Positions 1-64,000 of a DNA stretch of 64,000 nucleotides are shown here, in pieces. The position numbers and the translations under genes are program-made. How positions within the stretch are numbered: the stretch's first letter is position 1; each line of letters begins with the position of its first letter. This DNA is from Arthrobacter cryoconiti (lineage in GTDB: Bacteria > Actinomycetota > Actinomycetes > Actinomycetales > Micrococcaceae), in the NCBI RefSeq assembly GCF_020905375.1, contig NZ_JAJJBU010000009.1, forward strand, positions 62,001-126,000, written 5' to 3'. The notes beneath the pieces were generated by a model. That model had not been told where the DNA came from. It made no database searches and worked only from the letters and a program-made list of their open reading frames with translations.

Positions 1-1
1 A

Positions 2-133
2 CGCGAGCTGATGGAAATCGGTTGGAGCTTCATTCGATTCGAGTGGAAGGACCTTGGCAGCCCGGAGATGATGAGGACCCGGATTTTGGTGGCCATTGGT
101 AACGCCCGTCGACGCGCTGCATCTGCTCGCTGA
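2..133 (+). CDS. C-terminal fragment of a DUF559/AbiEi-type protein (5' end outside window)
   Basis: Reading frame 2 is open from the window edge to a TGA and gives 43 residues containing LMEIGWSFIRFEWKDL. This 'Gw-xx-iRf-xx-xDl' pattern followed by a basic helix resembles the end of the DUF559 endonuclease-like domain found in actinobacterial proteins annotated as AbiEi-type antitoxins. Only the tail is visible, so the family call is an inference from a short motif. Confidence 0.45.
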   Translation, partial: RELMEIGWSFIRFEWKDLGSPEMMRTRILVAIGNARRRAASAR

Positions 134-251
134 GTCGGTTTGCTGACTCGGGTTGCTGTCCGCGGACCGTGACGGCGTGCCAAGCTATCCACGGCGTGTG
201 GAAGTTCATGCCACCCCGACGGTTTGGCACGCCGTCGCCGGACGGGAGAGC

Positions 252-1733
<1,482 letters not shown>

Positions 1734-1754
1734 GGCATGCTCCTTCGGGAAGTT

Positions 1755-1767
1755 ATGTTAGTAACAT
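1755..1767. promoter_or_regulatory. Inverted repeat ATGTTAGTAACAT, candidate GntR-type operator
   Basis: Perfect 6-bp arms around one central base, 22 bp upstream of the mannitol dehydrogenase start. The GTTA-N-TAAC layout resembles operators of GntR/FadR-type regulators. No such regulator is encoded in the window, so the assignment is inference. Confidence 0.4.
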
Positions 1768-1790
1768 CATATCAAATGAGCAAATTGATC

Positions 1791-1806
1791 ACGCTCATGT
1801 GAGCGT
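1791..1806. promoter_or_regulatory. Inverted repeat ACGCTCA-TG-TGAGCGT, candidate operator
   Basis: Perfect 7-bp arms around a 2-bp centre in the divergent region between the mannitol dehydrogenase and pyruvate oxidase genes. It overlaps an 8-bp palindrome TAACGTTA at 1806-1813. Position suggests control of one or both genes; the binding protein is unknown. Confidence 0.4.
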
Positions 1807-1892
1807 AACGTTATGAGTGAAAATTTGTGCGTCGCTCGGGACTATATTGGCTTCTAAGTGAACGCCGGATCAAGCTACGTCAGGGAGCCACC

Positions 1893-3641
1893 ATGGCCAG
1901 AGAACTTGCCACACAGCTGATTGAACAACTGCAAGCAGCCGGAGTGCGGCGCATCTACGGAATAGTGGGAGATAGTCTAAATCCGTTGGTGGATGCCGTA
2001 CGCAAGACCGGCGGGTCCAGCTGTGGCGGCATTGACTGGATCCACGTCCGGCATGAGGAAGCGGCGGCCTTCGCCGCCGGGGCTGAAGCACAAATTACGG
2101 GTGAATTAGCGGTGTGTGCTGGCTCCTGCGGACCCGGGAACTTGCACCTCATGAACGGGCTCTATGACGCCAATCGCAGCGGTGCACCCGTTCTGGCCAT
2201 TGCATCGCATATACCTAGCAAACAAATTGGCAGCGGCTTTTTCCAAGAAACTCACCCGGACCGGATCTTCGATGAATGCTCCGTGTACTCGGAGTTGGTG
2301 AGCTCCTCCGATCAGGCTCCGCGCGTTATGTACAACGCCATTGCCCATGCAGTGGGCTTGCGCGGTGTGGCCGTTGTGACACTTCCCGGTGACGTTGCTA
2401 ACCTTCCGGCCACAGCCCCGACTCCCATGCAGCGTTTGGTACGGCCGGCCGCTTTAGTTCCGGCGCAAGAGAGCGTCCAGGAGCTGGCCAACGCCATCAA
2501 CAGCGCAGACAAGGTGGCGATTTTTGCCGGTGCGGGAGTGCAGGGAGCGCACGACGAAGTGGTGGCCCTTGCCGAGAAGATCAATGCTCCCATCGGGCAC
2601 AGCTTGCGGGGTAAAGACTTTATTCAATACGGGAACCCCTATGACATTGGGATGACGGGACTGCTTGGCTACGGCGCGGCGGCAGAAGGTATTGAGGATG
2701 CCGATCTGTTGATTTTGCTGGGCACCGATTTTCCGTATGATCAGTTCCTTCCAAAAACCCGCACCGCCCAGGTGGATAGGGCTCCGGAGAATCTGGGTAG
2801 GCGCACCGATGTGGACATTGCGGTGCACGGCGACGTCCTTCCGACTTTGACGGCGCTGATGCCTCTTATCGAGGCGAAGAAGAGCTCTAAATTTCTTGAC
2901 ACGATTTTGAAAAAGCACGACAAACTTATGAACAAGGCCGTGGGTGCCTACACGCGCAGGGCAGAGAAGTTGGTTCCGATCCACCCTGAATATGCCGCAT
3001 CTTTGTTAGATCAGATGGCCGACGACGACGCGGTCTTCACCGCGGACACCGGCATGTGCAACGTATGGAGCGCTCGCTACATCAATCCGCTTGGTACCCG
3101 CCGGCTCATCGGGTCCTACTTGCACGGTTCCATGGCCAACGCTCTGCCGCAGGCGATCGGTGTGCAGGCAGCGTTCCCGGACCGGCAGGTTATCTCTCTT
3201 TCCGGCGACGGCGGCCTGTCCATGCTGTTAGGAGAACTCATCACGGTGGCAGCGCATAAGCTTCCCATCACGGTGGTGGTGTTTAACAATTCCACGTTGG
3301 GGATGGTGAAGCTGGAAATGCTTGTGGACGGACTGCAGGACTTTGGAGTTGACGTCCCCGACGCCAACTATGCCGCTGTGGCCGCTGCGCTGGGTTTCCA
3401 ATCCGTGCGTGTCAGCGATCCGGAGGACATTGCAGCGGCGTACCGGGCTGCGTTTGACCATGACGGGCCATCCCTGGTGGAGCTGATCACAGATCCCAAT
3501 GCCCTGTCCATCCCGCCCAAGCTCAAGAGCGGGCAGGTGCTTGGCTTTGCCACGGCCATGTCCAAGGTGGTTCTTAATAAGGGTGCGGGCGAGGCCGTCA
3601 GTATGGCGCGCAGCAATCTGCGCAATATTCCCCGAGGCTGA
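1893..3641 (+). CDS. poxB: Thiamine-diphosphate pyruvate oxidase / pyruvate dehydrogenase (quinone)
   Basis: 582 residues from the ATG at 1893, chosen over an in-frame upstream start because GGGAG precedes it and MARELATQLIEQLQAAGVRR is a normal family N-terminus. Three-domain ThDP enzyme: a Pyr domain with the catalytic Glu in HVRHEEAAAFAAGAEA, a central FAD-type domain, and a PP domain with the cofactor motif GDGGLSMLLGE to VVFNN around residues 437-465. It oxidatively decarboxylates pyruvate to acetate and CO2, passing electrons via FAD to membrane quinone. Acetolactate synthase-like enzymes share the fold, but overall pattern and length fit PoxB best. Confidence 0.88.
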   Translation: MARELATQLIEQLQAAGVRRIYGIVGDSLNPLVDAVRKTGGSSCGGIDWIHVRHEEAAAFAAGAEAQITGELAVCAGSCGPGNLHLMNGLYDANRSGAPVLAIASHIPSKQIGSGFFQETHPDRIFDECSVYSELVSSSDQAPRVMYNAIAHAVGLRGVAVVTLPGDVANLPATAPTPMQRLVRPAALVPAQESVQELANAINSADKVAIFAGAGVQGAHDEVVALAEKINAPIGHSLRGKDFIQYGNPYDIGMTGLLGYGAAAEGIEDADLLILLGTDFPYDQFLPKTRTAQVDRAPENLGRRTDVDIAVHGDVLPTLTALMPLIEAKKSSKFLDTILKKHDKLMNKAVGAYTRRAEKLVPIHPEYAASLLDQMADDDAVFTADTGMCNVWSARYINPLGTRRLIGSYLHGSMANALPQAIGVQAAFPDRQVISLSGDGGLSMLLGELITVAAHKLPITVVVFNNSTLGMVKLEMLVDGLQDFGVDVPDANYAAVAAALGFQSVRVSDPEDIAAAYRAAFDHDGPSLVELITDPNALSIPPKLKSGQVLGFATAMSKVVLNKGAGEAVSMARSNLRNIPRG

Positions 3642-3684
3642 CCTCCACATCATCAACAAAGTGCCCTCGGACCGGCGGGTTGAA

Positions 3685-4689
3685 TTAGAGCGGCGCGCTC
3701 ATCACGGTCAAAGTGAGCACGGCAGTGAGTCCCACGAATGGCAGGCACATAAGCGCGTGCAGTACCCGGTGTTCATTGATGATGGCGACGAATTCGCGCA
3801 GGAACGCACTGGGCAGAAAGTACAGGGCCGTCGGTGAACCGATCACTTCTGCATCGATTCCCAGCTTGCGTGAGAGGAGAGCCGCGCGCAGCACATGGTA
3901 GTTGTTGGTGACAACCATCAGGGGGCCACTTCTCCCGTGCGAGCTGGCCAGCTTGGCTGCAAAGAGCAGATTCTGGGCCGTGTTTTCCGCCTTGCTCTCA
4001 GCCAGTACATCAGCTTCGCCAGCGCCTGCAGAAATTAGGTATTCAGCCATAGCCTCACCCTCGGGCCGCGATTCGTTAGGACCCTGTCCGCCAGTGGGGA
4101 TTATCAGTGGGGCCGGGGAAGCGCAGCGGTACACTTCCAGCGCCTTATCCAGCCGGGAGCGCAGGAGTGGTGGGACGCTTCCATTGATGATCTGGGAGCC
4201 TAGAACTACGACGGCGTCCGGGTTGGTTTGGGGTTTCATCCTTGCGTACACGATGGCGTAGGCCAGAAAAACAACAAAAACGACGCCGAAGTAGCTGGAG
4301 AGGAAGAACAGGAGCGCCGCCAAACCGATGGCGATTGGTTTTAAGGTCAACACCAGCAGTACTGCCATGACGGGCAGCGCAAAAATGGCGACGCCAGCCA
4401 CGAGCGAGAGCAGGTTGCCCAGGCTCTTTCCTTCGTTGCGCAGCATCGCCACACCGTTAGCTACCAGGAAGCCGCCCAGGACCATGACGGCCAGCGGTGT
4501 CAGGGCAATGACGCCCAGCACCCCCCATTCAAACCCCGGCAACCGAGCAGCCAGGAGTTCGACGATCCCAACGATGGCGAACCAGCAAGCGGCGACCAGC
4601 ACCAGTCCATTGCGGAGCATGCGAGGATCCCGGCGTCGTAAGAGCGCGTAAACGGCGGCCAGAATGATGGCCAAAATCAAGGAGGGCAC
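3685..4689 (-). CDS. YdcF/SanA/ElyC-family (DUF218) membrane protein
   Basis: 334 residues. The first half has about five hydrophobic helices. The second half is a DUF218 domain with DAVVVLGSQI, IIPTGGQGPNESRPEGEAMA and ESKAENTAQNLLFA, the conserved G-G-x-G and acidic/N-T-x-x-N signatures. ElyC and SanA relatives act in envelope integrity; the catalytic role of DUF218 is not settled. It lies divergent to rlmN. Confidence 0.85.
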   Translation of the reverse strand: MPSLILAIILAAVYALLRRRDPRMLRNGLVLVAACWFAIVGIVELLAARLPGFEWGVLGVIALTPLAVMVLGGFLVANGVAMLRNEGKSLGNLLSLVAGVAIFALPVMAVLLVLTLKPIAIGLAALLFFLSSYFGVVFVVFLAYAIVYARMKPQTNPDAVVVLGSQIINGSVPPLLRSRLDKALEVYRCASPAPLIIPTGGQGPNESRPEGEAMAEYLISAGAGEADVLAESKAENTAQNLLFAAKLASSHGRSGPLMVVTNNYHVLRAALLSRKLGIDAEVIGSPTALYFLPSAFLREFVAIINEHRVLHALMCLPFVGLTAVLTLTVMSAPL

Positions 4690-4792
4690 GGCTCAAGTCT
4701 AGGGTGCGGCTCACGGTCTTCCATGATTGATAAATGCACCCCGGTGTGATCTTCGCTGCCAAGACGGGACATGTGGGGCATTCTAGGAGACA

Positions 4793-6058
4793 ATGGGAAG
4801 GATGACTTCCCCCCAAAACAATCCCAGCACCCTTGCCGTCTCCCCGGCGGCAGCCACTAAGACACGACCGGCCAGCAGACCGGCCCAAGTCAAGCCTGCC
4901 ACGGAGGGGTGGAAGCAGGCGACGGGTCCGGCTGGCCGGCCGTTGCTGCAGTTTAAATCTCCGCGCGTATCCCAGCCCCCGACGCATTTGGCGGACATGA
5001 CGCTGCCCGAGCGTGAGGCCAAGTTCAAAGAGATGGGCCTGCCGGCATTTCGAGCCAAGCAGCTCTCGGTGCATTACTTCACGCACTACACCACCGATCC
5101 CGAGCGCATGAGCGATCTTCCCAAGGATCGCCGGGCAGAGATCACGGAAACGATGTTCCCGAAGCTGTTGACCGAGGTCAAGCGCCTGACCACGGATAAC
5201 GGGGACACCATCAAGTTCTTGTGGCGCCTCTTTGACGGTTCCCTCGTGGAGTCCGTTCTCATGCGCTACCCCGGTCGAGTGACGTTGTGCGTATCCAGCC
5301 AGTGCGGCTGCGGCATGAATTGTCCGTTCTGCGCCACTGGTCAGGCCGGGTTGACCCGCAATATGTCGACGGCGGAGATTCTGGACCAGATCGTCCAGGC
5401 AAATAGGGTGATCGCTGAAGGCGGGCTGGGGAACCTGCGCCGCGATGGCGGCCACGACGCGGAGCGCGTCACCAATATTGTGTTCATGGGTATGGGTGAG
5501 CCGCTGGCCAACTACAAGCGGGTGATGAACGCCGTACACCGGATGGTGGCCGAAGCCCCCGAGGGTCTTGGCATGTCCGCCCGGGGTATCACGATCTCCA
5601 CCGTGGGTCTGGTTCCGGCCATTAACAAGCTCGCGCAAGAGGGCGTCGCCGTCACTTTCGCCCTGTCTCTGCATGCCCCGGATGATGAGCTACGCGATGA
5701 CTTGATCCCAGTCAATGACAAGTGGAAGGTTGATGCAGCACTGGATGCTGCGTACAACTATTACCAGGTCACTGGCCGCCGGGTGTCCATTGAATACGCG
5801 CTGATCAAGGACATGAATGACCACCCGTGGCGTGCCGAGCTTTTGGCGAAGAAACTAAATCAGCGTGGCCGCGGCTGGGTTCATGTCAATCCGATCCCGC
5901 TGAACCCGACTCCCGGATCCATCTGGACGTCCTCGGAGCCGCACGTCATGCAGGAATTCATTGACACGCTCATCGCTCACGGCGTGCCAACCACGTTGCG
6001 TGACACCCGCGGCAAGGAGATCGACGGCGCATGCGGCCAGCTCGCCGCTGCCGAGTAG
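4793..6058 (+). CDS. rlmN: 23S rRNA (adenine2503-C2)-methyltransferase RlmN
   Basis: Radical-SAM methyltransferase that makes 2-methyladenosine at 23S rRNA A2503 (and often tRNA A37). The cluster motif C-x3-C-x2-C is seen in [18 protein letters not shown] near residues 173-180, followed by [12 protein letters not shown] and the C-terminal [16 protein letters not shown] with the resolving cysteine. Residues 1 to about 60 are a Pro/Ala/Lys-rich extension typical of actinobacterial forms. The start is ambiguous: AGGAGA lies only 2 nt before ATG 4793, and ATG 4802 is the alternative. Confidence 0.96.
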
Positions 6059-6063
6059 CACGT

Positions 6064-6092
6064 TAACTAGGTGAGTGGTAACTAGGTGAGTG
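6064..6092. repeat. Two direct copies of TAACTAGGTGAGTG
   Basis: 14-bp units at 6064-6077 and 6079-6092, separated by one base, immediately downstream of rlmN. The ACAGTGA/TCACTGT arms further right in the same convergent gap could form a weak hairpin. No function is evident; slippage duplication is the simple explanation. Confidence 0.6.
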
Positions 6093-6147
6093 CGGCGGCG
6101 GGATAGCTAGTAGGTAACAGTGATCTCCGGTCAGGCGCTGTCCGCTG

Positions 6148-6810
6148 TCACTGTCCGCTGCCAAAGTCAGCAACCACGAACGCCGTGGTGGAGCCTGGCT
6201 CAATCTCGGTGCGGCCTGCATCTTGGATGACAGGCCCCGATGCGCGGCGGGAGCCTCGACGGAAATCCCTTTTGGACGCGTGGAGGACACTCACGGGATA
6301 ACCCGCCTGGGCCCAGGCGTCCACGGCTGGCTGGCCTGCGTCGAGTAGCCAAGCAAAGAGGGCGTGGGCAGCCTGCGCGGCCGCCTTGCCGGTGGACATC
6401 GCCAGTGAATCATTGAGAACGATTGACAGTGACTGGACGGGCTGTGTTTCACCGGCTGGAAGCTGGGTGCCGGAAACTTGGAGCTTGGCTAGCAGTTTGG
6501 GTAGTGCGTCTGCTGGCATGGGGGGCAGTGCGGCGGCACTTGCGTGGCCCACGGTGGCGAGCACATGTTCGGGGAACGCGATCAAGACCTTGGCGAATGT
6601 TTTCGCGTCGGCTCGCCGGACGGACTTGGCAAAGGCTCCAGAAGCCCACACCTGCCAGTTCGGGTTGTGGGGATCGTGCAGGTAGGCCTGCACTGAAGCC
6701 AATGCAGCGGCGGCAATGCCTTCGTCTTGGTCGGCAGGATCAACCCTGTCAACTAGCAAAATAATAGGCTGGACCAATTCGGTACTGACGCGTTCGCTAA
6801 ATTCACTCAC
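6148..6810 (-). CDS. Pth2-type peptidyl-tRNA hydrolase domain protein
   Basis: 220 residues. The C-terminal half shows the Pth2 (PTRHD) pattern: MSTGKAAAQAAHALFAWLL, with the Lys/Gln/His positions of the archaeal/eukaryal-type hydrolase, and DAGRTEIEPGSTTAFVV near the end. The first ~110 residues are an Ala-rich extension without a recognised domain. Pth2 enzymes cleave peptidyl-tRNA; bacterial homologues are mostly uncharacterised, so activity is inferred. Convergent with rlmN. Confidence 0.75.
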   Translation of the reverse strand: MSEFSERVSTELVQPIILLVDRVDPADQDEGIAAAALASVQAYLHDPHNPNWQVWASGAFAKSVRRADAKTFAKVLIAFPEHVLATVGHASAAALPPMPADALPKLLAKLQVSGTQLPAGETQPVQSLSIVLNDSLAMSTGKAAAQAAHALFAWLLDAGQPAVDAWAQAGYPVSVLHASKRDFRRGSRRASGPVIQDAGRTEIEPGSTTAFVVADFGSGQ

Positions 6811-6931
6811 GGTCCAAGCCTATGCCGCCACTGCGGTTACAGCTGCACGGTGAGCCTGCCACAAAAGCTGGCGCAAAACGACGTCGATGGAAGTCCAAAA
6901 TATTCGCCTCTGATTGTCTTTATTAAACGCC

Positions 6932-6961
6932 TTGACTTGCAAAATTGTAAGCGCTTACAGT
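6932..6961 (+). promoter_or_regulatory. Promoter of the LacI-GH65 operon
   Basis: TTGACT at 6932-6937 and TACAGT at 6956-6961 with an 18-bp spacer fit -35 and -10 elements. The palindromic operator lies over the spacer and -10. The first start codon is at 7024. Confidence 0.5.
6946..6959. promoter_or_regulatory. LacI-family operator TGTAAGCGCTTACA
   Basis: Perfect 14-bp palindrome with the central CG typical of LacI/GalR-family operators. It overlaps the -10 region of the promoter of the lacI-type gene 65 bp downstream, implying autorepression and control of the whole sugar operon. Confidence 0.8.
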
Positions 6962-7023
6962 TGGTTTTGACGGTGCGGCATCGCCACTGATCATCCACGT
7001 TTTGAAGGGTTGGACAATGTCGC

Positions 7024-8052
7024 ATGGCTAGAGCGCGCAGGACCACTATCGCCGACGTCGCACTGCTGTCAGGGTTATCTATTTGCACCGTTTCCCGCGC
7101 ACTGCGCAATTTATCGAACGTCTCCGATAAAGCCCAGGCACAGGTTGCGGATGCAGCGCAGAAGCTTGGGTATAAGGCTTCCTCCGCAGCGGCCCGCCTA
7201 GCAGGTGGCAGTACTGGCGCGATCGCGATCGTGGCTCCGAGCGCCACGTCCTGGTTCTTTGCCCAAGCGGTGGAGGCAGCGGAGGAGGTTTTTGCGGACA
7301 GCGGTTGGGATTGTGTGCTGATCAGTTTGCGCAACAAGCCCAGTGTCCGCAAGAAGGTCTTTGGGGACTTGGACGCGCTTGCCCAGAGAGTGGACGGCGT
7401 GCTGTTGCTTAACGTCGACCTGGACGCGGAGGAAATATCGGACCTGGAAGCCTCTGGTCTTGCAGTGGCCAGTGTTGGCATGAGCCGAGTACCGTGGGAT
7501 AACGTGGGCATTGATGACGAACACGCCGCATGGACTGCCACGAACCATTTGCTAGAACTAGGGCACTGGGAACTGGCGGTGCTCACCGGTCATGAGATGG
7601 ATGGGACGTCGGTGCTCTCCTCGCGTGACAGACTGACCGGATTCCGCCGGGCACTGGCTGAAAGTGACCTGACCGTTCACCCGGACTTGGTGGTGGCTGC
7701 CGGTTCAACCATTGAAGGCGGCCGGCGGGCCATGACGGAAATTTTGGCCAACCGGGATATGCCTACAGCAGTCTTCGCCGCCTGTGATGAGGCTGGGTTC
7801 GGGGCCCTGATGGCGTTACGGGAGCACGGACGGAATGCGCCCAAGGACGTCTCGCTCATTGGGCTCGATGACCATCCCATGAGTTGGTTCATGGGATTGA
7901 GTACAGTGGCTCAACCCGTAGCTGACCAGGGTGCGTTTGCTGCCAACCTGCTCTGTGAACGACTCGCGGACCCATCGGCTCATGACAGGGCCGCGCGGCA
8001 TATGCTGGGCGTGAAGCTCATCGAACGCAAAACCACCCGCCACAAGCGTTGA
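7024..8052 (+). CDS. LacI-family transcriptional regulator
   Basis: 342 residues. N-terminal HTH: TTIADVALLSGLSICTVSRAL, then the hinge region ...GYKASSAAARLAGGSTGAIAI. The rest is a periplasmic-binding-like effector domain with the usual C-terminal TVAQPVADQGAFAANLL. It is the first gene of an operon with beta-phosphoglucomutase (13-nt gap) and a GH65 phosphorylase, so the effector is probably a glucose disaccharide or a derived phosphosugar. The operator over its own promoter indicates autoregulation. RBS is weak. Confidence 0.92.
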   Translation: MARARRTTIADVALLSGLSICTVSRALRNLSNVSDKAQAQVADAAQKLGYKASSAAARLAGGSTGAIAIVAPSATSWFFAQAVEAAEEVFADSGWDCVLISLRNKPSVRKKVFGDLDALAQRVDGVLLLNVDLDAEEISDLEASGLAVASVGMSRVPWDNVGIDDEHAAWTATNHLLELGHWELAVLTGHEMDGTSVLSSRDRLTGFRRALAESDLTVHPDLVVAAGSTIEGGRRAMTEILANRDMPTAVFAACDEAGFGALMALREHGRNAPKDVSLIGLDDHPMSWFMGLSTVAQPVADQGAFAANLLCERLADPSAHDRAARHMLGVKLIERKTTRHKR

Positions 8053-8065
8053 AGGAACCGCGATT

Positions 8066-8800
8066 ATGAATCTCATCAGCTCACCAGCTCCGATGAACTG
8101 GGCCGACGCAACAGCCGTGCTCTTTGACCTCGACGGGGTGTTGACGCCTACTGCGTTGGTACACGAGCAGGCCTGGCAGCAGCTTTTCGATGGCTACTTG
8201 GCTAAGACCGGGCACGCCGCATACAAAAATAGTGACTACTTTGATTTCATCGACGGTAAGCCCCGCTTTGACGGAGTCCGTGACTTTCTTTCCTCCCGGA
8301 AAATCACACTGCCTGAGGGCCCGTTAGATGACGACCCGGCCCACGACACCGTCCACGGTTTGGGTAACCGCAAGAATATGGTCTTCAACAAGATCATTAC
8401 CGAAGATGGTGTGAAACCTTATCCTGGCTCCGTTCGCTTTATGGAAGAGGCGCTGACCCGCGGACTCAAGCTCGCCGTCGTCTCCTCCTCACGCAACGCG
8501 CCAGCGGTACTGAAGGCAGCTGGCTTGGATCAATACTTCCCCGTAGTGGTGGACGGCGTGGTTGCGGCCGCCCACGGGCTGCCCGGCAAGCCCGCGCATG
8601 ACACCTTTACCTACGCGGCGGCACTTCTGGGGGTGCCCACGCAGGAATGCATCGTGGTGGAGGACGCGGTCTCTGGGGTGCAGGCCGGACATGCGGGGAA
8701 CTTCCGGGCCGTGATTGGCGTGGATCGCGGCGCCGGGCACCAAACGCTGCTCGACGCCGGAGCCACCTACGTTGTCAGCGACCTCGACGAACTTCTCTAA
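8066..8800 (+). CDS. Beta-phosphoglucomutase-like HAD phosphatase
   Basis: 244 residues. HAD motif I is FDLDGVLTPT with the nucleophile Asp and acid/base Asp; motif II lies at VVSSSRNAP; the C-terminal Asp pair is in CIVVEDAVSGVQAGHAG. In this operon it should convert beta-glucose 1-phosphate released by the adjacent phosphorylase to glucose 6-phosphate. RBS AAGGAA precedes the ATG. The C-terminus ends about 45 nt before the GH65 start, giving a co-transcribed unit. Confidence 0.88.
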   Translation: MNLISSPAPMNWADATAVLFDLDGVLTPTALVHEQAWQQLFDGYLAKTGHAAYKNSDYFDFIDGKPRFDGVRDFLSSRKITLPEGPLDDDPAHDTVHGLGNRKNMVFNKIITEDGVKPYPGSVRFMEEALTRGLKLAVVSSSRNAPAVLKAAGLDQYFPVVVDGVVAAAHGLPGKPAHDTFTYAAALLGVPTQECIVVEDAVSGVQAGHAGNFRAVIGVDRGAGHQTLLDAGATYVVSDLDELL

Positions 8801-8846
8801 CGCCAACGGCGCCCGGCACAAAACTTCCGAAGGAAAGACTTCTTTT

Positions 8847-11210
8847 ATGGCATTGATTAGCTCCGATCGTCGGCGTTTCCCCTGCGATCCTTGGAAATTG
8901 ATAGAAACCTCACACGACGCTGACGAGGACGGTACCTTGGAAACGCTCATGGCCCTTGGTAATGGGCACTTGGGCATCCGCGGCTCTCACACGCTTGGCA
9001 GCGAGGGCGTGCTGCCCGGAACATTTATCAATGGTTTCTATGAGACTTGGGAGATCAAGCACGCCGAGAACGCCTATGGTTTTGCGCGTACCGGGCAGCG
9101 GATCGTTTACGTTCCGGATGCCAGCAACTTCACCGTGAGCATTGACGGGGAGCAGCTTTCGCTGGAGGAATCGACCGTCCTTGATTACCGGCGCAGTATT
9201 GATTTTTCCACGGGTATCTATGAAGCGGCAGCAACCTGGGCGACCCGCTCAGGAGCCACTGTCACCACGTCTGTGCGCCGGGCCGTCGGTTTTGAATCAC
9301 GCGGAGCGCTCGGCATTGAACTGGTGATCACAGCGGACCGTGAGGTCTACGCGGATGTCGTGAGCGTCGTCGTCGACCGCCAAGATAAGCCTTCCACTGA
9401 ACAGAATGCGAACGACCCCAGACGCCCAGGACGCCATGCAGATAGGATTCTCAACCCGCTTCATCTGGAAGGGGTGGATGGGTCGCTCGCTCTGGCGTGG
9501 GAGACAGCAGCGTCGCACCAGCGGGTGGCCGTGGCCGTGGAGCACCAGATTAACCTGGAGAACCTGCCCTTTGAAACGGTGGTGACGGAGGATGAATCAA
9601 CTGTCAGGTACGTTTTAGCCATCGAGGAAGGCGTTACGTTCAAGCTGGCGAAAAGCGTCAGTTACGCAGTGGCTGGGGAAAGTTCTGCGCCGGACAGGGG
9701 AGCACAGTTAGCAGCAGAAGCTCGAACCACTTTGGTGGATGTTGAAGGAATCTTTGCAGATAGTGCCTCGCATTACCGTAAGTACTGGGACTGCGCGGAC
9801 ATCGTGGTGGATGGCGAACCAGAATTGCAACAAGCGGTGCGTTGGAACCTTTTCCAACTTTCCCAAGCCACGGCGAAGGCGGGGGTGTCCGGGATTCCCG
9901 CGAAGGGGGTCAGCGGTGCTGGCTACGAGGGACATTATTTCTGGGACCAAGAAATATACCTTTTGCCGTACCTAACATACACAAACCCGCAGGCTGCCCG
10001 TCAGGTACTCCAATCCCGCCACGAGATGCTTCCTACGGCCCGACGCCGTGCGGCGGAGCTCAGCGTGGACGGGGCATTGTTCGCCTGGCGCACCATTAAT
10101 GGCCTCGAAGCCAGCGCCTATTACGCGGCCGGAACAGCGCAGTTCCACATTGCCTCGGCGATCGCGTTTGCGGCTAACCGTTATCAGTGGGCTACAGAAG
10201 ATCCCAGTTTCGCCGTGGAGATTGGCTCGGATCTGCTCATTGAAACAGCCCGAATGTGGGCGTCCTTGGGCTTTTTTGGCAAGGATGGCATGTTTCACAT
10301 CCACGGCGTCACGGGTCCGGATGAGTACACGGCAGTGGTCAACGACAACCTATATACCAACGTGATGGCGAGGTTCAACCTGCGGGCTGCGGCAGCCTTG
10401 ACGGGGCATCCGGACGTGAGCGAAAGAGAACGTCAGACGTGGCAACAAGCGGCAGAGCGCATGTCCGTCCCCTACGACTCTCACCTGGAAGTTTTTAGCC
10501 AGGACAACGACTTCATGACGTTGGAACCGTGGGACTGGAACACGCCAAGGGATAAATACCCGCTGTTGCTGCACTTTCACCCACTCGTTATCTACCGCCA
10601 CCAAGTGCTCAAGCAAGCGGATACCGTGCTGGCTATGTTCTTGCAATGGCAGGATTTCACGGCCGAGCAGAAGCAACGCGCTTTTGATTTTTATGACCCG
10701 ATCACCACGGGTGACTCCACGCTGTCCGCGTGCGTGCAAGGAATCATGGCTGCGGAGGTGGGGTATCCCCATACTGCACTGGAGCACTTCACCGACGCGC
10801 TGTTCATCGATCTGGATAATACTCATGCCAACACGGTCGACGGCGTGCACATCGCCTCCGCCGGTGGGATCTGGAGCTCGCTGGTATGTGGTTTTGCCGG
10901 TATGCGCGATCAAGGCGAAATGCTCCAATTTGATCCTCACCTACCCGGTGATTGGAGCGGACTGTCCTTTAAGCTGAGCCTTCGCGGCGAGCTGCTCTCG
11001 GTCTTCCTTGCCCAGGATTCCATTACGTTTTGCCTCCCTGAAGGGTGCGACGTCGGCCCCCTGAGCGTGCGCGTACGTGGCGCCGAGGTCCAGCTCGCGG
11101 CCGGAGAAGTGCGCGTTGCGTTGGATCCCGATTTGGCGGTGGAGCCGTCGATCTTCCCCAGTGCTTTCCCGACCACGGGCATTCCGATCATTGGGCAGGG
11201 GCTTTCCTGA
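8847..11210 (+). CDS. GH65-family disaccharide phosphorylase (maltose/kojibiose/trehalose type)
   Basis: 787 residues from ATG 8847, preceded by AAGGAAAG; an in-frame upstream ATG would overlap the mutase gene. Family features are LETLMALGNGHLGIRG and PGTFINGFYETWEIKH in the N-terminal beta-sandwich, and GVTGPDEYTAVVNDNLYTN in the (alpha/alpha)6 barrel with the general-acid Glu of GPDEY. It phosphorolyses an alpha-glucosyl disaccharide to beta-glucose 1-phosphate plus glucose. Exact linkage cannot be told by eye. The mutase next to it completes entry into glycolysis; no transporter is in the operon. Confidence 0.9.
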   Translation: MALISSDRRRFPCDPWKLIETSHDADEDGTLETLMALGNGHLGIRGSHTLGSEGVLPGTFINGFYETWEIKHAENAYGFARTGQRIVYVPDASNFTVSIDGEQLSLEESTVLDYRRSIDFSTGIYEAAATWATRSGATVTTSVRRAVGFESRGALGIELVITADREVYADVVSVVVDRQDKPSTEQNANDPRRPGRHADRILNPLHLEGVDGSLALAWETAASHQRVAVAVEHQINLENLPFETVVTEDESTVRYVLAIEEGVTFKLAKSVSYAVAGESSAPDRGAQLAAEARTTLVDVEGIFADSASHYRKYWDCADIVVDGEPELQQAVRWNLFQLSQATAKAGVSGIPAKGVSGAGYEGHYFWDQEIYLLPYLTYTNPQAARQVLQSRHEMLPTARRRAAELSVDGALFAWRTINGLEASAYYAAGTAQFHIASAIAFAANRYQWATEDPSFAVEIGSDLLIETARMWASLGFFGKDGMFHIHGVTGPDEYTAVVNDNLYTNVMARFNLRAAAALTGHPDVSERERQTWQQAAERMSVPYDSHLEVFSQDNDFMTLEPWDWNTPRDKYPLLLHFHPLVIYRHQVLKQADTVLAMFLQWQDFTAEQKQRAFDFYDPITTGDSTLSACVQGIMAAEVGYPHTALEHFTDALFIDLDNTHANTVDGVHIASAGGIWSSLVCGFAGMRDQGEMLQFDPHLPGDWSGLSFKLSLRGELLSVFLAQDSITFCLPEGCDVGPLSVRVRGAEVQLAAGEVRVALDPDLAVEPSIFPSAFPTTGIPIIGQGLS

Positions 11211-11360
11211 TATTTTCTGGAGGCTGGGGATGGGCTATCGCTGCGGCGGGCCCCAGCGCTGATTTCTTCCCTCGCGGGACACTGAAGCGGGACAGAGGTG
11301 TGGCAAGCTGGAGCTGACAGCGACGCCGCCGTCTCGAATCATTGTGCAAAGGAGCCTGTC

Positions 11361-12575
11361 TTGACCCGTCCACTCTGCGTCGCCGAGCGTGCCAAGGTGC
11401 CGCCGTTTCAGGTTATGGACATTCTTTCCCGTGTGGCAGAACTTCGTGCTGAGGGCCGGTCCATTATTTCCCTGTGTGCAGGCGAGCCGGGTGGGGGAGC
11501 CCCGACGGGCGTCTCGGCGGCCGCCGCCAGGATCCATGCAAGCGGTATCCCGCTGACGTATACGCCGGCGCTGGGCATCGCCGAGCTTCGCGCTGCCATT
11601 GCCGGGCATTACCGGCGCTGGTACGGGCTGGATGTTCCGGCTCGCAACGTGGCCGTCACCACCGGTTCCTCAGGGGCTTTCATGCTGGCGTTCCTGTCAG
11701 CGTTCAATGCTGGCGATCGAGTGGCCCTGGCCCGTCCCGGCTACCCGGCCTATAAGAACATTCTGCGTGCGCTGGGTATCGAGGTGGTGGAGCTGGACTG
11801 CGGTCCCGCGACGCGCTTCCAGCCGACGCCCGCCCAACTGCGGGACGCCGCACGCACCCACGGGCCGCTGGCTGGATTGGTACTCGCTTCACCGGCTAAC
11901 CCCACTGGAACCATGGTTTCCCGAGAAGAACTTTTGGGGCTATCAACATGGTGCGCCGAGAACTCGGTGCGGCTCATTAGCGACGAAATTTACCACGGCA
12001 TCACCTATCCAGCGCCCGGCGCCGCGGATCCCCGGGGAGTCTGCGCATGGGAGTTGGACCGCTCCGGCGTCGTCATCTCCAGTTTTTCAAAGTACTGGGG
12101 CATGACCGGGTGGCGCCTTGGCTGGGCACTAGTGCCTGATGACCTGATCGATGTGGTTGATGCCTTGGCGGGCAATGTGGCTCTCTGCCCACCGGCACCC
12201 GCGCAGATGGCGGCTGTTGAAGCCTTCAGTGACGCATCATATGCCCAAGCGGACATATTCCTGGCTGAGTTTTCAAGAACCCGTGACTATCTTCTGGACA
12301 ATGTTGGGCGGCTTGGTTGGGGGGACGTGGCGCCAGCGGATGGTGCCTTCTATTTCTACGCCAACCTTGGTGACGCGATGGACGGTTTTGCCAACTCAAC
12401 AGAGTATTGTTCGGCTCTCCTGGAGCGGGCTGGGGTGGCTGTGGTTCCAGGCCATGATTTTGATACTGCTGCAGGTCTCGGTGCCGTGCGGCTTAGTTTT
12501 GCCGCCGGGTTCGACGCCGTCCGCGAAGGGGTGGAGCGGATCGTCGCGTTTCAGCAGAGCCGGGTTGGGAACTAA
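11361..12575 (+). CDS. Class I/II PLP-dependent aminotransferase
   Basis: 404 residues from a TTG at 11361 with AAAGGAG six bases upstream; a longer in-frame ATG at 11298 lacks an RBS. Fold-type I features are TYTPALGIAELRAAIA, SPANPTGTMVSREEL, SDEIYHGI and the PLP lysine in SSFSKYWGMTGWRLGWALVP. Similar to aspartate/aromatic aminotransferases; amino donor undetermined. A DoxX-family gene follows after 20 nt. Confidence 0.88.
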   Translation: MTRPLCVAERAKVPPFQVMDILSRVAELRAEGRSIISLCAGEPGGGAPTGVSAAAARIHASGIPLTYTPALGIAELRAAIAGHYRRWYGLDVPARNVAVTTGSSGAFMLAFLSAFNAGDRVALARPGYPAYKNILRALGIEVVELDCGPATRFQPTPAQLRDAARTHGPLAGLVLASPANPTGTMVSREELLGLSTWCAENSVRLISDEIYHGITYPAPGAADPRGVCAWELDRSGVVISSFSKYWGMTGWRLGWALVPDDLIDVVDALAGNVALCPPAPAQMAAVEAFSDASYAQADIFLAEFSRTRDYLLDNVGRLGWGDVAPADGAFYFYANLGDAMDGFANSTEYCSALLERAGVAVVPGHDFDTAAGLGAVRLSFAAGFDAVREGVERIVAFQQSRVGN

Positions 12576-12595
12576 ATAGTCACGGAGGGTTTCGC

Positions 12596-12961
12596 ATGAT
12601 GATCGCGTATTGGGTCATTGCCGCATTGCTGGCAGTGGTGTATTTATACTCCGGCGGCATGAAGTTGCTGCGCTCAAAAGAACAGCTCCGGCCAGCGATG
12701 ACGTGGGTGGAGCACACGCCGCTGTTCTTAGTCCGGGTCATTGGCTTTTTCGAGGTTCTCGGAGCCTTAGGGCTGCTTTTGCCACCGCTCACCGGAATCG
12801 CTCCATGGCTGGTCATGGCAGCCGCCATCGGTCTTGTGGCGGTTCAACTCGGGGCCATCCCACTGCACCTGCGTCGCCACGAAGTCAATGTGATTGCTCT
12901 GAACCTCGTGCTCCTCGTTCTTGCAAGCGTTGAGATATGGCTCGGTACTATCTGGCTCTGA
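12596..12961 (+). CDS. DoxX-family small membrane protein
   Basis: 121 residues with four hydrophobic helices and the DoxX-like pattern VYLYSGGMKLLRS, then RVIGFFEVLGALGLLLPPLTGI. GGAGGG lies before the ATG; a second Met is the next codon. Probably in an operon with the upstream aminotransferase. DoxX proteins are membrane partners of oxidoreductases in some systems; no specific role is visible here. Confidence 0.82.
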   Translation: MMIAYWVIAALLAVVYLYSGGMKLLRSKEQLRPAMTWVEHTPLFLVRVIGFFEVLGALGLLLPPLTGIAPWLVMAAAIGLVAVQLGAIPLHLRRHEVNVIALNLVLLVLASVEIWLGTIWL

Positions 12962-13003
12962 CCGCGCGGCTTCCCGCCTGGGAGGCGCTTGATACTCAGC
13001 TGG

Positions 13004-13036
13004 CACCCGGCCGCGCTTGAGAGCGCTAGCCGGGTG
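13004..13036. terminator. Bidirectional hairpin terminator between doxX-like gene and purB
   Basis: Outer arms CACCCGGC/GCCGGGTG (8 bp) and inner arms GCGCT/AGCGC around a TGAG loop form a near-continuous 13-bp stem. It sits between two convergent genes. T-runs are poor on both sides. Confidence 0.6.
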
Positions 13037-13101
13037 ACGCCGTCGTACTTCACCGTTTGTCTTGCCAGCATCCGCGCATCAGGGCATTGGCTTTGGAACC
13101 G

Positions 13102-14541
13102 CTATTTCAGGTGGTCCACCAAGGACTCAGCGATACCGATGTATTTCCCCGGGGTAAGTGCCAGCAGACGATCCTGGGCCTGGGCGGACAAACCCAAACT
13201 CGAGACGAACTCCTGCATCCGGGCAGCATCCACGCGGTGACCGCGCGTGAGGTCCTTCAGACGCTCGTAGGGATCTTCCATGCCGGGAACCCCGGCAATG
13301 GCCTCGGCTCGCATGACCATCTGGATAGCTTCGGCCAACACTTCCCAGTTATGGTCCAGGTCGTCGGCCAGCACGGCCTCGGCGCTGTCCAGCCGGCCCA
13401 AGCCACCCAGGACGTTGTTGATAGCTAGAAGGGAGTGGCCAAAGGCTACGCCAATATTGCGCTGGCTGGAGGAGTCTGTGAGGTCCCGCTGCCAGCGGCT
13501 GGTCACCAGTGTGGCGCCCAAGGTGTCCAAGAGAGCGTTGGAGATCTCCAGGTTGGCCTCCGCGTTTTCGAAGCGGATCGGGTTCACCTTGTGCGGCATG
13601 GTTGAGGAGCCTGTGGCGCCGGGAACTGGGATCTGGATGAAGTAGCCAATGGAAATGTAGCTCCACACATCTGTGCAGAGATTGTGCAGAATACGGTTGA
13701 AGCGGGCCATGTCCGCATAGAGCTCAGCTTGCCAGTCGTGCGATTCGATCTGCGTGGTGAGCGGGTTCCAGGTCAGGCCAAGGCTCTCAACAAAGCCCTT
13801 GGCAACGTCCTGCCAGTCAGCGGCCGGGACCGATGCGTAGTGGGCGGCGTAAGTGCCCGTCGCGCCGTTGATTTTGCCCAAAAATTCGGTTTTAGCAATT
13901 CGGTCCAGCTGGCGTGTCAAACGGTGCGCGGTGACAGCTAGTTCTTTGCCCAACGTGGTGGGGGTTGCGGGCTGGCCATGCGTGCGCGAGAGCATTGGCA
14001 GGGCGCGGTTTTCCTCTGCCATGGAGGCGATCTTCGCGACGACGGCGCGGGCGGCGGGCAGCCATACATCTTGGACCGCGCCCTTGATGCCCACGGCGTA
14101 GGAGAGATTGTTGATGTCCTCGCTGGTGCAGCCAAAGTGGACCAGTGGCTTGAGGCGCTCCAGACCCAAATCCGCCAGATGGTTGCCGATGAAATACTCC
14201 ACAGCCTTGACATCGTGGACCGTGACCTTCTCGATGGCGGCCAGCTCGTTGATGGAATCGGCATCAAATTCCGTAACAATGGCACGTAAGCCGGATTGTT
14301 GCTCCGCGGTCAGAGGCTCGGCGCCCGAAAGCACACGGTTGGTAGCCAAGTGAATGAACCATTCGACTTCTACTCCCACGCGGTCCCGGTTCAGGGCAGC
14401 TTCGGAAAGGTAATCGACCAGCGGCGCTACGGCACCCGCATAGCGGCCGTCAAGCGGGCCCAGAGCGATCTTTTCCCTTGATGTGGCCAATGACAAACGG
14501 CCGGACGGAATACGGGCAGGTGCGGTGGCGGAATCAGACAT
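13102..14541 (-). CDS. purB: Adenylosuccinate lyase
   Basis: 479 residues, fumarase/aspartase superfamily. The signature GSSTMPHKVNPIRFENAE is present, with HFGCTSEDINNLSYA and SRTHGQPATPTTLGKE forming the other two active-site regions. It cleaves SAICAR to AICAR and adenylosuccinate to AMP, releasing fumarate, in purine synthesis. Single-gene unit, convergent with the DoxX gene and divergent from the WXG-like pair. Confidence 0.96.
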   Translation of the reverse strand: MSDSATAPARIPSGRLSLATSREKIALGPLDGRYAGAVAPLVDYLSEAALNRDRVGVEVEWFIHLATNRVLSGAEPLTAEQQSGLRAIVTEFDADSINELAAIEKVTVHDVKAVEYFIGNHLADLGLERLKPLVHFGCTSEDINNLSYAVGIKGAVQDVWLPAARAVVAKIASMAEENRALPMLSRTHGQPATPTTLGKELAVTAHRLTRQLDRIAKTEFLGKINGATGTYAAHYASVPAADWQDVAKGFVESLGLTWNPLTTQIESHDWQAELYADMARFNRILHNLCTDVWSYISIGYFIQIPVPGATGSSTMPHKVNPIRFENAEANLEISNALLDTLGATLVTSRWQRDLTDSSSQRNIGVAFGHSLLAINNVLGGLGRLDSAEAVLADDLDHNWEVLAEAIQMVMRAEAIAGVPGMEDPYERLKDLTRGHRVDAARMQEFVSSLGLSAQAQDRLLALTPGKYIGIAESLVDHLK

Positions 14542-14686
14542 GTCTCAATTCTTTCATGAACAGCCAAGTCCTCCACAGCGGGGTCTGTGGGGACGCCTCT
14601 CCACATACTTTTTGGCTCCATGGCGGAGGGCTGCTGGGGATACCTAGGCTGAAGAACGACGGCGGCAATAGGAGGTGGTGGGGGAG

Positions 14687-15037
14687 ATGAATATAGGAGA
14701 GGTAAACCCCTGGCGGAGCGATCCCGTGCAGTGCCGCGTTCCCACGGCGGAGTGGAATAGCGGGACATCACCGGGGGACGTTGCAGCATTGTCAGCCCGG
14801 ATCGGCCGTCTGGGCGAGGAAATCGAGGGGGTTCGGCAAAGGTTGCTCTTGGCAGCGTCCTTGGACTGGCAATCCGCGGCGGCAACAGCCTTCAGAGCAC
14901 AATCCCAAGCTTTGGCGGGTGATCTCACCGGCACCTGTACTTCTGTTAGAGAAGCGTCTGCCTGGGTGTCCAGCTATGCCAGGGCACTTGAGGCACTCGG
15001 TGAGACGGTAACAAGATGGGGCGGTGGTGATGGCTGA
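14687..15037 (+). CDS. Small WXG100-like helical protein
   Basis: 116 residues from ATG 14687, with AGGAGG about 11 nt upstream. The protein is mostly alpha-helical and contains LDWQSAAATAFRAQSQALAG, the W-x-S/G-x-A-A-x-x-F turn of WXG100-type proteins. Its stop overlaps the next gene's start by 8 nt, indicating translational coupling. WXG-type partners usually act in type VII secretion or assembly with a larger effector; no ESX machinery is in the window. Confidence 0.7.
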   Translation: MNIGEVNPWRSDPVQCRVPTAEWNSGTSPGDVAALSARIGRLGEEIEGVRQRLLLAASLDWQSAAATAFRAQSQALAGDLTGTCTSVREASAWVSSYARALEALGETVTRWGGGDG

Positions 15038-16721
15038 TAGCAGCGAGTCTGCGACGGGGTTCTCCATCACTGGTGGGTTTGGACGGGTGCAATTCACGTT
15101 GGCTGAGATCGAGGCGACGGCACAGGGGATAGCCCTGGTGGGAAGCGAGTTAAGCGAGATTGCTTCCACGCTCAGTGCAGAGCTCACGTGGCTGGCCGAC
15201 TTCTGTGAAAAGGTAGCGGCTGTTAGAAGCATTGAGGCGAGTTCCACTTATTTCTATTCCGCGCAGGCAATCTACGCTTTGCGATCCGCTTCTTTAGCGG
15301 CGTCGACTTGCCACGGGGCCGTGACCGAACTGGCCGCTCATGCAAGAGATGCCGCGCGGCGCTATGCTGACGCCGAAGCTGGCGTGGTTGCTATCGAGCA
15401 GATCAAGCGAAGCCAGGCTGTTCAGGATGGCACGGCCGCCTCAGGATGGGGGCTTCTGGCGCCCCTGAAAATGGGGTGGCAAACCTGGGACGTACTGCGC
15501 GACGGGCACCGGGACGGGATGCGCGGCAAAGCCGAAGACATACTCAACGACGGCCCGGCCTTTCTGTTGGGCCTTTTGGGTCCCTCCGTGGGCCTCGGGT
15601 ATTTGTTGACGCATAGAAACTACGCGGGCCGAGGTACGAGCGGAGTGGTTCCAGCAGACGCCGTAAGGAAGACGTTTGACTGGACGGGGCTAAGCACACC
15701 CGGCCATCTAAGAATTCGCCAGGTTTCGCCTGCGGAATGGAACGAGGAAACGCGTACTTGGCCCCCTGGCCATGCACTTCCCGGGCTAGAAGAGGGCGTG
15801 GCGGGCGTTGTCGACTCCAGCTTCAAAGGGGTCCTCTCTGGCAGCCGTGATGCGTACGGCTACCCACCCGGGTCTATCGGCGTTTACCAACTGGACCGGC
15901 CTGACGGCTCGCACGCCTGGATGGTCAATTTGCCGGGCACTGAGGATTGGTCCACGGTGGACAGCACCAATCCTTGGGACCTGGAGGGCGATCTTGAAGG
16001 AATGACGGCAGCACACAAGGAGCTGTTTGCTCAACGCCAGAACATGATCCAAGAATTCATCAAAGAAGCCTTGCGAACCGTCGGCGCCCTCCCCACGGAC
16101 GATGTCATGATCACCGGGCACAGCGGAGGAGGTATTCAGGCGGCTGCAGCAGCCGCGGATCCGGCATTCTTGGCCCAGGTCAACGTCAAGGTCATCGTCA
16201 TGGCCGGCTCGCCAGCCCGAAATCAGAACATCGCACCTGGAATTGACGTCCTGGATCTGGAAAATGAGCATGACATTGTTACGGCGGCAGACTATGGTCC
16301 GGCGCCAACTACCGATCATTGGGTGACCGTGACCTCGCATCGGCCGGGGGCGGTTGGCGGTGTGAAAGACGCCCACAGCCTTGAGAACTATCTTGACGAT
16401 GCCGCAGCTCTTGACCAGAGCCACGATCCAGGTATTTCCGGGTTGCGGGCGGCAGTGAACAACTTTATGGCTCCGGTCATCCCGGGTGGGGCGGTCAACG
16501 TTAAAAAGTTTGTTTTCCAAGGAACGGACAAGAACGGACCGCCGCCGCAAAGAAATACTACGGGTAAGCCTCTTCCAAAGCTCCCTGAACCCGGTGTGCC
16601 ACGAGGGGGCAACCCACTGGAGCCAGAACAGAGTGATCAGGATGAGGAGGGGAGCCGTTCACATTATGGTCTAAACCGCGGCACACCCCTGTGGGAGAGG
16701 CCCGGGTGGGGGCAGAAATGA
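15030..16721 (+). CDS. Large protein with WXG-like N-terminus and alpha/beta-hydrolase domain
   Basis: 563 residues from ATG 15030 (two GTG codons lie just upstream). Residues 1 to ~140 are Ala-rich helices like the preceding small protein. A hydrophobic stretch LLGLLGPSVGLGYLLTH follows. The C-terminal part has the nucleophile elbow ITGHSGGGIQAAAAAADPA with Ser near residue 364, a candidate acid in LDLENEHDIVTAADYG, and a His near KDAHSLENYLDD. The tail is Pro/Gly-rich and charged. There is no signal peptide. The architecture suggests an effector or envelope-targeted lipase/esterase exported with its small partner; function is inferred. Confidence 0.7.
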   Translation: MADSSESATGFSITGGFGRVQFTLAEIEATAQGIALVGSELSEIASTLSAELTWLADFCEKVAAVRSIEASSTYFYSAQAIYALRSASLAASTCHGAVTELAAHARDAARRYADAEAGVVAIEQIKRSQAVQDGTAASGWGLLAPLKMGWQTWDVLRDGHRDGMRGKAEDILNDGPAFLLGLLGPSVGLGYLLTHRNYAGRGTSGVVPADAVRKTFDWTGLSTPGHLRIRQVSPAEWNEETRTWPPGHALPGLEEGVAGVVDSSFKGVLSGSRDAYGYPPGSIGVYQLDRPDGSHAWMVNLPGTEDWSTVDSTNPWDLEGDLEGMTAAHKELFAQRQNMIQEFIKEALRTVGALPTDDVMITGHSGGGIQAAAAAADPAFLAQVNVKVIVMAGSPARNQNIAPGIDVLDLENEHDIVTAADYGPAPTTDHWVTVTSHRPGAVGGVKDAHSLENYLDDAAALDQSHDPGISGLRAAVNNFMAPVIPGGAVNVKKFVFQGTDKNGPPPQRNTTGKPLPKLPEPGVPRGGNPLEPEQSDQDEEGSRSHYGLNRGTPLWERPGWGQK

Positions 16722-16756
16722 GGCCTCAACGCGAAACGCTGGCGCCACGGGCGTGG

Positions 16757-17170
16757 CTATCGGCGAGTGTTTGATCCGGCAAGACCACTCATCAGCATGG
16801 AGACAAAACTGATGATGAGTGCAGCAAGAATGGCCGTCCAAAAAAATGAATCAATCGTGAAGTGAACGGGGGTGTAGGAGCTTAGCCAAGCCGTAAGCCA
16901 GAGCATGGCGGCATTGATAACGATGGTGAACAGACCCAGCGTCAGGATGGTCACTGGCAAGGAAAGGACCTTCAGGACAGGCCTCACGAGGGCGTTGACG
17001 ATGCCAAAGACCACGCCAAGAAAGATGAAGGCCACTACGGTGTTCACTGTTGCGTTGGACGTTTCCAGCCCGCTGGCCCCGGTAGGAGCGATGTTGACTC
17101 CCGGCAGGAGCCACGCGGCAACCCACAGTGCCACGGCATTGATGAGGACACGAACCACTATCTTCTTCAT
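16757..17170 (-). CDS. Phage-holin-4-2/YvlD-family membrane protein
   Basis: 137 residues with four hydrophobic helices: VRVLINAVALWVAAWLLPGV, FIFLGVVFGIVNALVRPVLK, LTLGLFTIVINAAMLWLTAW and a C-terminal helix. The NALVRPVL-K-LSLPVTILTLGLF motif is the family signature. Such proteins are common chromosomal membrane proteins in actinobacteria and do not by themselves indicate a prophage. Confidence 0.85.
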   Translation of the reverse strand: MKKIVVRVLINAVALWVAAWLLPGVNIAPTGASGLETSNATVNTVVAFIFLGVVFGIVNALVRPVLKVLSLPVTILTLGLFTIVINAAMLWLTAWLSSYTPVHFTIDSFFWTAILAALIISFVSMLMSGLAGSNTRR

Positions 17171-17700
17171 GGCTCCATGGTTTCACAGTCCGGCACTCCC
17201 ATGGATTCTGCGGTGACTGTTTTGCTCGCTGCTCTTGTCGATGACGCGGTCACGTGGAATGCGGGGACTGCTCTGGCTATTGGGTATGGACTTGCAGGGA
17301 CACCCCAACGCGGTCCGTTGGTGGCAACGGCGGGCACAAATGCAGGACAGATATCTGGCTCTTCGTAGTTAGGGAGTTCCTGAATCCGCGCGCATTCCGC
17401 CGGGTGGTTTCGACGGCTACGATGGCGGCTTAGGTAGGCCCATTCGAGGTGCTTTGGGGTTTAGAGTAGGCCAGTACTTCTTCGTGAAGTTAACAAGCCA
17501 CAAGTGGTTCACGCCACTCTAAATTGCAGCTTCGTTAAATCTGGAAGGAAGACTAGTGAGCAGAAATCGCATGGATTTATCCGTCGGGTCTGCCCTTGTC
17601 TCTTGAACCCATGGGTTTCCAGGCGATTAGGTTATGAGACACTTCAGGGCCATTTCTGGTTCACCCGAGGGGATACTGGCTAAGAGTTGAGAGTTAACGG
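17171..17700. other. Gene-poor flank left of the IS110 element
   Basis: No convincing coding sequence. A short + frame after 17177 (residues such as LLAALVDDAVTWNAG) is open but has no supported family. Near its right end, 17634-17664 resembles a stretch at 23117-23150. The left boundary of the IS110 element should fall in the last ~100 bases. Confidence 0.5.
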
Positions 17701-18030
17701 TCAGAACCGTAAAAAAGGAAATCTGGCGGTCGGGTTGACCGACAGTAGATGCCTGTAAGGGGAACGCCACTCGGGACCGGTACTCCCTTACGTTCTAAGT
17801 GGTGGGTTTGAGGGCGTTGTAGGCTCTTGACCACCCCAGGATGTTGGGTATGGCTTCGGTACTCCAGCCCCATACGGATGGCTTCTCTAGGATGGCCGCC
17901 TGGCATCTTTCGATGGCCTTGACCGCTGATTGAGAAACGCGGCCTGTTCCCCGAGAACGGGTATCGCTTTGTAAGGGAGCGTCGGGAGGGTTCGTTGACG
18001 GGGTAACGCCAGCACGTACCGTTGAAAGGA
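17700..18030 (+). ncRNA. Candidate IS110 bridge RNA region
   Basis: IS110-group elements encode a bridge RNA in the non-coding end upstream of the transposase. This stretch has no open frame of note and has several stems: CGGTC/GACCG at 17727-17741, GTAAGGG/CCCTTAC at 17755-17791, and CCTGTTC/GAACGGG at 17943-17961. The 7-mer ATTGAGA at 17929-17935 also occurs at the element's right end (19250-19256). Placement is by analogy; the exact 5' and 3' ends are unknown. Confidence 0.5.
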
Positions 18031-18038
18031 GCTTTGAC

Positions 18039-19241
18039 ATGGCCGGGTTTTGGGCTGGAATTGATGCTGGAAAGTCCCACCATCATTGTGTCGTGATTGA
18101 TCAGGACGGGAAGAAACTTCTCTCTCGGAAGATCAGTAACAGTGAGGGCGATGTCCTTGATCTTATCGGCGCTGTTCTCTCAGTAGCTGCTGGTCAACAC
18201 GTTCAGTGGGCGACCGATATGCGCAGGGGCTGCTCAACCCTGCTGCTCAGTGTGCTCTTTGGCCACGACCAACAAGTGGTCTACATCCCGGGCAAATCAC
18301 TCCATCACGCCTCCTACTCATACCGGGGAGAGGGCAAGACGGACGCTAAAGATGCGGCAATCATCGCTGACCAGGCACGTATCCGCACTGATCTGTACCC
18401 GATCAATGGTGCACACGAAACAGAAACCGAGCTACGGCTACTGCTAGCGCACCGGTCCGATCTGGCCGCGGACAGGACCCGTGCGATCAACCGGCTTCGG
18501 GCAACCCTGTCCGAATACTTCCCTGCTCTTGAAGCAGAGTTCGACTACGCCCAGTCACAAGTAGCTCTTACCCTGTTGACGAGGTATCAGACCCCGGACG
18601 GCATCAGGCGCTCCGGGATTGCCCGGATCGGTGCCTGGCTGCGCTCTCAAGGATGTCGCACTGGTGCAGGAGTAGCCCAGCGAGCTCACCACGCAGCAAC
18701 GCAACAGCACACCACGGTCACTGCCCAGTCCATTGCGGCAGCCCTCGTGGCTAAACTTGCCGCCCAAGTCCTGGCACTCGATGAGGAATTGAAACAACTC
18801 GGAACCCAGATCGAAGAACGTTTCCGTCAACATCCCGACGCGGAGAACTTGCTTTCCGTTCCGGGATTCGGGCCGCTGCTCAGCGCTGAATTTCTCGCAC
18901 AGACTGGAGGGGACATGGCCGTTTTTGCCTCGGCCGACCGGCTTGCCGCCGTCGCCGGCCTGGCACCGGTACCCCGTGATTCCGGGCGGATCAGCGGGAA
19001 TCTCCACCGTCCGAAACGGTACAACCGGCGTCTCTTACGCGCCTGCTACATGGCTGCGGATGTCGCTTCACGCAGCTGCCCGATTTCAAGGTCCTATTAC
19101 CTGCGAAAACGCGCAGAAGGCAAGACCCATAAGCAAGCCGTCTTGGCCCTAGCCCGCCGCCGGATCAACGTCCTCTGGGCCATCCTCCGCGACCATGTTC
19201 CCTACCAACCCGCCAACCCCACACACATCAAAACCGCTTGA
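18039..19241 (+). CDS. IS110-family transposase (DEDD recombinase)
   Basis: 400 residues, full length. The N-terminal RuvC-like DEDD domain begins WAGIDAGKSHH (first Asp at residue 9) and includes GEGKTDAKDAAIIAD. The C-terminal Transposase_20 domain contains LLSVPGFGPLLSAEFLAQTGG and LAAVAGLAPVPRDSG, whose Ser is the candidate nucleophile. An acidic coiled stretch (ALDEELKQLGTQIEERF) links the domains. RBS AAGGAG lies upstream of the ATG. No frameshift or stop, so it is potentially active. Confidence 0.93.
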   Translation: MAGFWAGIDAGKSHHHCVVIDQDGKKLLSRKISNSEGDVLDLIGAVLSVAAGQHVQWATDMRRGCSTLLLSVLFGHDQQVVYIPGKSLHHASYSYRGEGKTDAKDAAIIADQARIRTDLYPINGAHETETELRLLLAHRSDLAADRTRAINRLRATLSEYFPALEAEFDYAQSQVALTLLTRYQTPDGIRRSGIARIGAWLRSQGCRTGAGVAQRAHHAATQQHTTVTAQSIAAALVAKLAAQVLALDEELKQLGTQIEERFRQHPDAENLLSVPGFGPLLSAEFLAQTGGDMAVFASADRLAAVAGLAPVPRDSGRISGNLHRPKRYNRRLLRACYMAADVASRSCPISRSYYLRKRAEGKTHKQAVLALARRRINVLWAILRDHVPYQPANPTHIKTA

Positions 19242-19277
19242 CAAAACACATTGAGATCCTAGAGCTGGCCATAGGGG

Positions 19278-19694
19278 CTACGGGAGGTCGACTTTCTCAA
19301 AGCTTTTGTACAGGTCGCCGGCTTGGTGAGTGAGGAACGGAATTGGTAGCGGGTGTGGGCTTGCCATGTGGCGGTGTCGGCCAGTTTTTTTGTTGCGGTT
19401 GGCCACGCCGTTGAGCACGATGGGCTGGTCATCATCGGTGCGGCCATCGACGGCGTCCCGGAGGTTTGAGATGTTCATCGTTGGCGCTGCCAGGCCCATC
19501 TCCAACAGGGTGATGCGGATGATGCCGGCATGGTAGGCCTCCACGGCAAGGATCCGGGCGGCCGCACTGAGGTAGATCCTTTTGGTCACCAGCGGCAAGG
19601 CACCGTTGTAGGCGGTGACGCCCACGTCCTCGAAGACACAAGCTCCAAGGAGGAAGTTTTGTTCGTTCGCGTAAGGGGGTGGGGGGCTTGCCAT
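19278..19694 (-). pseudogene. Ferritin-like domain protein fragment
   Basis: The minus-strand frame reads [51 protein letters not shown] and [19 protein letters not shown], the Ferritin_2 (PF13668-type) pattern with its E and E-x-x-H metal ligands. The N-terminal ~100 residues (normally an export signal and first helices) are missing. After VLNGVAN the reading changes to unrelated sequence, so the C-terminus is lost too. It abuts the right end of the IS110 element, but its missing end is not found left of the element. Confidence 0.75.
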
Positions 19695-19723
19695 TCATTT
19701 GCAGACTGCGTCATGCTGGGGCC

Positions 19724-20206
19724 ATGACTGATAACGAAGGAAGAATTACTGTTGCCCGGCTGTTCGATGCCCCGGCGAAGGAAATCTTCAAGGTATTGAG
19801 CAATCCAGCCAACCATGCAGAGCTCGATGGCTCCGCTATGGTGCAGTCCGACGAGAAATCGGACAGGATCACCGCTGTGGGCCAAGTCTTTACCATGAAC
19901 ATGTATCTTGAAAAGCTCGGCGGGGAGTACCAGACGGACAACCATGTGGTCGGATATGACGTAAACAAACTGCTGGCCTGGAAAACGGCGGAGTCCGGAA
20001 AAGAGCCCGCAGGATGGCAATGGATATGGGAGCTGGAGGCGCAATCACCGGAATCCACCAGCGTCTCGCTCACCTATGATTGGAGCCAGGTCACGGACAA
20101 GGATGTGCTGGGGCATATTTCCTTCCCCCTGGTCCAGGCGCACCAGTTGGAGGGGTCGCTTGGGAAGCTGGCCGAAAAAGTGGCCGGACCGCACCACACG
20201 GACTAA
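19724..20206 (+). CDS. SRPBCC-family (polyketide cyclase/START-like) protein
   Basis: 160 residues from ATG 19724. ARLFDAPAKEIFKVLSNPANHAELDGS is the typical N-terminal strand/helix, and VSLTYDWSQVT with the long C-terminal helix completes the helix-grip fold. Such proteins bind hydrophobic ligands; the ligand is unknown. It is an isolated gene between two decayed stretches, with a weak RBS. Confidence 0.82.
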   Translation: MTDNEGRITVARLFDAPAKEIFKVLSNPANHAELDGSAMVQSDEKSDRITAVGQVFTMNMYLEKLGGEYQTDNHVVGYDVNKLLAWKTAESGKEPAGWQWIWELEAQSPESTSVSLTYDWSQVTDKDVLGHISFPLVQAHQLEGSLGKLAEKVAGPHHTD

Positions 20207-20963
20207 CTACGGCAGCTGTTTCCCAATCCCACTGGGCTAGGGTGCTGATTCGAAGTCCAACGGTCGCACTCAACGCCTACCCTGTAGGTGGTCATCGGTC
20301 AGGTAAGAGTTCCAAGGGTGGAATCCACCTACATTGACGCCGATAAAGCGAGAACCACCATCTCCATCACCCTGGGCCGGAGTCGTGAAGGACGGTCCTC
20401 CACCGGAGCATGTGCAGGCCGCTTTGGAAAATCTCGAAACTGGCAGGCTCCGCAGGAGAGGCATTTCCGTATACCCAGTCCGACTCAAAGCCCGGTGAAG
20501 GTGCGGCAGATTTTATCTGTCAACTCAACACATTAGCCGTCTCGAATCCCATAGGATACGAGACGCTACAAAATCTAAGCCCGACACCGAGGGCGCGGCC
20601 AGCAGGCGCTGCGGGCGGGAATCGATCGTTCAAAAAGCTTGTTCCGCACGCACAGGCCTGCCGGCACTTTCGGCGCAACTATTGGTACACGCAAGTTACG
20701 TGGAATCCCGGCATGTTTCACGAATGGCCGCTTCTCAGTGGGGGAGTGTCTCGGTTCCTTGGAAATGAGATATTCTCATTGGCACTTCCGCGCATTGATT
20801 AGCGCCGTGTGGTGCGACGGGGGCCCGGCTGGTCCATGAAAAGAGGCACGCTTTCATCTCGTTACTCCGCCCTCTGGGACGAAGTAACCATCGCCAAAGC
20901 ACTAATTCCCACGAGGTATATGTGCAGCTGCACGTAGAGACATTTCCCGGCTTGGCCACTAAA
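20207..20963. other. Non-coding / decayed stretch
   Basis: No supported gene in ~750 bp. Open frames here lack recognisable motifs. A hairpin-forming sequence lies at 20538-20565. The stretch lies between the SRPBCC gene and the end of the GMC oxidoreductase gene and looks like mobile-element debris. Confidence 0.5.
20538..20565. repeat. Imperfect 28-bp palindrome (CGTCTCG...CGAGACG)
   Basis: Arms CGTCTCG (20538-20544) and CGAGACG (20559-20565) pair perfectly; after one A/A mismatch the inner ATCC/GGAT pair around a CATA loop. No T-run follows. It could be an insertion-sequence end, a recombination site or an RNA hairpin. Confidence 0.55.
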
Positions 20964-22484
20964 TTACGAGCCCACGAGCACGTGCGCTAGGCGTTCTCCG
21001 ATCATGACGGATGGGGCATTGGTGTTTCCCGTGGGTATTAGGGGCATGATCGAGGCATCGGCAATACGCACCCCGGACAGACCATGGACTCTGAATGTGC
21101 CGGGGTCGACGACGGAAAGTGCGTCAACCCCCATCTTGCACGTGCCGACCTGGTGGTGATAAGTCACCACTGATTCACGGACGTATTGTTCCAACTCATC
21201 GTCAGAAATTCCGGGCCCGGGATAAATTTCTTCCGGTTCCCATCCTGCCAAGGCTTGGGTGCGCCCAATCTCACGGCACTGGCGAACGGACGCCACTAAG
21301 GCATCCACGTCGGCCTGCTCCGAGAGGGCGCCCAGATCAATCAGAAGCGGATTCTGCTCGCCGGGGCCGCTGAGGGTGATCTCCCCACGGCTCTGTGGCC
21401 GAACCAAACCGCCGAGCATGGAAAAAGCGTTGTCGGGCCCGGTCATTTCTCCTTGTGCGTAGTCCTGGGAATACATGGGAACTGAGAAGAAGATCGGCTG
21501 GGTGTCTGCTACGGGAAGATCGGGATGGCTCTTGGCAAAGAAGTGGACCTCGGCTGGCGCAACATCACCCATGGGGACCGGCTTGGCTTTGGTGGTGAAG
21601 ATGACGGGAGAGAGAAGGTGGTCCTGTAGGTTCTTTCCGACACCGGGCAAATCGTGAACCGCTTGGATTCCGGCATCACGCAATTCCGCGGCTGGACCAA
21701 TCCCTGAACGCAGTAGTATTTCTGGGGTGTTGATGGCTCCCGCTGACAGGATGGTTTCCCCGGCCTGAATCATCTGTCTGCTGCCCTTATGATCGAACTC
21801 GACGCCGGTCACGTGACCATCCGCAATGAGAAGGCGGCGCACATGGGCGCCTGTAAGTAGAGTCAGGTTTGGGTGCTCCGCTACCGGTTTTAGGTAGGCA
21901 TGCCAGGTGTTGAAGCGTTTGCCATCGCGGACGTTTAGTTGCATGCGCGAGACGCCCTCCACGCTCCCGGAGTTGTAATCCTCATTGAATGCAATGCCAA
22001 TTTCTTGCGCACCGGCCAGCATGTCTTCCTGGATGGGGTTGCGCGCAAAGTCTTGGACAACATCGAGTAACCCTGAGCCGCCATGTGTTTTCGAGGATCC
22101 GCCGTCGAAGTTTTCGATGGTCTTGTAGAAAGGCAGTACGTCATCCCATCCCCATCCTGGGCATCCTGACTTTTCCCAGTTGGTGTAATCCCAGCGGTCA
22201 CCACGGACCCATATGGTGGCATTGAGAGCATGGGATCCACCCATGACCTTTCCGCGGGGTAGGTGAATACGCCGTCCGGCGCATCCTGCCTGCTCGGTGG
22301 TGTAGTAGTCCCAATCCTGTTCACTATGCCAGAGCATGCCTAGGTTGTAGAGCGGGGGGATGTTCGGATTGATGTCGTAGTCTCCGGCCTCAAGAACAGC
22401 AATTCGTTTTCCTGCGTCCAGCAATCTGCGGGCAATAACGTTGCCCGCAGAACCTGCGCCAATGAGAACGTAATCAAATTCCAT
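20964..22484 (-). CDS. GMC-family flavin oxidoreductase (choline dehydrogenase-like)
   Basis: 506 residues. The FAD-binding start is YVLIGAGSAGNVIARRLLDAG. GMC signatures are HLPRGKVMGGSHALNATIW and GAINTPEILLRSGIGPA. The C-terminal catalytic region has YHHQVGTCKMG (His) and NTNAPSVMIGERLA. It oxidises an alcohol or sugar alcohol; substrate unknown. It is a lone gene between decayed mobile sequences. Distance and relics make operon membership with the catabolic cluster to its right unlikely. Confidence 0.92.
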   Translation of the reverse strand: MEFDYVLIGAGSAGNVIARRLLDAGKRIAVLEAGDYDINPNIPPLYNLGMLWHSEQDWDYYTTEQAGCAGRRIHLPRGKVMGGSHALNATIWVRGDRWDYTNWEKSGCPGWGWDDVLPFYKTIENFDGGSSKTHGGSGLLDVVQDFARNPIQEDMLAGAQEIGIAFNEDYNSGSVEGVSRMQLNVRDGKRFNTWHAYLKPVAEHPNLTLLTGAHVRRLLIADGHVTGVEFDHKGSRQMIQAGETILSAGAINTPEILLRSGIGPAAELRDAGIQAVHDLPGVGKNLQDHLLSPVIFTTKAKPVPMGDVAPAEVHFFAKSHPDLPVADTQPIFFSVPMYSQDYAQGEMTGPDNAFSMLGGLVRPQSRGEITLSGPGEQNPLLIDLGALSEQADVDALVASVRQCREIGRTQALAGWEPEEIYPGPGISDDELEQYVRESVVTYHHQVGTCKMGVDALSVVDPGTFRVHGLSGVRIADASIMPLIPTGNTNAPSVMIGERLAHVLVGS

Positions 22485-22749
22485 ATTCGTTGTCCTATCG
22501 TGTAGCTACCTTATGATCTGGGACTGGCCCGACTTACTTCATTCGCTCGGGTGCGCGTTCTAGGTCATGAACTGAACGTTGGGGGCATGCTTTGGAATGC
22601 CCCACCTCTAATGTGACTAGGATCACAAGTTGGAAGCTTGGCTTTGCGCGCATAGCTCTTGCCAATAGGCGCCAAGTGTTCCGGCGGAATGGGGCTGGAC
22701 CTACTTCGTGCCGCCGCCAATAACGCCCTGAACGTGACGGAATCGGATG

Positions 22750-23056
22750 TTATCCGGGTTCCAGGGTGAGGTAGCGGTAGACTGTGGCGCGGCTTGCTCC
22801 GATGATTTTGCCGATGTCGGCTGCTTGCAGTTCTTGTTTTTGAGTACGTTGGCTAGTTTCACCTTGAGGTGGGAAGCCGTGACTCTTGGCGTCGTGCTTT
22901 GCGGCCGTGGGCGGCCGCGATGGCCATACCGGCTTTGGTCCCGCTGATCCCATGGTCTCGGCAGATCCGTTCACAACCGGTAGCTTCCAGCTCCCGAATC
23001 TGCATCTCGGTTTCCTGGTCCACGGTGCTCACCCGGGCGCATCCAAGACGCGTCAT
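22750..23056 (-). pseudogene. Serine resolvase/invertase pseudogene with internal deletion
   Basis: The N-terminus LGCARVSTVDQETEMQIREL keeps the catalytic Ser, then GISGTKA joins directly to GMAIAAAHGRKA, which in intact Hin/Tn3-type resolvases lies about 90 residues later. After that the frame shifts, and the HTH LQAADIGKIIGASRATVYRY is read in another frame to the stop. The core of the catalytic domain is therefore missing. Confidence 0.85.
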
Positions 23057-23310
23057 GAACTTCCGACCGTACTTTCTTGTCGGAGGTTATTTTTCCCTGA
23101 TGTTGAGAATAGCGGGATGAGACACATTGTTGGGATTTCTAGGGTTTCACGCAAACCACGGGTACTCGGCGATTCAGGGCGATTAGCATCATCAGATGTT
23201 GGCTCAGGGGAGTGACGGCTGGTTGTCCCATCAATGGTTCCTTTGATGAGATTTATAGTCGGATGTGGGTCACTGGGCCACCACGCGCAATCGGTAGTTG
23301 CGTCCGGGGA

Positions 23311-23721
23311 CTAGTGTGTCTCAGCGGTGACGAGTGGGTCCGGTTCAGGGTAGCTTATTGTTCCTGCCATCTCTATTGCGAAACCGTTCCGTACCCAGTA
23401 CTCGTAGCCGCCAATCAGCTCGCGGACGTCGAAATCTGCCGCGAGCAGTCGGTGTGCGGTGTTCGTTGCACCGTTGCAGCCCGGGCCCCACCCGTAAATG
23501 ATCAGGCAGCGGTCGTGGGGGAGGGTGTCCGGGAGGGTATCCAGCGCATCTGCAGGCAAATGCAGCGCGCCGGTTATATGGCCGTGGTCCCACGATTGCT
23601 GTTTACGGCTGTCGATGATTACCGCGGAGCCGCTGGCTTGAGCGCCAGCGGCCGCCACTGCATCGATCTCGTAGGCGAGCTTTGCTTCGATGAACGCGAG
23701 CATCTCGGTGCGGGTGGGCAT
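23311..23721 (-). CDS. Rhodanese-like domain protein
   Basis: 136 residues, a single rhodanese domain: VIIDSRKQQSWDHGHITGALHLP is the CH2A region and IYGWGPGCNGATNTAHRL carries the active-site Cys loop. Its ATG overlaps the stop of the KDPG aldolase gene by one base, so it is the last gene of the catabolic cluster. Sulfurtransferase activity is possible; its role in the pathway is unclear. Confidence 0.88.
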   Translation of the reverse strand: MPTRTEMLAFIEAKLAYEIDAVAAAGAQASGSAVIIDSRKQQSWDHGHITGALHLPADALDTLPDTLPHDRCLIIYGWGPGCNGATNTAHRLLAADFDVRELIGGYEYWVRNGFAIEMAGTISYPEPDPLVTAETH

Positions 23722-24353
23722 TACTGCCTTGCCGACCCGCGGGGGCTATCATTGCCTAGCAGCGTTGCGAGCCGAGGGAGCTGGTCAGGGTCTTCAAGGG
23801 CCGAACCCACGGCGACAACGCGTGCTCCCGCAGCCAGGAACGTACCCGCGTTGGCAGCATCCATACCGCCGGTTGTGACAAATTTGGCCTGTGGGAAAGG
23901 ACCGTGCATTGCCTTTATCCATTGGGTGCCCAACACGGAGGCAGGGAACGCTTTGAGCCACGTCAGCCCGGACTTCAGTGCCAGCTGGACCTCTGTGGCG
24001 GATCCAACCCCTGGCATCGGGGGCATCCCTGACTCCGAGGATGCCCGAACGACCTCCAAGTCGAAACCCGGGCTGACAGTGAAGGAAGCCCCCGCGGCGG
24101 CAGCTAGACGAACGTGTTCAATAGAGACCACGGTGCCCGCGCCCACCGCTTTTCCGCGTTCACGTGCCGCCGTAGCAACAGCTTTCAGGGCACTGACGTC
24201 TTCCTCCGTCTGGATGGGGATTTCGACGACGTCGATGCCAAGGTCCCAGGCTATCGTCGCGACAGCGAGGCTTCGTTCTGTGCCCATGCCGCGAAGAATT
24301 GCCATCAGTGGTGCAGTAGTGAATATCTCGCTGAACTGCGCGTTTTCAGTCAT
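23721..24353 (-). CDS. eda: 2-dehydro-3-deoxy-6-phosphogluconate (KDPG) / 4-hydroxy-2-oxoglutarate aldolase
   Basis: 210 residues, class I aldolase. The catalytic base Glu is in VVEIPIQTEED and the Schiff-base Lys in LTWLKAFPASVLG; the phosphate-binding segment is FVTTGGMDAANAGTFL. It splits KDPG to pyruvate and glyceraldehyde 3-phosphate. It sits directly downstream of a KDG kinase, matching its substrate supply. Gap to the kinase is 35 nt; it overlaps the rhodanese start. Confidence 0.93.
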   Translation of the reverse strand: MTENAQFSEIFTTAPLMAILRGMGTERSLAVATIAWDLGIDVVEIPIQTEEDVSALKAVATAARERGKAVGAGTVVSIEHVRLAAAAGASFTVSPGFDLEVVRASSESGMPPMPGVGSATEVQLALKSGLTWLKAFPASVLGTQWIKAMHGPFPQAKFVTTGGMDAANAGTFLAAGARVVAVGSALEDPDQLPRLATLLGNDSPRGSARQ

Positions 24354-24388
24354 TTCTTTGCTCTGTCCTTAGAATGCGTGAATTTTGG

Positions 24389-25330
24389 TTAGATTTTGCT
24401 GGTTTGGGTGGGAACCGGTTCGGCGATGAAGTCACTGGTGGAAAGCAGTACGAGCCGCGCGCGTTCGTGGCCTGCCCGCAATCGAACGGCGGTGGGATCT
24501 CCTCGAAGAGCCGCAGAGAGGTACCCCGCGGCAAAGGCGTCACCGGCTCCTACGGCCTCGATCACCTCGGTGGGGATGGCCGGTTCGAACGCCCGTGTCC
24601 CGGCGCTGAATTCGGTTGCCCCCACATCGCCGTCCTTGATGATGAGCCGCCCGGTGTCCGGCAGGATCGCGTGGACGTCTTCCGGCGTGACGCAGTCCCA
24701 CAGTGACTGTGCTTCGTCCAGGCCGACAAAGACAATGTCTGCCCGGTTGGCCAGGGAGAGTAGTGCCGGTGCCGCTGCGCCGGCACGCCAGAGTGAGGGC
24801 CGGTAGTTGACGTCGAAGCTCAGTGACGCGCCGCTTCCGGCAACCCGTTCGAACACGGCCTCGACAAGATCGGCGCAGGATGACGAGAGTGCTGACGTAA
24901 TTCCGGACAGGTGAACAATCTCGGCCTGTTCAAGTGGCACGGACGCCACCGTTGAGGGACCCATTCGAGAGGCCGCTGAATCGCGGCGGTAGTAAAGCAC
25001 ACCGCGTCCGGGGTCCTTGAAATAGACCCCGGTAGAAGCATCTGGATTGTTGGTCACCCATCGAACGTCGACTCCGTGGCGTTCGATGGATGTTCGGATG
25101 CGGCGGCCGAGAACGTCCTCACCCAACACGCTCACCCATGCCGAGGGAATGCCAAGGTGTGCGGCGTGGCTGGCCACATTCGACTCTGCGCCACCCGGAT
25201 GAAGACTCAGTTTTGATGCCGTTGCCAACGGTTCGGCGTGCTCGGGGGTGAGCATCATCATCGTCTCGCCAATGGTGATCAGACGTGGAATGGGTCCGGC
25301 GGTTGCCGTTGCCCGTGCAGTGTGTGGCAT
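24389..25330 (-). CDS. kdgK: PfkB-family 2-keto-3-deoxygluconate kinase
   Basis: 313 residues. PfkB features: LHPGGAESNVASHAAHLG near the N-terminus (sugar-binding G-G-A-x-x-N-V-A) and VIEAVGAGDAFAAGYLSA at the C-terminus (anion hole and catalytic Asp). STGVYFKDPGRGVLYYRRDSAAS is typical of KDG kinases. It phosphorylates KDG to KDPG for the next gene's aldolase. An 8-nt gap separates it from the deacylase gene. Confidence 0.88.
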   Translation of the reverse strand: MPHTARATATAGPIPRLITIGETMMMLTPEHAEPLATASKLSLHPGGAESNVASHAAHLGIPSAWVSVLGEDVLGRRIRTSIERHGVDVRWVTNNPDASTGVYFKDPGRGVLYYRRDSAASRMGPSTVASVPLEQAEIVHLSGITSALSSSCADLVEAVFERVAGSGASLSFDVNYRPSLWRAGAAAPALLSLANRADIVFVGLDEAQSLWDCVTPEDVHAILPDTGRLIIKDGDVGATEFSAGTRAFEPAIPTEVIEAVGAGDAFAAGYLSAALRGDPTAVRLRAGHERARLVLLSTSDFIAEPVPTQTSKI

Positions 25331-25338
25331 CGATATCC

Positions 25339-26907
25339 CTAATTTTTGGTGTGTTCGCGCCGGAGGCCTAGGCCGGGTGTGATGGTCGAGAGTCTGCCGC
25401 CGGCCAGGACCTGTTGGCCGGCCACGAGCACGTCGTCGATTCCTATCGCTTCGCCGAGGGGTTTTTCATAGGTGGCGGTGTCAGTGACCGCTTGTGGGTC
25501 GAGGACGATGAGGTCGGCCTTCCAGCCTGCTGCGATCCGGCCGCGTCGTCCGAGGCTGAAGCGCGCTGCCGGCGCGGTGGACAAGTGCTGCACTGCTTCT
25601 GGCCATGACCAGGTAGGTGTTTCGCGCACGTATTCACGTAGGTATCTGGCGAAGGTTCCACGTGCCCGTGGATGCGGGTGGGCACCGATGAAGATTCCAT
25701 CGGAGCCTCCCATATGACCTTCTTGGGAGAAGATGGTGGCCAGCTCTGCGATGGAACGCTGGTGCGGTACCGCCATGACGGCGTTGACCTCCAGATGGGA
25801 GGCGGCCAGTAAGTCCAAGGTGATCTCGATTGCATCGGTGCCGGCATGCTCGGCAGCGGCTTCAAGGGTGAGGCCGTGTGCCCAAGCGAATTCAGGGGCG
25901 GCAATGTGGGCCAGCGTGATCATGGAAGGCCACTCGGGTCCCAGACTCGCGTTGTGTTCGATTTTAGGGAACCAGTCACGGCGCAGTCTCCCGCGCTCAG
26001 CCGGATCGCTGATGAGATTGATGACCGTATCGGCCGGCAATACCGAAAGTTCCGGCGGCAGCAGCGGCATGGCCAGCAACGTGCAACCACGGGTATATGG
26101 ATAGGCGTCAAAGGTCGTGTCCACTCCCGCGTCCCGGAGGAGCTTCAACTGGCTGCCGATGATGGCAGCCTGCGCATGAAAGTGGGAAATGTGGACGCGG
26201 GCCCCCGATTCCGCAGCAATGTGGGCGATCTCAGAAATACCGGCGGCAGAATTCGCCTCGTAACCTCCGCGCATATGCGTGACGTAGAGCCCTCCGGCGG
26301 CAGCGACTGGCTTGCACAGGGCAGCGATCTCGTCAGCGGTTGCGAAGATGCCCGGCACGTAGTCCAGCCCGGTGGAAATCCCGACGGCACCGTCACGCAT
26401 CCCCTGTTCAACCAAGGCAACCATTCGGACGATCTGCGATTCGTTGGCGGGAGCACTTGATCTTCCGCAGACTTCTGAGCGAACGGTTCCCGCGGGGACA
26501 AGGTAGGCGAAATTGAGTCGGGACCGGCCCGCGACCGCTGCGAGATAGCTGGCTACGCCGCCCCCGGCATACTGCGGATGTCCGCCATTGATGGCTGCGA
26601 AGTACTTGCTCGCGTACTCGCCGTTGCCCGGGGCATAAGAGACTCCGTCCTGCCCGGTCACCACCGTCGTCACGCCCTGTTTCAGCACGGCTTGTTGAAC
26701 GGCGTCGTCCGCAACGAGTCCGTCGGCGTGTGAATGGACATCGATGAATCCGGGCAGGACCAGGCGGCCGTGACACTCGATGGCACGATCACCTGTCGAT
26801 GGCGCGACGTCGCCAACCTCCGTGATTGTTGTTCCTTCGATTGCGACGTCTGCTTTACGCATGACGCCGTCGTCTACGATCGTGCCGCCGCGCATCACCA
26901 AACGCAT
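25339..26907 (-). CDS. N-acyl-D-amino-acid deacylase-type amidohydrolase
   Basis: 522 residues, amidohydrolase superfamily. Metal ligands are in FIDVHSHADGLV, then GISTGLDYVPG, HMRGGYEANSA and VHISHFHA, and the C-terminal Asp region MGGSDGIFIGAHPHPRARGT; this is the D-aminoacylase pattern. It removes an acyl group from an N-acyl amino acid of D configuration or an amino sugar acid. The neighbours (PLP deaminase, KDG kinase, KDPG aldolase) suggest N-acetyl-D-glucosaminate as the physiological substrate; that is inference. Confidence 0.87.
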   Translation of the reverse strand: MRLVMRGGTIVDDGVMRKADVAIEGTTITEVGDVAPSTGDRAIECHGRLVLPGFIDVHSHADGLVADDAVQQAVLKQGVTTVVTGQDGVSYAPGNGEYASKYFAAINGGHPQYAGGGVASYLAAVAGRSRLNFAYLVPAGTVRSEVCGRSSAPANESQIVRMVALVEQGMRDGAVGISTGLDYVPGIFATADEIAALCKPVAAAGGLYVTHMRGGYEANSAAGISEIAHIAAESGARVHISHFHAQAAIIGSQLKLLRDAGVDTTFDAYPYTRGCTLLAMPLLPPELSVLPADTVINLISDPAERGRLRRDWFPKIEHNASLGPEWPSMITLAHIAAPEFAWAHGLTLEAAAEHAGTDAIEITLDLLAASHLEVNAVMAVPHQRSIAELATIFSQEGHMGGSDGIFIGAHPHPRARGTFARYLREYVRETPTWSWPEAVQHLSTAPAARFSLGRRGRIAAGWKADLIVLDPQAVTDTATYEKPLGEAIGIDDVLVAGQQVLAGGRLSTITPGLGLRREHTKN

Positions 26908-26932
26908 GGTGTTTTCCTTTCAGACTTGTCGG

Positions 26933-28222
26933 TTAGAAGAAGGTTCGGACGAGGCCTACGACATGGTCGCTGTGTCGAGAAGCGACCATGGGGAGGTAGT
27001 GCCATTTGTCGAATGTGGTGCATGGATGTGACAGGCCCAGCGAGACCACCTGTCCGATTCCCACGTCCTGGTCGGTGAGTCCTAGATAGCTGTGCTGGTC
27101 ATTCATGGCCAGGATCGAGGCACCGTCGAGTTGCCTCCATTGGCTGTCGAGTTCGTGGGACACCTGTCTGGGGATCGGGAGCCCTTCGTCGAAGGGGAAA
27201 TCGCGCTTGCCTCCGTCGACCAGTGCCAGTCTCGGCTCGGGGTGTGACACTACGCGGGCAAGTCCCCACATTGCCGGGCGGAGTTTTTCGGAGGCCGGAT
27301 GGTTTTCTGCCATTCCCTCGTCAAGCGGGGAGATGCGACGGTAGAACCCGTCGTCGTGTGTGATGTAGGCACCGCTGCGCAGCGTCCACAAAGTTCGCGA
27401 GTCATCGGCCATCGCGGCTCCATACACCTCGGCGACGACGTCGAAGTATGCGCTTCCTCCTGCGGTGACATAAATTTCGCCTTCATCGTAGAGCTCACGC
27501 AGTGATTCATGGAGCTGAACTTGCTGTTGAAGATAGCTTCGTACGTTATCCAACGCCACCGCCGAGCGGTCATGGCCAAGGGACCCTTCGTATCCGGCCA
27601 CGCCTGCCAGACGGATGACATCGGAAGCGGCCGCGTGCCGGGCGACCTCAACCGCGTCTGTAACTGTGCGTGCCCCGGTGCGCCCACCGGGCGCGCCGAG
27701 TTCAATACAAACATCCACGGGCCGCGGGGTACCAGCGGTTCGAAGAGCCCGCTCCATAATCTTGATCGCTTCGACTGAGTCGGCCCAGCAAGTAAAGCGA
27801 AACTCCGGGTCAGCAAGTTCCGTGGCGAGGTAGCGCAGGGAGCGTTCATCGACGACGGCGTTGGCGAGCATGATGGATTCCAATCCAAAGGTGCGCGCGG
27901 TGCGGACCTGACCCATGGTGGCAAGCGTAATGCCGATGCTTCCGGCATCGAGCTGCTGTTGCCAAAGCTCTGGCGCCATGGTTGTCTTTCCGTGCGGCAT
28001 GAGCTTGAGCCCGCGCGAGGAGCACCACTGCGACATCAGATCTAGGTTGCTTTTAATCGCGCTTTCATCCAGTGCAACGAGAGGTGTCCAGAACTCGGAG
28101 AGTTTTGGTCCGCTGGCAAGAAACTCGTTCACGGTCAAGCCAAATGCGCGCGTTGGGACTCCCTTGTCACATGGGGATAGGTGCGCATTCCCCAGCTGAT
28201 GAAGCTTTAGCTCTTGTGTCAT
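26933..28222 (-). CDS. PLP-dependent amino acid deaminase (D-threonine aldolase/D-serine dehydratase-like fold)
   Basis: 429 residues. The alanine-racemase-type barrel begins with TPLVALDESAIKSNLDLM and has the PLP lysine in LMPHGKTTMAPELWQQQ; IELGAPGGRTGART and the C-terminal DSD domain with SHPCTTFDKWHYLP (His/Cys metal ligands) are present. The family eliminates ammonia from beta-hydroxy D-amino acids. D-glucosaminate dehydratase, giving KDG, belongs to this type. The gap to ridA is 18 nt. Confidence 0.85.
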   Translation of the reverse strand: MTQELKLHQLGNAHLSPCDKGVPTRAFGLTVNEFLASGPKLSEFWTPLVALDESAIKSNLDLMSQWCSSRGLKLMPHGKTTMAPELWQQQLDAGSIGITLATMGQVRTARTFGLESIMLANAVVDERSLRYLATELADPEFRFTCWADSVEAIKIMERALRTAGTPRPVDVCIELGAPGGRTGARTVTDAVEVARHAAASDVIRLAGVAGYEGSLGHDRSAVALDNVRSYLQQQVQLHESLRELYDEGEIYVTAGGSAYFDVVAEVYGAAMADDSRTLWTLRSGAYITHDDGFYRRISPLDEGMAENHPASEKLRPAMWGLARVVSHPEPRLALVDGGKRDFPFDEGLPIPRQVSHELDSQWRQLDGASILAMNDQHSYLGLTDQDVGIGQVVSLGLSHPCTTFDKWHYLPMVASRHSDHVVGLVRTFF

Positions 28223-28240
28223 TGTTCAGTCTCTACTGTT

Positions 28241-28633
28241 CTACTTGCCTGCGGGCACGACGGCGACGACGTCGATCTCCACGAGGATGTTCGCCAGCTG
28301 TGATCCGACGGTGGTGCGCACGGGGTACGGCTCTGAGAAGAACTCCTTATAGGCTTCGTTGAACTCGGTGAAGTCCGCCAAATTTGCAAGGTGCACCGTG
28401 GTCTTGACGCAGTCGTCCATGGTGAGACCTCGCTCGGCGAGAATGGTCTGAACATTACGAAGTACCTGACGAGTCTGGTCGGCCGCGGTGTCTGGAACTG
28501 CCCCGGTGGCGGGGTCCTGCGGACCGAAACCTGCCGTGTAGAAGAACCCGTTGGCCTCAACACCCTGGCTGTAAGGGCCGGCGGGCTGAGGAGCCTGGGT
28601 GGTGTGGAACGCGGTCTTGGAAGTTGACGTCAT
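28241..28633 (-). CDS. RidA-family enamine/imine deaminase
   Basis: 130 residues. QPAGPYSQGVEANGFFYTAGFGP and the C-terminal PYPVRTTVGSQLANILVEID, with the conserved Arg, are the RidA signature. RidA hydrolyses 2-aminoacrylate-type enamines/imines released by PLP dehydratases to 2-oxo acids and ammonia. Its position directly upstream of the PLP deaminase fits clearance of that enzyme's intermediate. Confidence 0.93.
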   Translation of the reverse strand: MTSTSKTAFHTTQAPQPAGPYSQGVEANGFFYTAGFGPQDPATGAVPDTAADQTRQVLRNVQTILAERGLTMDDCVKTTVHLANLADFTEFNEAYKEFFSEPYPVRTTVGSQLANILVEIDVVAVVPAGK

Positions 28634-28715
28634 GGGGTGTCCTTTTCTCTAATTTGAGTTCTGTATGGATATTTCCGAATGTATCGGCGTACGTCGTGTG
28701 GGCTCGAAAAGCTGG

Positions 28716-30050
28716 TTACGTGTAGAGCCGACCTGCGTTCTCGACGTCGGGCCGGAACGAAGCAAAGGCGGTAGCTACGATACCGATGAGTGAAATAACC
28801 GCGGCATAGACGATCACTGGCCATATGCTGTCGAACGCCACGGATAATGCAGTGGCGATGAGGGGCGCGAATCCGCCACCGATTGTATTGGAGATCTGAT
28901 AACCGATATTGACGCCAGTGGTCCTAGCTTCGACGTCGAACATTTCAACTAGCATCGTCTGGAGCGTGCCCTGCATGGCAACCCCGGGTATAACGAATCC
29001 AATGATCATGCCCAACCAGATAAGCACTGCCACCTGGGTGCCGTAGAGAGCAAATGTGGGGTAAATGAGTAGGGCAAAGCCGATGCACCCACCGATGTAG
29101 ACCTTGCGTCGACCGATCTTATCCGACAAACTCCCCCAAAGTGGTGCAGCGAAAATCTGCAAGACGCCAACGATCATCGTGCCGATGAATCCAACTTGCG
29201 CATGAGTTCCCTTGGAGACCATGTAGGCAAGTCCGAAGGTCAATACGATGTACCCGGCGATGCTTTGCGGTAGGCCAATAAGGATTCCTAGAATCGCGTT
29301 CTTCGGATGCCGGAACACATCCTTGAGCGGTGAGTTGCGGGTTTTTGGTTTGAGAGCGCGTGCGGCTGCAAGTTCCTTGAACTCATCGGATTCTTCCAAC
29401 TTGGAGCGCAATACGACCGCAATGATAGCGAGAATCGCGGCGAAGACGAATGGGATCCGCCAGCCCCAAGTTAGGAAGAACGACTGCGATCCGGATCCGA
29501 CCGCCGTCATGAGCCCGGCGGAAGCGACATTAGCGATGCCGGCCCCGCTGATCAGCAGCGCCCCGAAGAACCCGCGCCGGCCTGCAGGTGCATGTTCGAC
29601 GACGATTGATGCCGCGCCGCCCATTTCACCACCGACGAAAAGTCCTTGGAACATACGGAAGAAGAGGAGCAGAATTGGCGCTGCAATGCCAATGGTGCTT
29701 GCGGACGGTATCAGCCCTATGCCCGCCGTGCAGATACCCATTCCGATGACTGTGATCATCAGAGATGTTTTGCGGCCCATCTTGTCTCCAACATGGCCAA
29801 ATATGAGGCCACCCACCGGGCGCAGCAAGAAGCCGAAGGCAAAGCTTGCAAAGGACGCCAGCGTTCCGACCACTGCACTGTCCTGAGGGAAAAATACAGC
29901 GGGGAACACGGTGGCTGAGGCCAATCCGTACAAGTAATAGTCGAAGTACTCCATTAAGGTGCCGATTGCGCCACCTGCTATGGCACGGCGTTGTTTCTTT
30001 GAAAGTGCCGTCATCTGTGCTGCCGGCTGTACCTGCTGTAGTCCTGCCAT
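28716..30050 (-). CDS. MFS transporter, metabolite:H+ symporter (MHS) type
   Basis: 444 residues, 12 predicted helices. GHVGDKMGRKTSLMITVIGMG is the MFS loop 2-3 motif, and GTLMEYFDYYLYGLAS is the MHS-family first helix. The middle loop (EESDEFKELAAARALKPKTRN) is charged. As first gene of the cluster it probably imports the pathway substrate. It is divergent from the YheO-type regulator. Confidence 0.88.
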   Translation of the reverse strand: MAGLQQVQPAAQMTALSKKQRRAIAGGAIGTLMEYFDYYLYGLASATVFPAVFFPQDSAVVGTLASFASFAFGFLLRPVGGLIFGHVGDKMGRKTSLMITVIGMGICTAGIGLIPSASTIGIAAPILLLFFRMFQGLFVGGEMGGAASIVVEHAPAGRRGFFGALLISGAGIANVASAGLMTAVGSGSQSFFLTWGWRIPFVFAAILAIIAVVLRSKLEESDEFKELAAARALKPKTRNSPLKDVFRHPKNAILGILIGLPQSIAGYIVLTFGLAYMVSKGTHAQVGFIGTMIVGVLQIFAAPLWGSLSDKIGRRKVYIGGCIGFALLIYPTFALYGTQVAVLIWLGMIIGFVIPGVAMQGTLQTMLVEMFDVEARTTGVNIGYQISNTIGGGFAPLIATALSVAFDSIWPVIVYAAVISLIGIVATAFASFRPDVENAGRLYT

Positions 30051-30079
30051 GGGAGCCTCCTTGCCCGCCGCGAAACATG

Positions 30080-30095
30080 AGTGACGCCGCTCACT
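30080..30095. promoter_or_regulatory. Inverted repeat AGTGA-N6-TCACT in the divergent promoter region
   Basis: Perfect 5-bp arms, 30 bp upstream of the MFS gene start. A TTGTACAA palindrome lies to the right in the same gap (30126-30133). Either could bind the adjacent regulator; the arms are short and may be chance. Confidence 0.3.
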
Positions 30096-30125
30096 AATCC
30101 GCGGCTGAATTCAAATTACCACCAC

Positions 30126-30154
30126 TTGTACAATGTGTCTAGGATCTTTACGAT
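30126..30154 (+). promoter_or_regulatory. Candidate promoter of the YheO-type regulator
   Basis: TTGTAC at 30126-30131 and TACGAT at 30149-30154, with a 17-bp spacer, 35 bp before the ATG at 30190. The -35 overlaps TTGTACAA, which would suit autoregulation. Confidence 0.4.
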
Positions 30155-30189
30155 TTGTATATGCGACCTTTGGCGTATAGAAATGCCTT

Positions 30190-30951
30190 ATGAGTGAGGA
30201 CGTTATAACGATGATTTCCGCACAGCCCCCCGATGAGAACTTGGCGTACATGGGGACCTATGAGTCCATGGCCGACATTCTCATGGTGTTCCGACCCGTC
30301 ATGCACGCTATGGCCGCCGCTGCCGGGCCCGGCTGCGAAGTTGTTTTGCACGATCTTTCGGCTCCGAAACCCGATCTCGGCCACACGATCGCGGCGATCG
30401 AGAACGGGCACGTCACCGGTCGAGAGATCGGCGGACCTTCCTCGAGTTTGGGGGCGGCTGTGCTTCACAACCAGTCGGCGGACCACAACGCCTTCGGGTA
30501 CCGCGGCTTAACAAGTGATGGACGCCAGCTACGTTGTTCCTCCGTGTATTTTCGCAACTTGTCTGGCCGGATCATCGCGGCGTTGTGCGTAAACGTTGAC
30601 GTAAGTGCGATTCATCAAGCTAGAAACCTTCTCGATAGCCTGATGCCGCAGGACTCGCCCGATTCTTCGGAGCAGCCAAATGAGTACTTTGGTCAAGACT
30701 TGGTTGGTGTAATGGATGTGATGATTGCCGAAGCCATTCGGGAAGTGGGCAAGCCGGTTGATCAGATGAGTCGGGACGACCGCATTTCGGTGCTGGGAAA
30801 GTTGGGCCAACAAGGCGTGCTGCAAATGCGCAAAGGCGTTGAGAGGATTGCCTCACGCTTGGACATCTCGAGGGTTACGGCATACTCATATCTTGAGGAA
30901 GCTCGAAGCCAAACCCCTGACGCGGGCGCCGCGGACCCTGTCAACCGCTAG
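30190..30951 (+). CDS. YheO/DauR-type PAS-HTH transcriptional regulator
   Basis: 253 residues. The N-terminal YheO-like PAS domain includes LADI-type LMVFRPVMHAMAAAAGPGCEVVLHDLS and CSSVYFRNLSGRIIAALCVNVD. The C-terminal HTH_22 is QQGVLQMRKGVERIASRLDI followed by SRVTAYSYLEEAR. DauR, the D-arginine utilisation repressor, has this layout. It is divergent from the seven-gene catabolic cluster and is its likely regulator. Confidence 0.88.
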   Translation: MSEDVITMISAQPPDENLAYMGTYESMADILMVFRPVMHAMAAAAGPGCEVVLHDLSAPKPDLGHTIAAIENGHVTGREIGGPSSSLGAAVLHNQSADHNAFGYRGLTSDGRQLRCSSVYFRNLSGRIIAALCVNVDVSAIHQARNLLDSLMPQDSPDSSEQPNEYFGQDLVGVMDVMIAEAIREVGKPVDQMSRDDRISVLGKLGQQGVLQMRKGVERIASRLDISRVTAYSYLEEARSQTPDAGAADPVNR

Positions 30952-31900
30952 GTAACCCTTGGAACTCGACTTAGGCCTGTGCGCCGTCGAGTTGCATTGA
31001 TGCTAGCAAAGCGTAGCGTGCCGCTGCTTGCGTGGGGCGTCAAGATTGGGCACCAGCCTCGCATCGATGAACTCTTTGAGCGGATCCAGCTTCGATTCTC
31101 GCTTGACGTATTCTGCGCGTTGGGATGGAGACGCCGAAACCAGCGCCGCTTTGACCGTTCGCCACCCCGCATAGTGGGTGCCTTGAATCACACACTCTGA
31201 CTCCAACACAAATACAGCTCAGGAAAACCCTGGACGGGAATGCTGCGACCAGGATGATGCTCCGTGGAAGAGAGGAAAAGCAAGTGACTGGTTTCGACGT
31301 TAGTCTTCGACGGATGGACACTGACCTGCCCGCCCAACTCGCTCAATGGCAATCGAGCTACCTCAGTGTTGTTAATGAGTTAGCGAAAGAGCGCCTGGCG
31401 AATGTCCACAGCCGGCCAAGCTTCAGTTTGAAGCATGGGATCAAAGCTAGGCCCGGAGAGGACTTATTTTAGATAATCATCGATAACGGCGTTAGAGAAG
31501 TTTTTGCACGACAACAGGTTCTGCGATGTAATGCCCAGCGGCTGAGATCACTAGCGGTTGACGGCCCTGTCCCCCGAGTGGCGGTCCCTACCGTGCCGGT
31601 TACGGAGTCTTGCGAACTGTGAGAGCTTGGAAATTTATTGCAGCAGCTGATTCGAGGACTCAATCGCTGGCGTAACTGAATACGGAAGATTTGCTCTTTA
31701 CCCTCAGGGGCACCCTTGACTGACTGCGCCGTAACTTGGAGTCGTGCAATCGTCCTCATGGAGGCGTCAGATAGTTCTGCGAAAGCCACCTGAGGTATTT
31801 CTGAGGCTCACAATACTGTTGGTCTCCGCTCTGGCTATCAATCTTGCATCTCCGGGGTTGTGACATGTTCTAAGTAGATAGTGTGAGGGCTATCCGAGTC
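30952..31900. other. Gene-poor stretch with IS21 debris
   Basis: Apart from the istA fragment (31003-31209), no frame in this ~950 bp is supported. Longer frames at 31254-31472 (+) and 31469-31789 (-) show no known motif and are not annotated as genes. Confidence 0.5.
31003..31209 (-). pseudogene. IS21-family transposase (IstA) N-terminal fragment
   Basis: The frame reads GWRTVKAALVSASPSQRAEY, then ESKLDPLKEFIDARL and LDAPRKQRH, matching the IstA region after the N-terminal HTH (typically '...R-x-S-K-L-D-P-F-K-x-x-I-D-x-x-L-x-x-D-x-D-A-P-R-K-Q-R-H-T'). It ends at a stop right after this motif; the catalytic DDE core and the IstB gene are absent. Confidence 0.7.
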
Positions 31901-32368
31901 CTATAGCGGACCCGCGGGGTCCAGACTGTGAACCAGAGGCCCGAGAATCGATGCCAGAGCTGCGGCATCGGTAGGTGAGATCCGGTCCATGACCATTTCT
32001 CGGGCCGCGTGCGCTTGGATTTTTGCCGCTGCCAGGAGAACTCGCCGGCCAGCAGGAGTGAGTTCGATATCCGAAACGCGTCGGTCGGATGGCGAGGCGG
32101 CTCGTCGTACAAGGCCGCGCTCCTCGAGACGCCCGACAACTTTCGACATGCGAGGCACCGGGGCATACGTCCGCTCTGCCATCTCACTGATCCGCAGAAC
32201 GCGGTCGGGTGCGTCCGAGAGAGTCATCAGCGCTCCGTACTCGAACAACGTCAGCCCGACCTCACGCAGGCGCTGATCCATAGCCGGGGTGAAAACCTGG
32301 GACAGCACCGTCAATGCAACCCACAGGTCTGTTTCAAACTCGTTCAGCCCGTGCATTTTCTTCGCCAT
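31901..32368 (-). CDS. MarR-family transcriptional regulator
   Basis: 155 residues. The winged helix shows LTLFEYGALMTLSDAPDRVLRISEMA, then PRMSKVVGRLEERGLVRRAA and DRRVSDIELTPAGRRVL. Divergent from an alpha/beta hydrolase gene; two 16-bp operator-like repeats sit just before its own start, so it probably represses itself and the hydrolase. Confidence 0.9.
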   Translation of the reverse strand: MAKKMHGLNEFETDLWVALTVLSQVFTPAMDQRLREVGLTLFEYGALMTLSDAPDRVLRISEMAERTYAPVPRMSKVVGRLEERGLVRRAASPSDRRVSDIELTPAGRRVLLAAAKIQAHAAREMVMDRISPTDAAALASILGPLVHSLDPAGPL

Positions 32369-32387
32369 ATGCTCATCCTATGCGATA

Positions 32388-32431
32388 ACTTGCACCTGCA
32401 ACTAAGTGATCATATAGTTGCACGTGCAAGT
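32388..32431. promoter_or_regulatory. Paired MarR-type operators
   Basis: ACTTGCACCTGCAACT (32388-32403) and AGTTGCACGTGCAAGT (32416-32431) are inverted copies with one mismatch, separated by 12 bp. The second contains the perfect palindrome TTGCACGTGCAA. They lie 20-63 bp upstream of the marR start, in the divergent gap to the hydrolase gene. Confidence 0.75.
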
Positions 32432-32616
32432 AGATGTCTGAAGGTAAGAGGCCGTCTCTCCCGGAGGGGAAACCGCCGCGGAAGCCGACGCAATCTTCCT
32501 CGTCATCCGCTCCCAGCTCGGCGTCGACTGCGCCGTTCACCGACTGACCAACGTCGTCGATCAGTCGCACCCGCCTCCGGATGGCGCAGAACATCAACTA
32601 GAAAGGCCTTTCTGCA

Positions 32617-33549
32617 ATGGCACCTTCCACCACTCATCTGTCCGCCATCGATGCCCCTTACGTGTCGGTCAAACCCATCGTTCTTCCGGTACCGGGCCGC
32701 GGCGGTGACCTGGTCCTGCGCCTATCCGCCCCGCTAACCGGCCACGAACTTCCTGTTCTCTTGTTCTCACATGGCTACGGAGAGTCCTTTGATGGATACG
32801 GTCCTCTTACTGATTTCTGGGCTTCACAGGGTTTCGTCGTCATTCAGCCGACATACCTCGACTCCCGCAGCCTAGGCCTGACCGACAACGACCCGCGGCG
32901 GGCTGGTATCTGGAAGCAGCGCGCTGCCGATGCAACACTCATCCTTGACCGGCTCGAACAGGTGCTCGCCGTCATCCCCGGCTTACGCGAGCGCGTGGAC
33001 ACCAACCGGATCACGGCCGCCGGGCATTCCTTCGGCGGCCAGACAACCGGGATCCTTCTTGGACTCCGGGTCATCGATCCCGAAACCGGCGCGATCGAAG
33101 ACCTCCGGGACCCACGCGTCCAAGCCGGGGTGCTGATGGCCACAGCCGGTCGCGGTAGCGATCTCTCCCCTTTCGCCGCTGAACACTTCCCCTTCATGAA
33201 CCCGACGTTCGATCACATGAGCACCCCGACCCTGATCGTGCTCGGTGACCAGGACGACTCACTTCTGTCGACCCGCGGCCCGGATTGGTCTGCCGATCCC
33301 TACACGGACAGCCCCGGTGAGAAGCACCTACTCACCCTGGTCGGTGGCGAACACTCCCTCGGTGGGATTCCCGGTTACGACGTTAAGGAAACGACGGACG
33401 AGAACGCAGAGCGTGTCATCCTCCTCCGCACGGTTGCCGCTGCGTTCCTCCGCCATGCACTCGGCATCGACGAGATTGCTTGGGACGACGCCCGCCAAAC
33501 CCTCGGTGGGATCGGAACGGACATCGGACGGATGGAGTCGAAGAAATGA
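32617..33549 (+). CDS. Alpha/beta hydrolase (chlorophyllase/dienelactone-hydrolase-like)
   Basis: 310 residues. LFSHGYGESFDGYGPLTDFW supplies the oxyanion region, and ITAAGHSFGGQTTGILLG the nucleophile Ser. The acid is probably in LIVLGDQDDSL and the His in LVGGEHSLGG. No export signal. RBS AAAGG is upstream. The stop overlaps the ATG of a broken amidohydrolase (ATGA), so the two were once translationally coupled. Confidence 0.87.
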   Translation: MAPSTTHLSAIDAPYVSVKPIVLPVPGRGGDLVLRLSAPLTGHELPVLLFSHGYGESFDGYGPLTDFWASQGFVVIQPTYLDSRSLGLTDNDPRRAGIWKQRAADATLILDRLEQVLAVIPGLRERVDTNRITAAGHSFGGQTTGILLGLRVIDPETGAIEDLRDPRVQAGVLMATAGRGSDLSPFAAEHFPFMNPTFDHMSTPTLIVLGDQDDSLLSTRGPDWSADPYTDSPGEKHLLTLVGGEHSLGGIPGYDVKETTDENAERVILLRTVAAAFLRHALGIDEIAWDDARQTLGGIGTDIGRMESKK

Positions 33550-33695
33550 CCCGCATCATCTGGCTCGAAGAGCATCTGGTCACCTCCGACGCCTCAACTG
33601 CTTGGCTGTCATAGGACCCGCAGCTGAAAGAACCAGCTGCGATCTGCTCCGAGGCATATTGGAATCCGCGCTTGTCCGGCCTGCGATCTGTCTAA
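33546..33695 (+). pseudogene. Amidohydrolase-2 family remnant with internal stop
   Basis: The frame from ATG 33546 reads MTRIIWLEEHLVTSDASTAW, the usual N-terminus of amidohydrolase_2 proteins ('RIIALEEHF-x-T'). A TAG at 33612 interrupts it, and the same frame continues (DPQLKEPAA...) to a TAA at 33693. The rest of the ~300-residue enzyme is gone. It overlaps the hydrolase stop by 4 nt. Confidence 0.65.
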
Positions 33696-33720
33696 ATTTG
33701 CACGTCTAAGGCCCTACCTC

Positions 33721-34275
33721 TCACCGCGCAGCGAACGAGCGGATGAAGTGGTGAACTAACCTTCGGGCTCTGCCCTCGGCGCCTGGTGTCGTGAGTCTTG
33801 CGGCTCCGGCGTTGGCCTCGATCAACAATACGACGTCGTCCCAGGCAACATCGGTTGACGCCTTTCCGTTGCGCTGTGCCTGACGGATGATACGTTCCAC
33901 CGATCCTCTGACGACGGCTTTCTCGTCGTCGAATGACACACCCTGTAAGAACGAGCGCACGACTAGGTCGGCGCAGACGCCGTCGTGGGCCTGTTGCACG
34001 CAGGCGTCTTCGAGGAGGGTCATTAGAGCAGTCCAAGCGTCGGGAGCATTTTCAGCGGCATCCACTGCGTCCATCCACCAGTCCAATTGGCGAGCAAAGA
34101 CGGCATCCATCAAGGATTCCCTGGTAGGGAACCGTCGCGAAAGGGTCGCCGCGCCCACACCAGCGCGTCGGGCGATCTCTGACATTGGTGTCGCAAGCCC
34201 ACTAACCGCGTATAGCTGCTCAGCGGCGTCGACTATGCGGTCACGATTGTCTCGGGCATCGGACCGTAGTGTCAT
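33721..34275 (-). CDS. TetR-family transcriptional regulator
   Basis: 184 residues. N-terminal HTH: IVDAAEQLYAVSGLATPMSE, then GVGAATLSRRFPTRESLMDAVF. The C-terminal ligand domain has the SBP-like layout of actinobacterial TetR proteins. Divergent from a quinone-oxidoreductase-like gene, with interleaved inverted repeats between them that suggest it controls both. Confidence 0.9.
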   Translation of the reverse strand: MTLRSDARDNRDRIVDAAEQLYAVSGLATPMSEIARRAGVGAATLSRRFPTRESLMDAVFARQLDWWMDAVDAAENAPDAWTALMTLLEDACVQQAHDGVCADLVVRSFLQGVSFDDEKAVVRGSVERIIRQAQRNGKASTDVAWDDVVLLIEANAGAARLTTPGAEGRARRLVHHFIRSFAAR

Positions 34276-34290
34276 TCCTTCATCCTAGTC

Positions 34291-34359
34291 AAGTGAAAGA
34301 CCCCATTCAGTTAATGTTACAGTCGCTAAGTGGAAGCCATCTTTCACTTACCCTGTAAC
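34291..34359. promoter_or_regulatory. Interleaved inverted repeats, candidate TetR operators
   Basis: AAGTGAAAGA (34291-34300) pairs with TCTTTCACTT (34340-34349), a perfect 10-bp match. GTTACAG (34316-34322) pairs with CTGTAAC (34353-34359). Both pairs lie in the 95-bp gap between the TetR gene and the oxidoreductase gene. Confidence 0.55.
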
Positions 34360-34370
34360 TAGGAGCCCTT

Positions 34371-35330
34371 ATGCGTGCAGCGCAGATTACCCGTTTTGGC
34401 GATTGGCAAGCAGTCAAAGTGGCGGACGTGCCCGTCCCTGTTCCCCGCGCGAGCGAGGTACTCGTTCGCGTCGCGGCCTCGAGTATCAATTCCGTAGACG
34501 TCTCTCACCGCGAAGGTCAACTGAAGATCCTCACTGGGCGACGAATCCCGCAAGGACTGGGAATCGATCTGGTCGGCACCGTAGAGAGCGTCGGGACGGC
34601 CGTCCGAGGATTCTCCCCGGGAGAGCGTGTCTGGGGTATACGAGCCGGCGCTTCTGGGATGAAGAACGAGACGGGTTTGACCGCTGATTTTGCCGTCGTC
34701 GATGCTCGTCGACTGTCTCGCGCCCCGGAGTCGCTCGGTGACGTGGAGGCGGCAAGTTTGGTCGTCGGTGGATACACCGCGCTGAGGGCGCTGAAGGACG
34801 TTGCTCGACTCCAGCCCGGCGAACGGGTCCTAATCCGTGGAGGAACAGGCGGAGTCGGAAGCGCCGCCATCCAGATTGCCGCCGCACTCGGGGCCCGCGT
34901 CGCCGTCCTTGCCTCTGCATCCACCGACAGGATTGTGAGAGATCTTGGCGCCATCGATTTTTTTGACTACTCGACGGCGACCCCCGCCTCGGTTGGGAAG
35001 GTGGACGTCCTCATGGACACCGTTGGGACGGGCCTGTTGTCCTGGCGGCGGACACTCGCGCCCAACGGACGTATGGTCGGCGTCGCGTTCGACTCGCTCG
35101 CCGGGCTCGCATCCATCGGGGTGTCCAGCGTCTTCGCATCACGCCGGATCCAGACTTTCGCCGGGCAGCCTCCCGCGGGCTCACTCGAAGCCCTCGGAGA
35201 ATTCCTAGACGCCAACGGTATCCGTGGCTTAGTTCACGCGATCTACCCGATTGAGGAAATTGCCGAAGCGCACCGCGTATTTTCTGCTGGCCGCGTACGA
35301 GGCAAAATCGTCATCACGGCCGCCAGTTGA
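34371..35330 (+). CDS. Zinc-independent quinone oxidoreductase-like (MDR) protein
   Basis: 319 residues, medium-chain dehydrogenase/reductase. The N-terminal catalytic fold has GIDLVGTVESVGTAVRGFSPGERVWG, and the Rossmann fold RVLIRGGTGGVGSAAIQIAA with the GTGGVG motif. There are no structural zinc cysteines, which fits the quinone-oxidoreductase branch (NADPH). Probably regulated by the divergent TetR protein. Confidence 0.9.
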   Translation: MRAAQITRFGDWQAVKVADVPVPVPRASEVLVRVAASSINSVDVSHREGQLKILTGRRIPQGLGIDLVGTVESVGTAVRGFSPGERVWGIRAGASGMKNETGLTADFAVVDARRLSRAPESLGDVEAASLVVGGYTALRALKDVARLQPGERVLIRGGTGGVGSAAIQIAAALGARVAVLASASTDRIVRDLGAIDFFDYSTATPASVGKVDVLMDTVGTGLLSWRRTLAPNGRMVGVAFDSLAGLASIGVSSVFASRRIQTFAGQPPAGSLEALGEFLDANGIRGLVHAIYPIEEIAEAHRVFSAGRVRGKIVITAAS

Positions 35331-35725
35331 TTTGACGTGTGCCGAGTCGCGGGCAGCTGACAGGCCTAAGTCCAGGGCAAAGATCCCCCTCCGTGCCTCC
35401 GATATGTCTCGTAACAAGAGAGTGCTGAAACCGGCGAATTCAGATAGACCATGCACGGATAAACGAGCATCACGCAATGCACTTATATGCGTGCATTTAC
35501 TTTTAGCGCTAATACGTATCTGCGGAAGAACTTAACCCGGCAACGACGGTCAGCTCTGCGCGAGGAATAAGCCTCAGTGTTTCCGTGAGCTCTCATCACA
35601 ATCCCGACTTTTTCACGAAGCCTGGGCAGGATCAGAACGTTTTTGTTGGACGGTCACGCGCCCGTTGGAGTAGACACTCGGCCGTTGGAGACACGTGCGT
35701 CCAATCCCTGATTTAGGCTAAGGAC
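35331..35725. other. Intergenic region upstream of the aminotransferase
   Basis: About 395 bp without a supported gene. It contains an inverted repeat AATGCAC/GTGCATT at 35476-35497 and two near-copies of CGTTGGAG...ACAC around 35660-35695. No RNA gene is evident. Confidence 0.5.
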
Positions 35726-36847
35726 ATGACTTCTCAAACACCTGCGCAGGATTCTTCCGTTCATCCGCGGCCCGTCGTCGGCCGCTTACCCAAATATGCG
35801 GCGGGAAAGCCGCCGGTGGAAGTGCCGGGTTTGGAGAGCTTCAAGCTCTCTTCCAATGAAAATCCACTAGGTCCAGTGCCCGCAGTGCTGGAATTGTTGC
35901 GTGGAAAGTTGGAAGTCCACCGCTATCCGGACACCACTTGTACGGCACTGCGCGCCGCTCTAGGAACTTTCCTAGACGTTCCCGCGGAGGATGTCGTCAC
36001 GGGGGCTGGATCCCTCGGTGCCTTGAATCAGATCATGGCTGCTTTTGCCGGTCAGAATGATGACGGCGCCCAAGATGAAGTTGTGTATGCATGGCGTTCC
36101 TTCGAGGCGTATCCCATCTGCGTAGGGCTTGCCGGAGCGAAGAGCGTGCAGGTGCCTGTCCGCGCCGATGGCACCCACGACTTAGCGGCCATGGCCGCGG
36201 CAGTCACGGATCGCACTCGAGTTGTTCTGCTGTGCACACCAAACAACCCCACCGGGCCTGTCCTGCGTACCGAAGAGACGGAGGCGTTCATCCGCTCCGT
36301 ATCCTCCGACGTCGTGATTGTTATCGATGAGGCCTACCAAGAATTCGTCCGGGCCACGGATGCCGTGGACGGCCTGGCAATGTACCGCAAGTACCCCAAC
36401 GTGGTGGTTCTGCGTACGTTCTCCAAGGCGCATGGCCTAGCAGGCTTGCGCGTTGGCTACTCGGTGTCCCAACCAGAGGTGACAGCATACTTGCGCGCGG
36501 CAGCAACGCCTTTTGCCGTGTCATCTGTTGCGGAACAAGCCGCTGTGGCTTCTCTTGAAAACTACGACCAAGTTGTGGAAAGGGTACAAAGCCTCGTTGA
36601 TGAGCGTGAGAGGGTCACGGCCGGGCTCAAAGCTTTGGGATGGAACATTCCAGAGGCGCAAGGTAACTTTGTCTGGCTGGCACTAGGGGAGAATACTCCC
36701 GAATTCGCGGCATTGGCTGCTGAGCATGCGCTCTCTGTTCGGGCTTTCGGCAACGAAGGTGTCCGGGTCAGCATTGGCGAAGTGGAGGCAAACAGCCGAT
36801 TCCTGGCGATCTGTGCATCCTATACAAAAGCGCCGGGCCGTTCCTAG
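35726..36847 (+). CDS. Histidinol-phosphate / aromatic amino acid aminotransferase
   Basis: 373 residues, fold-type I PLP enzyme. FKLSSNENPLGPVPAVLELL is the HisC-type N-terminus; VVTGAGSLGALNQIM binds the phosphate side of PLP; CTPNNPTGPVLR and the lysine in LRTFSKAHGLAGLRVGYS complete the site. Actinobacterial Pat (aromatic aminotransferase) and HisC look alike. The distance from any his genes favours Pat slightly. RBS AAGGA precedes the ATG. Confidence 0.85.
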   Translation: MTSQTPAQDSSVHPRPVVGRLPKYAAGKPPVEVPGLESFKLSSNENPLGPVPAVLELLRGKLEVHRYPDTTCTALRAALGTFLDVPAEDVVTGAGSLGALNQIMAAFAGQNDDGAQDEVVYAWRSFEAYPICVGLAGAKSVQVPVRADGTHDLAAMAAAVTDRTRVVLLCTPNNPTGPVLRTEETEAFIRSVSSDVVIVIDEAYQEFVRATDAVDGLAMYRKYPNVVVLRTFSKAHGLAGLRVGYSVSQPEVTAYLRAAATPFAVSSVAEQAAVASLENYDQVVERVQSLVDERERVTAGLKALGWNIPEAQGNFVWLALGENTPEFAALAAEHALSVRAFGNEGVRVSIGEVEANSRFLAICASYTKAPGRS

Positions 36848-37012
36848 CGATTAACGAAGGCGTGAAAATGCCGCGCTAGCCGATACAGTTGTAAATCGAA
36901 ATTGGAAACATATGCGATAACAGGAATGTATTCCTCTTGTGGCATGTATCGATGGACGGGGCGGCTTCATCCGCCAGCCAGCACGTAGCGATTTTGCAAA
37001 CAAGGAGACGGT

Positions 37013-38248
37013 ATGGGCACGGCTCAGGAATCTGCCACCAACATAGACATAAACGGGCAGAAGCCCGGCGCATCCGTCGGTGTGCTGCATCCACACGTTG
37101 TTGGTCAGGCGGAGATGGTCCAACTGCTCGATGTGGAGGGCGTCCGTCACGCGGACGCCACCTTCACCCCGTATATCGATGCCCTGACTGCCGAGACCGT
37201 GCGTGGCTTTTACCGGGATATGGCGATCGTGCGCCGTTTTGATGCGGAGGCCACGGCCTTGCAGCGCCAGGGTGAACTGGCCCTGTGGGTGCCTGTGATC
37301 GGACAGGAAGCCGCCCAAATCGGCTCTGGGAGGGCCATGCAGCCCGCCGACTATGCCTTTCCCACCTACCGCGAACACGGGGTAGCCCTGGCCCGCGGTC
37401 TGGACTTGGCTGATCTCCTGAAGCTCTTCCGCGGCATCTCCAACGGTGGTTGGGACCCCAAAGAAAACAACTTCCACCTCTACACATTGGTTCTGGCAGC
37501 CCAAACGCTCCATGCCGTGGGTTATGCGATGGGCATCAATCGGGATCTCGCTGCGGCTGAACTAGCAGATTCCGGAGCGGCTGAGGTAATCGACCCGGCC
37601 GCCGTCGTAGCCTATTTTGGTGACGGCTCCAGCAGCGAGGGAGACGTCCACGAGTCCATGGTGTTTGCCACATCCTTCAACGCACCGCTCGTTTTCTTTT
37701 GCCAGAACAATAACTGGGCCATTTCGGTGCCGTTTGAGGTGCAGTCCAAGATCCCACTGGTCAATCGCGCGGGTGGCTACGGTATGCCTGGCATTCGGGT
37801 GGACGGAAATGACGTCTTGGCCGTCTATGCAGTTACGCAGTGGGCGCTGGAACACGCCCGTTCCGGGAAGGGCCCCGTCTTGATCGAGGCTTCAACCTAC
37901 CGAATCGGGGCCCACACCACTGCCGATGACCCCACGAAGTACCGGATGCTGGCCGAAGAGGAAGCCTGGAAGGCCAAGGATCCGCTGATTCGCATGGAGC
38001 GTTATCTGCGTGCCGAAGGTTTGGCCGATGACGAGTTTTTCGAACAAGTTAAGCACGACGGCGACGAGATGGCAGCTCACGTTCGGAAGGCCACCTTAGC
38101 CTTGGACAGTGCAGATATCCGACAAAAATTCGCAACGGTTTATGCCGAAGCGCACCCGTTGGTCGCCGAGGAACTGGCGTGGTTTGACCAGTACGAGGCA
38201 TCTTTCGCTGACGCTGCTGCACAGATTTCCCAGGGAGGTGCCGCGTGA
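37013..38248 (+). CDS. 2-oxoacid dehydrogenase E1 component, alpha subunit
   Basis: 411 residues. The ThDP motif is VAYFGDGSSSEGDVHESMVF through FCQNNNWAIS, with IGQEAAQIGSGRAMQPADYAFPTYREHG upstream and the phosphorylation-loop-like YRIGAHTTADDPTKYR downstream. It decarboxylates a 2-oxoacid (pyruvate or branched-chain) and passes the acyl group to the E2 lipoyl arm. It overlaps E1 beta by 4 nt (GTGA). RBS AAGGAG precedes the start. There is an N-terminal extension of ~45 residues. Confidence 0.92.
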   Translation: MGTAQESATNIDINGQKPGASVGVLHPHVVGQAEMVQLLDVEGVRHADATFTPYIDALTAETVRGFYRDMAIVRRFDAEATALQRQGELALWVPVIGQEAAQIGSGRAMQPADYAFPTYREHGVALARGLDLADLLKLFRGISNGGWDPKENNFHLYTLVLAAQTLHAVGYAMGINRDLAAAELADSGAAEVIDPAAVVAYFGDGSSSEGDVHESMVFATSFNAPLVFFCQNNNWAISVPFEVQSKIPLVNRAGGYGMPGIRVDGNDVLAVYAVTQWALEHARSGKGPVLIEASTYRIGAHTTADDPTKYRMLAEEEAWKAKDPLIRMERYLRAEGLADDEFFEQVKHDGDEMAAHVRKATLALDSADIRQKFATVYAEAHPLVAEELAWFDQYEASFADAAAQISQGGAA

Positions 38249-39219
38249 AGACGATGACCATAGCCAAGGCGATCAACGAAGGCCTACGTGCCACCCTTGC
38301 CAATGATTCAAAAAGCTTCCTCATGGGTGAGGATATTGGTTCGCTCGGTGGCGTGTACCGCGTCACGGAGGGTCTCAAAGCAGAATTTGGCGCCCATCGG
38401 GTCATCGACACTCCTCTTGCTGAGTCCGGGATTATCGGCACCGCGATCGGACTTGCCCTTCGAGGTTACCGGCCCATCTGTGAAATTCAGTTTGACGGAT
38501 TCGTGTTCCCGGCGTTCAACCAAATCACCTCACAATTGGCAAAGATCCACACCCGCTCAGACGGTTTACTCAGTGCACCGGTAGTGATCAGGATTCCGTA
38601 CGGTGGTGGCATCGGCTCCATTGAGCACCATTCCGAGTCTCCTGAAGCTCTGTTCGCCCACACGCCCGGCCTGCGCATCATTAGCCCGTCTAACGCCAAC
38701 GATGCTTATTGGATGATCCAGCAAGCCGTCGCGTGCAAGGATCCCGTCATTGTTTTTGAACCCAAACGCCGCTACTGGCTGAAGGGTGAGGTGGATACGG
38801 AAAGTGCCCCGAGCGATCCATTCAAGGCACAAGTACTCCGTGCGGGAAGCGACGCCACGATTGTCACCTATGGGCCGCTTGTCCCGGTTGCGTTGGCGGC
38901 TGCCAATGCCGCACAGGAAGAGGGACGGAGCGTGGAAGTCATTGATCTGCGTTCCATCTCGCCGATTGACTTTGACACGGTGGAAGCCTCGGTGAACAAG
39001 ACGGGCCGGCTGATCCTCACTCACGAGGCGCCCACCTTTGGCGGAATCGGTGGCGAAATAGCCGCACGTATCAGCGAACGCTGCTTCTACTCCTTGGAAG
39101 CGCCCGCCATCCGGGTGGGGGGTTTCCATATGCCCTACCCCGTAGCGCGCGTGGAGGAGCATTACCTACCAGACATCGACCGCTTGCTGGAGGCGTTGGA
39201 CCGCGCCTTGGCATATTAG
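38245..39219 (+). CDS. 2-oxoacid dehydrogenase E1 component, beta subunit
   Basis: 324 residues from a GTG start overlapping the alpha-subunit stop; GGGAGG lies 6 nt upstream. Features: [20 protein letters not shown] (ThDP-contacting Glu), [20 protein letters not shown] and a C-terminal transketolase-C domain with [13 protein letters not shown] and [17 protein letters not shown]. Forms the alpha2beta2 E1 with the upstream subunit. Confidence 0.94.
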
Positions 39220-39230
39220 AAAGGCCACGC

Positions 39231-40559
39231 ATGTCGACCCTGAATTATTTCAATTTGCCGGACGTTGGTGAAGGACTGACCGAGGCCGAAATCGTGGCGT
39301 GGAAGGTCAAGGTGGGCGACGTTGTCGCCGTCAACGAGGTGCTGGTCGAGATTGAGACGGCCAAATCAATCGTGGAACTACCGTCGCCGTACGCCGGCGT
39401 CGTTGCACAGCTGATGGTGGCCGCGGGCGAAACTACAGACGTTGGGACGCCCATCATCGCCATTGGCCAGGATGCTGGTGCTGACTCATTCAAGGGCGGA
39501 CCCTCCGCAGGTGATGAGCCTGAGATGAAGCCGTTGGTAGGTTCTGGTCCCAAGGCCGACGCCGTCAAGCGCCGTCCGCGTCGCGGCCAAGGGGGAGCCG
39601 GCGTCGAGCATTCCACCCCGGAAGCAAAAGCTCTGGTGACTGGCAGCCTTCCACAGGCTAAACCCGCCGGTAACCGCGTGCTGGCGAAGCCTCCAGTGCG
39701 TAAAGCCGCGAAGGATCTCGGGATAGATTTGAGCGATGTTGTAGCTACCGGGCAGCGTGGGGAAGTCACCAAGAAGGACTTGCTGAGCTATCAGGACCGG
39801 CGCACGGACGAGCCAAAGGAAGCGGGCGGTTTCTATTCGAATGCTTCCGCAGGCTCCGCCACTGGTGACCCCCGGATCGAACGGATCAAGGTCAAGGGTG
39901 TCCGCAAAGCAACAGCTAAGGCAATGGTGGAGAGCGCATTCTCGGCGCCGCACGTGAGCATCTTCGTAGACGTGGATGCCTCACGGACCATGGAGTTCGT
40001 TAAGCGGCTGAAAGAGTCCCGCGACTTTGAGGGCATCAAGGTCTCACCGCTGCTGATCTTGGCCAAGGCCGTGATCTGGGCAGCCGCCCGCAACCCGTCA
40101 GTGAATGCGACGTGGACAGGGGATGAAATCATCGTGAAACACTTCATGAACCTGGGTATTGCCGCTGCCACGCCACGGGGACTCATGGTTCCGAACATTA
40201 AGGATGCCCAGGAACTATCGCTAAAAGGCCTGGCACTTGCTCTCAATGAGTTGGCGATGACGGCACGGGCGGGGAAGACTCAGCCTGCCGATATGCAGGG
40301 CGGTTCGCTGACGATTACGAACATCGGGGCGCTGGGAATTGACACCGGAACTCCCATCATCAACCCGGGCGAAGTGGCCATTGTTGCGTTCGGCACGATC
40401 AAACAAAAACCGTGGGTGGTCAATGGTGAAGTGGTCCCACGCTGGGTCACAACGCTCGGTGGCTCCTTTGACCACCGTGTTGTGGACGGAGACCTATCAG
40501 CCCGCTTCATGGCGGACGTTGCCGCCATCATGGAGGAGCCTGCACTCTTGCTGGACTAA
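39231..40559 (+). CDS. Dihydrolipoamide acyltransferase (E2)
   Basis: 442 residues. One N-terminal lipoyl domain (residues ~1-80) with the lipoylated Lys in [17 protein letters not shown]; a Pro/Ala/Arg linker; the E3-binding domain around [20 protein letters not shown]; and a C-terminal catalytic domain ending in [17 protein letters not shown], with the His and Asp. It completes the E1 alpha/E1 beta/E2 operon, 11 nt after E1 beta. No E3 gene is adjacent. Confidence 0.94.
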
Positions 40560-40621
40560 AGGAAAAGTGTGGTGAGGGATGAGGCCTGCCACGGCTGCGT
40601 CTGCTCAGGTACAGTGATTCT

Positions 40622-41245
40622 ATGAATCAGCGTCAGCGCGTGAGCATAGTCCTTTTCGACGGATTCGAGTTACTGGACGTGTTTGGTCCCGTCGAGTTGC
40701 TTGGCATGGCTCCGGATCTGTTTGAGCTGGATTTCCTTGGCCCGAGCCGCGATCTAGTGTCGAGTTCGCAGGGGATGAAGGTGGCTGTGACCGAAACTTA
40801 CGAGACTGCTTCGGAGCCGGACATCGTGCTGGTTCCCGGCGGTATGGGAACCCGGAAGCTGGTTGAGCAGCCGGAGTTTTTGGAATGGTTGCATGGCTTT
40901 TCGCGGTCGGCCTCGCTGGTGACCTCTGTGTGCACCGGGGCTGCCGTGCTTGCGGCAGCCGGTCTTTTGGACGGCCACCGAGCGACCTCCAATAAACTTG
41001 CCTTTCGATGGGTCACGACGCAGGGTCCCCATGTCGAGTGGGTGCCAGAAGCGCGGTGGGTTGTGGACAGGAACCGGTGGACCTCCTCAGGAGTCGCTGC
41101 CGGAATGGACATGACGGCCGCGCTTATCCGATACATCCACGGCGATGAGGTTGCGCAGAACATCACGTCCATGATTGAGCTTGACGTCCATCACGACTCA
41201 ACGTGGGACCCGTTCGCTCATCTGCACGGGCTGGTCGAGGACTAG
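40622..41245 (+). CDS. DJ-1/PfpI-family protein
   Basis: 207 residues. The elbow Cys is in VTSVCTGAAVLAAAGLLDGH, and the acidic partner is near the N-terminus in DVFGPVELLG. This is the sensor/isonitrile-hydratase-like subgroup rather than a protease. No HTH follows, so it is not a GATase1-AraC regulator. Substrate unknown. Confidence 0.88.
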   Translation: MNQRQRVSIVLFDGFELLDVFGPVELLGMAPDLFELDFLGPSRDLVSSSQGMKVAVTETYETASEPDIVLVPGGMGTRKLVEQPEFLEWLHGFSRSASLVTSVCTGAAVLAAAGLLDGHRATSNKLAFRWVTTQGPHVEWVPEARWVVDRNRWTSSGVAAGMDMTAALIRYIHGDEVAQNITSMIELDVHHDSTWDPFAHLHGLVED

Positions 41246-41281
41246 CCGCGCCCCCGGAGTGGGGGCTGTGGAACTAACTAA

Positions 41282-42361
41282 ATGCCGGTGGTGCCCACGA
41301 TGGCGGAAGAGAAGGTAATGACGCTGGATTGGCCGCAAATGCGATGGGTAGATGAGCCAGAGACGCTCGGTCCGCTCCTGCGAAAGCAACTTTTAGAGTG
41401 CTGGCGGGACGTGTCCAATGCCGGTGGTGCCGTGGGATTCCCCTTCTCCCCGGTATCACCTCAGCAAGTGCTCTCCGCCTTGGAAGCCATGCTCCGATCA
41501 CTGAATGAACCACAGAATCGACTACTGCTGGCGACCATCAAAGGGGAGCTGGCCGGTTGGCTGTTCCTAGCAGGTAATTCCAGCGAGCTCACTGCACACT
41601 GGGCGCAGGTGCGCCGCGTTCAGACCGCACTCGGGTTTCGGAGACTCGGTGTGGGCAAGGCGCTTATGACGGAGGTAGCGCGAGCAGCACGGGATGACTT
41701 GAAGCTTGAACAACTCCACCTTGAATTGCGATCAGGTAGAGGTCTTGAAGCTTTCTACAAGTCATGCGGTTGGCAAGAAGTTGGCAGATGGCCGGCAGCC
41801 CTTCGGTTTCCCGACGGCGACCACGACGAGATCCTTATGGTTCTGTCGCTGACGATGAAAGCTACGTTTTCGCTGCGACGGACAACTCCCGCCGATTGGA
41901 GTGAAATCCGTCATCTGCGACTTGAGATGATTCGAGACACCCCGACCGCTTATGCGGAAACGGTCGAGGAAGCATTGGGCGCGGACGAGGCTCAATGGCG
42001 AAAACGTGGTGAAAGGGGGACCGCCCGGAATGGACTTGAGGTTGTCGCAATCGCGGAGAATGGATCCTGGGTAGGAACAATGGGTGCTTTTGTTCCTTCT
42101 CCGGGGACTGTGCCGTTGCTTGTAGGCGTGTATGTAGCTCCGGCCTTTCGCGGCCCGCAGGTGGGGGTGGCTGACGCACTATTAGCGTCGATGGAAGAAT
42201 GGGCCCGCGCGCAGAGCAATCAGTTGACCCTCCATGTTCATGAGGATAACGTTCGGGCGAGAAAATATTACGAGCGTCGTGGCTTCACTATGACGGGACA
42301 AACCTTTGCCTACAAGGTGGATCCCGCTAAGCGCGAGCTGGAAATGGTCAAGGAACTCTGA
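41282..42361 (+). CDS. Tandem GNAT N-acetyltransferase
   Basis: 359 residues with two GNAT units. The first (to ~residue 195) has FRRLGVGKALMTEVARAARD, the acetyl-CoA loop, then GLEAFYKSCGWQEVGRW. The second has LLVGVYVAPAFRGPQVGVADAL and NVRARKYYERRGFTMTG. Substrates unknown. The start is uncertain: in-frame ATGs at 41300 and 41318 follow, the last with AGAAGG before it. Confidence 0.85.
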   Translation: MPVVPTMAEEKVMTLDWPQMRWVDEPETLGPLLRKQLLECWRDVSNAGGAVGFPFSPVSPQQVLSALEAMLRSLNEPQNRLLLATIKGELAGWLFLAGNSSELTAHWAQVRRVQTALGFRRLGVGKALMTEVARAARDDLKLEQLHLELRSGRGLEAFYKSCGWQEVGRWPAALRFPDGDHDEILMVLSLTMKATFSLRRTTPADWSEIRHLRLEMIRDTPTAYAETVEEALGADEAQWRKRGERGTARNGLEVVAIAENGSWVGTMGAFVPSPGTVPLLVGVYVAPAFRGPQVGVADALLASMEEWARAQSNQLTLHVHEDNVRARKYYERRGFTMTGQTFAYKVDPAKRELEMVKEL

Positions 42362-42373
42362 AGTTCGCAGTGA

Positions 42374-42967
42374 CTACGGAGTTCTCCGCGCCCGGCGAGG
42401 GGCCCAATGTTCGGTGTATAGCTGAATTATGGCCAAGAAGGTGCACAGCCACAAAAATATAGAGCTAAGAACCAAGGTGTTGACCAGAACGTCTGAGGCG
42501 TCCGGGATGGCCTGCACTGTCCATACTGTTGCACCCACTGCAGCAATGGTGAAAATAGCCATCCCAACAACTAGGGTTCGCGGCACCGGTCTTAGCTTCT
42601 GTTCGGATGCGGCTTTTACTTGGAAGAGATTACTCAAGAGTAGACCGGCGAACGCAGTGAAGTAAGCGAACTCGGCGCGTGGATTTAACAGCTGGGAACC
42701 CAAAGCCAAAACTATGAAGAGGGCTACGATGCCATTGACTATCGGTGAGGAGCGGCGGGTCCAATATGTGGCGTTGGCTCCTGCTCGCAGAAAAGTTGTG
42801 GCTTTGGCGAGAGTAAGTGCTGACAGCACTAACCCGATGACCACGCCCACCGTGGAGCCTCCGCCGAACTTGGGCAATACGAGCAATAAGATCACCGTCA
42901 ACAGTGCCAGCAACGCCATGAGCGTACCGCTTGCAATCCTAATCCGGGCTTCTCTGTTTTTCCCCAT
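42374..42967 (-). CDS. Hypothetical multi-helix membrane protein
   Basis: 197 residues with about six hydrophobic helices, starting LMALLALLTVILLLVLP and ending LWLCTFLAIIQLYTEH, with basic residues at both ends. No family is recognised. It ends 12 nt from the GNAT gene's end (convergent). Confidence 0.65.
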   Translation of the reverse strand: MGKNREARIRIASGTLMALLALLTVILLLVLPKFGGGSTVGVVIGLVLSALTLAKATTFLRAGANATYWTRRSSPIVNGIVALFIVLALGSQLLNPRAEFAYFTAFAGLLLSNLFQVKAASEQKLRPVPRTLVVGMAIFTIAAVGATVWTVQAIPDASDVLVNTLVLSSIFLWLCTFLAIIQLYTEHWAPRRARRTP

Positions 42968-43030
42968 TCCTCATACTTGCATACTGCCTCCGGCATCGGC
43001 GATCACATTAAAGGCAGCTAGTCTTTGAGA

Positions 43031-43807
43031 GTGGATGATCAAGAGATCCCTTTGGAGGGCGGTAATGCCACAGACGGTGTTGTCCGGATTGGCGCGACCG
43101 TCCGTAAGCCGTGGACCGCGAACAGCCCAGCAGTCTTTGAGTTCATGAACGCCGTGCGAAACGCCGGCGTTGACGTGCCAGCCACGCTTGGTAGGGACGG
43201 TCAGGGGCGCCAAATCATCGAGTTCGTACCCGGATGCCTGGCAATGAACGGGCCGCTTTTGACTCTACCGGAACTGATGCGCGTCGGCGCACTGGTTCGA
43301 TCGATCCACGATGCCGCCGCTCTCTTCATGCCACGAGAGCCGATAATAGCCGCGATGTTGCTGCCAGCTCCCGAAGAAGAATTAATATGCCACAACGACT
43401 TGGCGCCATGGAATTTGATGGTGGGGGACCGTTGGCTATTTATTGATTGGGATGCGGCTGGGCCTAGCACGCGGCTCTGGGATCTGGCTTACGCAGCGCA
43501 AGCCTTCACGCTCAACGATCCTACGCAGAACGTGGAGCTTGCTTCCCTTCGTCTTGCGGCGTTTGTCCGCGGGTACCGAGCGGATAACGATCTTCGTGAA
43601 CGCCTTCCAGCTACGATGACACGCCGGACCCAGGCCATGTATGACTTATTGGCCACCGCGCATCTTTCAGGTAGTGAACCGTGGGGAACCATGTACGCCC
43701 AAGGTCATGGCGATCACTGGCGTGCTGCGGCCAAGTACGTAAAGCGAAACCAGAATCTCTGGGCTGAAGCGCTTTCCTTTGCCGGGGAGGCCATTTCACC
43801 TCATTAG
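43031..43807 (+). CDS. Aminoglycoside-phosphotransferase (APH)-family kinase
   Basis: 258 residues from GTG 43031 (a TTG two codons earlier is possible). The catalytic loop is EELICHNDLAPWNLMV and the metal-binding segment WLFIDWDAAGPSTRLWDLAY, the H-N-D-x4-N and D-x-D pattern of APH/choline-kinase folds. Many such genes phosphorylate sugars or small molecules other than antibiotics, so resistance should not be assumed. Confidence 0.85.
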   Translation: MDDQEIPLEGGNATDGVVRIGATVRKPWTANSPAVFEFMNAVRNAGVDVPATLGRDGQGRQIIEFVPGCLAMNGPLLTLPELMRVGALVRSIHDAAALFMPREPIIAAMLLPAPEEELICHNDLAPWNLMVGDRWLFIDWDAAGPSTRLWDLAYAAQAFTLNDPTQNVELASLRLAAFVRGYRADNDLRERLPATMTRRTQAMYDLLATAHLSGSEPWGTMYAQGHGDHWRAAAKYVKRNQNLWAEALSFAGEAISPH

Positions 43808-44028
43808 GGTACGGGTGGGGTGGCGCGCGCCGGGCTGGTCCTGGCGTTTTTTGGCGTCCTCGCGAGAATCACGGACGTAACCGAGCCCAGTACGACGGCG
43901 ACTCCTAGGCTTTGTGCAGGCGTGAGTACTTCCCGGGCAAGTCCCCACCCAAGGAGTATTGCAAGCGTCAGGCCTCCGGTGGTCAGCTGCCAGGAAGTGG
44001 TGGCTCTCGGGGTTGTTGGCTGCCCCAT
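43804..44028 (-). pseudogene. EamA/DMT-type transporter remnant
   Basis: The frame reads ATTSWQLTTGGLTLAILLGW and LTPAQSLGVAVVLGSVTSVI, which look like separate pieces of an EamA permease's second half joined by an internal deletion. Only ~75 residues remain of ~300. It lies head-to-head with a decayed MarR gene, a common arrangement for intact pairs. Confidence 0.5.
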
Positions 44029-44039
44029 TTCTTCAAAAG

Positions 44040-44451
44040 CACTATTCCCTATTTTCAGTATCCCGAGAACCCATGCCCGCCTAGGCAGGACCTTTGCGAG
44101 GCACGGACTGGATGCGGCGTCCTTCGACGTACTCGCGACGCTTTTGCGCAGTGGCGTCTCTTACCGGATAACCCCAGTGGAACTGGCCAGGGAAGCTATG
44201 ATCACGACGAGCCCCGTGGCACAGCGGCTTAACAAACTCGAAGGCCGGGGTCTTATTCAGCGCGCACTAAACCCGACGGACGCGGCAAAATCGTTGCGCT
44301 CACCCATGTTGGAAAGACCCTCATCGAGTCAGCGCTCCCAGATCACCTTCATACCGAACGCACTTTGCTCGCCATGCTCAGCATCGAGGAACAGGCGCAG
44401 CTATCCCTACTTCTTGGACGAATCGACGAAGCCTCCAAGGCGGCAGAATGA
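44040..44451 (+). pseudogene. MarR-family regulator, frameshifted
   Basis: HARLGRTFARHGLDAASFDV, ITPVELAREAMITTSPVAQR and LNKLEGRGLIQRALNPTDA give the winged helix. At about 44285 one base is missing; in the next frame the protein continues KIVALTHVGKTLIESALPDH and LSIEEQAQLSLLLGRIDEAS to TGA 44449-44451. No good start codon is seen. Confidence 0.75.
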
Positions 44452-44482
44452 GGAAATCGTTGTTGAAATCCCAGCAACTTTC

Positions 44483-44516
44483 CCCCACGGAAAGACTTTG
44501 CCCAACTTTCGTGGGG
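44483..44516. terminator. Hairpin terminator between the MarR remnant and the PHP gene
   Basis: CCCCACG(g)AAAG and CTTTCGTGGGG form an 11-bp stem with one bulged G and an ~11-nt loop. It lies in the 83-bp gap between convergent genes. Confidence 0.6.
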
Positions 44517-44534
44517 TCATCCCCGTTCCAGCGA

Positions 44535-46193
44535 TTATCCTGCGCCAGTGATTTCAACAAAGATCGGGTTGGCATAAAACCAGGTGTCTGCCCAGGGATC
44601 CCCTTCGCCGGGTCCGTGCGGAACGGGGCCTTGTGGATCCACCTGCGCACCCATCGGCCCGACTCCTGAACGGGCGCCGTCGCTACCCCGAAGACGCACA
44701 TAGAACGGTTCGGTGACATTGCTGAAAGTGCGTTTCAGTACGATTTCACCCGTCAAAGTACTGGTTTCAATGCGTTCTTCCACCTTCGTGTGAGGCGCCG
44801 TAAAGGTATCTTGGTCGGCAACAGGTCCGGTGACCAGGCCTTTGATGATGTCCACGTGGGCCAGCTGAGGCACTGTTCCGTTGGCGTTCGGAGAAGTCGT
44901 GGGCTTAATGGTGATGAGCAGTTCCACGTCACTGCCGGAGGCCACGGCGAGCGTGGATCCCATGACCTTACCGGGGCCAGTATGGCCCACTGGCCGCAGG
45001 CGGAAGTCTAGGCTGGCAATCAAATGTCCGTGATCAACCCACATGCGTCCTGCCCGCATTGCCTCAAGCACGTCGGCGTAGTTGCGGGTCCGAGCACCGA
45101 TGTGGGTGCGGCTGAACTGCCCCGGCCAAAAGTCGCTGCCATTTTGGGGAGTACCTGCCGCCACAGGGTCAGGGCGACGTCCTGCTTTGTTGAAGTTATT
45201 CAAGGAGGCGCCGTTATCCCAACCTTCACCGCTCGGGAAATCGCCAATCCGCATCGTGTCTTTGACGGTCAGGTGGTTGTCGCTATTGGAGGTAATCCAA
45301 AAGGGCTTTCCCTCGGCAAGCATGGAATCCCACTGCCCGCCCACTACACTGCTCACCCAGTCGAAGCCGCCGCGGGTCTTGTAGGTCTCCGCCGGAAAGC
45401 CAGGAAAAGAGAACTCACTCGGCGAGTTCTCATACTCGCCCCGTTGACTGGAAGCGTCGGCAAACGCGCTCACCGCTGATGCCTGGGCGCCGGGCGCACC
45501 CTCCATGCCGATCACGATCTCAGGGGCAGCGTCGCGCCAACCGCGCATCTCGTGGGGCGAGTCGATGCCGAGGCGGGACGGATGATTGGCTAGCACTACG
45601 ACGTCATCAATGAAGCCAGCCTTCTTCTGCGCGGCCAGCCACTCGATGGCTGCACGTGCCTTGGGCTCCCATTCGACGGCCTGATTGGACGCTGGGGCCG
45701 GCTTCTCCCAACCGTTGAGCTTGCCATCCCACATGAGCTCAAACTGGCGCAGAATGCGCGCTTCGTTGGGGCCCGGGGCAACAAGAATGGAGGCATGCTC
45801 TGCCGCCGGAATATACCATTCCAGTCCTTGGAAGATGAGCATTTGCGGGCGGGCTGCCCTGGCTGCGGCGATATCACGCTGGGAATTTAGTGCCCCACCC
45901 ATGTTCGCGTGGCCCCAGTTGCTGTGTTCGGTGAATGCGATGACATCAACACCATATTCGGCAGCCTTATCAAGAAGTTGTGTCTGCAGGTACTTGGCGT
46001 CATGGCTATAAACGGTATGAACGTGGTGGTCGCCCACCAACCAGGCCAGGTCTTGGGGGTCGTCAATTCCCGTAGCGGCACTTGCCCGAGTGGCGTAACT
46101 AGTGGGTCCGGCAACCAGACCTGCCGCGACGAGTGCGCCAGCACTCATCAGCTGACGTCGGGATACCCGCATGGGTGTTTGTGGTGTACACAT
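44535..46193 (-). CDS. Tat-exported PHP-domain / CehA-McbA-like metallohydrolase
   Basis: 552 residues from ATG 46193; GAGGAG lies ~11 nt upstream, and the longer frame lacks a signal. The N-terminus has a twin-arginine signal, RVSRRQLMSAGALVAAGLVAG. The PHP metal site begins DHHVHTVYSHDAKYL and FTEHSNWGHANMGG, and later HPSRLGIDSPHEMRGW and SNSDNHLTV fit. It is an exported phosphoesterase-like hydrolase, substrate unknown. It is divergent from an LAxTG surface protein. Confidence 0.85.
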   Translation of the reverse strand: MCTPQTPMRVSRRQLMSAGALVAAGLVAGPTSYATRASAATGIDDPQDLAWLVGDHHVHTVYSHDAKYLQTQLLDKAAEYGVDVIAFTEHSNWGHANMGGALNSQRDIAAARAARPQMLIFQGLEWYIPAAEHASILVAPGPNEARILRQFELMWDGKLNGWEKPAPASNQAVEWEPKARAAIEWLAAQKKAGFIDDVVVLANHPSRLGIDSPHEMRGWRDAAPEIVIGMEGAPGAQASAVSAFADASSQRGEYENSPSEFSFPGFPAETYKTRGGFDWVSSVVGGQWDSMLAEGKPFWITSNSDNHLTVKDTMRIGDFPSGEGWDNGASLNNFNKAGRRPDPVAAGTPQNGSDFWPGQFSRTHIGARTRNYADVLEAMRAGRMWVDHGHLIASLDFRLRPVGHTGPGKVMGSTLAVASGSDVELLITIKPTTSPNANGTVPQLAHVDIIKGLVTGPVADQDTFTAPHTKVEERIETSTLTGEIVLKRTFSNVTEPFYVRLRGSDGARSGVGPMGAQVDPQGPVPHGPGEGDPWADTWFYANPIFVEITGAG

Positions 46194-46391
46194 CGATTTA
46201 GGTTCTCCTCGTAAATTTCCAACATCCCAGAGCCTAGGTAACACTCGTGAACGCATGGTGCGAGGAAGATGAACGGGTGAAAATGCTCTGGATGCGCAAA
46301 TTAACCTTCCCGCTACTACCAGTCCATCTTGATAGGAGACGATGCATCCGCCGCACTCCCCAAAAAGGCGACTACCAGAAGGAATTCTCAC

Positions 46392-47165
46392 GTGTTACTG
46401 AAAACTGCCGCACACCGCGTCACCGTAGTCGGTGTTGCCGCTCTACTCCTCGGCGCACCAGCAGCCGCCCACGCGAGTGCCCCGGCAGCACCTGCCAATA
46501 GCGTTGGCGTGCTCACACTCTTGGATGCAGACAGTCAAATAATCGCCGGGGGAAGCCTTGCCGCCCAGCCTAGTTTTGCGGCCGCACGCGCACCAGTGGC
46601 ATGTCCTGCAGGTTTCCGGGATGCCGCAAGGCTGGCGGCAATCCGTACCGACGGAACAGTAGTTGTCATCTCCGCCACAGTGCCCTTGATTGAAGGGTCA
46701 ATGCCGGCTCAGGTTCCCATGGTCTCAGTTTTGTCCGACTTTGGCTTGGGTGATGGAGCTACGCTGGCTATGGAATGTTTGTCTTTACGCGGTGGCATTC
46801 CTGTTCCAGCGGCCACAGTTTTCAGCATTGGCTTGGACATCTCAGCGGATGTATTCATGCTCCGCCCCGCCCCTGCGATACCTACAACACCACCACCGAC
46901 AACAACACCAACAACACCCGCCGGGGGAGTTGACCCGGGGCAGGTGTTGCCGCCGCCAGCCGCTGGGTCAGCGATCCCGTCTTCCACCGCTGGTGCGGCT
47001 TCGGCTCAGCGCGAGGACAACTTGGCCACCACTGGATCCACTGTATTTCCACTGCTTGCCAGCGCCGGATTGCTCCTGATCGGCGGCATCGGTGCCGTGC
47101 TCTGGCGCCGGCGTAAGACCGCGATCCAACATTTGGACTCTTCGGCGGGGGCTGAAAACGGCTGA
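46392..47165 (+). CDS. LAxTG cell-wall-anchored surface protein
   Basis: 257 residues from GTG 46392, preceded by AAGGA; the in-frame ATG upstream is not followed by a signal sequence. Signal peptide: LLKTAAHRVTVVGVAALLLG ending AAHASA. A globular part of ~140 residues, a Pro/Thr linker (PAIPTTPPPTTTPTTP), then LATTGS, a hydrophobic helix and WRRRK form a class E sortase signal. Globular domain not recognised. Confidence 0.82.
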   Translation: MLLKTAAHRVTVVGVAALLLGAPAAAHASAPAAPANSVGVLTLLDADSQIIAGGSLAAQPSFAAARAPVACPAGFRDAARLAAIRTDGTVVVISATVPLIEGSMPAQVPMVSVLSDFGLGDGATLAMECLSLRGGIPVPAATVFSIGLDISADVFMLRPAPAIPTTPPPTTTPTTPAGGVDPGQVLPPPAAGSAIPSSTAGAASAQREDNLATTGSTVFPLLASAGLLLIGGIGAVLWRRRKTAIQHLDSSAGAENG

Positions 47166-47360
47166 GGAATGTACGTGTAGTGTCAGCTTCCAGCTGCCTA
47201 TGCTGGTGCCTGTGACGAGGTTGCGCACTCCCTGCTAGCTCATAAGAAACTCTCAGCTGGCACCCTTGAATGTCTTAAGCCACACGGTCATAGTGGTGAC
47301 TATGAGTTGTCTACCGTTCCCGCTGGGGAAACCTGCACTGCCGCGATTTGGGCTGCAGTC

Positions 47361-48152
47361 ATGAACCCTAGGAGTGGGTGGCGGGCGCTCCGTGCCTGGT
47401 TTCATCGGCTTGGCCACGCAACGGTCATACTCTCAGCCTTGGCGGTAGTTCTTGTTCTGCTTTCCAGTACTGCTGCGGATGCCAGAGTTCCAATCACTGA
47501 CCCGGTGACTTCGGTGCACGTGGACGTTATTGGCGACTCGCTCAGCACCGGATTCCGCACTCCTGGAGACACGTGGCCGGAGCAGGCCCAGAGTATATTT
47601 GCCGCCAAAGGTCTCAAAGCCACGATCACCAATGCCTCGGAAAACGGTGCTGGCTATGTTGTTCCCGGAGAAGGTGGAGATGTTTACCTGGATCTGGTGA
47701 ACCGAATTGTGAACTCGCAGTCGCAAGTGGTGCTACTTTTCGGCTCCGACAATGACTCCGGGGCGTCGGGCCTGGACGCCGCCGTTGCTACTGCCTTGGC
47801 CCGTGTCAAGGTACTCGCCCCTGCGGCAACGGTGATCGTGGTGGGGCCCACCTCTGAATCTGGTGACGTCCAAGGTGAGCTGGCCCCCATCATTCAAACA
47901 CTCAAGGTGCAGGCGGACGACGACGGCGTGCAGTACGTTGATCCCGTGGCTCTCGGTTGGTTTCAAGGTGAGAGCAGTGGATTCCTCACGGACGATCTGG
48001 AACATCCCAACACGGCGGGGGAAACCTACCTGGCCCAACGAATGGCAACTATTTTAGCGCCAGCCATTAAGGATTCCATGCACCAAGATCAGCTCAAGCG
48101 CTCGGCCCATGATCGATCCCTGGGCCAAACGCTTGGCGCTGAAACAGCCTAG
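47361..48152 (+). CDS. Exported SGNH/GDSL hydrolase
   Basis: 263 residues from ATG 47361 (a TTG at 47307 is the longer option). Signal-anchor: HATVILSALAVVLVLLSSTA. Block I is VHVDVIGDSLSTGFRTPGD with the nucleophile Ser; block V is DDLEHPNTAGETYLAQRM with Asp and His. Probably an esterase acting on envelope polymers or lipids; follows the LAxTG gene in the same direction. Confidence 0.85.
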   Translation: MNPRSGWRALRAWFHRLGHATVILSALAVVLVLLSSTAADARVPITDPVTSVHVDVIGDSLSTGFRTPGDTWPEQAQSIFAAKGLKATITNASENGAGYVVPGEGGDVYLDLVNRIVNSQSQVVLLFGSDNDSGASGLDAAVATALARVKVLAPAATVIVVGPTSESGDVQGELAPIIQTLKVQADDDGVQYVDPVALGWFQGESSGFLTDDLEHPNTAGETYLAQRMATILAPAIKDSMHQDQLKRSAHDRSLGQTLGAETA

Positions 48153-48155
48153 GTC

Positions 48156-49478
48156 TTAAAAGTTGTCGGCGATCGCCTTTGCCAAGACGGGGGCGAGCCG
48201 CTCCACACCGGTGCGCAAGAGCGCGGGCGGAACGGCGCTGAAAGCAAGCCTCAGTTTGTTGCTCGGGCCTTCGGTAACGGTGAACGCTGCGCCCGGAACA
48301 AACACGACGCCGGCATCGATCCCCTGATACAGCAGCGGGTAGCTGTCGATTCCGGTGGGCAGGGTGAGCCAGACGAAGAAGCCACCCTCGGGACGCGTCC
48401 ACGTGACGCCTTCAGGCATGAACTCATCAAGGGCTTCCAGAAGCGCAGTGCAACGCTCCTGGTAGAGGGCCCGGTACGTACGGATCTGGCCCATCCAGTC
48501 ATAGTTGTTCAGATAGTCGCTGACTAATAATTGGTTGAACGTGGGTGGGCACAGGGTCACGGCCTCGCTGGCAAGATAATACCGTTGCTTCAAATGTGCC
48601 GGGACCAGCGCCCAGCCAATGCGCAGCCCGGGAGCGAAGATCTTAGAGAATGAGCCCAAATAGAGCACATCGTCAGGGTTGGCCGCGCGCAGAGGTTCCG
48701 GCAGGACGCCGTCGAACTTTAGCAGCCCGTAAGGGTTGTCCTCGAGAACCAGGATGTTTGCCTCGCGGCAGATATCCACGATTTCCTGGCGGCGTTCCGG
48801 GGCCAGCATCACACCGGACGGGTTATTGAAATTGGGGATCGTGTACAGCAGCTTGATCCGTTTACCCTCGGCTTGGAGCTCATTGATGCGTGCTCTTAGC
48901 TGCTCGGGGATGATGCCGTGCTCGTCCCCGGCTACCGGCTGCACGTCCACCTCGTACGCTTCAAAGGTATTCAAAGCGCCCACGTACGTGGGGTCCTCGA
49001 GCAAGATGACGTCACCAGGATCGCAAAATACCTTTGCCGCGACGTCTTGGGCGGATTGCGAGCCGGCAGTGATGACCACGTTCTCCGGATCAGCATCCAT
49101 AATGCCCTCCGCCGCCATTACTTCGCAGATCTGGGTCCGTAACTCCAGCGTGCCCTGTCCGCCACCGTACTGGAGTGCTTCAAGTCCATGTTCAGCAATG
49201 ATGGCGGCCGCAGTGGCGCCCAAGCGATCCAGGGGGAGCGATTGAAGATAAGGGTTCCCACCGGCAAGGGAGACCAGCCCCGGTTGCATGGAAATCTCAA
49301 ACACGTCGCGGACCGCGGATTGCTTAATGTTGGCAGCGCGGGCAGAGAGCAGGGCCTCGTGCGGATGTGCGCCCTTGGCTGGCTGTTCGCCGGAGGTCCC
49401 GGCGCGAACGAGGGCGTCGACTGTTTCTTCGGACAATGTTTCGGCGGCTGCGTTGGCGCCAGGAGCTGGAGTGTTCAC
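48156..49478 (-). CDS. PLP-dependent aminotransferase (2-aminoadipate/LysN-like, MocR-type without HTH)
   Basis: 440 residues from GTG 49478; an in-frame TTG at 49508 is an alternative, and neither RBS is strong. QPGLVSLAGGNPYLQSLPLD, LQYGGGQGTLELRTQI, YTIPNFNNPSGVMLAPERR and the lysine in YLGSFSKIFAPGLRIGWALV define the MocR-type aminotransferase domain. There is no N-terminal winged helix, so it is an enzyme, not a regulator. Confidence 0.87.
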   Translation of the reverse strand: MNTPAPGANAAAETLSEETVDALVRAGTSGEQPAKGAHPHEALLSARAANIKQSAVRDVFEISMQPGLVSLAGGNPYLQSLPLDRLGATAAAIIAEHGLEALQYGGGQGTLELRTQICEVMAAEGIMDADPENVVITAGSQSAQDVAAKVFCDPGDVILLEDPTYVGALNTFEAYEVDVQPVAGDEHGIIPEQLRARINELQAEGKRIKLLYTIPNFNNPSGVMLAPERRQEIVDICREANILVLEDNPYGLLKFDGVLPEPLRAANPDDVLYLGSFSKIFAPGLRIGWALVPAHLKQRYYLASEAVTLCPPTFNQLLVSDYLNNYDWMGQIRTYRALYQERCTALLEALDEFMPEGVTWTRPEGGFFVWLTLPTGIDSYPLLYQGIDAGVVFVPGAAFTVTEGPSNKLRLAFSAVPPALLRTGVERLAPVLAKAIADNF

Positions 49479-49633
49479 CGTGTCAGGATACAACCAAATG
49501 CCTTTCAAGTGTTGCTAAATAGGCATCAAAAGTTTTTCAAACAGCGTTTATCTCCAACTACCCGGCGCAAGCGCCCTGCGCGCAGCTGCTTCTCCCAGCC
49601 GTTTCGCCCAGCCGTTTCGTCCAGCAGCTTCGC

Positions 49634-50746
49634 TTAGACCAACTGGCGCCAGTTGGTGTCCAGAGGAAGGTCATGGGCTCCGGACACTGAGGGGTGGGTC
49701 ACGGCACCCCCGGCAACGTTCAAGCCAGCAACAAGGGCGGGATCGGCCTCCAACGCAGCCGCGACGCCCAAATTAGCAAGGGCTACCGCGTAGCGCAGCG
49801 TCACGTTCGTCAATGCGTATGTGGAGGTGTTGGGTACGGCCCCGGGCATGTTGGCAACGCAGTAGAACACGCAGTTGTGGACCATGAAGGTTGGGTTCTC
49901 ATGCGTGGTGGGATGGGTGTCCTCAAAGCAGCCGCCCTGGTCAACGGCGATATCCACTAGAACTGATCCTGGCTTCATGCGGGACACTAGCTCGTTCGTG
50001 ACAAGCTTGGGGGCCTTGGCGCCTGGGATCAAAACGGAGCCGATAACCAAATCGGCGTTCAGCAAGGCCCGCTCGATCTCCAGACGATTGGATGCGATGG
50101 TTTTGAGTCTGCCCTGGTAATGGTCGTCGAGCTGATGGAGCCTGTCGATGTTGATATCCAAGATGGTCACGTCAGCGCCAGCACCGATGGCCATGGCGGC
50201 GGCGTTGGTGCCGGAAACGCCGGCACCAAGAATAACTACGTTGGCGGGCCGAACCCCGGGGACTCCGCCGAGCAGGATGCCTTTGCCGCCTGCCGGCGCA
50301 GTGAGGCACTGGGCGCCAACCGCTACGGATAAGCGCCCGGCCACTTCAGACATGGGTGCCAAAAGCGGCAGGTTGCGCCCAAGCTGAACGGTCTCGTAGG
50401 CGATAGCCGTGACGCCAGCGTCCAGGAGTGCGTGCGTCAGTGCTGGCTCGGCCGCCAGATGCAGGTACGTGAACAGGAGCAAACCCTTGCGGAAGTACGC
50501 GTATTCACTCTGAATGGGTTCCTTGACTTTGACCACCATGTCAGCGCGGCCCCAGACGTCGCTTGCGGCCGTGACCAGTTCGGCACCAGCGTTGGCGTAT
50601 TCCTCGTCCGTGATGCCGGAGCCTGTACCTGCGCCGCTTTCCACCAGCACGGTATGTCCGTGTCCGGTGAGTTCGTGCACGCCGGAGGCTGTCATAGCCA
50701 CCCGGAATTCGTTGTTCTTGATCTCCTGGGGAACGCCGATGATCAT
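49634..50746 (-). CDS. ald: Alanine dehydrogenase
   Basis: 370 residues. IGVPQEIKNNEFRVAMTASG is the N-terminal signature, with the catalytic Lys in VVKVKEPIQSEYAYF and the His in LLLFTYLHLAAEP. NAD-binding: NVVILGAGVSGTNAAAMAIG. It interconverts alanine and pyruvate plus ammonia with NAD+. It is divergent from a PucR-type regulator, the usual actinobacterial ald layout. Confidence 0.96.
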   Translation of the reverse strand: MIIGVPQEIKNNEFRVAMTASGVHELTGHGHTVLVESGAGTGSGITDEEYANAGAELVTAASDVWGRADMVVKVKEPIQSEYAYFRKGLLLFTYLHLAAEPALTHALLDAGVTAIAYETVQLGRNLPLLAPMSEVAGRLSVAVGAQCLTAPAGGKGILLGGVPGVRPANVVILGAGVSGTNAAAMAIGAGADVTILDINIDRLHQLDDHYQGRLKTIASNRLEIERALLNADLVIGSVLIPGAKAPKLVTNELVSRMKPGSVLVDIAVDQGGCFEDTHPTTHENPTFMVHNCVFYCVANMPGAVPNTSTYALTNVTLRYAVALANLGVAAALEADPALVAGLNVAGGAVTHPSVSGAHDLPLDTNWRQLV

Positions 50747-50887
50747 GGATTGTCCTTAGTACACGGGTGGGCCGCTGTCCGGCTGGGTAAACAAAACATT
50801 AGGGTCAAAATGTGGGGTGATTCACGGGGCCAGAACTGCCCGGTTCTGAGCACATGCCTAGAATCCGCGTGTTTCGGCGCAAGACGA

Positions 50888-50901
50888 TCGACATATGTCG
50901 A
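50888..50901. promoter_or_regulatory. Palindrome TCGACATATGTCGA in the ald-pucR gap
   Basis: Perfect 14-bp palindrome, 142 bp upstream of ald and 53 bp upstream of the regulator ATG. Candidate operator for the adjacent PucR-type protein. Confidence 0.5.
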
Positions 50902-50954
50902 GGCAAAAGCATTCAGATGTCCCCCCTTGTCTTTGTGCGCCTTACCCTTGGAGC

Positions 50955-52196
50955 ATGAGAAATCAGGAGATCGAAGACCTTGTGGAGCAGCTCGCTGTGG
51001 AGCTGGGTCGCGGACTTTCTCTTGAAGATCTAGATGGGCTCTTGCTGGCCTATAGTTCCAACCAGTCTCATGCCGACAGGGTACGTGTGAACTTCCTGCT
51101 CAGCAAGCGTGTGGCAGCAGATGTGGGGGCGTGGCAGCTCTCCCACGGAATCGCGAGGGCGGTCCGACCCGTGGTGGTCCCTGCCAATGAAAACTTGGGG
51201 ATGTTGGGCCGGGTTTGTGTTCCGCTGCTGGTCCGCGGCTTTCGGGTGGGTTACCTGTGGGTTCAGCAGGATGGAGAAGAGCAAAGTGCGACGGCGATCC
51301 TCGCCGCGCTGCCTCGGGTGCGGGACTCGCTTGATCTCCTGGCAACGCTACTTCTGGATTCCAACACTGCTGAATCCAGCCAACGCCGCGCCCGGGAGCA
51401 GCTGTTTCTCGCCGCGACCGACGGTGACAGGCAAGCGATCGACGTCGTGGCGGAGTGGCCCGAAGTCCGCCAGCGCGGCCCGTGGCAAGCAGTGACGGTC
51501 TATGCGGCTCCGGGGCCTGGATCGAGCGGGGCTCCGGTTCCGGGATTTGTCCCTGGAAAGGTCTTGGACCCGCTGGCGGCCGCTTTGGTCCACCGCAGCG
51601 CCGGGCTCACGGCAACCGTAGGTGTGGACGTTGCGCTCTTTACTGCCGGACTGGGCAGCCATGCGCTCATGCTGCTCCGGGCCACGCAATCACGCACTGC
51701 TCATGCCGAGGTGCTGAGACGTTACGGCGCTGAGCTAGCAAAGCGAACGGGCGCTCCGGCGTCGGATGTGGTGATGGGGATCGGGGAACCATTTGATTCC
51801 TTCCGCCAGCTACCGTCCGCGTATCGGCAATCCCGCATTGCCGCCCAGGCTGCTGCAGTGGACCCCGCCCTCGGCACTATTTTGGATGTCCGCGGCGCCG
51901 GTGTGTACGAGCTGCTAGCTGGCGGCGCCGCCGATCCCAACGACAGCGTGTATTACCGGCTCCTACATCATCGCGACGACGCCGCTGAACTTTTCACGGT
52001 TTTAGAGCACCTTTATGACAATGATGGCGCGGTAGCCAAGGTGGCCGCGAGCCTGCATCTGCACCGTTCTAGCATCTACAACCGCCTCGCGCGAGTGCGC
52101 GGGGTCATCAGCGCTGACCCCTTAGCGGGCAGGGTCCGGCTGGAGCTCCACCTTGCCCTCAAAGCAGCGCGCTGGGCGGGACGGCCACGAATCTAA
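50955..52196 (+). CDS. PucR-type helix-turn-helix regulator of alanine dehydrogenase
   Basis: 413 residues from ATG 50955; an earlier in-frame ATG at 50895 lies inside the palindrome. The C-terminal HTH_30 is YDNDGAVAKVAASLHLHRSS then IYNRLARVRGVI. The middle is a GGDEF-like/PucR domain (SDVVMGIGEPFDSFRQLPSA). Together with the divergent ald gene it is probably an alanine-responsive activator, by analogy with actinobacterial AldR/PutR-like proteins. Confidence 0.88.
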   Translation: MRNQEIEDLVEQLAVELGRGLSLEDLDGLLLAYSSNQSHADRVRVNFLLSKRVAADVGAWQLSHGIARAVRPVVVPANENLGMLGRVCVPLLVRGFRVGYLWVQQDGEEQSATAILAALPRVRDSLDLLATLLLDSNTAESSQRRAREQLFLAATDGDRQAIDVVAEWPEVRQRGPWQAVTVYAAPGPGSSGAPVPGFVPGKVLDPLAAALVHRSAGLTATVGVDVALFTAGLGSHALMLLRATQSRTAHAEVLRRYGAELAKRTGAPASDVVMGIGEPFDSFRQLPSAYRQSRIAAQAAAVDPALGTILDVRGAGVYELLAGGAADPNDSVYYRLLHHRDDAAELFTVLEHLYDNDGAVAKVAASLHLHRSSIYNRLARVRGVISADPLAGRVRLELHLALKAARWAGRPRI

Positions 52197-52237
52197 GGAA
52201 GCTCTGGAGCCCACTTAATGGTCAAGGAGATGTGCCG

Positions 52238-52864
52238 TTAGCTCAGTCTGGACAAATCAGCGGGAGTGTCGATGTCCGCGCCGTCAGCGAGGTCGCTGCA
52301 GTCCACCACGTCCACAAGAGCCGGGTGCGTGCGCAGGTACTCGCGGGCGCCAGCATCCCCACGCGATAATTCTGCGGCCCCCAACGCCTGCTCGCGGGAG
52401 AACACCACAGGATGGCCGCGAACTAGAGGGCCATCTGGGCCGTCCCTGAATCCGGCCGCCGTGACCCTGCCTTGGCGGTGGGCGCTGAGCAGCCTTGCCA
52501 CGAGTGCGGCACTGATTCCGGGCTGGTCCACCAAGGCTATGAGGACGTTGTCTGCGTGGGTGTTTTCGGCAAGTGCGGTGGCCACGCCAACGCAAAACGA
52601 ACTCCCCATTCCGGAGTCCCACTCTGTGTTCACGATCAGTGTGCACTCATTGAGCGGACGCCCTGGTTGCTGCAGAGCAGCGACCCCGCATGCGCCCGCA
52701 CCCGTGACGACCACGACGGAAGAACACCCGCCGTGGTGCAGAACTGTTGACACATGCTCCACCAGAGTGCCGCCACGAAAGGGCAGCAGCGCTTTAGGCC
52801 CGTGTCCTAGCCGGGTGCCAGCCCCAGCGGCCAAGACGACGCCCGCTGTTGGGGACGTCCTCAA
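52238..52864 (-). CDS. MobA-like nucleotidyltransferase
   Basis: 208 residues. The N-terminal motif VVLAAGAGTRLGHGPKALLP is the NTP-transfer G-x-G-x-R...K signature. LVDQPGISAALVARLLSA carries the metal Asp. This is the MocA/molybdenum-cofactor cytidylyltransferase type of xanthine dehydrogenase loci, but no xdh genes are here. It overlaps the upstream HTH gene by 4 nt. Confidence 0.87.
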   Translation of the reverse strand: MRTSPTAGVVLAAGAGTRLGHGPKALLPFRGGTLVEHVSTVLHHGGCSSVVVVTGAGACGVAALQQPGRPLNECTLIVNTEWDSGMGSSFCVGVATALAENTHADNVLIALVDQPGISAALVARLLSAHRQGRVTAAGFRDGPDGPLVRGHPVVFSREQALGAAELSRGDAGAREYLRTHPALVDVVDCSDLADGADIDTPADLSRLS

Positions 52865-53292
52865 GGCGCGCTAGTTTCGCCTGTGCTGCCTGTGCTGCCT
52901 GTGCTGCCTGTACTGCCTGAACCGCCTGTGCCGGCTTGGTTAGCGAGCCAGGTGAGGACGTCATCGCGGCGGATGCGTCGGTGTGAGCCCCTGTATTGCA
53001 CCGCGATCTCACCGCGATCCGTGAGGTTGCGCAAAAAGGTGTGCGAAATTCCAGCCAGCTCGGCAGCTTGAGAGGTGGTGAGTAATTCGGCAACACTGGC
53101 CACGGTCACAGCGTCGCCCCGCGAGAGCCGCCAGAGAAGGTCGACGACGGCGTCCTGCGCACCGGGGGTCAGGCGATGTGCGGTGCCGTCGACAAAGACT
53201 GTGATGTCGGTGGACCCCTTCAGCGTTCGCGCTAAGTCGTGCTGCTCTGCGGGAGGGAGTGCGGGCGACGCGCGTGGTGCATCTAAGCTCAT
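52861..53292 (-). CDS. Excisionase-type helix-turn-helix protein (antitoxin-like)
   Basis: 143 residues. LLTTSQAAELAGISHTFLRN then YRGSHRRIRRDDVLTWLANQ is a MerR-like excisionase HTH, with an N-terminal VDGTAHRLTPGAQDAVVDLL segment seen in antitoxins paired with PIN toxins. No PIN gene is adjacent. The C-terminus is a low-complexity Gly-Ser-Thr tail from tandem nucleotide repeats. The stop overlaps the MobA-like start (ATGA). Confidence 0.8.
   Translation of the reverse strand: MSLDAPRASPALPPAEQHDLARTLKGSTDITVFVDGTAHRLTPGAQDAVVDLLWRLSRGDAVTVASVAELLTTSQAAELAGISHTFLRNLTDRGEIAVQYRGSHRRIRRDDVLTWLANQAGTGGSGSTGSTGSTGSTGETSAP
52881..52932. repeat. 9-bp tandem repeat CTGTGCTGC
   Basis: About four perfect or near-perfect copies, then degenerate copies, coding for the Gly-Ser-Thr tail of the excisionase-type protein. 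The repeat number can vary by slippage without changing the frame. Confidence 0.75.
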
Positions 53293-53396
53293 GCCAGCAG
53301 GCTACCAGCGTGACGGGTATCCGGACACGGCTGCGCGCTGCGCCAGGCTTATACGACCGGATGACGTGCTTGGTCCGCAACGGTAGGGTATGAGCC

Positions 53397-54443
53397 ATGA
53401 CACACGTGATCCGCACGGCCCTGCTCGGTTTTGGCCTCGCCGGGAGTGTTTTCCATGCGCCGTCGCTGGAATTTTTGGAACAGTTCAGCCTCGATGTGAT
53501 CGTCACGGGAGATCCCGAGCGCCAAGCCGCCGCGCGCGCAGCGTACCCTGGCGCCACGGTCATGGACCGGGAGCAGTGGCAGCGTTTGAGTATGGCAAGC
53601 GTCGAAGAAGGGAACGTGGATCTTGCTGTGATCGCCACGCCCCCTGCAACCCATGTGGCACTGGCGCAAGCCGCGCTGGAAGTTGGATGCGCCGTCGTGG
53701 TTGACAAGCCTTTTACCGTCACCAGCGCTGAGGGTGAGGCCTTGATCGCGTTGGCCAAGGAGTGCGGCCAGGTGCTCACGACGTACCAAAACCGACGCTG
53801 GGACGCGGAATTTCTGACGCTGAAAAGGCTTTTGGCGGAGGGCGCTTTGGGAGAGGTGAGGCGGTTTGAGTCCCGGCTAGAACGCTGGCAGCAGAGCATT
53901 TCAAAGCAGTGGAAGGCGGAGGCGACGGCGGCCGACGGCGGCGGGATTCTCTACGACCTCGGCACTCACCTGGTGGACCAAGCTCTGCAACTATTTGGTG
54001 ATCCTGTGCGCGTTTATGGCGAGGCTGCCGCGCGGCGGCCGCAGGAATTGGCTGACGATGACGCCTTTATTGCTCTTGAGCACGCAGGCGGAGTGATCTC
54101 CCACCTCTGGATGAATCTGAACGCGCCGGTGTTGGGTCCCCGGTTGCGGGTGCTTGGCTCGCAGGGCGCCTATGTCAAGGCCATCCCGGATCAGCAGGAG
54201 GCGCAGATCCAAAGCGGAATTCTGCCGGGTAATCCTCTCTACGGAGTGGATCGGCAAGAAAATTGGGGTGTGCTTGTCGGCGCCGGTGGTTCCTTGCCAG
54301 TGCCAAGCGAGCGCGGGGATTTCACCGACTTCTATGTCCTCCTCGCTGACGCCATCAACAATGACGCACCGTTACCCGTGGACCCTGCGGATTCTGTGGC
54401 GGCACTGCGCATCATTGAGCAGGTACGCAGCCAGTTGGTGTAA
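53397..54443 (+). CDS. Gfo/Idh/MocA-family oxidoreductase
   Basis: 348 residues. NAD(P) fold: LLGFGLAGSVFHAPSLEFLE; the Lys motif is VVVDKPFTVTSAEGEALI. The C-terminal beta-sandwich contains GGGILYDLGTHLVDQALQLF with the catalytic His. It oxidises or reduces a sugar or inositol-like substrate; specificity unknown. An MFS transporter gene follows in the same direction. Confidence 0.92.
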   Translation: MTHVIRTALLGFGLAGSVFHAPSLEFLEQFSLDVIVTGDPERQAAARAAYPGATVMDREQWQRLSMASVEEGNVDLAVIATPPATHVALAQAALEVGCAVVVDKPFTVTSAEGEALIALAKECGQVLTTYQNRRWDAEFLTLKRLLAEGALGEVRRFESRLERWQQSISKQWKAEATAADGGGILYDLGTHLVDQALQLFGDPVRVYGEAAARRPQELADDDAFIALEHAGGVISHLWMNLNAPVLGPRLRVLGSQGAYVKAIPDQQEAQIQSGILPGNPLYGVDRQENWGVLVGAGGSLPVPSERGDFTDFYVLLADAINNDAPLPVDPADSVAALRIIEQVRSQLV

Positions 54444-54540
54444 TCGGGCGGGCAGGCTGTGCGGCACAGTATGCTGGGGCTGAGATTTTTCACTCAACGA
54501 CGGTTCTTTATTCAATGGCGTGTACGGAAATTTTGGGGGA

Positions 54541-55818
54541 ATGGTGAGCGAAAAAAGCTCCACTTCGGTGGGTGATGGGCAGGGGACCCATGAGGCGCTG
54601 CGGGAGCCTACCGTCAATGTCCGCAAACGGTGGACAACGTCAGTGGTCCTGGTCAACGTTGGAATCAATGCCGCATTCTTTGGCCCCCTACAGGTACTTT
54701 TGGGTCAGCAGGCCATCCACTTCAGCGAACCGGAAAAAGAAGGGATCTTGGCACTCGTGACGGGGGCTGGCGCTGCTGTTTCCCTCGTAGCAAACCCGCT
54801 ATTTGGCACATTCAGCGACAGAAGCCTCTCCCGCTTCGGTAGGCGGGTTCCATGGGTTTTCATCGGAGCGCTACTGGGCACCATCGGGCTGTTGGGGCTA
54901 AGTGTTGCTCCTTCAGTGGCGGCCATGACGGCGCTCTGGTGTCTTGTGCAGCTGGGCTGTAACGGCGCGCTGGCGGCCATCACGGCGGCTGTGCCAGACA
55001 GGGTGCCGATTAGCCAGCGTGGGAGCATCGGCGGCTTGGCTTCGATGGGTACTGTGGTTGGCATCTTGATGGGCGCCGCGATTGCCGCGGTGGTCTCGGG
55101 TAACTTTGCTGCCGGCTATCTACTGTGTGCTGTGGCACTAATTGCTGGCATGGTTCCGTACCTGTTTCTGTCCGACGACGCCGTCCTGCCCGCCTCGGCT
55201 CGCCCGCAATTTGCGTGGCGGACTTTTGTTTCCGGGTTCTGGATCTCCCCGGTCCGGTATCCCGATTTTGCTTGGGCGTGGATTACGCGCTTCTTGGTCA
55301 ATGTTGGCAACCATTTGGTGACCTTGTACCTGCTGTTTTTCCTGCGCGACGCGGTTGGCTTCGCGAACCCGGAATACGGTGTGCTGATCCTGACGGGGCT
55401 CTATGCGGTGATGACACTTTTCACAGCTGTCATTGGCGGCAAGCTGTCCGACAAGGTGGGGCGGCGTAAACCGTTTGTGATCGGTTCCTCGGCCATCATT
55501 TCTCTGGCTGCGCTCATCCTTGCGTTTGCGCCGACGTGGACGGGGGCGCTGATCGGGGCTGCCGTTCTTGGTATTGGATATGGCGCCTATTTGGCTGTCG
55601 ACTTTGCTCTGATCACCCAGGTCTTGCCGTCAGCGGTGAGCCGGGGCAAGGACCTGGGTGTCATTAACGTTGCGAACTCCCTGCCGCAAGTCATTGCTCC
55701 AATCATCGCGTGGCCGCTGGTAACCGTGATGGGTGGGTATGTCACCCTTTACGTGGTAGCTGCCGTGATCGGATTGCTGGGGGCAGTGTTTGTGGTCAAG
55801 ATTAAGAGTGTGGACTAG
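54541..55818 (+). CDS. MFS transporter
   Basis: 425 residues, about 12 helices. Features: NPLFGTFSDRSLSRFGRRVP, the loop 2-3 motif, and GGKLSDKVGRRKPFVIGSSA in the second half. Similarity is to sugar-transporter-like MFS proteins. The start is uncertain: GTG 54544 and an upstream GTG 54520 are in frame; GGGGGA precedes. It may supply substrate to the upstream oxidoreductase. Confidence 0.87.
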   Translation: MVSEKSSTSVGDGQGTHEALREPTVNVRKRWTTSVVLVNVGINAAFFGPLQVLLGQQAIHFSEPEKEGILALVTGAGAAVSLVANPLFGTFSDRSLSRFGRRVPWVFIGALLGTIGLLGLSVAPSVAAMTALWCLVQLGCNGALAAITAAVPDRVPISQRGSIGGLASMGTVVGILMGAAIAAVVSGNFAAGYLLCAVALIAGMVPYLFLSDDAVLPASARPQFAWRTFVSGFWISPVRYPDFAWAWITRFLVNVGNHLVTLYLLFFLRDAVGFANPEYGVLILTGLYAVMTLFTAVIGGKLSDKVGRRKPFVIGSSAIISLAALILAFAPTWTGALIGAAVLGIGYGAYLAVDFALITQVLPSAVSRGKDLGVINVANSLPQVIAPIIAWPLVTVMGGYVTLYVVAAVIGLLGAVFVVKIKSVD

Positions 55819-55855
55819 CTTCGCCGGTGTTCGTGGAGGCGCTCACCCCTTGGAT

Positions 55856-56626
55856 TTAGGCGAAGAAGACCATCTTCACTAGGGCGGCTGTTCCTACGAC
55901 GATAATGGTGGCACGCAACGCCATAGGCGGGAGCTTCCGGCCGAACTTGGCGCCCACCAGACCTCCGAACAGAGATCCAGCCGCGATCAGTGCCGTAACT
56001 TTCCAGTCAATGTAATGCCACGCCACGATCATGAACGTGACGGCGGCAATGCCATTGACCGCAGTGGTCAGGACGTTTTTGACGGCGTTGATTTGTTGCA
56101 GGGCCACAGTGGTCATGATGCCCATCAGCCCCACAATTAAGATTCCTTGTGCGGCACCAAAGTACCCGCCGTACATGCCGAGTACAAAAATTCCTACAAT
56201 CAAGCCCACCGCGCTGCGGGAGGGCCCGGGGTCTTCACCAGTGAAACGGCGCAGCGCCATTCTGCGTTGCAACACTGGGCCGAACGCCACCATGAGGATG
56301 CCGAGAACGATCAGCACGGGGACAATCGTGCCAAAGGCCGACGGCGGCAGCGTCAACAGCAGCAGCGCTCCGGCCAGACCACCTATCGCGGATGCCGGCA
56401 GCAGCCGTTTGATCATTTCCTTATTGGGTGCCAGTTCCTTCCGGTAGCCCCACGTGCCAGACAGCCCGCCAGCCACAAGTCCGATGTTGTTGGAGATGTT
56501 TGCGGTCAGGGGCGCGTAGCCAAAGAGCAGCAGGACCGGAAATGTTACAAGGGTCCCCGAGCCGACGACGACGTTGATCATTCCTGCCCAAAATCCAGCC
56601 AAGAATATCGTCATGAGTTCGAGCAT
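55856..56626 (-). CDS. TSUP-family (TauE/SafE) permease
   Basis: 256 residues, eight hydrophobic helices. The repeat motifs GMINVVVGSGTLVTFPVLLL and FGAAQGILIVGLMGIMTTVA mark the two halves. LKMVFFA-like C-terminus is typical. Sulfite, sulfonate or other anion export/import is known for the family; substrate unknown. Convergent with the MFS gene; CTTCGCC/GGCGAAG at 55819-55865 could form a weak terminator. Confidence 0.88.
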   Translation of the reverse strand: MLELMTIFLAGFWAGMINVVVGSGTLVTFPVLLLFGYAPLTANISNNIGLVAGGLSGTWGYRKELAPNKEMIKRLLPASAIGGLAGALLLLTLPPSAFGTIVPVLIVLGILMVAFGPVLQRRMALRRFTGEDPGPSRSAVGLIVGIFVLGMYGGYFGAAQGILIVGLMGIMTTVALQQINAVKNVLTTAVNGIAAVTFMIVAWHYIDWKVTALIAAGSLFGGLVGAKFGRKLPPMALRATIIVVGTAALVKMVFFA

Positions 56627-56740
56627 GTGCCGTCCTTGGTGGTGGGTTCATCGCTGCTCGCTTACTGGGACAAGGCGCATACTGTGCCAGCGATGACGGT
56701 GGGGAAGTTCCTCAAATTGTACTGTCAGTCCGGGATGGAC

Positions 56741-58153
56741 TTAGTCACGCTTGGCAACTTGGAAGCGCGCGTCTGCATGAACGGTGACGTAATGGGTGCC
56801 CGGGAATCGGGACTGCGCTTCCATTGCCGCCGTGTTGGAGGCAACGCCGGACCGAGAAGAAACATCGATGAGGACGTACTGCGGGGCCGGGTTCTTATTG
56901 CCGATCCAGTAGACGTTATGGCGGTCCACCAGGTAGCTCATGAGGGTGATATCTGTTTCCACAGTGACGCCCGCAGGAACTGCGGCCAGCGCGTTGGCGG
57001 CTTCGACGTTGTGTGTGGTGGGAAAGTTTTTGCCAGCATCGTTTAGCTTGCCAAAGGCGTAGTGGCTGGAGAGCGCGAGCGCAATGAGAGCGATGGCCAC
57101 GGCGGAGAGTAGACGCAGCTTGGCCGAATCAAGGACCTTGCGACGTGCAAGGGCATCGATCGCGGCGCAGAAGACCACAGGCATGAGCACGGCACTGTAC
57201 TGCCATTCCTGCCCCCAGTAATACTCAAGGTCGGAGAGGAAGCGCCAGGCCAGAGTGGGTATTACGATCAATGTCAGCGGAGAAAACAGGCACAGGCCAG
57301 CAGTGATTGCGACCAGCAAGAAAGTGGTCGCCACCTTTTCCGAGTTCAGCAAGGACAAAGGGTCGCTAAAGAGCGCGCCTAGATTCAGCTGGCTGGAGTA
57401 GGCCCAGCTTTCGCTAGGGTTCATGGATGGCAGAATCACCGCCGTCGAAAGCAGAAACCAGCCCACTCCCCAGACGGCCAACCACAGGCCGGCGGGCTTG
57501 CGTGATCGGTGAGCCATGACCAAACCAAGCACTAGTACGCTCAGGCCGAGGTCTTCCTTGACGAACACCAGCAAAGCGGCCCAGATCCATGCTTTTCGCC
57601 ATTTTTCCTCCAGCAAAGCGCTCAAGGAAAGCGCCAGCAGCGGCACGGCAAACGCGATTTCATGGAACTGCGCGTCCACCGCTGATGCCAGGCCCCAACT
57701 CAAGGCGTAGCCAATGCCCAGGCAGACACCGGGAATCCGGCCAAGGTGCTTGATAGCCAGGTTGCTGAGCACCACCACCGAGAGGGCAAAAAGCGCGTTT
57801 TGGACTACCAGCAAAGTGAATGCGCTAGGGAAAACGCGGTAAACCGGACCGAGCAGAACTAAGAGTGGGTGGAAATGGTCACCCAGCAGGTTGTAGCCAT
57901 CACCCTTGATACTGACAATTGGCGCCTGGAAATGCGCATAGTCCTTCGCCAATTGCGTGAAGATGCCCAGGTCCCAGGACCGGATGGCGTAACTGCTCCA
58001 CTGCAACCAGGAGAAGAGTGTGTAGAGAATAAAAGCCGATGCGCCTAGCAGGACCGCAGGCACCAGGGGGCTTCGCAGCTTCCAAAGGTTCCGCAGGTTT
58101 CGGGGAAACCGGTGTCCGGGAGTTGACTCTCGCGTGGCCGTTGGATCGACCAT
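56741..58153 (-). CDS. DUF2079 polytopic membrane protein
   Basis: 470 residues from ATG 58153; the longer frame runs antisense through the next gene and is rejected. DUF2079 signatures: SYAIRSWDLGIFTQLAKDYA, GDHFHPLLVLLGPVYRVFPS and VDAQFHEIAFAVPLLALSL, with about ten helices and a C-terminal soluble segment. Resembles GT-C-fold glycosyltransferases but no acceptor is known. Confidence 0.85.
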   Translation of the reverse strand: MVDPTATRESTPGHRFPRNLRNLWKLRSPLVPAVLLGASAFILYTLFSWLQWSSYAIRSWDLGIFTQLAKDYAHFQAPIVSIKGDGYNLLGDHFHPLLVLLGPVYRVFPSAFTLLVVQNALFALSVVVLSNLAIKHLGRIPGVCLGIGYALSWGLASAVDAQFHEIAFAVPLLALSLSALLEEKWRKAWIWAALLVFVKEDLGLSVLVLGLVMAHRSRKPAGLWLAVWGVGWFLLSTAVILPSMNPSESWAYSSQLNLGALFSDPLSLLNSEKVATTFLLVAITAGLCLFSPLTLIVIPTLAWRFLSDLEYYWGQEWQYSAVLMPVVFCAAIDALARRKVLDSAKLRLLSAVAIALIALALSSHYAFGKLNDAGKNFPTTHNVEAANALAAVPAGVTVETDITLMSYLVDRHNVYWIGNKNPAPQYVLIDVSSRSGVASNTAAMEAQSRFPGTHYVTVHADARFQVAKRD

Positions 58154-58247
58154 GCCAGTGGGCGCTCCGCTGATCTTCGCTGTGCTCACGCTTTCAATTC
58201 TAGGCCGTTGGATCCGGACATCCGTGCCGTTCTGGCAGGATGGGGGC

Positions 58248-58748
58248 ATGGACGCGCAGATTATTTGGACCATCCTGTGCGGTCTTGCCATCTTGGTAGG
58301 CGCCGCAGGGGTAATCGTCCCGGTACTTCCGGGTAGCCTGCTGATCGCCACGAGCCTGCTTGCCTGGGCACTGGCCATTGGAGAGCCCGTGGGATGGGTC
58401 GTGTTTGGAGTGGGCGTCGTCTTTGTTGGGGCCGGCATGGCTTCCAGCGCGGTTTTGACCGGACGCGTCATGAAGGAGCGCAAGATTCCAGGGCGTTCCC
58501 TTATAGTGGCGTTGGTGGTGGGGGTCATCGGGTTCTTCATAGTTCCCTTCGTCGGTCTCCTCCTCGGTTTTGCTGTGGGACTTTTTCTCTCCGAACTCCA
58601 GCGTCACAAGGCTTTTAAACCGGCGCTCTCATCCTCCGTGGCGGCCTTGAAGGCTACTGGGCTTGGCATGTTGGCTGAGTTTGGCTTTGCGTCCCTGGCC
58701 GCTGGAACATGGGGAGTCGGGGTACTGGTCTATTTTCTGGGCCGGTGA
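58248..58748 (+). CDS. DUF456 small membrane protein
   Basis: 166 residues from ATG 58248, with GGGGG just upstream. Several helices with the repeated LLIATSLLAWALAIGEPVG and VGFFIVPFVG-type (VGVIGFFIVPFVGLLLGFAV) pattern of DUF456. No specific function known. Divergent from the DUF2079 gene. Confidence 0.82.
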   Translation: MDAQIIWTILCGLAILVGAAGVIVPVLPGSLLIATSLLAWALAIGEPVGWVVFGVGVVFVGAGMASSAVLTGRVMKERKIPGRSLIVALVVGVIGFFIVPFVGLLLGFAVGLFLSELQRHKAFKPALSSSVAALKATGLGMLAEFGFASLAAGTWGVGVLVYFLGR

Positions 58749-58801
58749 TTGCTTTCACGGAGTGGCTTCCACAACAAGTTACCGACGGGTAACATGTATT
58801 C

Positions 58802-59350
58802 ATGCATCTGTTGTTCAGAACCCTCTTCCTTCTCCTGCGCTCCGGTCGCCGGAGCAAACTCTCCCTCTGGGATATTTCCTCCTGGCCCACTCGAGTGTGG
58901 CCTACTGACATTGACCTGGCCATGCACATCAACAACGGCATGTACTTTTCCCTCATGGATCTGGGCCGCTTTGATCTGATGCGACGCAGCGGGGTATGGA
59001 AACGGATGCGAGAACTAAAATGGAACCCGGTTGTGGCAGCCGAAACCATTTCGTTTAGAAAGTCCGTGAAGCTGTTCCAGCGCTACACGGTGGAGTCGCG
59101 GATCATTGGAGTCGATTCCAGAGCCGTCTATTTTGAACAACGCATGGTGGTAGACGGGGAAATATACGCCAGGGCGTACATCGCGACCCGCTTTATTGAC
59201 GAAAAAGGCCCTGTCAGCATTGAGCGGATCATGGCCGAGTTTGGCCCGGTACCGGCAGGTAGGGAGCTTCCCGATTGGCTCCACGGGTGGCGAGAAGCAA
59301 ATTCATTGCCAAGCGCTCGCCGCCCAGCGCGGCACCTGTGGTCGGCCTAA
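58802..59350 (+). CDS. Hot-dog thioesterase (THEM6-like)
   Basis: 182 residues. The hot-dog core begins VWPTDIDLAMHINNGMYFSL, with D-x-x-x-H-x-x-N in the catalytic turn, and GVDSRAVYFEQRMVVDGEIY in the sheet. The N-terminus is hydrophobic and basic. Acyl-CoA or acyl-ACP thioesterase activity is likely; RBS is weak. A second hot-dog gene lies 660 bp downstream. Confidence 0.85.
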   Translation: MHLLFRTLFLLLRSGRRSKLSLWDISSWPTRVWPTDIDLAMHINNGMYFSLMDLGRFDLMRRSGVWKRMRELKWNPVVAAETISFRKSVKLFQRYTVESRIIGVDSRAVYFEQRMVVDGEIYARAYIATRFIDEKGPVSIERIMAEFGPVPAGRELPDWLHGWREANSLPSARRPARHLWSA

Positions 59351-59432
59351 GCGCGTGAGCGCCTAGCGTCCAAGCACGCAGCGTCCAAGTGCCTAAGCGT
59401 AGTTCTCATGGACTCTTCAGCGAGTAGAAAAG

Positions 59433-59972
59433 CTAAGGAACTTGAACTTGTACACGCATGGCGGCCATGGGTCCTCCGCACTGCTCGGTGCCACCTACCC
59501 GGGTCCAATTTAGAGTTCTGGATTCCTGCGTCAGTAAATTGCCGGCCGTGTCAAAGACCCTCAGGGTCACGGCAGACGGGGGTTGTTCACCCATGACGAA
59601 AACCCACGAACCATTAGCTTCGCGCGCCAGAATGTCAGTCGCGTTTGGGGCATTCTTCGCAAACATAGGGTTGAGCGGAATGCACGTTGACCCCGCGCAG
59701 GCTGTAATGTTCGCGGCGCCTGCCACCGCGGACTGGCTGCCGGTCAGAGTGACTTTGAGCGTGTTCGCCCACGTGGCAGCCGGGCACGCGGCAGGGTCTT
59801 TGTCCAGCACGATTGCGCCGATGATGAAGGCCATGCACAGCGCTGCCATGATAGGGACGAAAACGAGTTCGACGCGTCGGCGGGTTGTTGGTGCTGCAGG
59901 CATGGGCTCATAATATCCAACCGGTCTGAACGTTTGCCGCATACTTCCAAGTCGGTAATCACGGGGCATCAT
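59433..59972 (-). CDS. Hypothetical membrane-anchored protein
   Basis: 179 residues from ATG 59972 (later starts at Met 11 and Met 24 possible). One N-terminal helix, VELVFVPIMAALCMAFIIGA, leaves the rest outside: a beta-rich domain with four Cys residues (CPAATW, TACAGSTC, EQCGG) that could form disulfides. No family recognised. Confidence 0.6.
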   Translation of the reverse strand: MMPRDYRLGSMRQTFRPVGYYEPMPAAPTTRRRVELVFVPIMAALCMAFIIGAIVLDKDPAACPAATWANTLKVTLTGSQSAVAGAANITACAGSTCIPLNPMFAKNAPNATDILAREANGSWVFVMGEQPPSAVTLRVFDTAGNLLTQESRTLNWTRVGGTEQCGGPMAAMRVQVQVP

Positions 59973-60012
59973 AATCTCCGTTTTGCTTCGTTGGCTCGGA
60001 TATCGTTAGCTC

Positions 60013-60498
60013 ATGACACAGGATGCAAGGCACGACGGCGGCGCAAGGCTCACCGTCCATGTCCCCATGCGTTGGGGAGACATGGACGCTTACGGGCACA
60101 TTAACAACGTTGCGGTAATGCGCATTCTAGAGGAGGCCCGGGTCCATGCTTTCGGGGCGCCGGCGGGCACAGGAGCGCCGGGGGTGGAAATGGAACTGCC
60201 GGTATTCGCCGACCTAGCGCCTGGCACGCAAGCACTGGTTGTCGAACACAGGGTGAAGTACCTGACACCGTTGAATTACAGAAACATCCCGGCACGGGTT
60301 GATGTTTGGGTCAGCGCCATCAAGGGGGCCAGCTTTACCATTGCCTACGCCATTGAGGACCCCGTAACGAGGGTGCGATGCGTCATCGCCGAAACGGTTT
60401 TAGCGTTCTTGCACGCGGCAAGTGGGACGGTTTTGCGGATTACTCCGGAGAAAAAAGTCCAACTAGAAGTGATGCGTGGTGCTCCTAACTTCCGCTGA
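60013..60498 (+). CDS. Hot-dog acyl-CoA thioesterase
   Basis: 161 residues. MRWGDMDAYGHINNVAVMRI is the 4-hydroxybenzoyl-CoA-thioesterase-type motif with catalytic Asp and H-x-N; LEEARVHAFG follows. RVDVWVSAIKGASFTIAYAI is the conserved strand. Likely cleaves acyl-CoA; physiological chain length unknown. Confidence 0.9.
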   Translation: MTQDARHDGGARLTVHVPMRWGDMDAYGHINNVAVMRILEEARVHAFGAPAGTGAPGVEMELPVFADLAPGTQALVVEHRVKYLTPLNYRNIPARVDVWVSAIKGASFTIAYAIEDPVTRVRCVIAETVLAFLHAASGTVLRITPEKKVQLEVMRGAPNFR

Positions 60499-60587
60499 TC
60501 AACGGTCCCGGTCCTGCGCCTAGACGGTAGTGACGCAACGATGACTGTGACAGGAAATTTTTGTGCCACAGTCCCTGTTCCACCAGT

Positions 60588-61238
60588 ATGAGCACACTAG
60601 GAATTATCGGAGCAGGACACATTGGCAGTCAGATCGCACGCAAGGCGGTGCAGTTGGGCTACGAAGTTGTCATTAGTAATTCACGGGGACCACAGACGTT
60701 GACCGACCTCGTGAGTGAACTTGGACCCCTCGCCAGCGCCGCAACGCCGGAGCAGGCGGCAATCGCCGGAGAGTTCGTCGTCGTGACGGTCCCCTTTAAG
60801 AATTATCGTGAACTCCCAGCTGCCGCCTTGGCGGGGAAGATCGTGATCGACACCAACAACTATTACTGGGAACGTGACGGTCGGATCTCCGCGCTGGACA
60901 AGGGCGAGGCAACCACGTCCGGAATGGTGCAAGAACACCTCAAGGATTCCCGCGTGGCAAAGGGATTCAACCACATCCCAGCCGCTGACATCACCACCAG
61001 CGGGAGTGCTGCCGGTACCGAAAATCGTCGTGCGCTGGCCACGGCCAGTGATTATGCTGACGCGAGCGCCTTGGTCACTCGCCTTTACGATGAGTTTGGC
61101 TTTGACACGGTCGACGCCGGCCCGCTCTCCGAGAGCTGGCGGGTGGAACGCGACCGTCCAGCATATGTGGTGCGGTCTAACGCGCAGGAATTGGCTGCCA
61201 GTCTTGCCAAGGCCCCGCGTTTGGTGCCGATGGACTGA
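60588..61238 (+). CDS. NADPH-dependent F420 reductase-like / Npd-type oxidoreductase
   Basis: 216 residues from ATG 60588. The Rossmann start is TLGIIGAGHIGSQIARKAVQ, then YEVVISNSRGPQTL and FVVVTVPFKNYRELP. Family members use NADP(H) and F420 or act as ferric reductases. Whether this host makes F420 cannot be seen here. A strong hairpin follows before the convergent RraA-like gene. Confidence 0.87.
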   Translation: MSTLGIIGAGHIGSQIARKAVQLGYEVVISNSRGPQTLTDLVSELGPLASAATPEQAAIAGEFVVVTVPFKNYRELPAAALAGKIVIDTNNYYWERDGRISALDKGEATTSGMVQEHLKDSRVAKGFNHIPAADITTSGSAAGTENRRALATASDYADASALVTRLYDEFGFDTVDAGPLSESWRVERDRPAYVVRSNAQELAASLAKAPRLVPMD

Positions 61239-61249
61239 TGGCGCACACT

Positions 61250-61277
61250 GGCCGCAGGGCGTTTCGACGCCGCGGCC
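61250..61277. terminator. Bidirectional hairpin with TTCG loop
   Basis: GGCCGC and GCGGCC arms plus GGCGT/ACGCC around a TTCG tetraloop make an 11-bp stem with a 2-nt bulge (AG). It lies in the 65-bp gap between convergent genes. Confidence 0.7.
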
Positions 61278-61303
61278 GGTGGCCCGTCACGGTCCAGCGT
61301 TGC

Positions 61304-61795
61304 TCAGGCCCCCTGTTCTGGGACTGCTGATTTTTCGATCAAAATACCATCCGCATCGGCATAAATAATGTCGCCGGGGGCGATCACCACTGTGCCAAGC
61401 CGAACGGGGACGTCCACTTCACCGAGGCCCGCCTTTTTGCTCTTGGCCGGATTGGTGCCGAGTGCTTTCACGCCCAGCGGGAGGGTATCCACCACCACGC
61501 TGTCTCGAATGGCCCCATTGATAATGACGCCGGACCAGCCATTATCCACTGCCGACTGCCCAATCATGTCGCCCATGAGGGCTCGCTCCAACGAACCGCC
61601 ACCGTCGATCACCAACACGGCTCCGTTGCCGGCTGTCCCCAGCAGGGCTTTGGCCAATGCATTGTCTTCAAAGCAACGAACTGTGCGGGCCGGACCGGAA
61701 AATGTCCTGATCGTGCCAAAACTACGGAACTGTAGGGAGACCGAGGCCAGCTCGCTGCCGCGTTCGTCGTAGAGGTCTGCCGTTGTGAAGGTCAT
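61304..61795 (-). CDS. RraA-family protein (ribonuclease E activity regulator-like)
   Basis: 163 residues from ATG 61795 with AGGAG 5 nt upstream; the longer ATG is not supported. TADLYDERGSELASVSLQFR, LLGTAGNGAVLVIDGGGSLE and the core GWSGVIINGAIRDSVVVDTL with the conserved G-x-R-D. Members either bind RNase E or act as 4-hydroxy-4-methyl-2-oxoglutarate aldolases; the two cannot be separated here. Confidence 0.88.
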   Translation of the reverse strand: MTFTTADLYDERGSELASVSLQFRSFGTIRTFSGPARTVRCFEDNALAKALLGTAGNGAVLVIDGGGSLERALMGDMIGQSAVDNGWSGVIINGAIRDSVVVDTLPLGVKALGTNPAKSKKAGLGEVDVPVRLGTVVIAPGDIIYADADGILIEKSAVPEQGA

Positions 61796-61998
61796 GGTGC
61801 TCCTGGGGATAGAGGGAGTAGGGGACTGCAGGGTCATTCACTGCCAGCATAGTCATGCACTTCTGGCGTCAGACGTTCTTTCCGCGCCCATCTGGGTAAA
61901 CTTGCCAGATCATCGGCCCTGCATTTCGATGGCACAGTTTCGATGGCACCGGCTCGGTGTGACTGTGGAGAAGGCCCACCTCCGGAAGGAAATCCAGC

Positions 61999-64000
61999 AT
62001 GGTGGAAGCGCATGCAAGCACGCGGCACGAGGGTAGCGCGGCGGTGACGCAAGTCCGGGTAGCAATGGCCAGCCCGGGTCAAACAAAGACCCGCGCCCTA
62101 GACGTGCATGCCAACGCTCACGACGCGTCTCATTTTCTCCTCATCCCGCAGGCCGTGGCAGTGCCCAGCAGTGCCGAAGAGGTCGGCCGACTTCTCAAAA
62201 TCAGTGCCGCCAGCAAACTTGGTATAACTTTTCGATCCGGCGGGACCAGCCTCAGCGGCCAAGCGGTCACGGATGGACTATTGGTGGACGTCCGCAGAAA
62301 TTTTCGTGCGATCCACGTCCTGGATAACGGCGCCCGCGTGCGTGTCCAACCCGGAGTTACAGTGCGTGCTCTGAACGCCCGGCTTCTGCGCTACGGACGC
62401 AAGTTCGGCCCCGATCCTGCCAGCGAAGTCGCGTGCACCATCGGCGGTGTGATTGCCAACAACTCCTCCGGCATGGCGTGCGGTATTACGGAGAACTCTT
62501 ACCAGACGCTGGAATCGCTCACGGTAGTGCTCCCGAGCGGCACCGTGATCGATACCGGCGCGTCCGACGCCGACGCCCGTCTCCGTGCGCTGGAACCGGA
62601 CATTTTCGCCGGGCTTTTAGAACTTCGCGAACGCGTCCGCAACAACCTTGAATCCGCGCGCATCATTAGGCGGCAGTTTTCCCACAAAAACACCATGGGT
62701 TACGGGCTCAATTCGCTGCTGGACTTTGAAAGTCCGGCACAGATCCTGGCCCATCTAATAGTAGGAAGTGAGGGGACACTGGGCTTTGTGGCCGAGGCCG
62801 TATTCGTCACGGTTCCCCGGCTGGCCCACGCCACCACCGGTCTTTTGGTGTTCTCCAGCCTTGAAGAAGCCAACGCGGCGCTGCCGGCCCTAGTGGAAAG
62901 CGGCGCTGCAACCGTCGAACTCATGGACGCCGCCTCGCTGAAGGTGGGGCAGACGCTCAGCCAAGTGCCCGGCGTCGTACGGGATTTACAGGTGAAAAAT
63001 CATGCGGCGCTCCTGCTCGAATACCAGAGCGAGGATGCGAGTCAACTGGCGGAACTAGGCGCCGGGGCAGTGCGGATTGCCGGCACTCTGGGCCTTGATT
63101 CGCCGGCGAAATTTACTTCCGACTCCAATCAACGGGCAGAACTGTGGCACCTGCGCAAAGGCTTGTACACCTCGGTGGCTGGTGCCCGGCCGCAAGGAAC
63201 CACGGCTCTGCTTGAAGACATAGTGGTGCCCGTTCCCGCCCTGGGCCGGACCTGCGTCGAGCTTGGCACCTTGTTTAGAAAATATGCTTATGAAAACTCC
63301 GTGATCTTTGGCCACGCCAAGGACGGAAATATTCACTTCATGCTGACCGATAAGTTTGCTAGCCCCCGCGAATTGGACCGCTACGCCGCCTTTACCGAAG
63401 ACATGGTTGACCTGGTCCTGGGCGAGGGCGGGTCGTTGAAAGCAGAACATGGCACAGGCCGCGTCATGGCGCCCTTTGTCCGCCGCCAGTATGGAGAGGA
63501 GCTGTACGCCGTCATGCGCCGGATCAAGGAACTCTTTGACCCGGCAGGGATGTTGAACCCCGGTGTGCTGATATCGGATGACACCACAGCGCACCTGCGT
63601 CACATCAAGGCCGCCCCACCAGCCGTTGACAGTGAGGTGGACCGTTGCGTCTCCTGTGGCTACTGTGAGCCCGTCTGCCCCAGCAAAGACCTGACGCTCA
63701 CCCCGCGCCAGCGAATTGTTTCATTGCGTGCCATTGAAGCGGCCCGCCTAGCCGGGGATACGGCGCTCGCAGTCGCCCTTGAAAAGGATTACAACTACGA
63801 CGCCGTGGAAACCTGTGCGGTGGATGGCATGTGCCAGACGGCTTGTCCGGTAGACATCAACACAGGAAATCTCGTCAAGCACTTGCGCCGGGATGCCGGG
63901 GGAAAACTCGAAAACGGGGTGTGGGAGACAGCTGCGAAACATTGGGCTGCCACGACGCAGGGCGCGGGGTTGGCCTTGTCAGTAGCCGCCAAGATGCCTG
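61999..64000 (+). CDS. FAD- and Fe-S-binding oxidoreductase (D-lactate dehydrogenase-like), 3' end outside window
   Basis: Open from ATG 61999 (GGAAGGAAA upstream) to the window end: 667 codons. FAD_binding_4: LLKISAASKLGITFRSGGTS then LSGQAVTDGLLVDV; a DLD/GlcD-type C-terminal cap at EHGTGRVMAPFVRRQYG. Then two 4Fe-4S motifs: CVSCGYCEPVCPS and CAVDGMCQTACPV. Typical full length is ~940 residues, so ~270 are missing. Oxidises D-lactate or a 2-hydroxyacid to the 2-oxoacid. Confidence 0.9.
   Translation, partial: MVEAHASTRHEGSAAVTQVRVAMASPGQTKTRALDVHANAHDASHFLLIPQAVAVPSSAEEVGRLLKISAASKLGITFRSGGTSLSGQAVTDGLLVDVRRNFRAIHVLDNGARVRVQPGVTVRALNARLLRYGRKFGPDPASEVACTIGGVIANNSSGMACGITENSYQTLESLTVVLPSGTVIDTGASDADARLRALEPDIFAGLLELRERVRNNLESARIIRRQFSHKNTMGYGLNSLLDFESPAQILAHLIVGSEGTLGFVAEAVFVTVPRLAHATTGLLVFSSLEEANAALPALVESGAATVELMDAASLKVGQTLSQVPGVVRDLQVKNHAALLLEYQSEDASQLAELGAGAVRIAGTLGLDSPAKFTSDSNQRAELWHLRKGLYTSVAGARPQGTTALLEDIVVPVPALGRTCVELGTLFRKYAYENSVIFGHAKDGNIHFMLTDKFASPRELDRYAAFTEDMVDLVLGEGGSLKAEHGTGRVMAPFVRRQYGEELYAVMRRIKELFDPAGMLNPGVLISDDTTAHLRHIKAAPPAVDSEVDRCVSCGYCEPVCPSKDLTLTPRQRIVSLRAIEAARLAGDTALAVALEKDYNYDAVETCAVDGMCQTACPVDINTGNLVKHLRRDAGGKLENGVWETAAKHWAATTQGAGLALSVAAKMP

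Follow-up and report, generated by a model that had tools for sequence, protein, structure and literature searches.

An operon of Arthrobacter cryoconiti probably serves for the uptake and degradation of an N-acyl-2-amino-2-deoxy-hexonate from the surroundings. The substrate itself is not fixed by the sequence; N-acetyl-D-glucosaminate (GlcNAc1A) is the most likely candidate, with about an even chance of being the right one, and the output would probably be pyruvate and glyceraldehyde-3-phosphate, derived from the acetylated amino-sugar acid. The operon would scavenge a free N-acyl-2-amino-2-deoxyhexonate and is best read as a counterpart, though not an orthologue, of the ong pathway; the same pathway steps have been demonstrated biochemically in Pseudoalteromonas prydzensis (PMC9537276). 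In the proposed route, an MFS symporter would import the N-acyl-aminohexonate, an amidohydrolase would strip the acyl group and a PLP enzyme would eliminate water and the amine to give KDG and ammonia, while RidA would hydrolyse the enamine/imine; a PfkB kinase would then convert KDG to KDPG, to be cleaved by an aldolase into pyruvate and glyceraldehyde-3-phosphate, and a YheO-type regulator would govern both divergent promoters. The gene content of the operon, its conservation, the association of the kinase and aldolase with the other three enzymes and the distance of the deacylase and deaminase from OngB and OngC are observed.

Organization and conservation of the locus

A sequence-only reading of the window (the whole stretch of DNA analysed, 64,000 nucleotides) had described seven genes on one strand facing a divergent YheO/DauR-type regulator gene, and this was confirmed: the eight open reading frames are intact, tightly packed and located as listed in Table 1. 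The intergenic gaps, from the MFS gene down to the rhodanese gene, are of 82, 18, 25, 8, 35 and −1 bp, the last reflecting the overlap, in the sequence TAATG, of the aldolase stop codon with the rhodanese ATG.

Table 1. Features of the operon and of its divergent regulatory region (window coordinates)
Feature	Position	Strand	Evidence
Single-domain rhodanese	23311..23721	−	Pfam
KDPG/KHG-family aldolase	23721..24353	−	PDB matches 1wa3, 1eua, 2v81
PfkB sugar kinase, probable KDG kinase	24389..25330	−	Best PDB match 1v19
D-aminoacylase-like amidohydrolase, predicted N-acyl-aminohexonate deacylase	25339..26907	−	Best PDB match 1m7j; residues; tree
Fold-III PLP deaminase/dehydratase, D-serine deaminase type	26933..28222	−	PF14031; best PDB match 3gwq
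RidA-family enamine/imine deaminase	28241..28633	−	PF01042; TIGR00004
MFS metabolite/H+ symporter (2A0106 type), presumed uptake	28716..30050	−	Pfam, NCBIfam
Candidate operator TGTACAATGTGTCTA, imperfect TAGACA-N3-TGTCTA palindrome	30127..30141		MFS/regulator gap, conservation
YheO/DauR-type regulator, PAS_6 + HTH_22, divergent	30190..30951	+	Pfam; present in all 9 relative loci

The whole-protein Pfam scores are 46 bits for the rhodanese, 130 for the KDPG/KHG aldolase, 161 for PfkB, 94 for Amidohydro_3, 63 for D-ser_dehydrat, 112 for Ribonuc_L-PSP (RidA) and 116 for MFS_1, and the regulator scores 107 bits with PAS_6/YheO and 63 with HTH_22. RidA exceeds the cut-off of TIGR00004 (114.4 bits against 106.25). 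The NCBIfam models listed for the kinase (equivalogs), the aldolase (subfamily score 149.7 against a cut-off of 156.05), the deacylase (best 25 of 57) and the deaminase all score under their curated cut-offs, so that the names "KDG kinase" and "KDPG aldolase" apply at the level of the family.

In seven of the nine relatives found, the eight genes all lie in a single locus, and the other two (L003, from A. silviterrae, and L005) depart from the full set by the absence of the kinase and aldolase genes only; the gene set is thus not a chance assembly. L001 is from Arthrobacter wenxiniae, and the cluster also occurs in Sinomonas. A rhodanese gene lies within 8 kb of the deacylase gene in all 13 loci whose deacylase is at least 70% identical to that of the window. 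A neighbouring GMC oxidoreductase gene (20964-22484), considered as a candidate for a GlcNAc oxidase, has no match in L001-L009 and is probably outside the system.

The TGTCTA of the candidate operator is unchanged in all 11 of the aligned divergent gaps. The site has two mismatches to the palindrome, which, at up to three mismatches, is matched seven times in the window against 9.45 expected; since it occurs no more often than expected, it is conservation that supports the candidate operator.

Recurrence of the kinase and aldolase genes

Related clusters were found in many Actinomycetota. Among the 67 loci fetched for a deacylase similar to that of the window, with neighbours counted up to 8 kb away, deaminase and RidA genes stand beside the deacylase gene in 60; a KDG-kinase and/or KDPG-aldolase gene is present in 28 (both in 23) and neither in 39. 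The two genes take at least four placements relative to the others: collinear and after the deacylase gene, as in the window; divergent from the deaminase gene (L004, L006, L041); between the RidA and deaminase genes (L099, L101, L109); or divergent and beside genes for an Opp/Dpp-type ABC transporter and an IclR regulator (L043, L047, L095). In L137 (genome G599), a deaminase paralogue (52% identity) adjoins the kinase (64%) and the aldolase (68%) in a locus with no deacylase. Four close relatives with no local pair have kinase and aldolase homologues encoded side by side elsewhere, with identities of 64% and 67% in G599, and of 43-44% and 31-33% in G574, G585 and G614. A Tsukamurella locus (L063) and an Arthrobacter locus (L069) bring together a deaminase, a deacylase of a third lineage, a kinase, an aldolase and the gluconate permease GntP, and L107 and L108 encode a sugar ABC transporter together with an aldolase of the DHDPS type. 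In the genome of A. cryoconiti itself, the kinase and the aldolase of the window are the only homologues at E ≤ 1e-20 and E ≤ 1e-8, respectively.

The proposed order of steps, in which deacylation and deamination to KDG precede phosphorylation and aldol cleavage, draws its support from these associations. KDG is the suggested product of the deaminase because the kinase and aldolase genes recur with those for the deacylase, deaminase and RidA in several arrangements, because L137 pairs a deaminase paralogue with them independently of a deacylase, and because genes for a gluconate permease, for a sugar ABC transporter of the MalE type or for a DHDPS-type aldolase join the cluster in other lineages. 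The same associations, GntP and the sugar ABC transporter included, count against catabolism of N-acyl-D-beta-hydroxy-amino acids, in which N-acyl-D-serine or -threonine would yield pyruvate or 2-oxobutyrate and the kinase and aldolase would be neighbours with another job. We consider this alternative unlikely, although the 39 loci with neither gene speak for it, as does one genus with the deacylase cluster (G826, G837, G882, G967) in which no kinase homologue was found at E ≤ 1e-20. At this threshold a kinase homologue is missing from eight of the 25 genomes checked, all among those with no local kinase gene; two of the eight are incomplete (82% and 89%), and 13 further loci with no local kinase gene lie outside the check. 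A constant presence of the kinase and aldolase in such clusters is thus not supported, and the deacylase, deaminase and RidA alone are no proof of a sugar acid substrate.

A deacylase of the window family (E ≤ 1e-100) is encoded by 61 of 396 genomes from the order and by 13 of 395 from the family. On the deacylase tree, the label for a nearby kinase changes 13 times, at least 10 of these changes being forced by well-supported branches, against 22.3 changes for shuffled labels; the labels were given by hand, and "none" covers three loci with an aldolase gene alone (L092, L098, L083), L112, whose kinase gene is 9 kb away, and, inadvertently, L056, where a kinase match of 37% lies at a distance of 2 kb.

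Stereochemistry of the substrate

Among solved structures, the kinase has its best match in the KDG kinase 1v19 (132.8 bits), presumably from Thermus. Among natural enzymes, the aldolase scores highest with the KDPG aldolase 1wa3 (125.6 bits); it scores 89.9 bits with the KDPG aldolase 1eua and 89.2 bits with the KDPGal aldolase 2v81, and it retains E44 and K134, which we take to be the conserved Glu and Lys of class I aldolases. The near-equal scores of 1eua and 2v81 would also suit another acylated 2-amino-2-deoxy-hexonate, degraded by the same chemistry but of galacto or manno configuration or with an acyl group other than acetyl, as would a KDPGal-like EIPIQ segment in the aldolase (EIPLN in the Klebsiella enzyme) and a deacylase pocket unlike that of OngB (see below). 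The Klebsiella ong cluster is likewise annotated with a 2-dehydro-3-deoxygalactonokinase and a KDPGal aldolase; since these names are of the galacto type, stereochemistry is not readable from gene names. This second alternative is also improbable in our view, given the top match of the aldolase to 1wa3, the proximity of the kinase to a KDG kinase and a Thr ahead of the GG motif of the aldolase, a position taken by Val in the KDPGal-type enzyme of Klebsiella. Thr at this position favours the gluco epimer.

The deaminase and the deacylase are not orthologues of OngC and OngB

The deaminase belongs to the fold-III D-serine-dehydratase family: a PHGKT motif with K79, presumably the PLP lysine, and H399-P-C401, whose HxC pair we take to be metal ligands, are unchanged in all eight of the aligned sequences. 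Its best PDB match is the D-serine deaminase-like enzyme 3gwq (223 bits), and it is 31-33% identical to OngC. In the deaminase tree, 3gwq sits with the four OngC sequences (support 100/99), apart from the window enzyme, and this position outside the OngC clade rules out orthology with OngC; the tree carries a warning of unlike composition for the OngC and 3gwq rows. The predicted structures of the deaminase and the deacylase, both from 10-row alignments, are too poor for use (mean pLDDT 63.6 and 43.5).

The deacylase is about 29-30% identical to OngB and 31.5% identical to 1m7j, its best match among solved structures. In PpOngB, a GlcNAc1A deacetylase (PDB 9kb1), Ser290, Ser292, Gln298 and Glu226 contact the sugar hydroxyls, and the metal site is of subtype V, with Cys97, His222 and His252 (PMC12017989). 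At positions 290, 292, 298 and 226, all four OngB sequences have S, S, Q and E, whereas the window deacylase has G, T, L and G, the alignment around 298 being unsure owing to insertions. The position of Cys97 is occupied by Asp in all 68 actinobacterial rows (the 67 loci and the window). The window enzyme shares with PpOngB its D-aminoacylase-like family, His68, His70, Tyr194, Tyr285, Asp368, Arg379 and the two metal histidines, His222 and His252, but differs from it by C97D, L116I, E226G, K254H, S290G, S291C, S292T, Q298L and L370I and by a longer insertion. In the deacylase tree, the four OngB sequences group with AfDam (100/100), the window enzyme falls into a clade of 65 rows (100/99) and the L063 and L069 enzymes form the third lineage; the warnings here concern long branches and the unlike composition of the OngB rows. 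The residue signature and the separate clade rule out orthology with OngB. A search for OngB in 376 genomes of the phylum returned no match at E ≤ 1e-90, a weak result, as it had no positive control.

These comparisons also bear on the D-amino acid alternative. The best PDB matches of both enzymes carry D-aminoacylase and D-serine deaminase names, Thr at position 292 is as in D-aminoacylases, Leu at 298 is as in AfDam (with the same doubt about the alignment), and both regulators of the YheO type and this deaminase fold are usually associated with D-amino acids. Cys97 and Lys254, however, which are reported to be conserved in both AfDam and BbDam (we take these to be 1m7j and 3gip, respectively), are Asp and His in the window deacylase. 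Against a sugar acid substrate we also count the absence of the OngB specificity residues and the fact that OngC itself deaminates D-Ser and D-Thr (PMC9537276).

Relation to the ong pathway and to chitin

The predicted steps of the operon resemble those of the ong cluster of P. prydzensis, Vibrio and Klebsiella (L065-L068; PMC9537276), with which it shares a deacylase, a fold-III deaminase, RidA and a KDG kinase, as well as the aldolase present in Vibrio, Klebsiella and Serratia. In contrast, the deacylase and deaminase belong to other clades, an MFS transporter replaces the SSS/TBDR proteins, YheO or IclR regulators replace RpiR, a rhodanese is added, and there is no GH20 gene in the cluster and no LPMO_10 gene in the genome. 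In a PTS-dependent route, an aminosugar acid is likewise turned into the phosphate of a keto-deoxy sugar acid, which undergoes aldol cleavage, but there the substrate is first phosphorylated by the PTS and the deaminase is of another fold. No actinobacterial GlcNAc1A or D-glucosaminate pathway was found in the open-access literature among the matches listed, which is no proof that none has been described.

The operon had also been linked to oxidised chitin, and this link was not borne out. It is very improbable that the operon is the last module of an oxidative chitin breakdown by the organism itself: a GH20 hexosaminidase is encoded in the genome (379.9 bits), but GH18 has a single marginal match (30.8 bits, the cut-off being 29.6), LPMO_10 (AA10-type) has none in a search whose control detected the family in Lactococcus lactis, and none of the 12 LPMO_10-bearing genomes of the family is among its 13 cluster genomes. 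A chitin route through an LPMO of its own is, for LPMO_10, rejected on both counts. Of the assignment to GlcNAc acid, the pathway logic stands, while identity with OngB and OngC and the connection to chitin do not.

Within their families, the deacylase and deaminase belong to branches other than those of OngB and OngC, so that the route seems to have been assembled separately from the ong pathway. We tentatively suggest, at somewhat less than even confidence, that Actinomycetota built a pathway for GlcNAc1A or a sister aminohexonate independently of Gammaproteobacteria, by way of separate Asp-for-Cys deacylases, and that three deacylase lineages (that of the window, that of OngB and that of L063 and L069) were joined to a KDG kinase and an aldolase. 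If so, the use of aminosugar acids would not be mainly gammaproteobacterial but also widespread in soil Actinomycetota, and the turnover of fungal and arthropod chitin would be connected to scavengers able to do without their own LPMO. Annotation as "D-aminoacylase" or "D-serine deaminase" would then in some cases be due for revision, and the new group of carbohydrate deacetylases would gain a member lineage with a different metal site.

Results

The seven minus-strand genes and the divergent regulator have the gene content and strands described in the sequence-only reading, in a host genome of 3.6 Mb. An 82-bp gap follows the MFS gene and the aldolase stop overlaps the rhodanese start; because of this spacing, the arrangement suggests one operon. 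The deacylase is 87% identical to its homologue in Arthrobacter wenxiniae, the nearest named relative found. The regulator, MFS, RidA, deaminase, deacylase and rhodanese are kept in nine of nine relatives, the kinase and aldolase in seven, both being missing at the locus in A. silviterrae (L003) and Sinomonas humi (L005). All 13 of 13 close relatives retain the rhodanese here, although sulfur transfer has no part in the proposed pathway. The 11 aligned gaps between MFS and regulator genes all share an unchanged TGTCTA, one half of a TAGACA-N3-TGTCTA palindrome, and exact copies of GNACANNNTGTCTA are present in 17 of 145 loci, mostly in this gap, with several of these loci duplicating one another. 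Across the whole window the palindrome is not enriched, and it is a candidate operator only. An IS110-family transposase lies about 4 kb from the rhodanese end; a nearer degraded remnant resembles what we take to be a serine resolvase/invertase. The GMC-family oxidoreductase downstream has no match in L001-L009, loci from other genomes.

Coordinates of the operon, its flanks and features of loci from other genomes (L-numbers)
Feature	Location	Strand	Remarks
Predicted operon	window 23311-30050	minus	seven genes
Rhodanese	window 23311-23721	minus	
YheO/DauR-type regulator	window 30190-30951	plus	
IS110-family transposase	window 18039-19241	plus	PF01548, PF02371
GMC-family oxidoreductase	window 20964-22484	minus	downstream of operon
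Degraded remnant	window 22740-23060	minus	two recognisable pieces, different reading frames, stops
Second aldolase copy (G509)	L138:9226-9873		74%, away from main cluster
~400-aa protein	L051:9514-10716		
~400-aa protein	L059:11310-12554		
~400-aa protein	L060:4377-5567		

The top PDB match of the kinase is the KDG kinase 1v19. Among PDB entries the aldolase scores highest with KDPG-aldolase fusion constructs and with the KDPG aldolase 1wa3 (125.6 bits); the KDPG aldolase 1eua (89.9) and the KDPGal aldolase 2v81 (89.2) score nearly equally. Both window proteins are the only homologues detected in their own genome (E<=1e-20 for the kinase, E<=1e-8 for the aldolase). The second aldolase copy in L138 adjoins genes that by eye are IclR-, DHDPS- and aldehyde-dehydrogenase-like.

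For comparison, ong clusters were taken from records of Pseudoalteromonas (L066, L068), Klebsiella (L067) and Vibrio (L065), of which L065 and L068 are unannotated; the OngB of L066 aligns with PpOngB (9kb1) over the full length and shares its numbering. PMC12017989 defines OngB, with the positions compared, and reports that C97 and K254 are conserved there as well as in the two types of D-aminoacylase. The window deacylase resembles PpOngB at His68, His70, Tyr194, Tyr285, Asp368 and Arg379 and differs by C97D, L116I, E226G, K254H, S290G, S291C, S292T, Q298L and L370I, the alignment around position 298 being unsure owing to insertions. Position 97 is Asp in 68 of 68 actinobacterial rows and position 254 is His in 66, with Thr in L063 and L069; at 292 many relatives have Ser. 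Since C97 and K254 are reported as conserved in all three characterised groups, the window deacylase, as judged from its residues, fits none of them, and they give no guide to its substrate. The trees agree: OngB groups with the D-aminoacylase AfDam (100/100), the window clade stands apart (100/99) with L063/L069 separate, and OngC groups with 3gwq (100/99), the window deaminase falling elsewhere; in both trees the ong rows drew warnings for long branches and deviating composition. L051, L052 and L111 have deaminases that side with OngC, at a weakly supported node (82/30). Comparison with characterised enzymes places the deacylase outside the OngB residue signature and clade, and the deaminase outside the OngC clade.

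At E<=1e-100 the deacylase query matches 13 of 395 genomes sampled from the family and 61 of 396 from the order; at E<=1e-60, 109 of 394 class genomes match, including distant paralogues (~35% identical). Association was scored by tblastn (E<=1e-8, <=8 kb from the deacylase) in 67 distinct deacylase loci, picked by similarity and hence non-random, which include, besides 60 others, close relatives (L004, L006, L008) and plasmid records (L061, L062, L063, L069) and leave out the four ong loci. Deaminase and RidA are both near in 60/67, the kinase in 25/67, the aldolase in 26/67, either in 28/67 and both in 23/67. By deacylase identity, kinase or aldolase is nearby in 9/13 loci (>=70%), 15/38 (50-70%), 2/14 (40-50%) and 2/2 (<40%), and gene arrangement varies among lineages. 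Each of eight genomes queried holds one to three kinase homologues, so a kinase lying this close by chance should be uncommon. In genome G599, locus L137 has a paralogous deaminase with IclR, kinase, aldolase and ABC transporter, without a deacylase; kinase and aldolase thus accompany the deaminase, in line with KDG as the predicted product of that enzyme.

Discussion

The sequence-only reading had proposed that the operon degrades GlcNAc1A, an oxidised chitin end, through KDG. We regard the wider class, acylated aminohexonate breakdown, as a likely prediction, and GlcNAc1A as the probable, putative substrate at about even chance; kinase and aldolase as constant partners did not hold up, neither being nearby in 39 of 67 loci, which counts against the pathway. 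Among 25 cluster genomes without a local kinase (13 further such loci lie outside this count), a search at E<=1e-20 detects a kinase homologue in 17 and none in eight (G211, G419, G826, G837, G882, G967, G1028, G1029), the G419 and G1029 assemblies being 82% and 89% complete; the G405 locus is cut by the end of a short contig. In lineages without the kinase, either KDG is handled by other means, compare the DHDPS-type aldolase present in L107/L108, or the cluster acts on another substrate there. Four close relatives without the local pair (G574, G585, G599, G614) have adjoining kinase and aldolase homologues elsewhere; those of G574, G585 and G614 may be general sugar-acid genes because they are remote (43-44% and 31-33% identity). 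In G599 the aldolase match is interrupted by a stop, yet an open 201-aa frame is called at the same place.

Sugar-acid neighbours occur in Tsukamurella L063, whose annotation lists a sugar kinase, a KDPG aldolase and a gluconate:H+ symporter next to the deaminase and deacylase genes, and in Arthrobacter L069 (GntP, 416 bits). IclR-like proteins of one cluster occur in 17 stretches, and six have an Opp/Dpp-type binding protein (one member of each tested); Opp/Dpp transporters are neutral evidence, because peptides or N-acyl amino acids would be fitting cargo too. On Klebsiella, Rahnella and Pantoea plasmids (L064, L142, L143), related deaminases (38-40% identical) are accompanied by RidA, IclR and an ABC transporter for amino acids; the stretches shown have no annotated deacylase or kinase, and this may be a separate module for D-amino acids. 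Other actinobacterial lineages have a ~400-aa protein of one cluster close to the deacylase and RidA genes, with no match in Pfam (L051, L060) or in NCBIfam or PDB (L060).

PMC9537276 shows the pathway and reports the whole of it from Gammaproteobacteria and a single Betaproteobacterium; no actinobacterial report is among the matches listed from the open-access literature. The link to oxidised chitin finds no backing: the A. cryoconiti genome has no LPMO_10 match, one marginal GH18 and one GH20, and LPMO_10 occurs in 12 of 390 family genomes and in none of the 13 deacylase-cluster genomes, the two genome draws differing slightly. A. cryoconiti would scavenge free aldonic acid.
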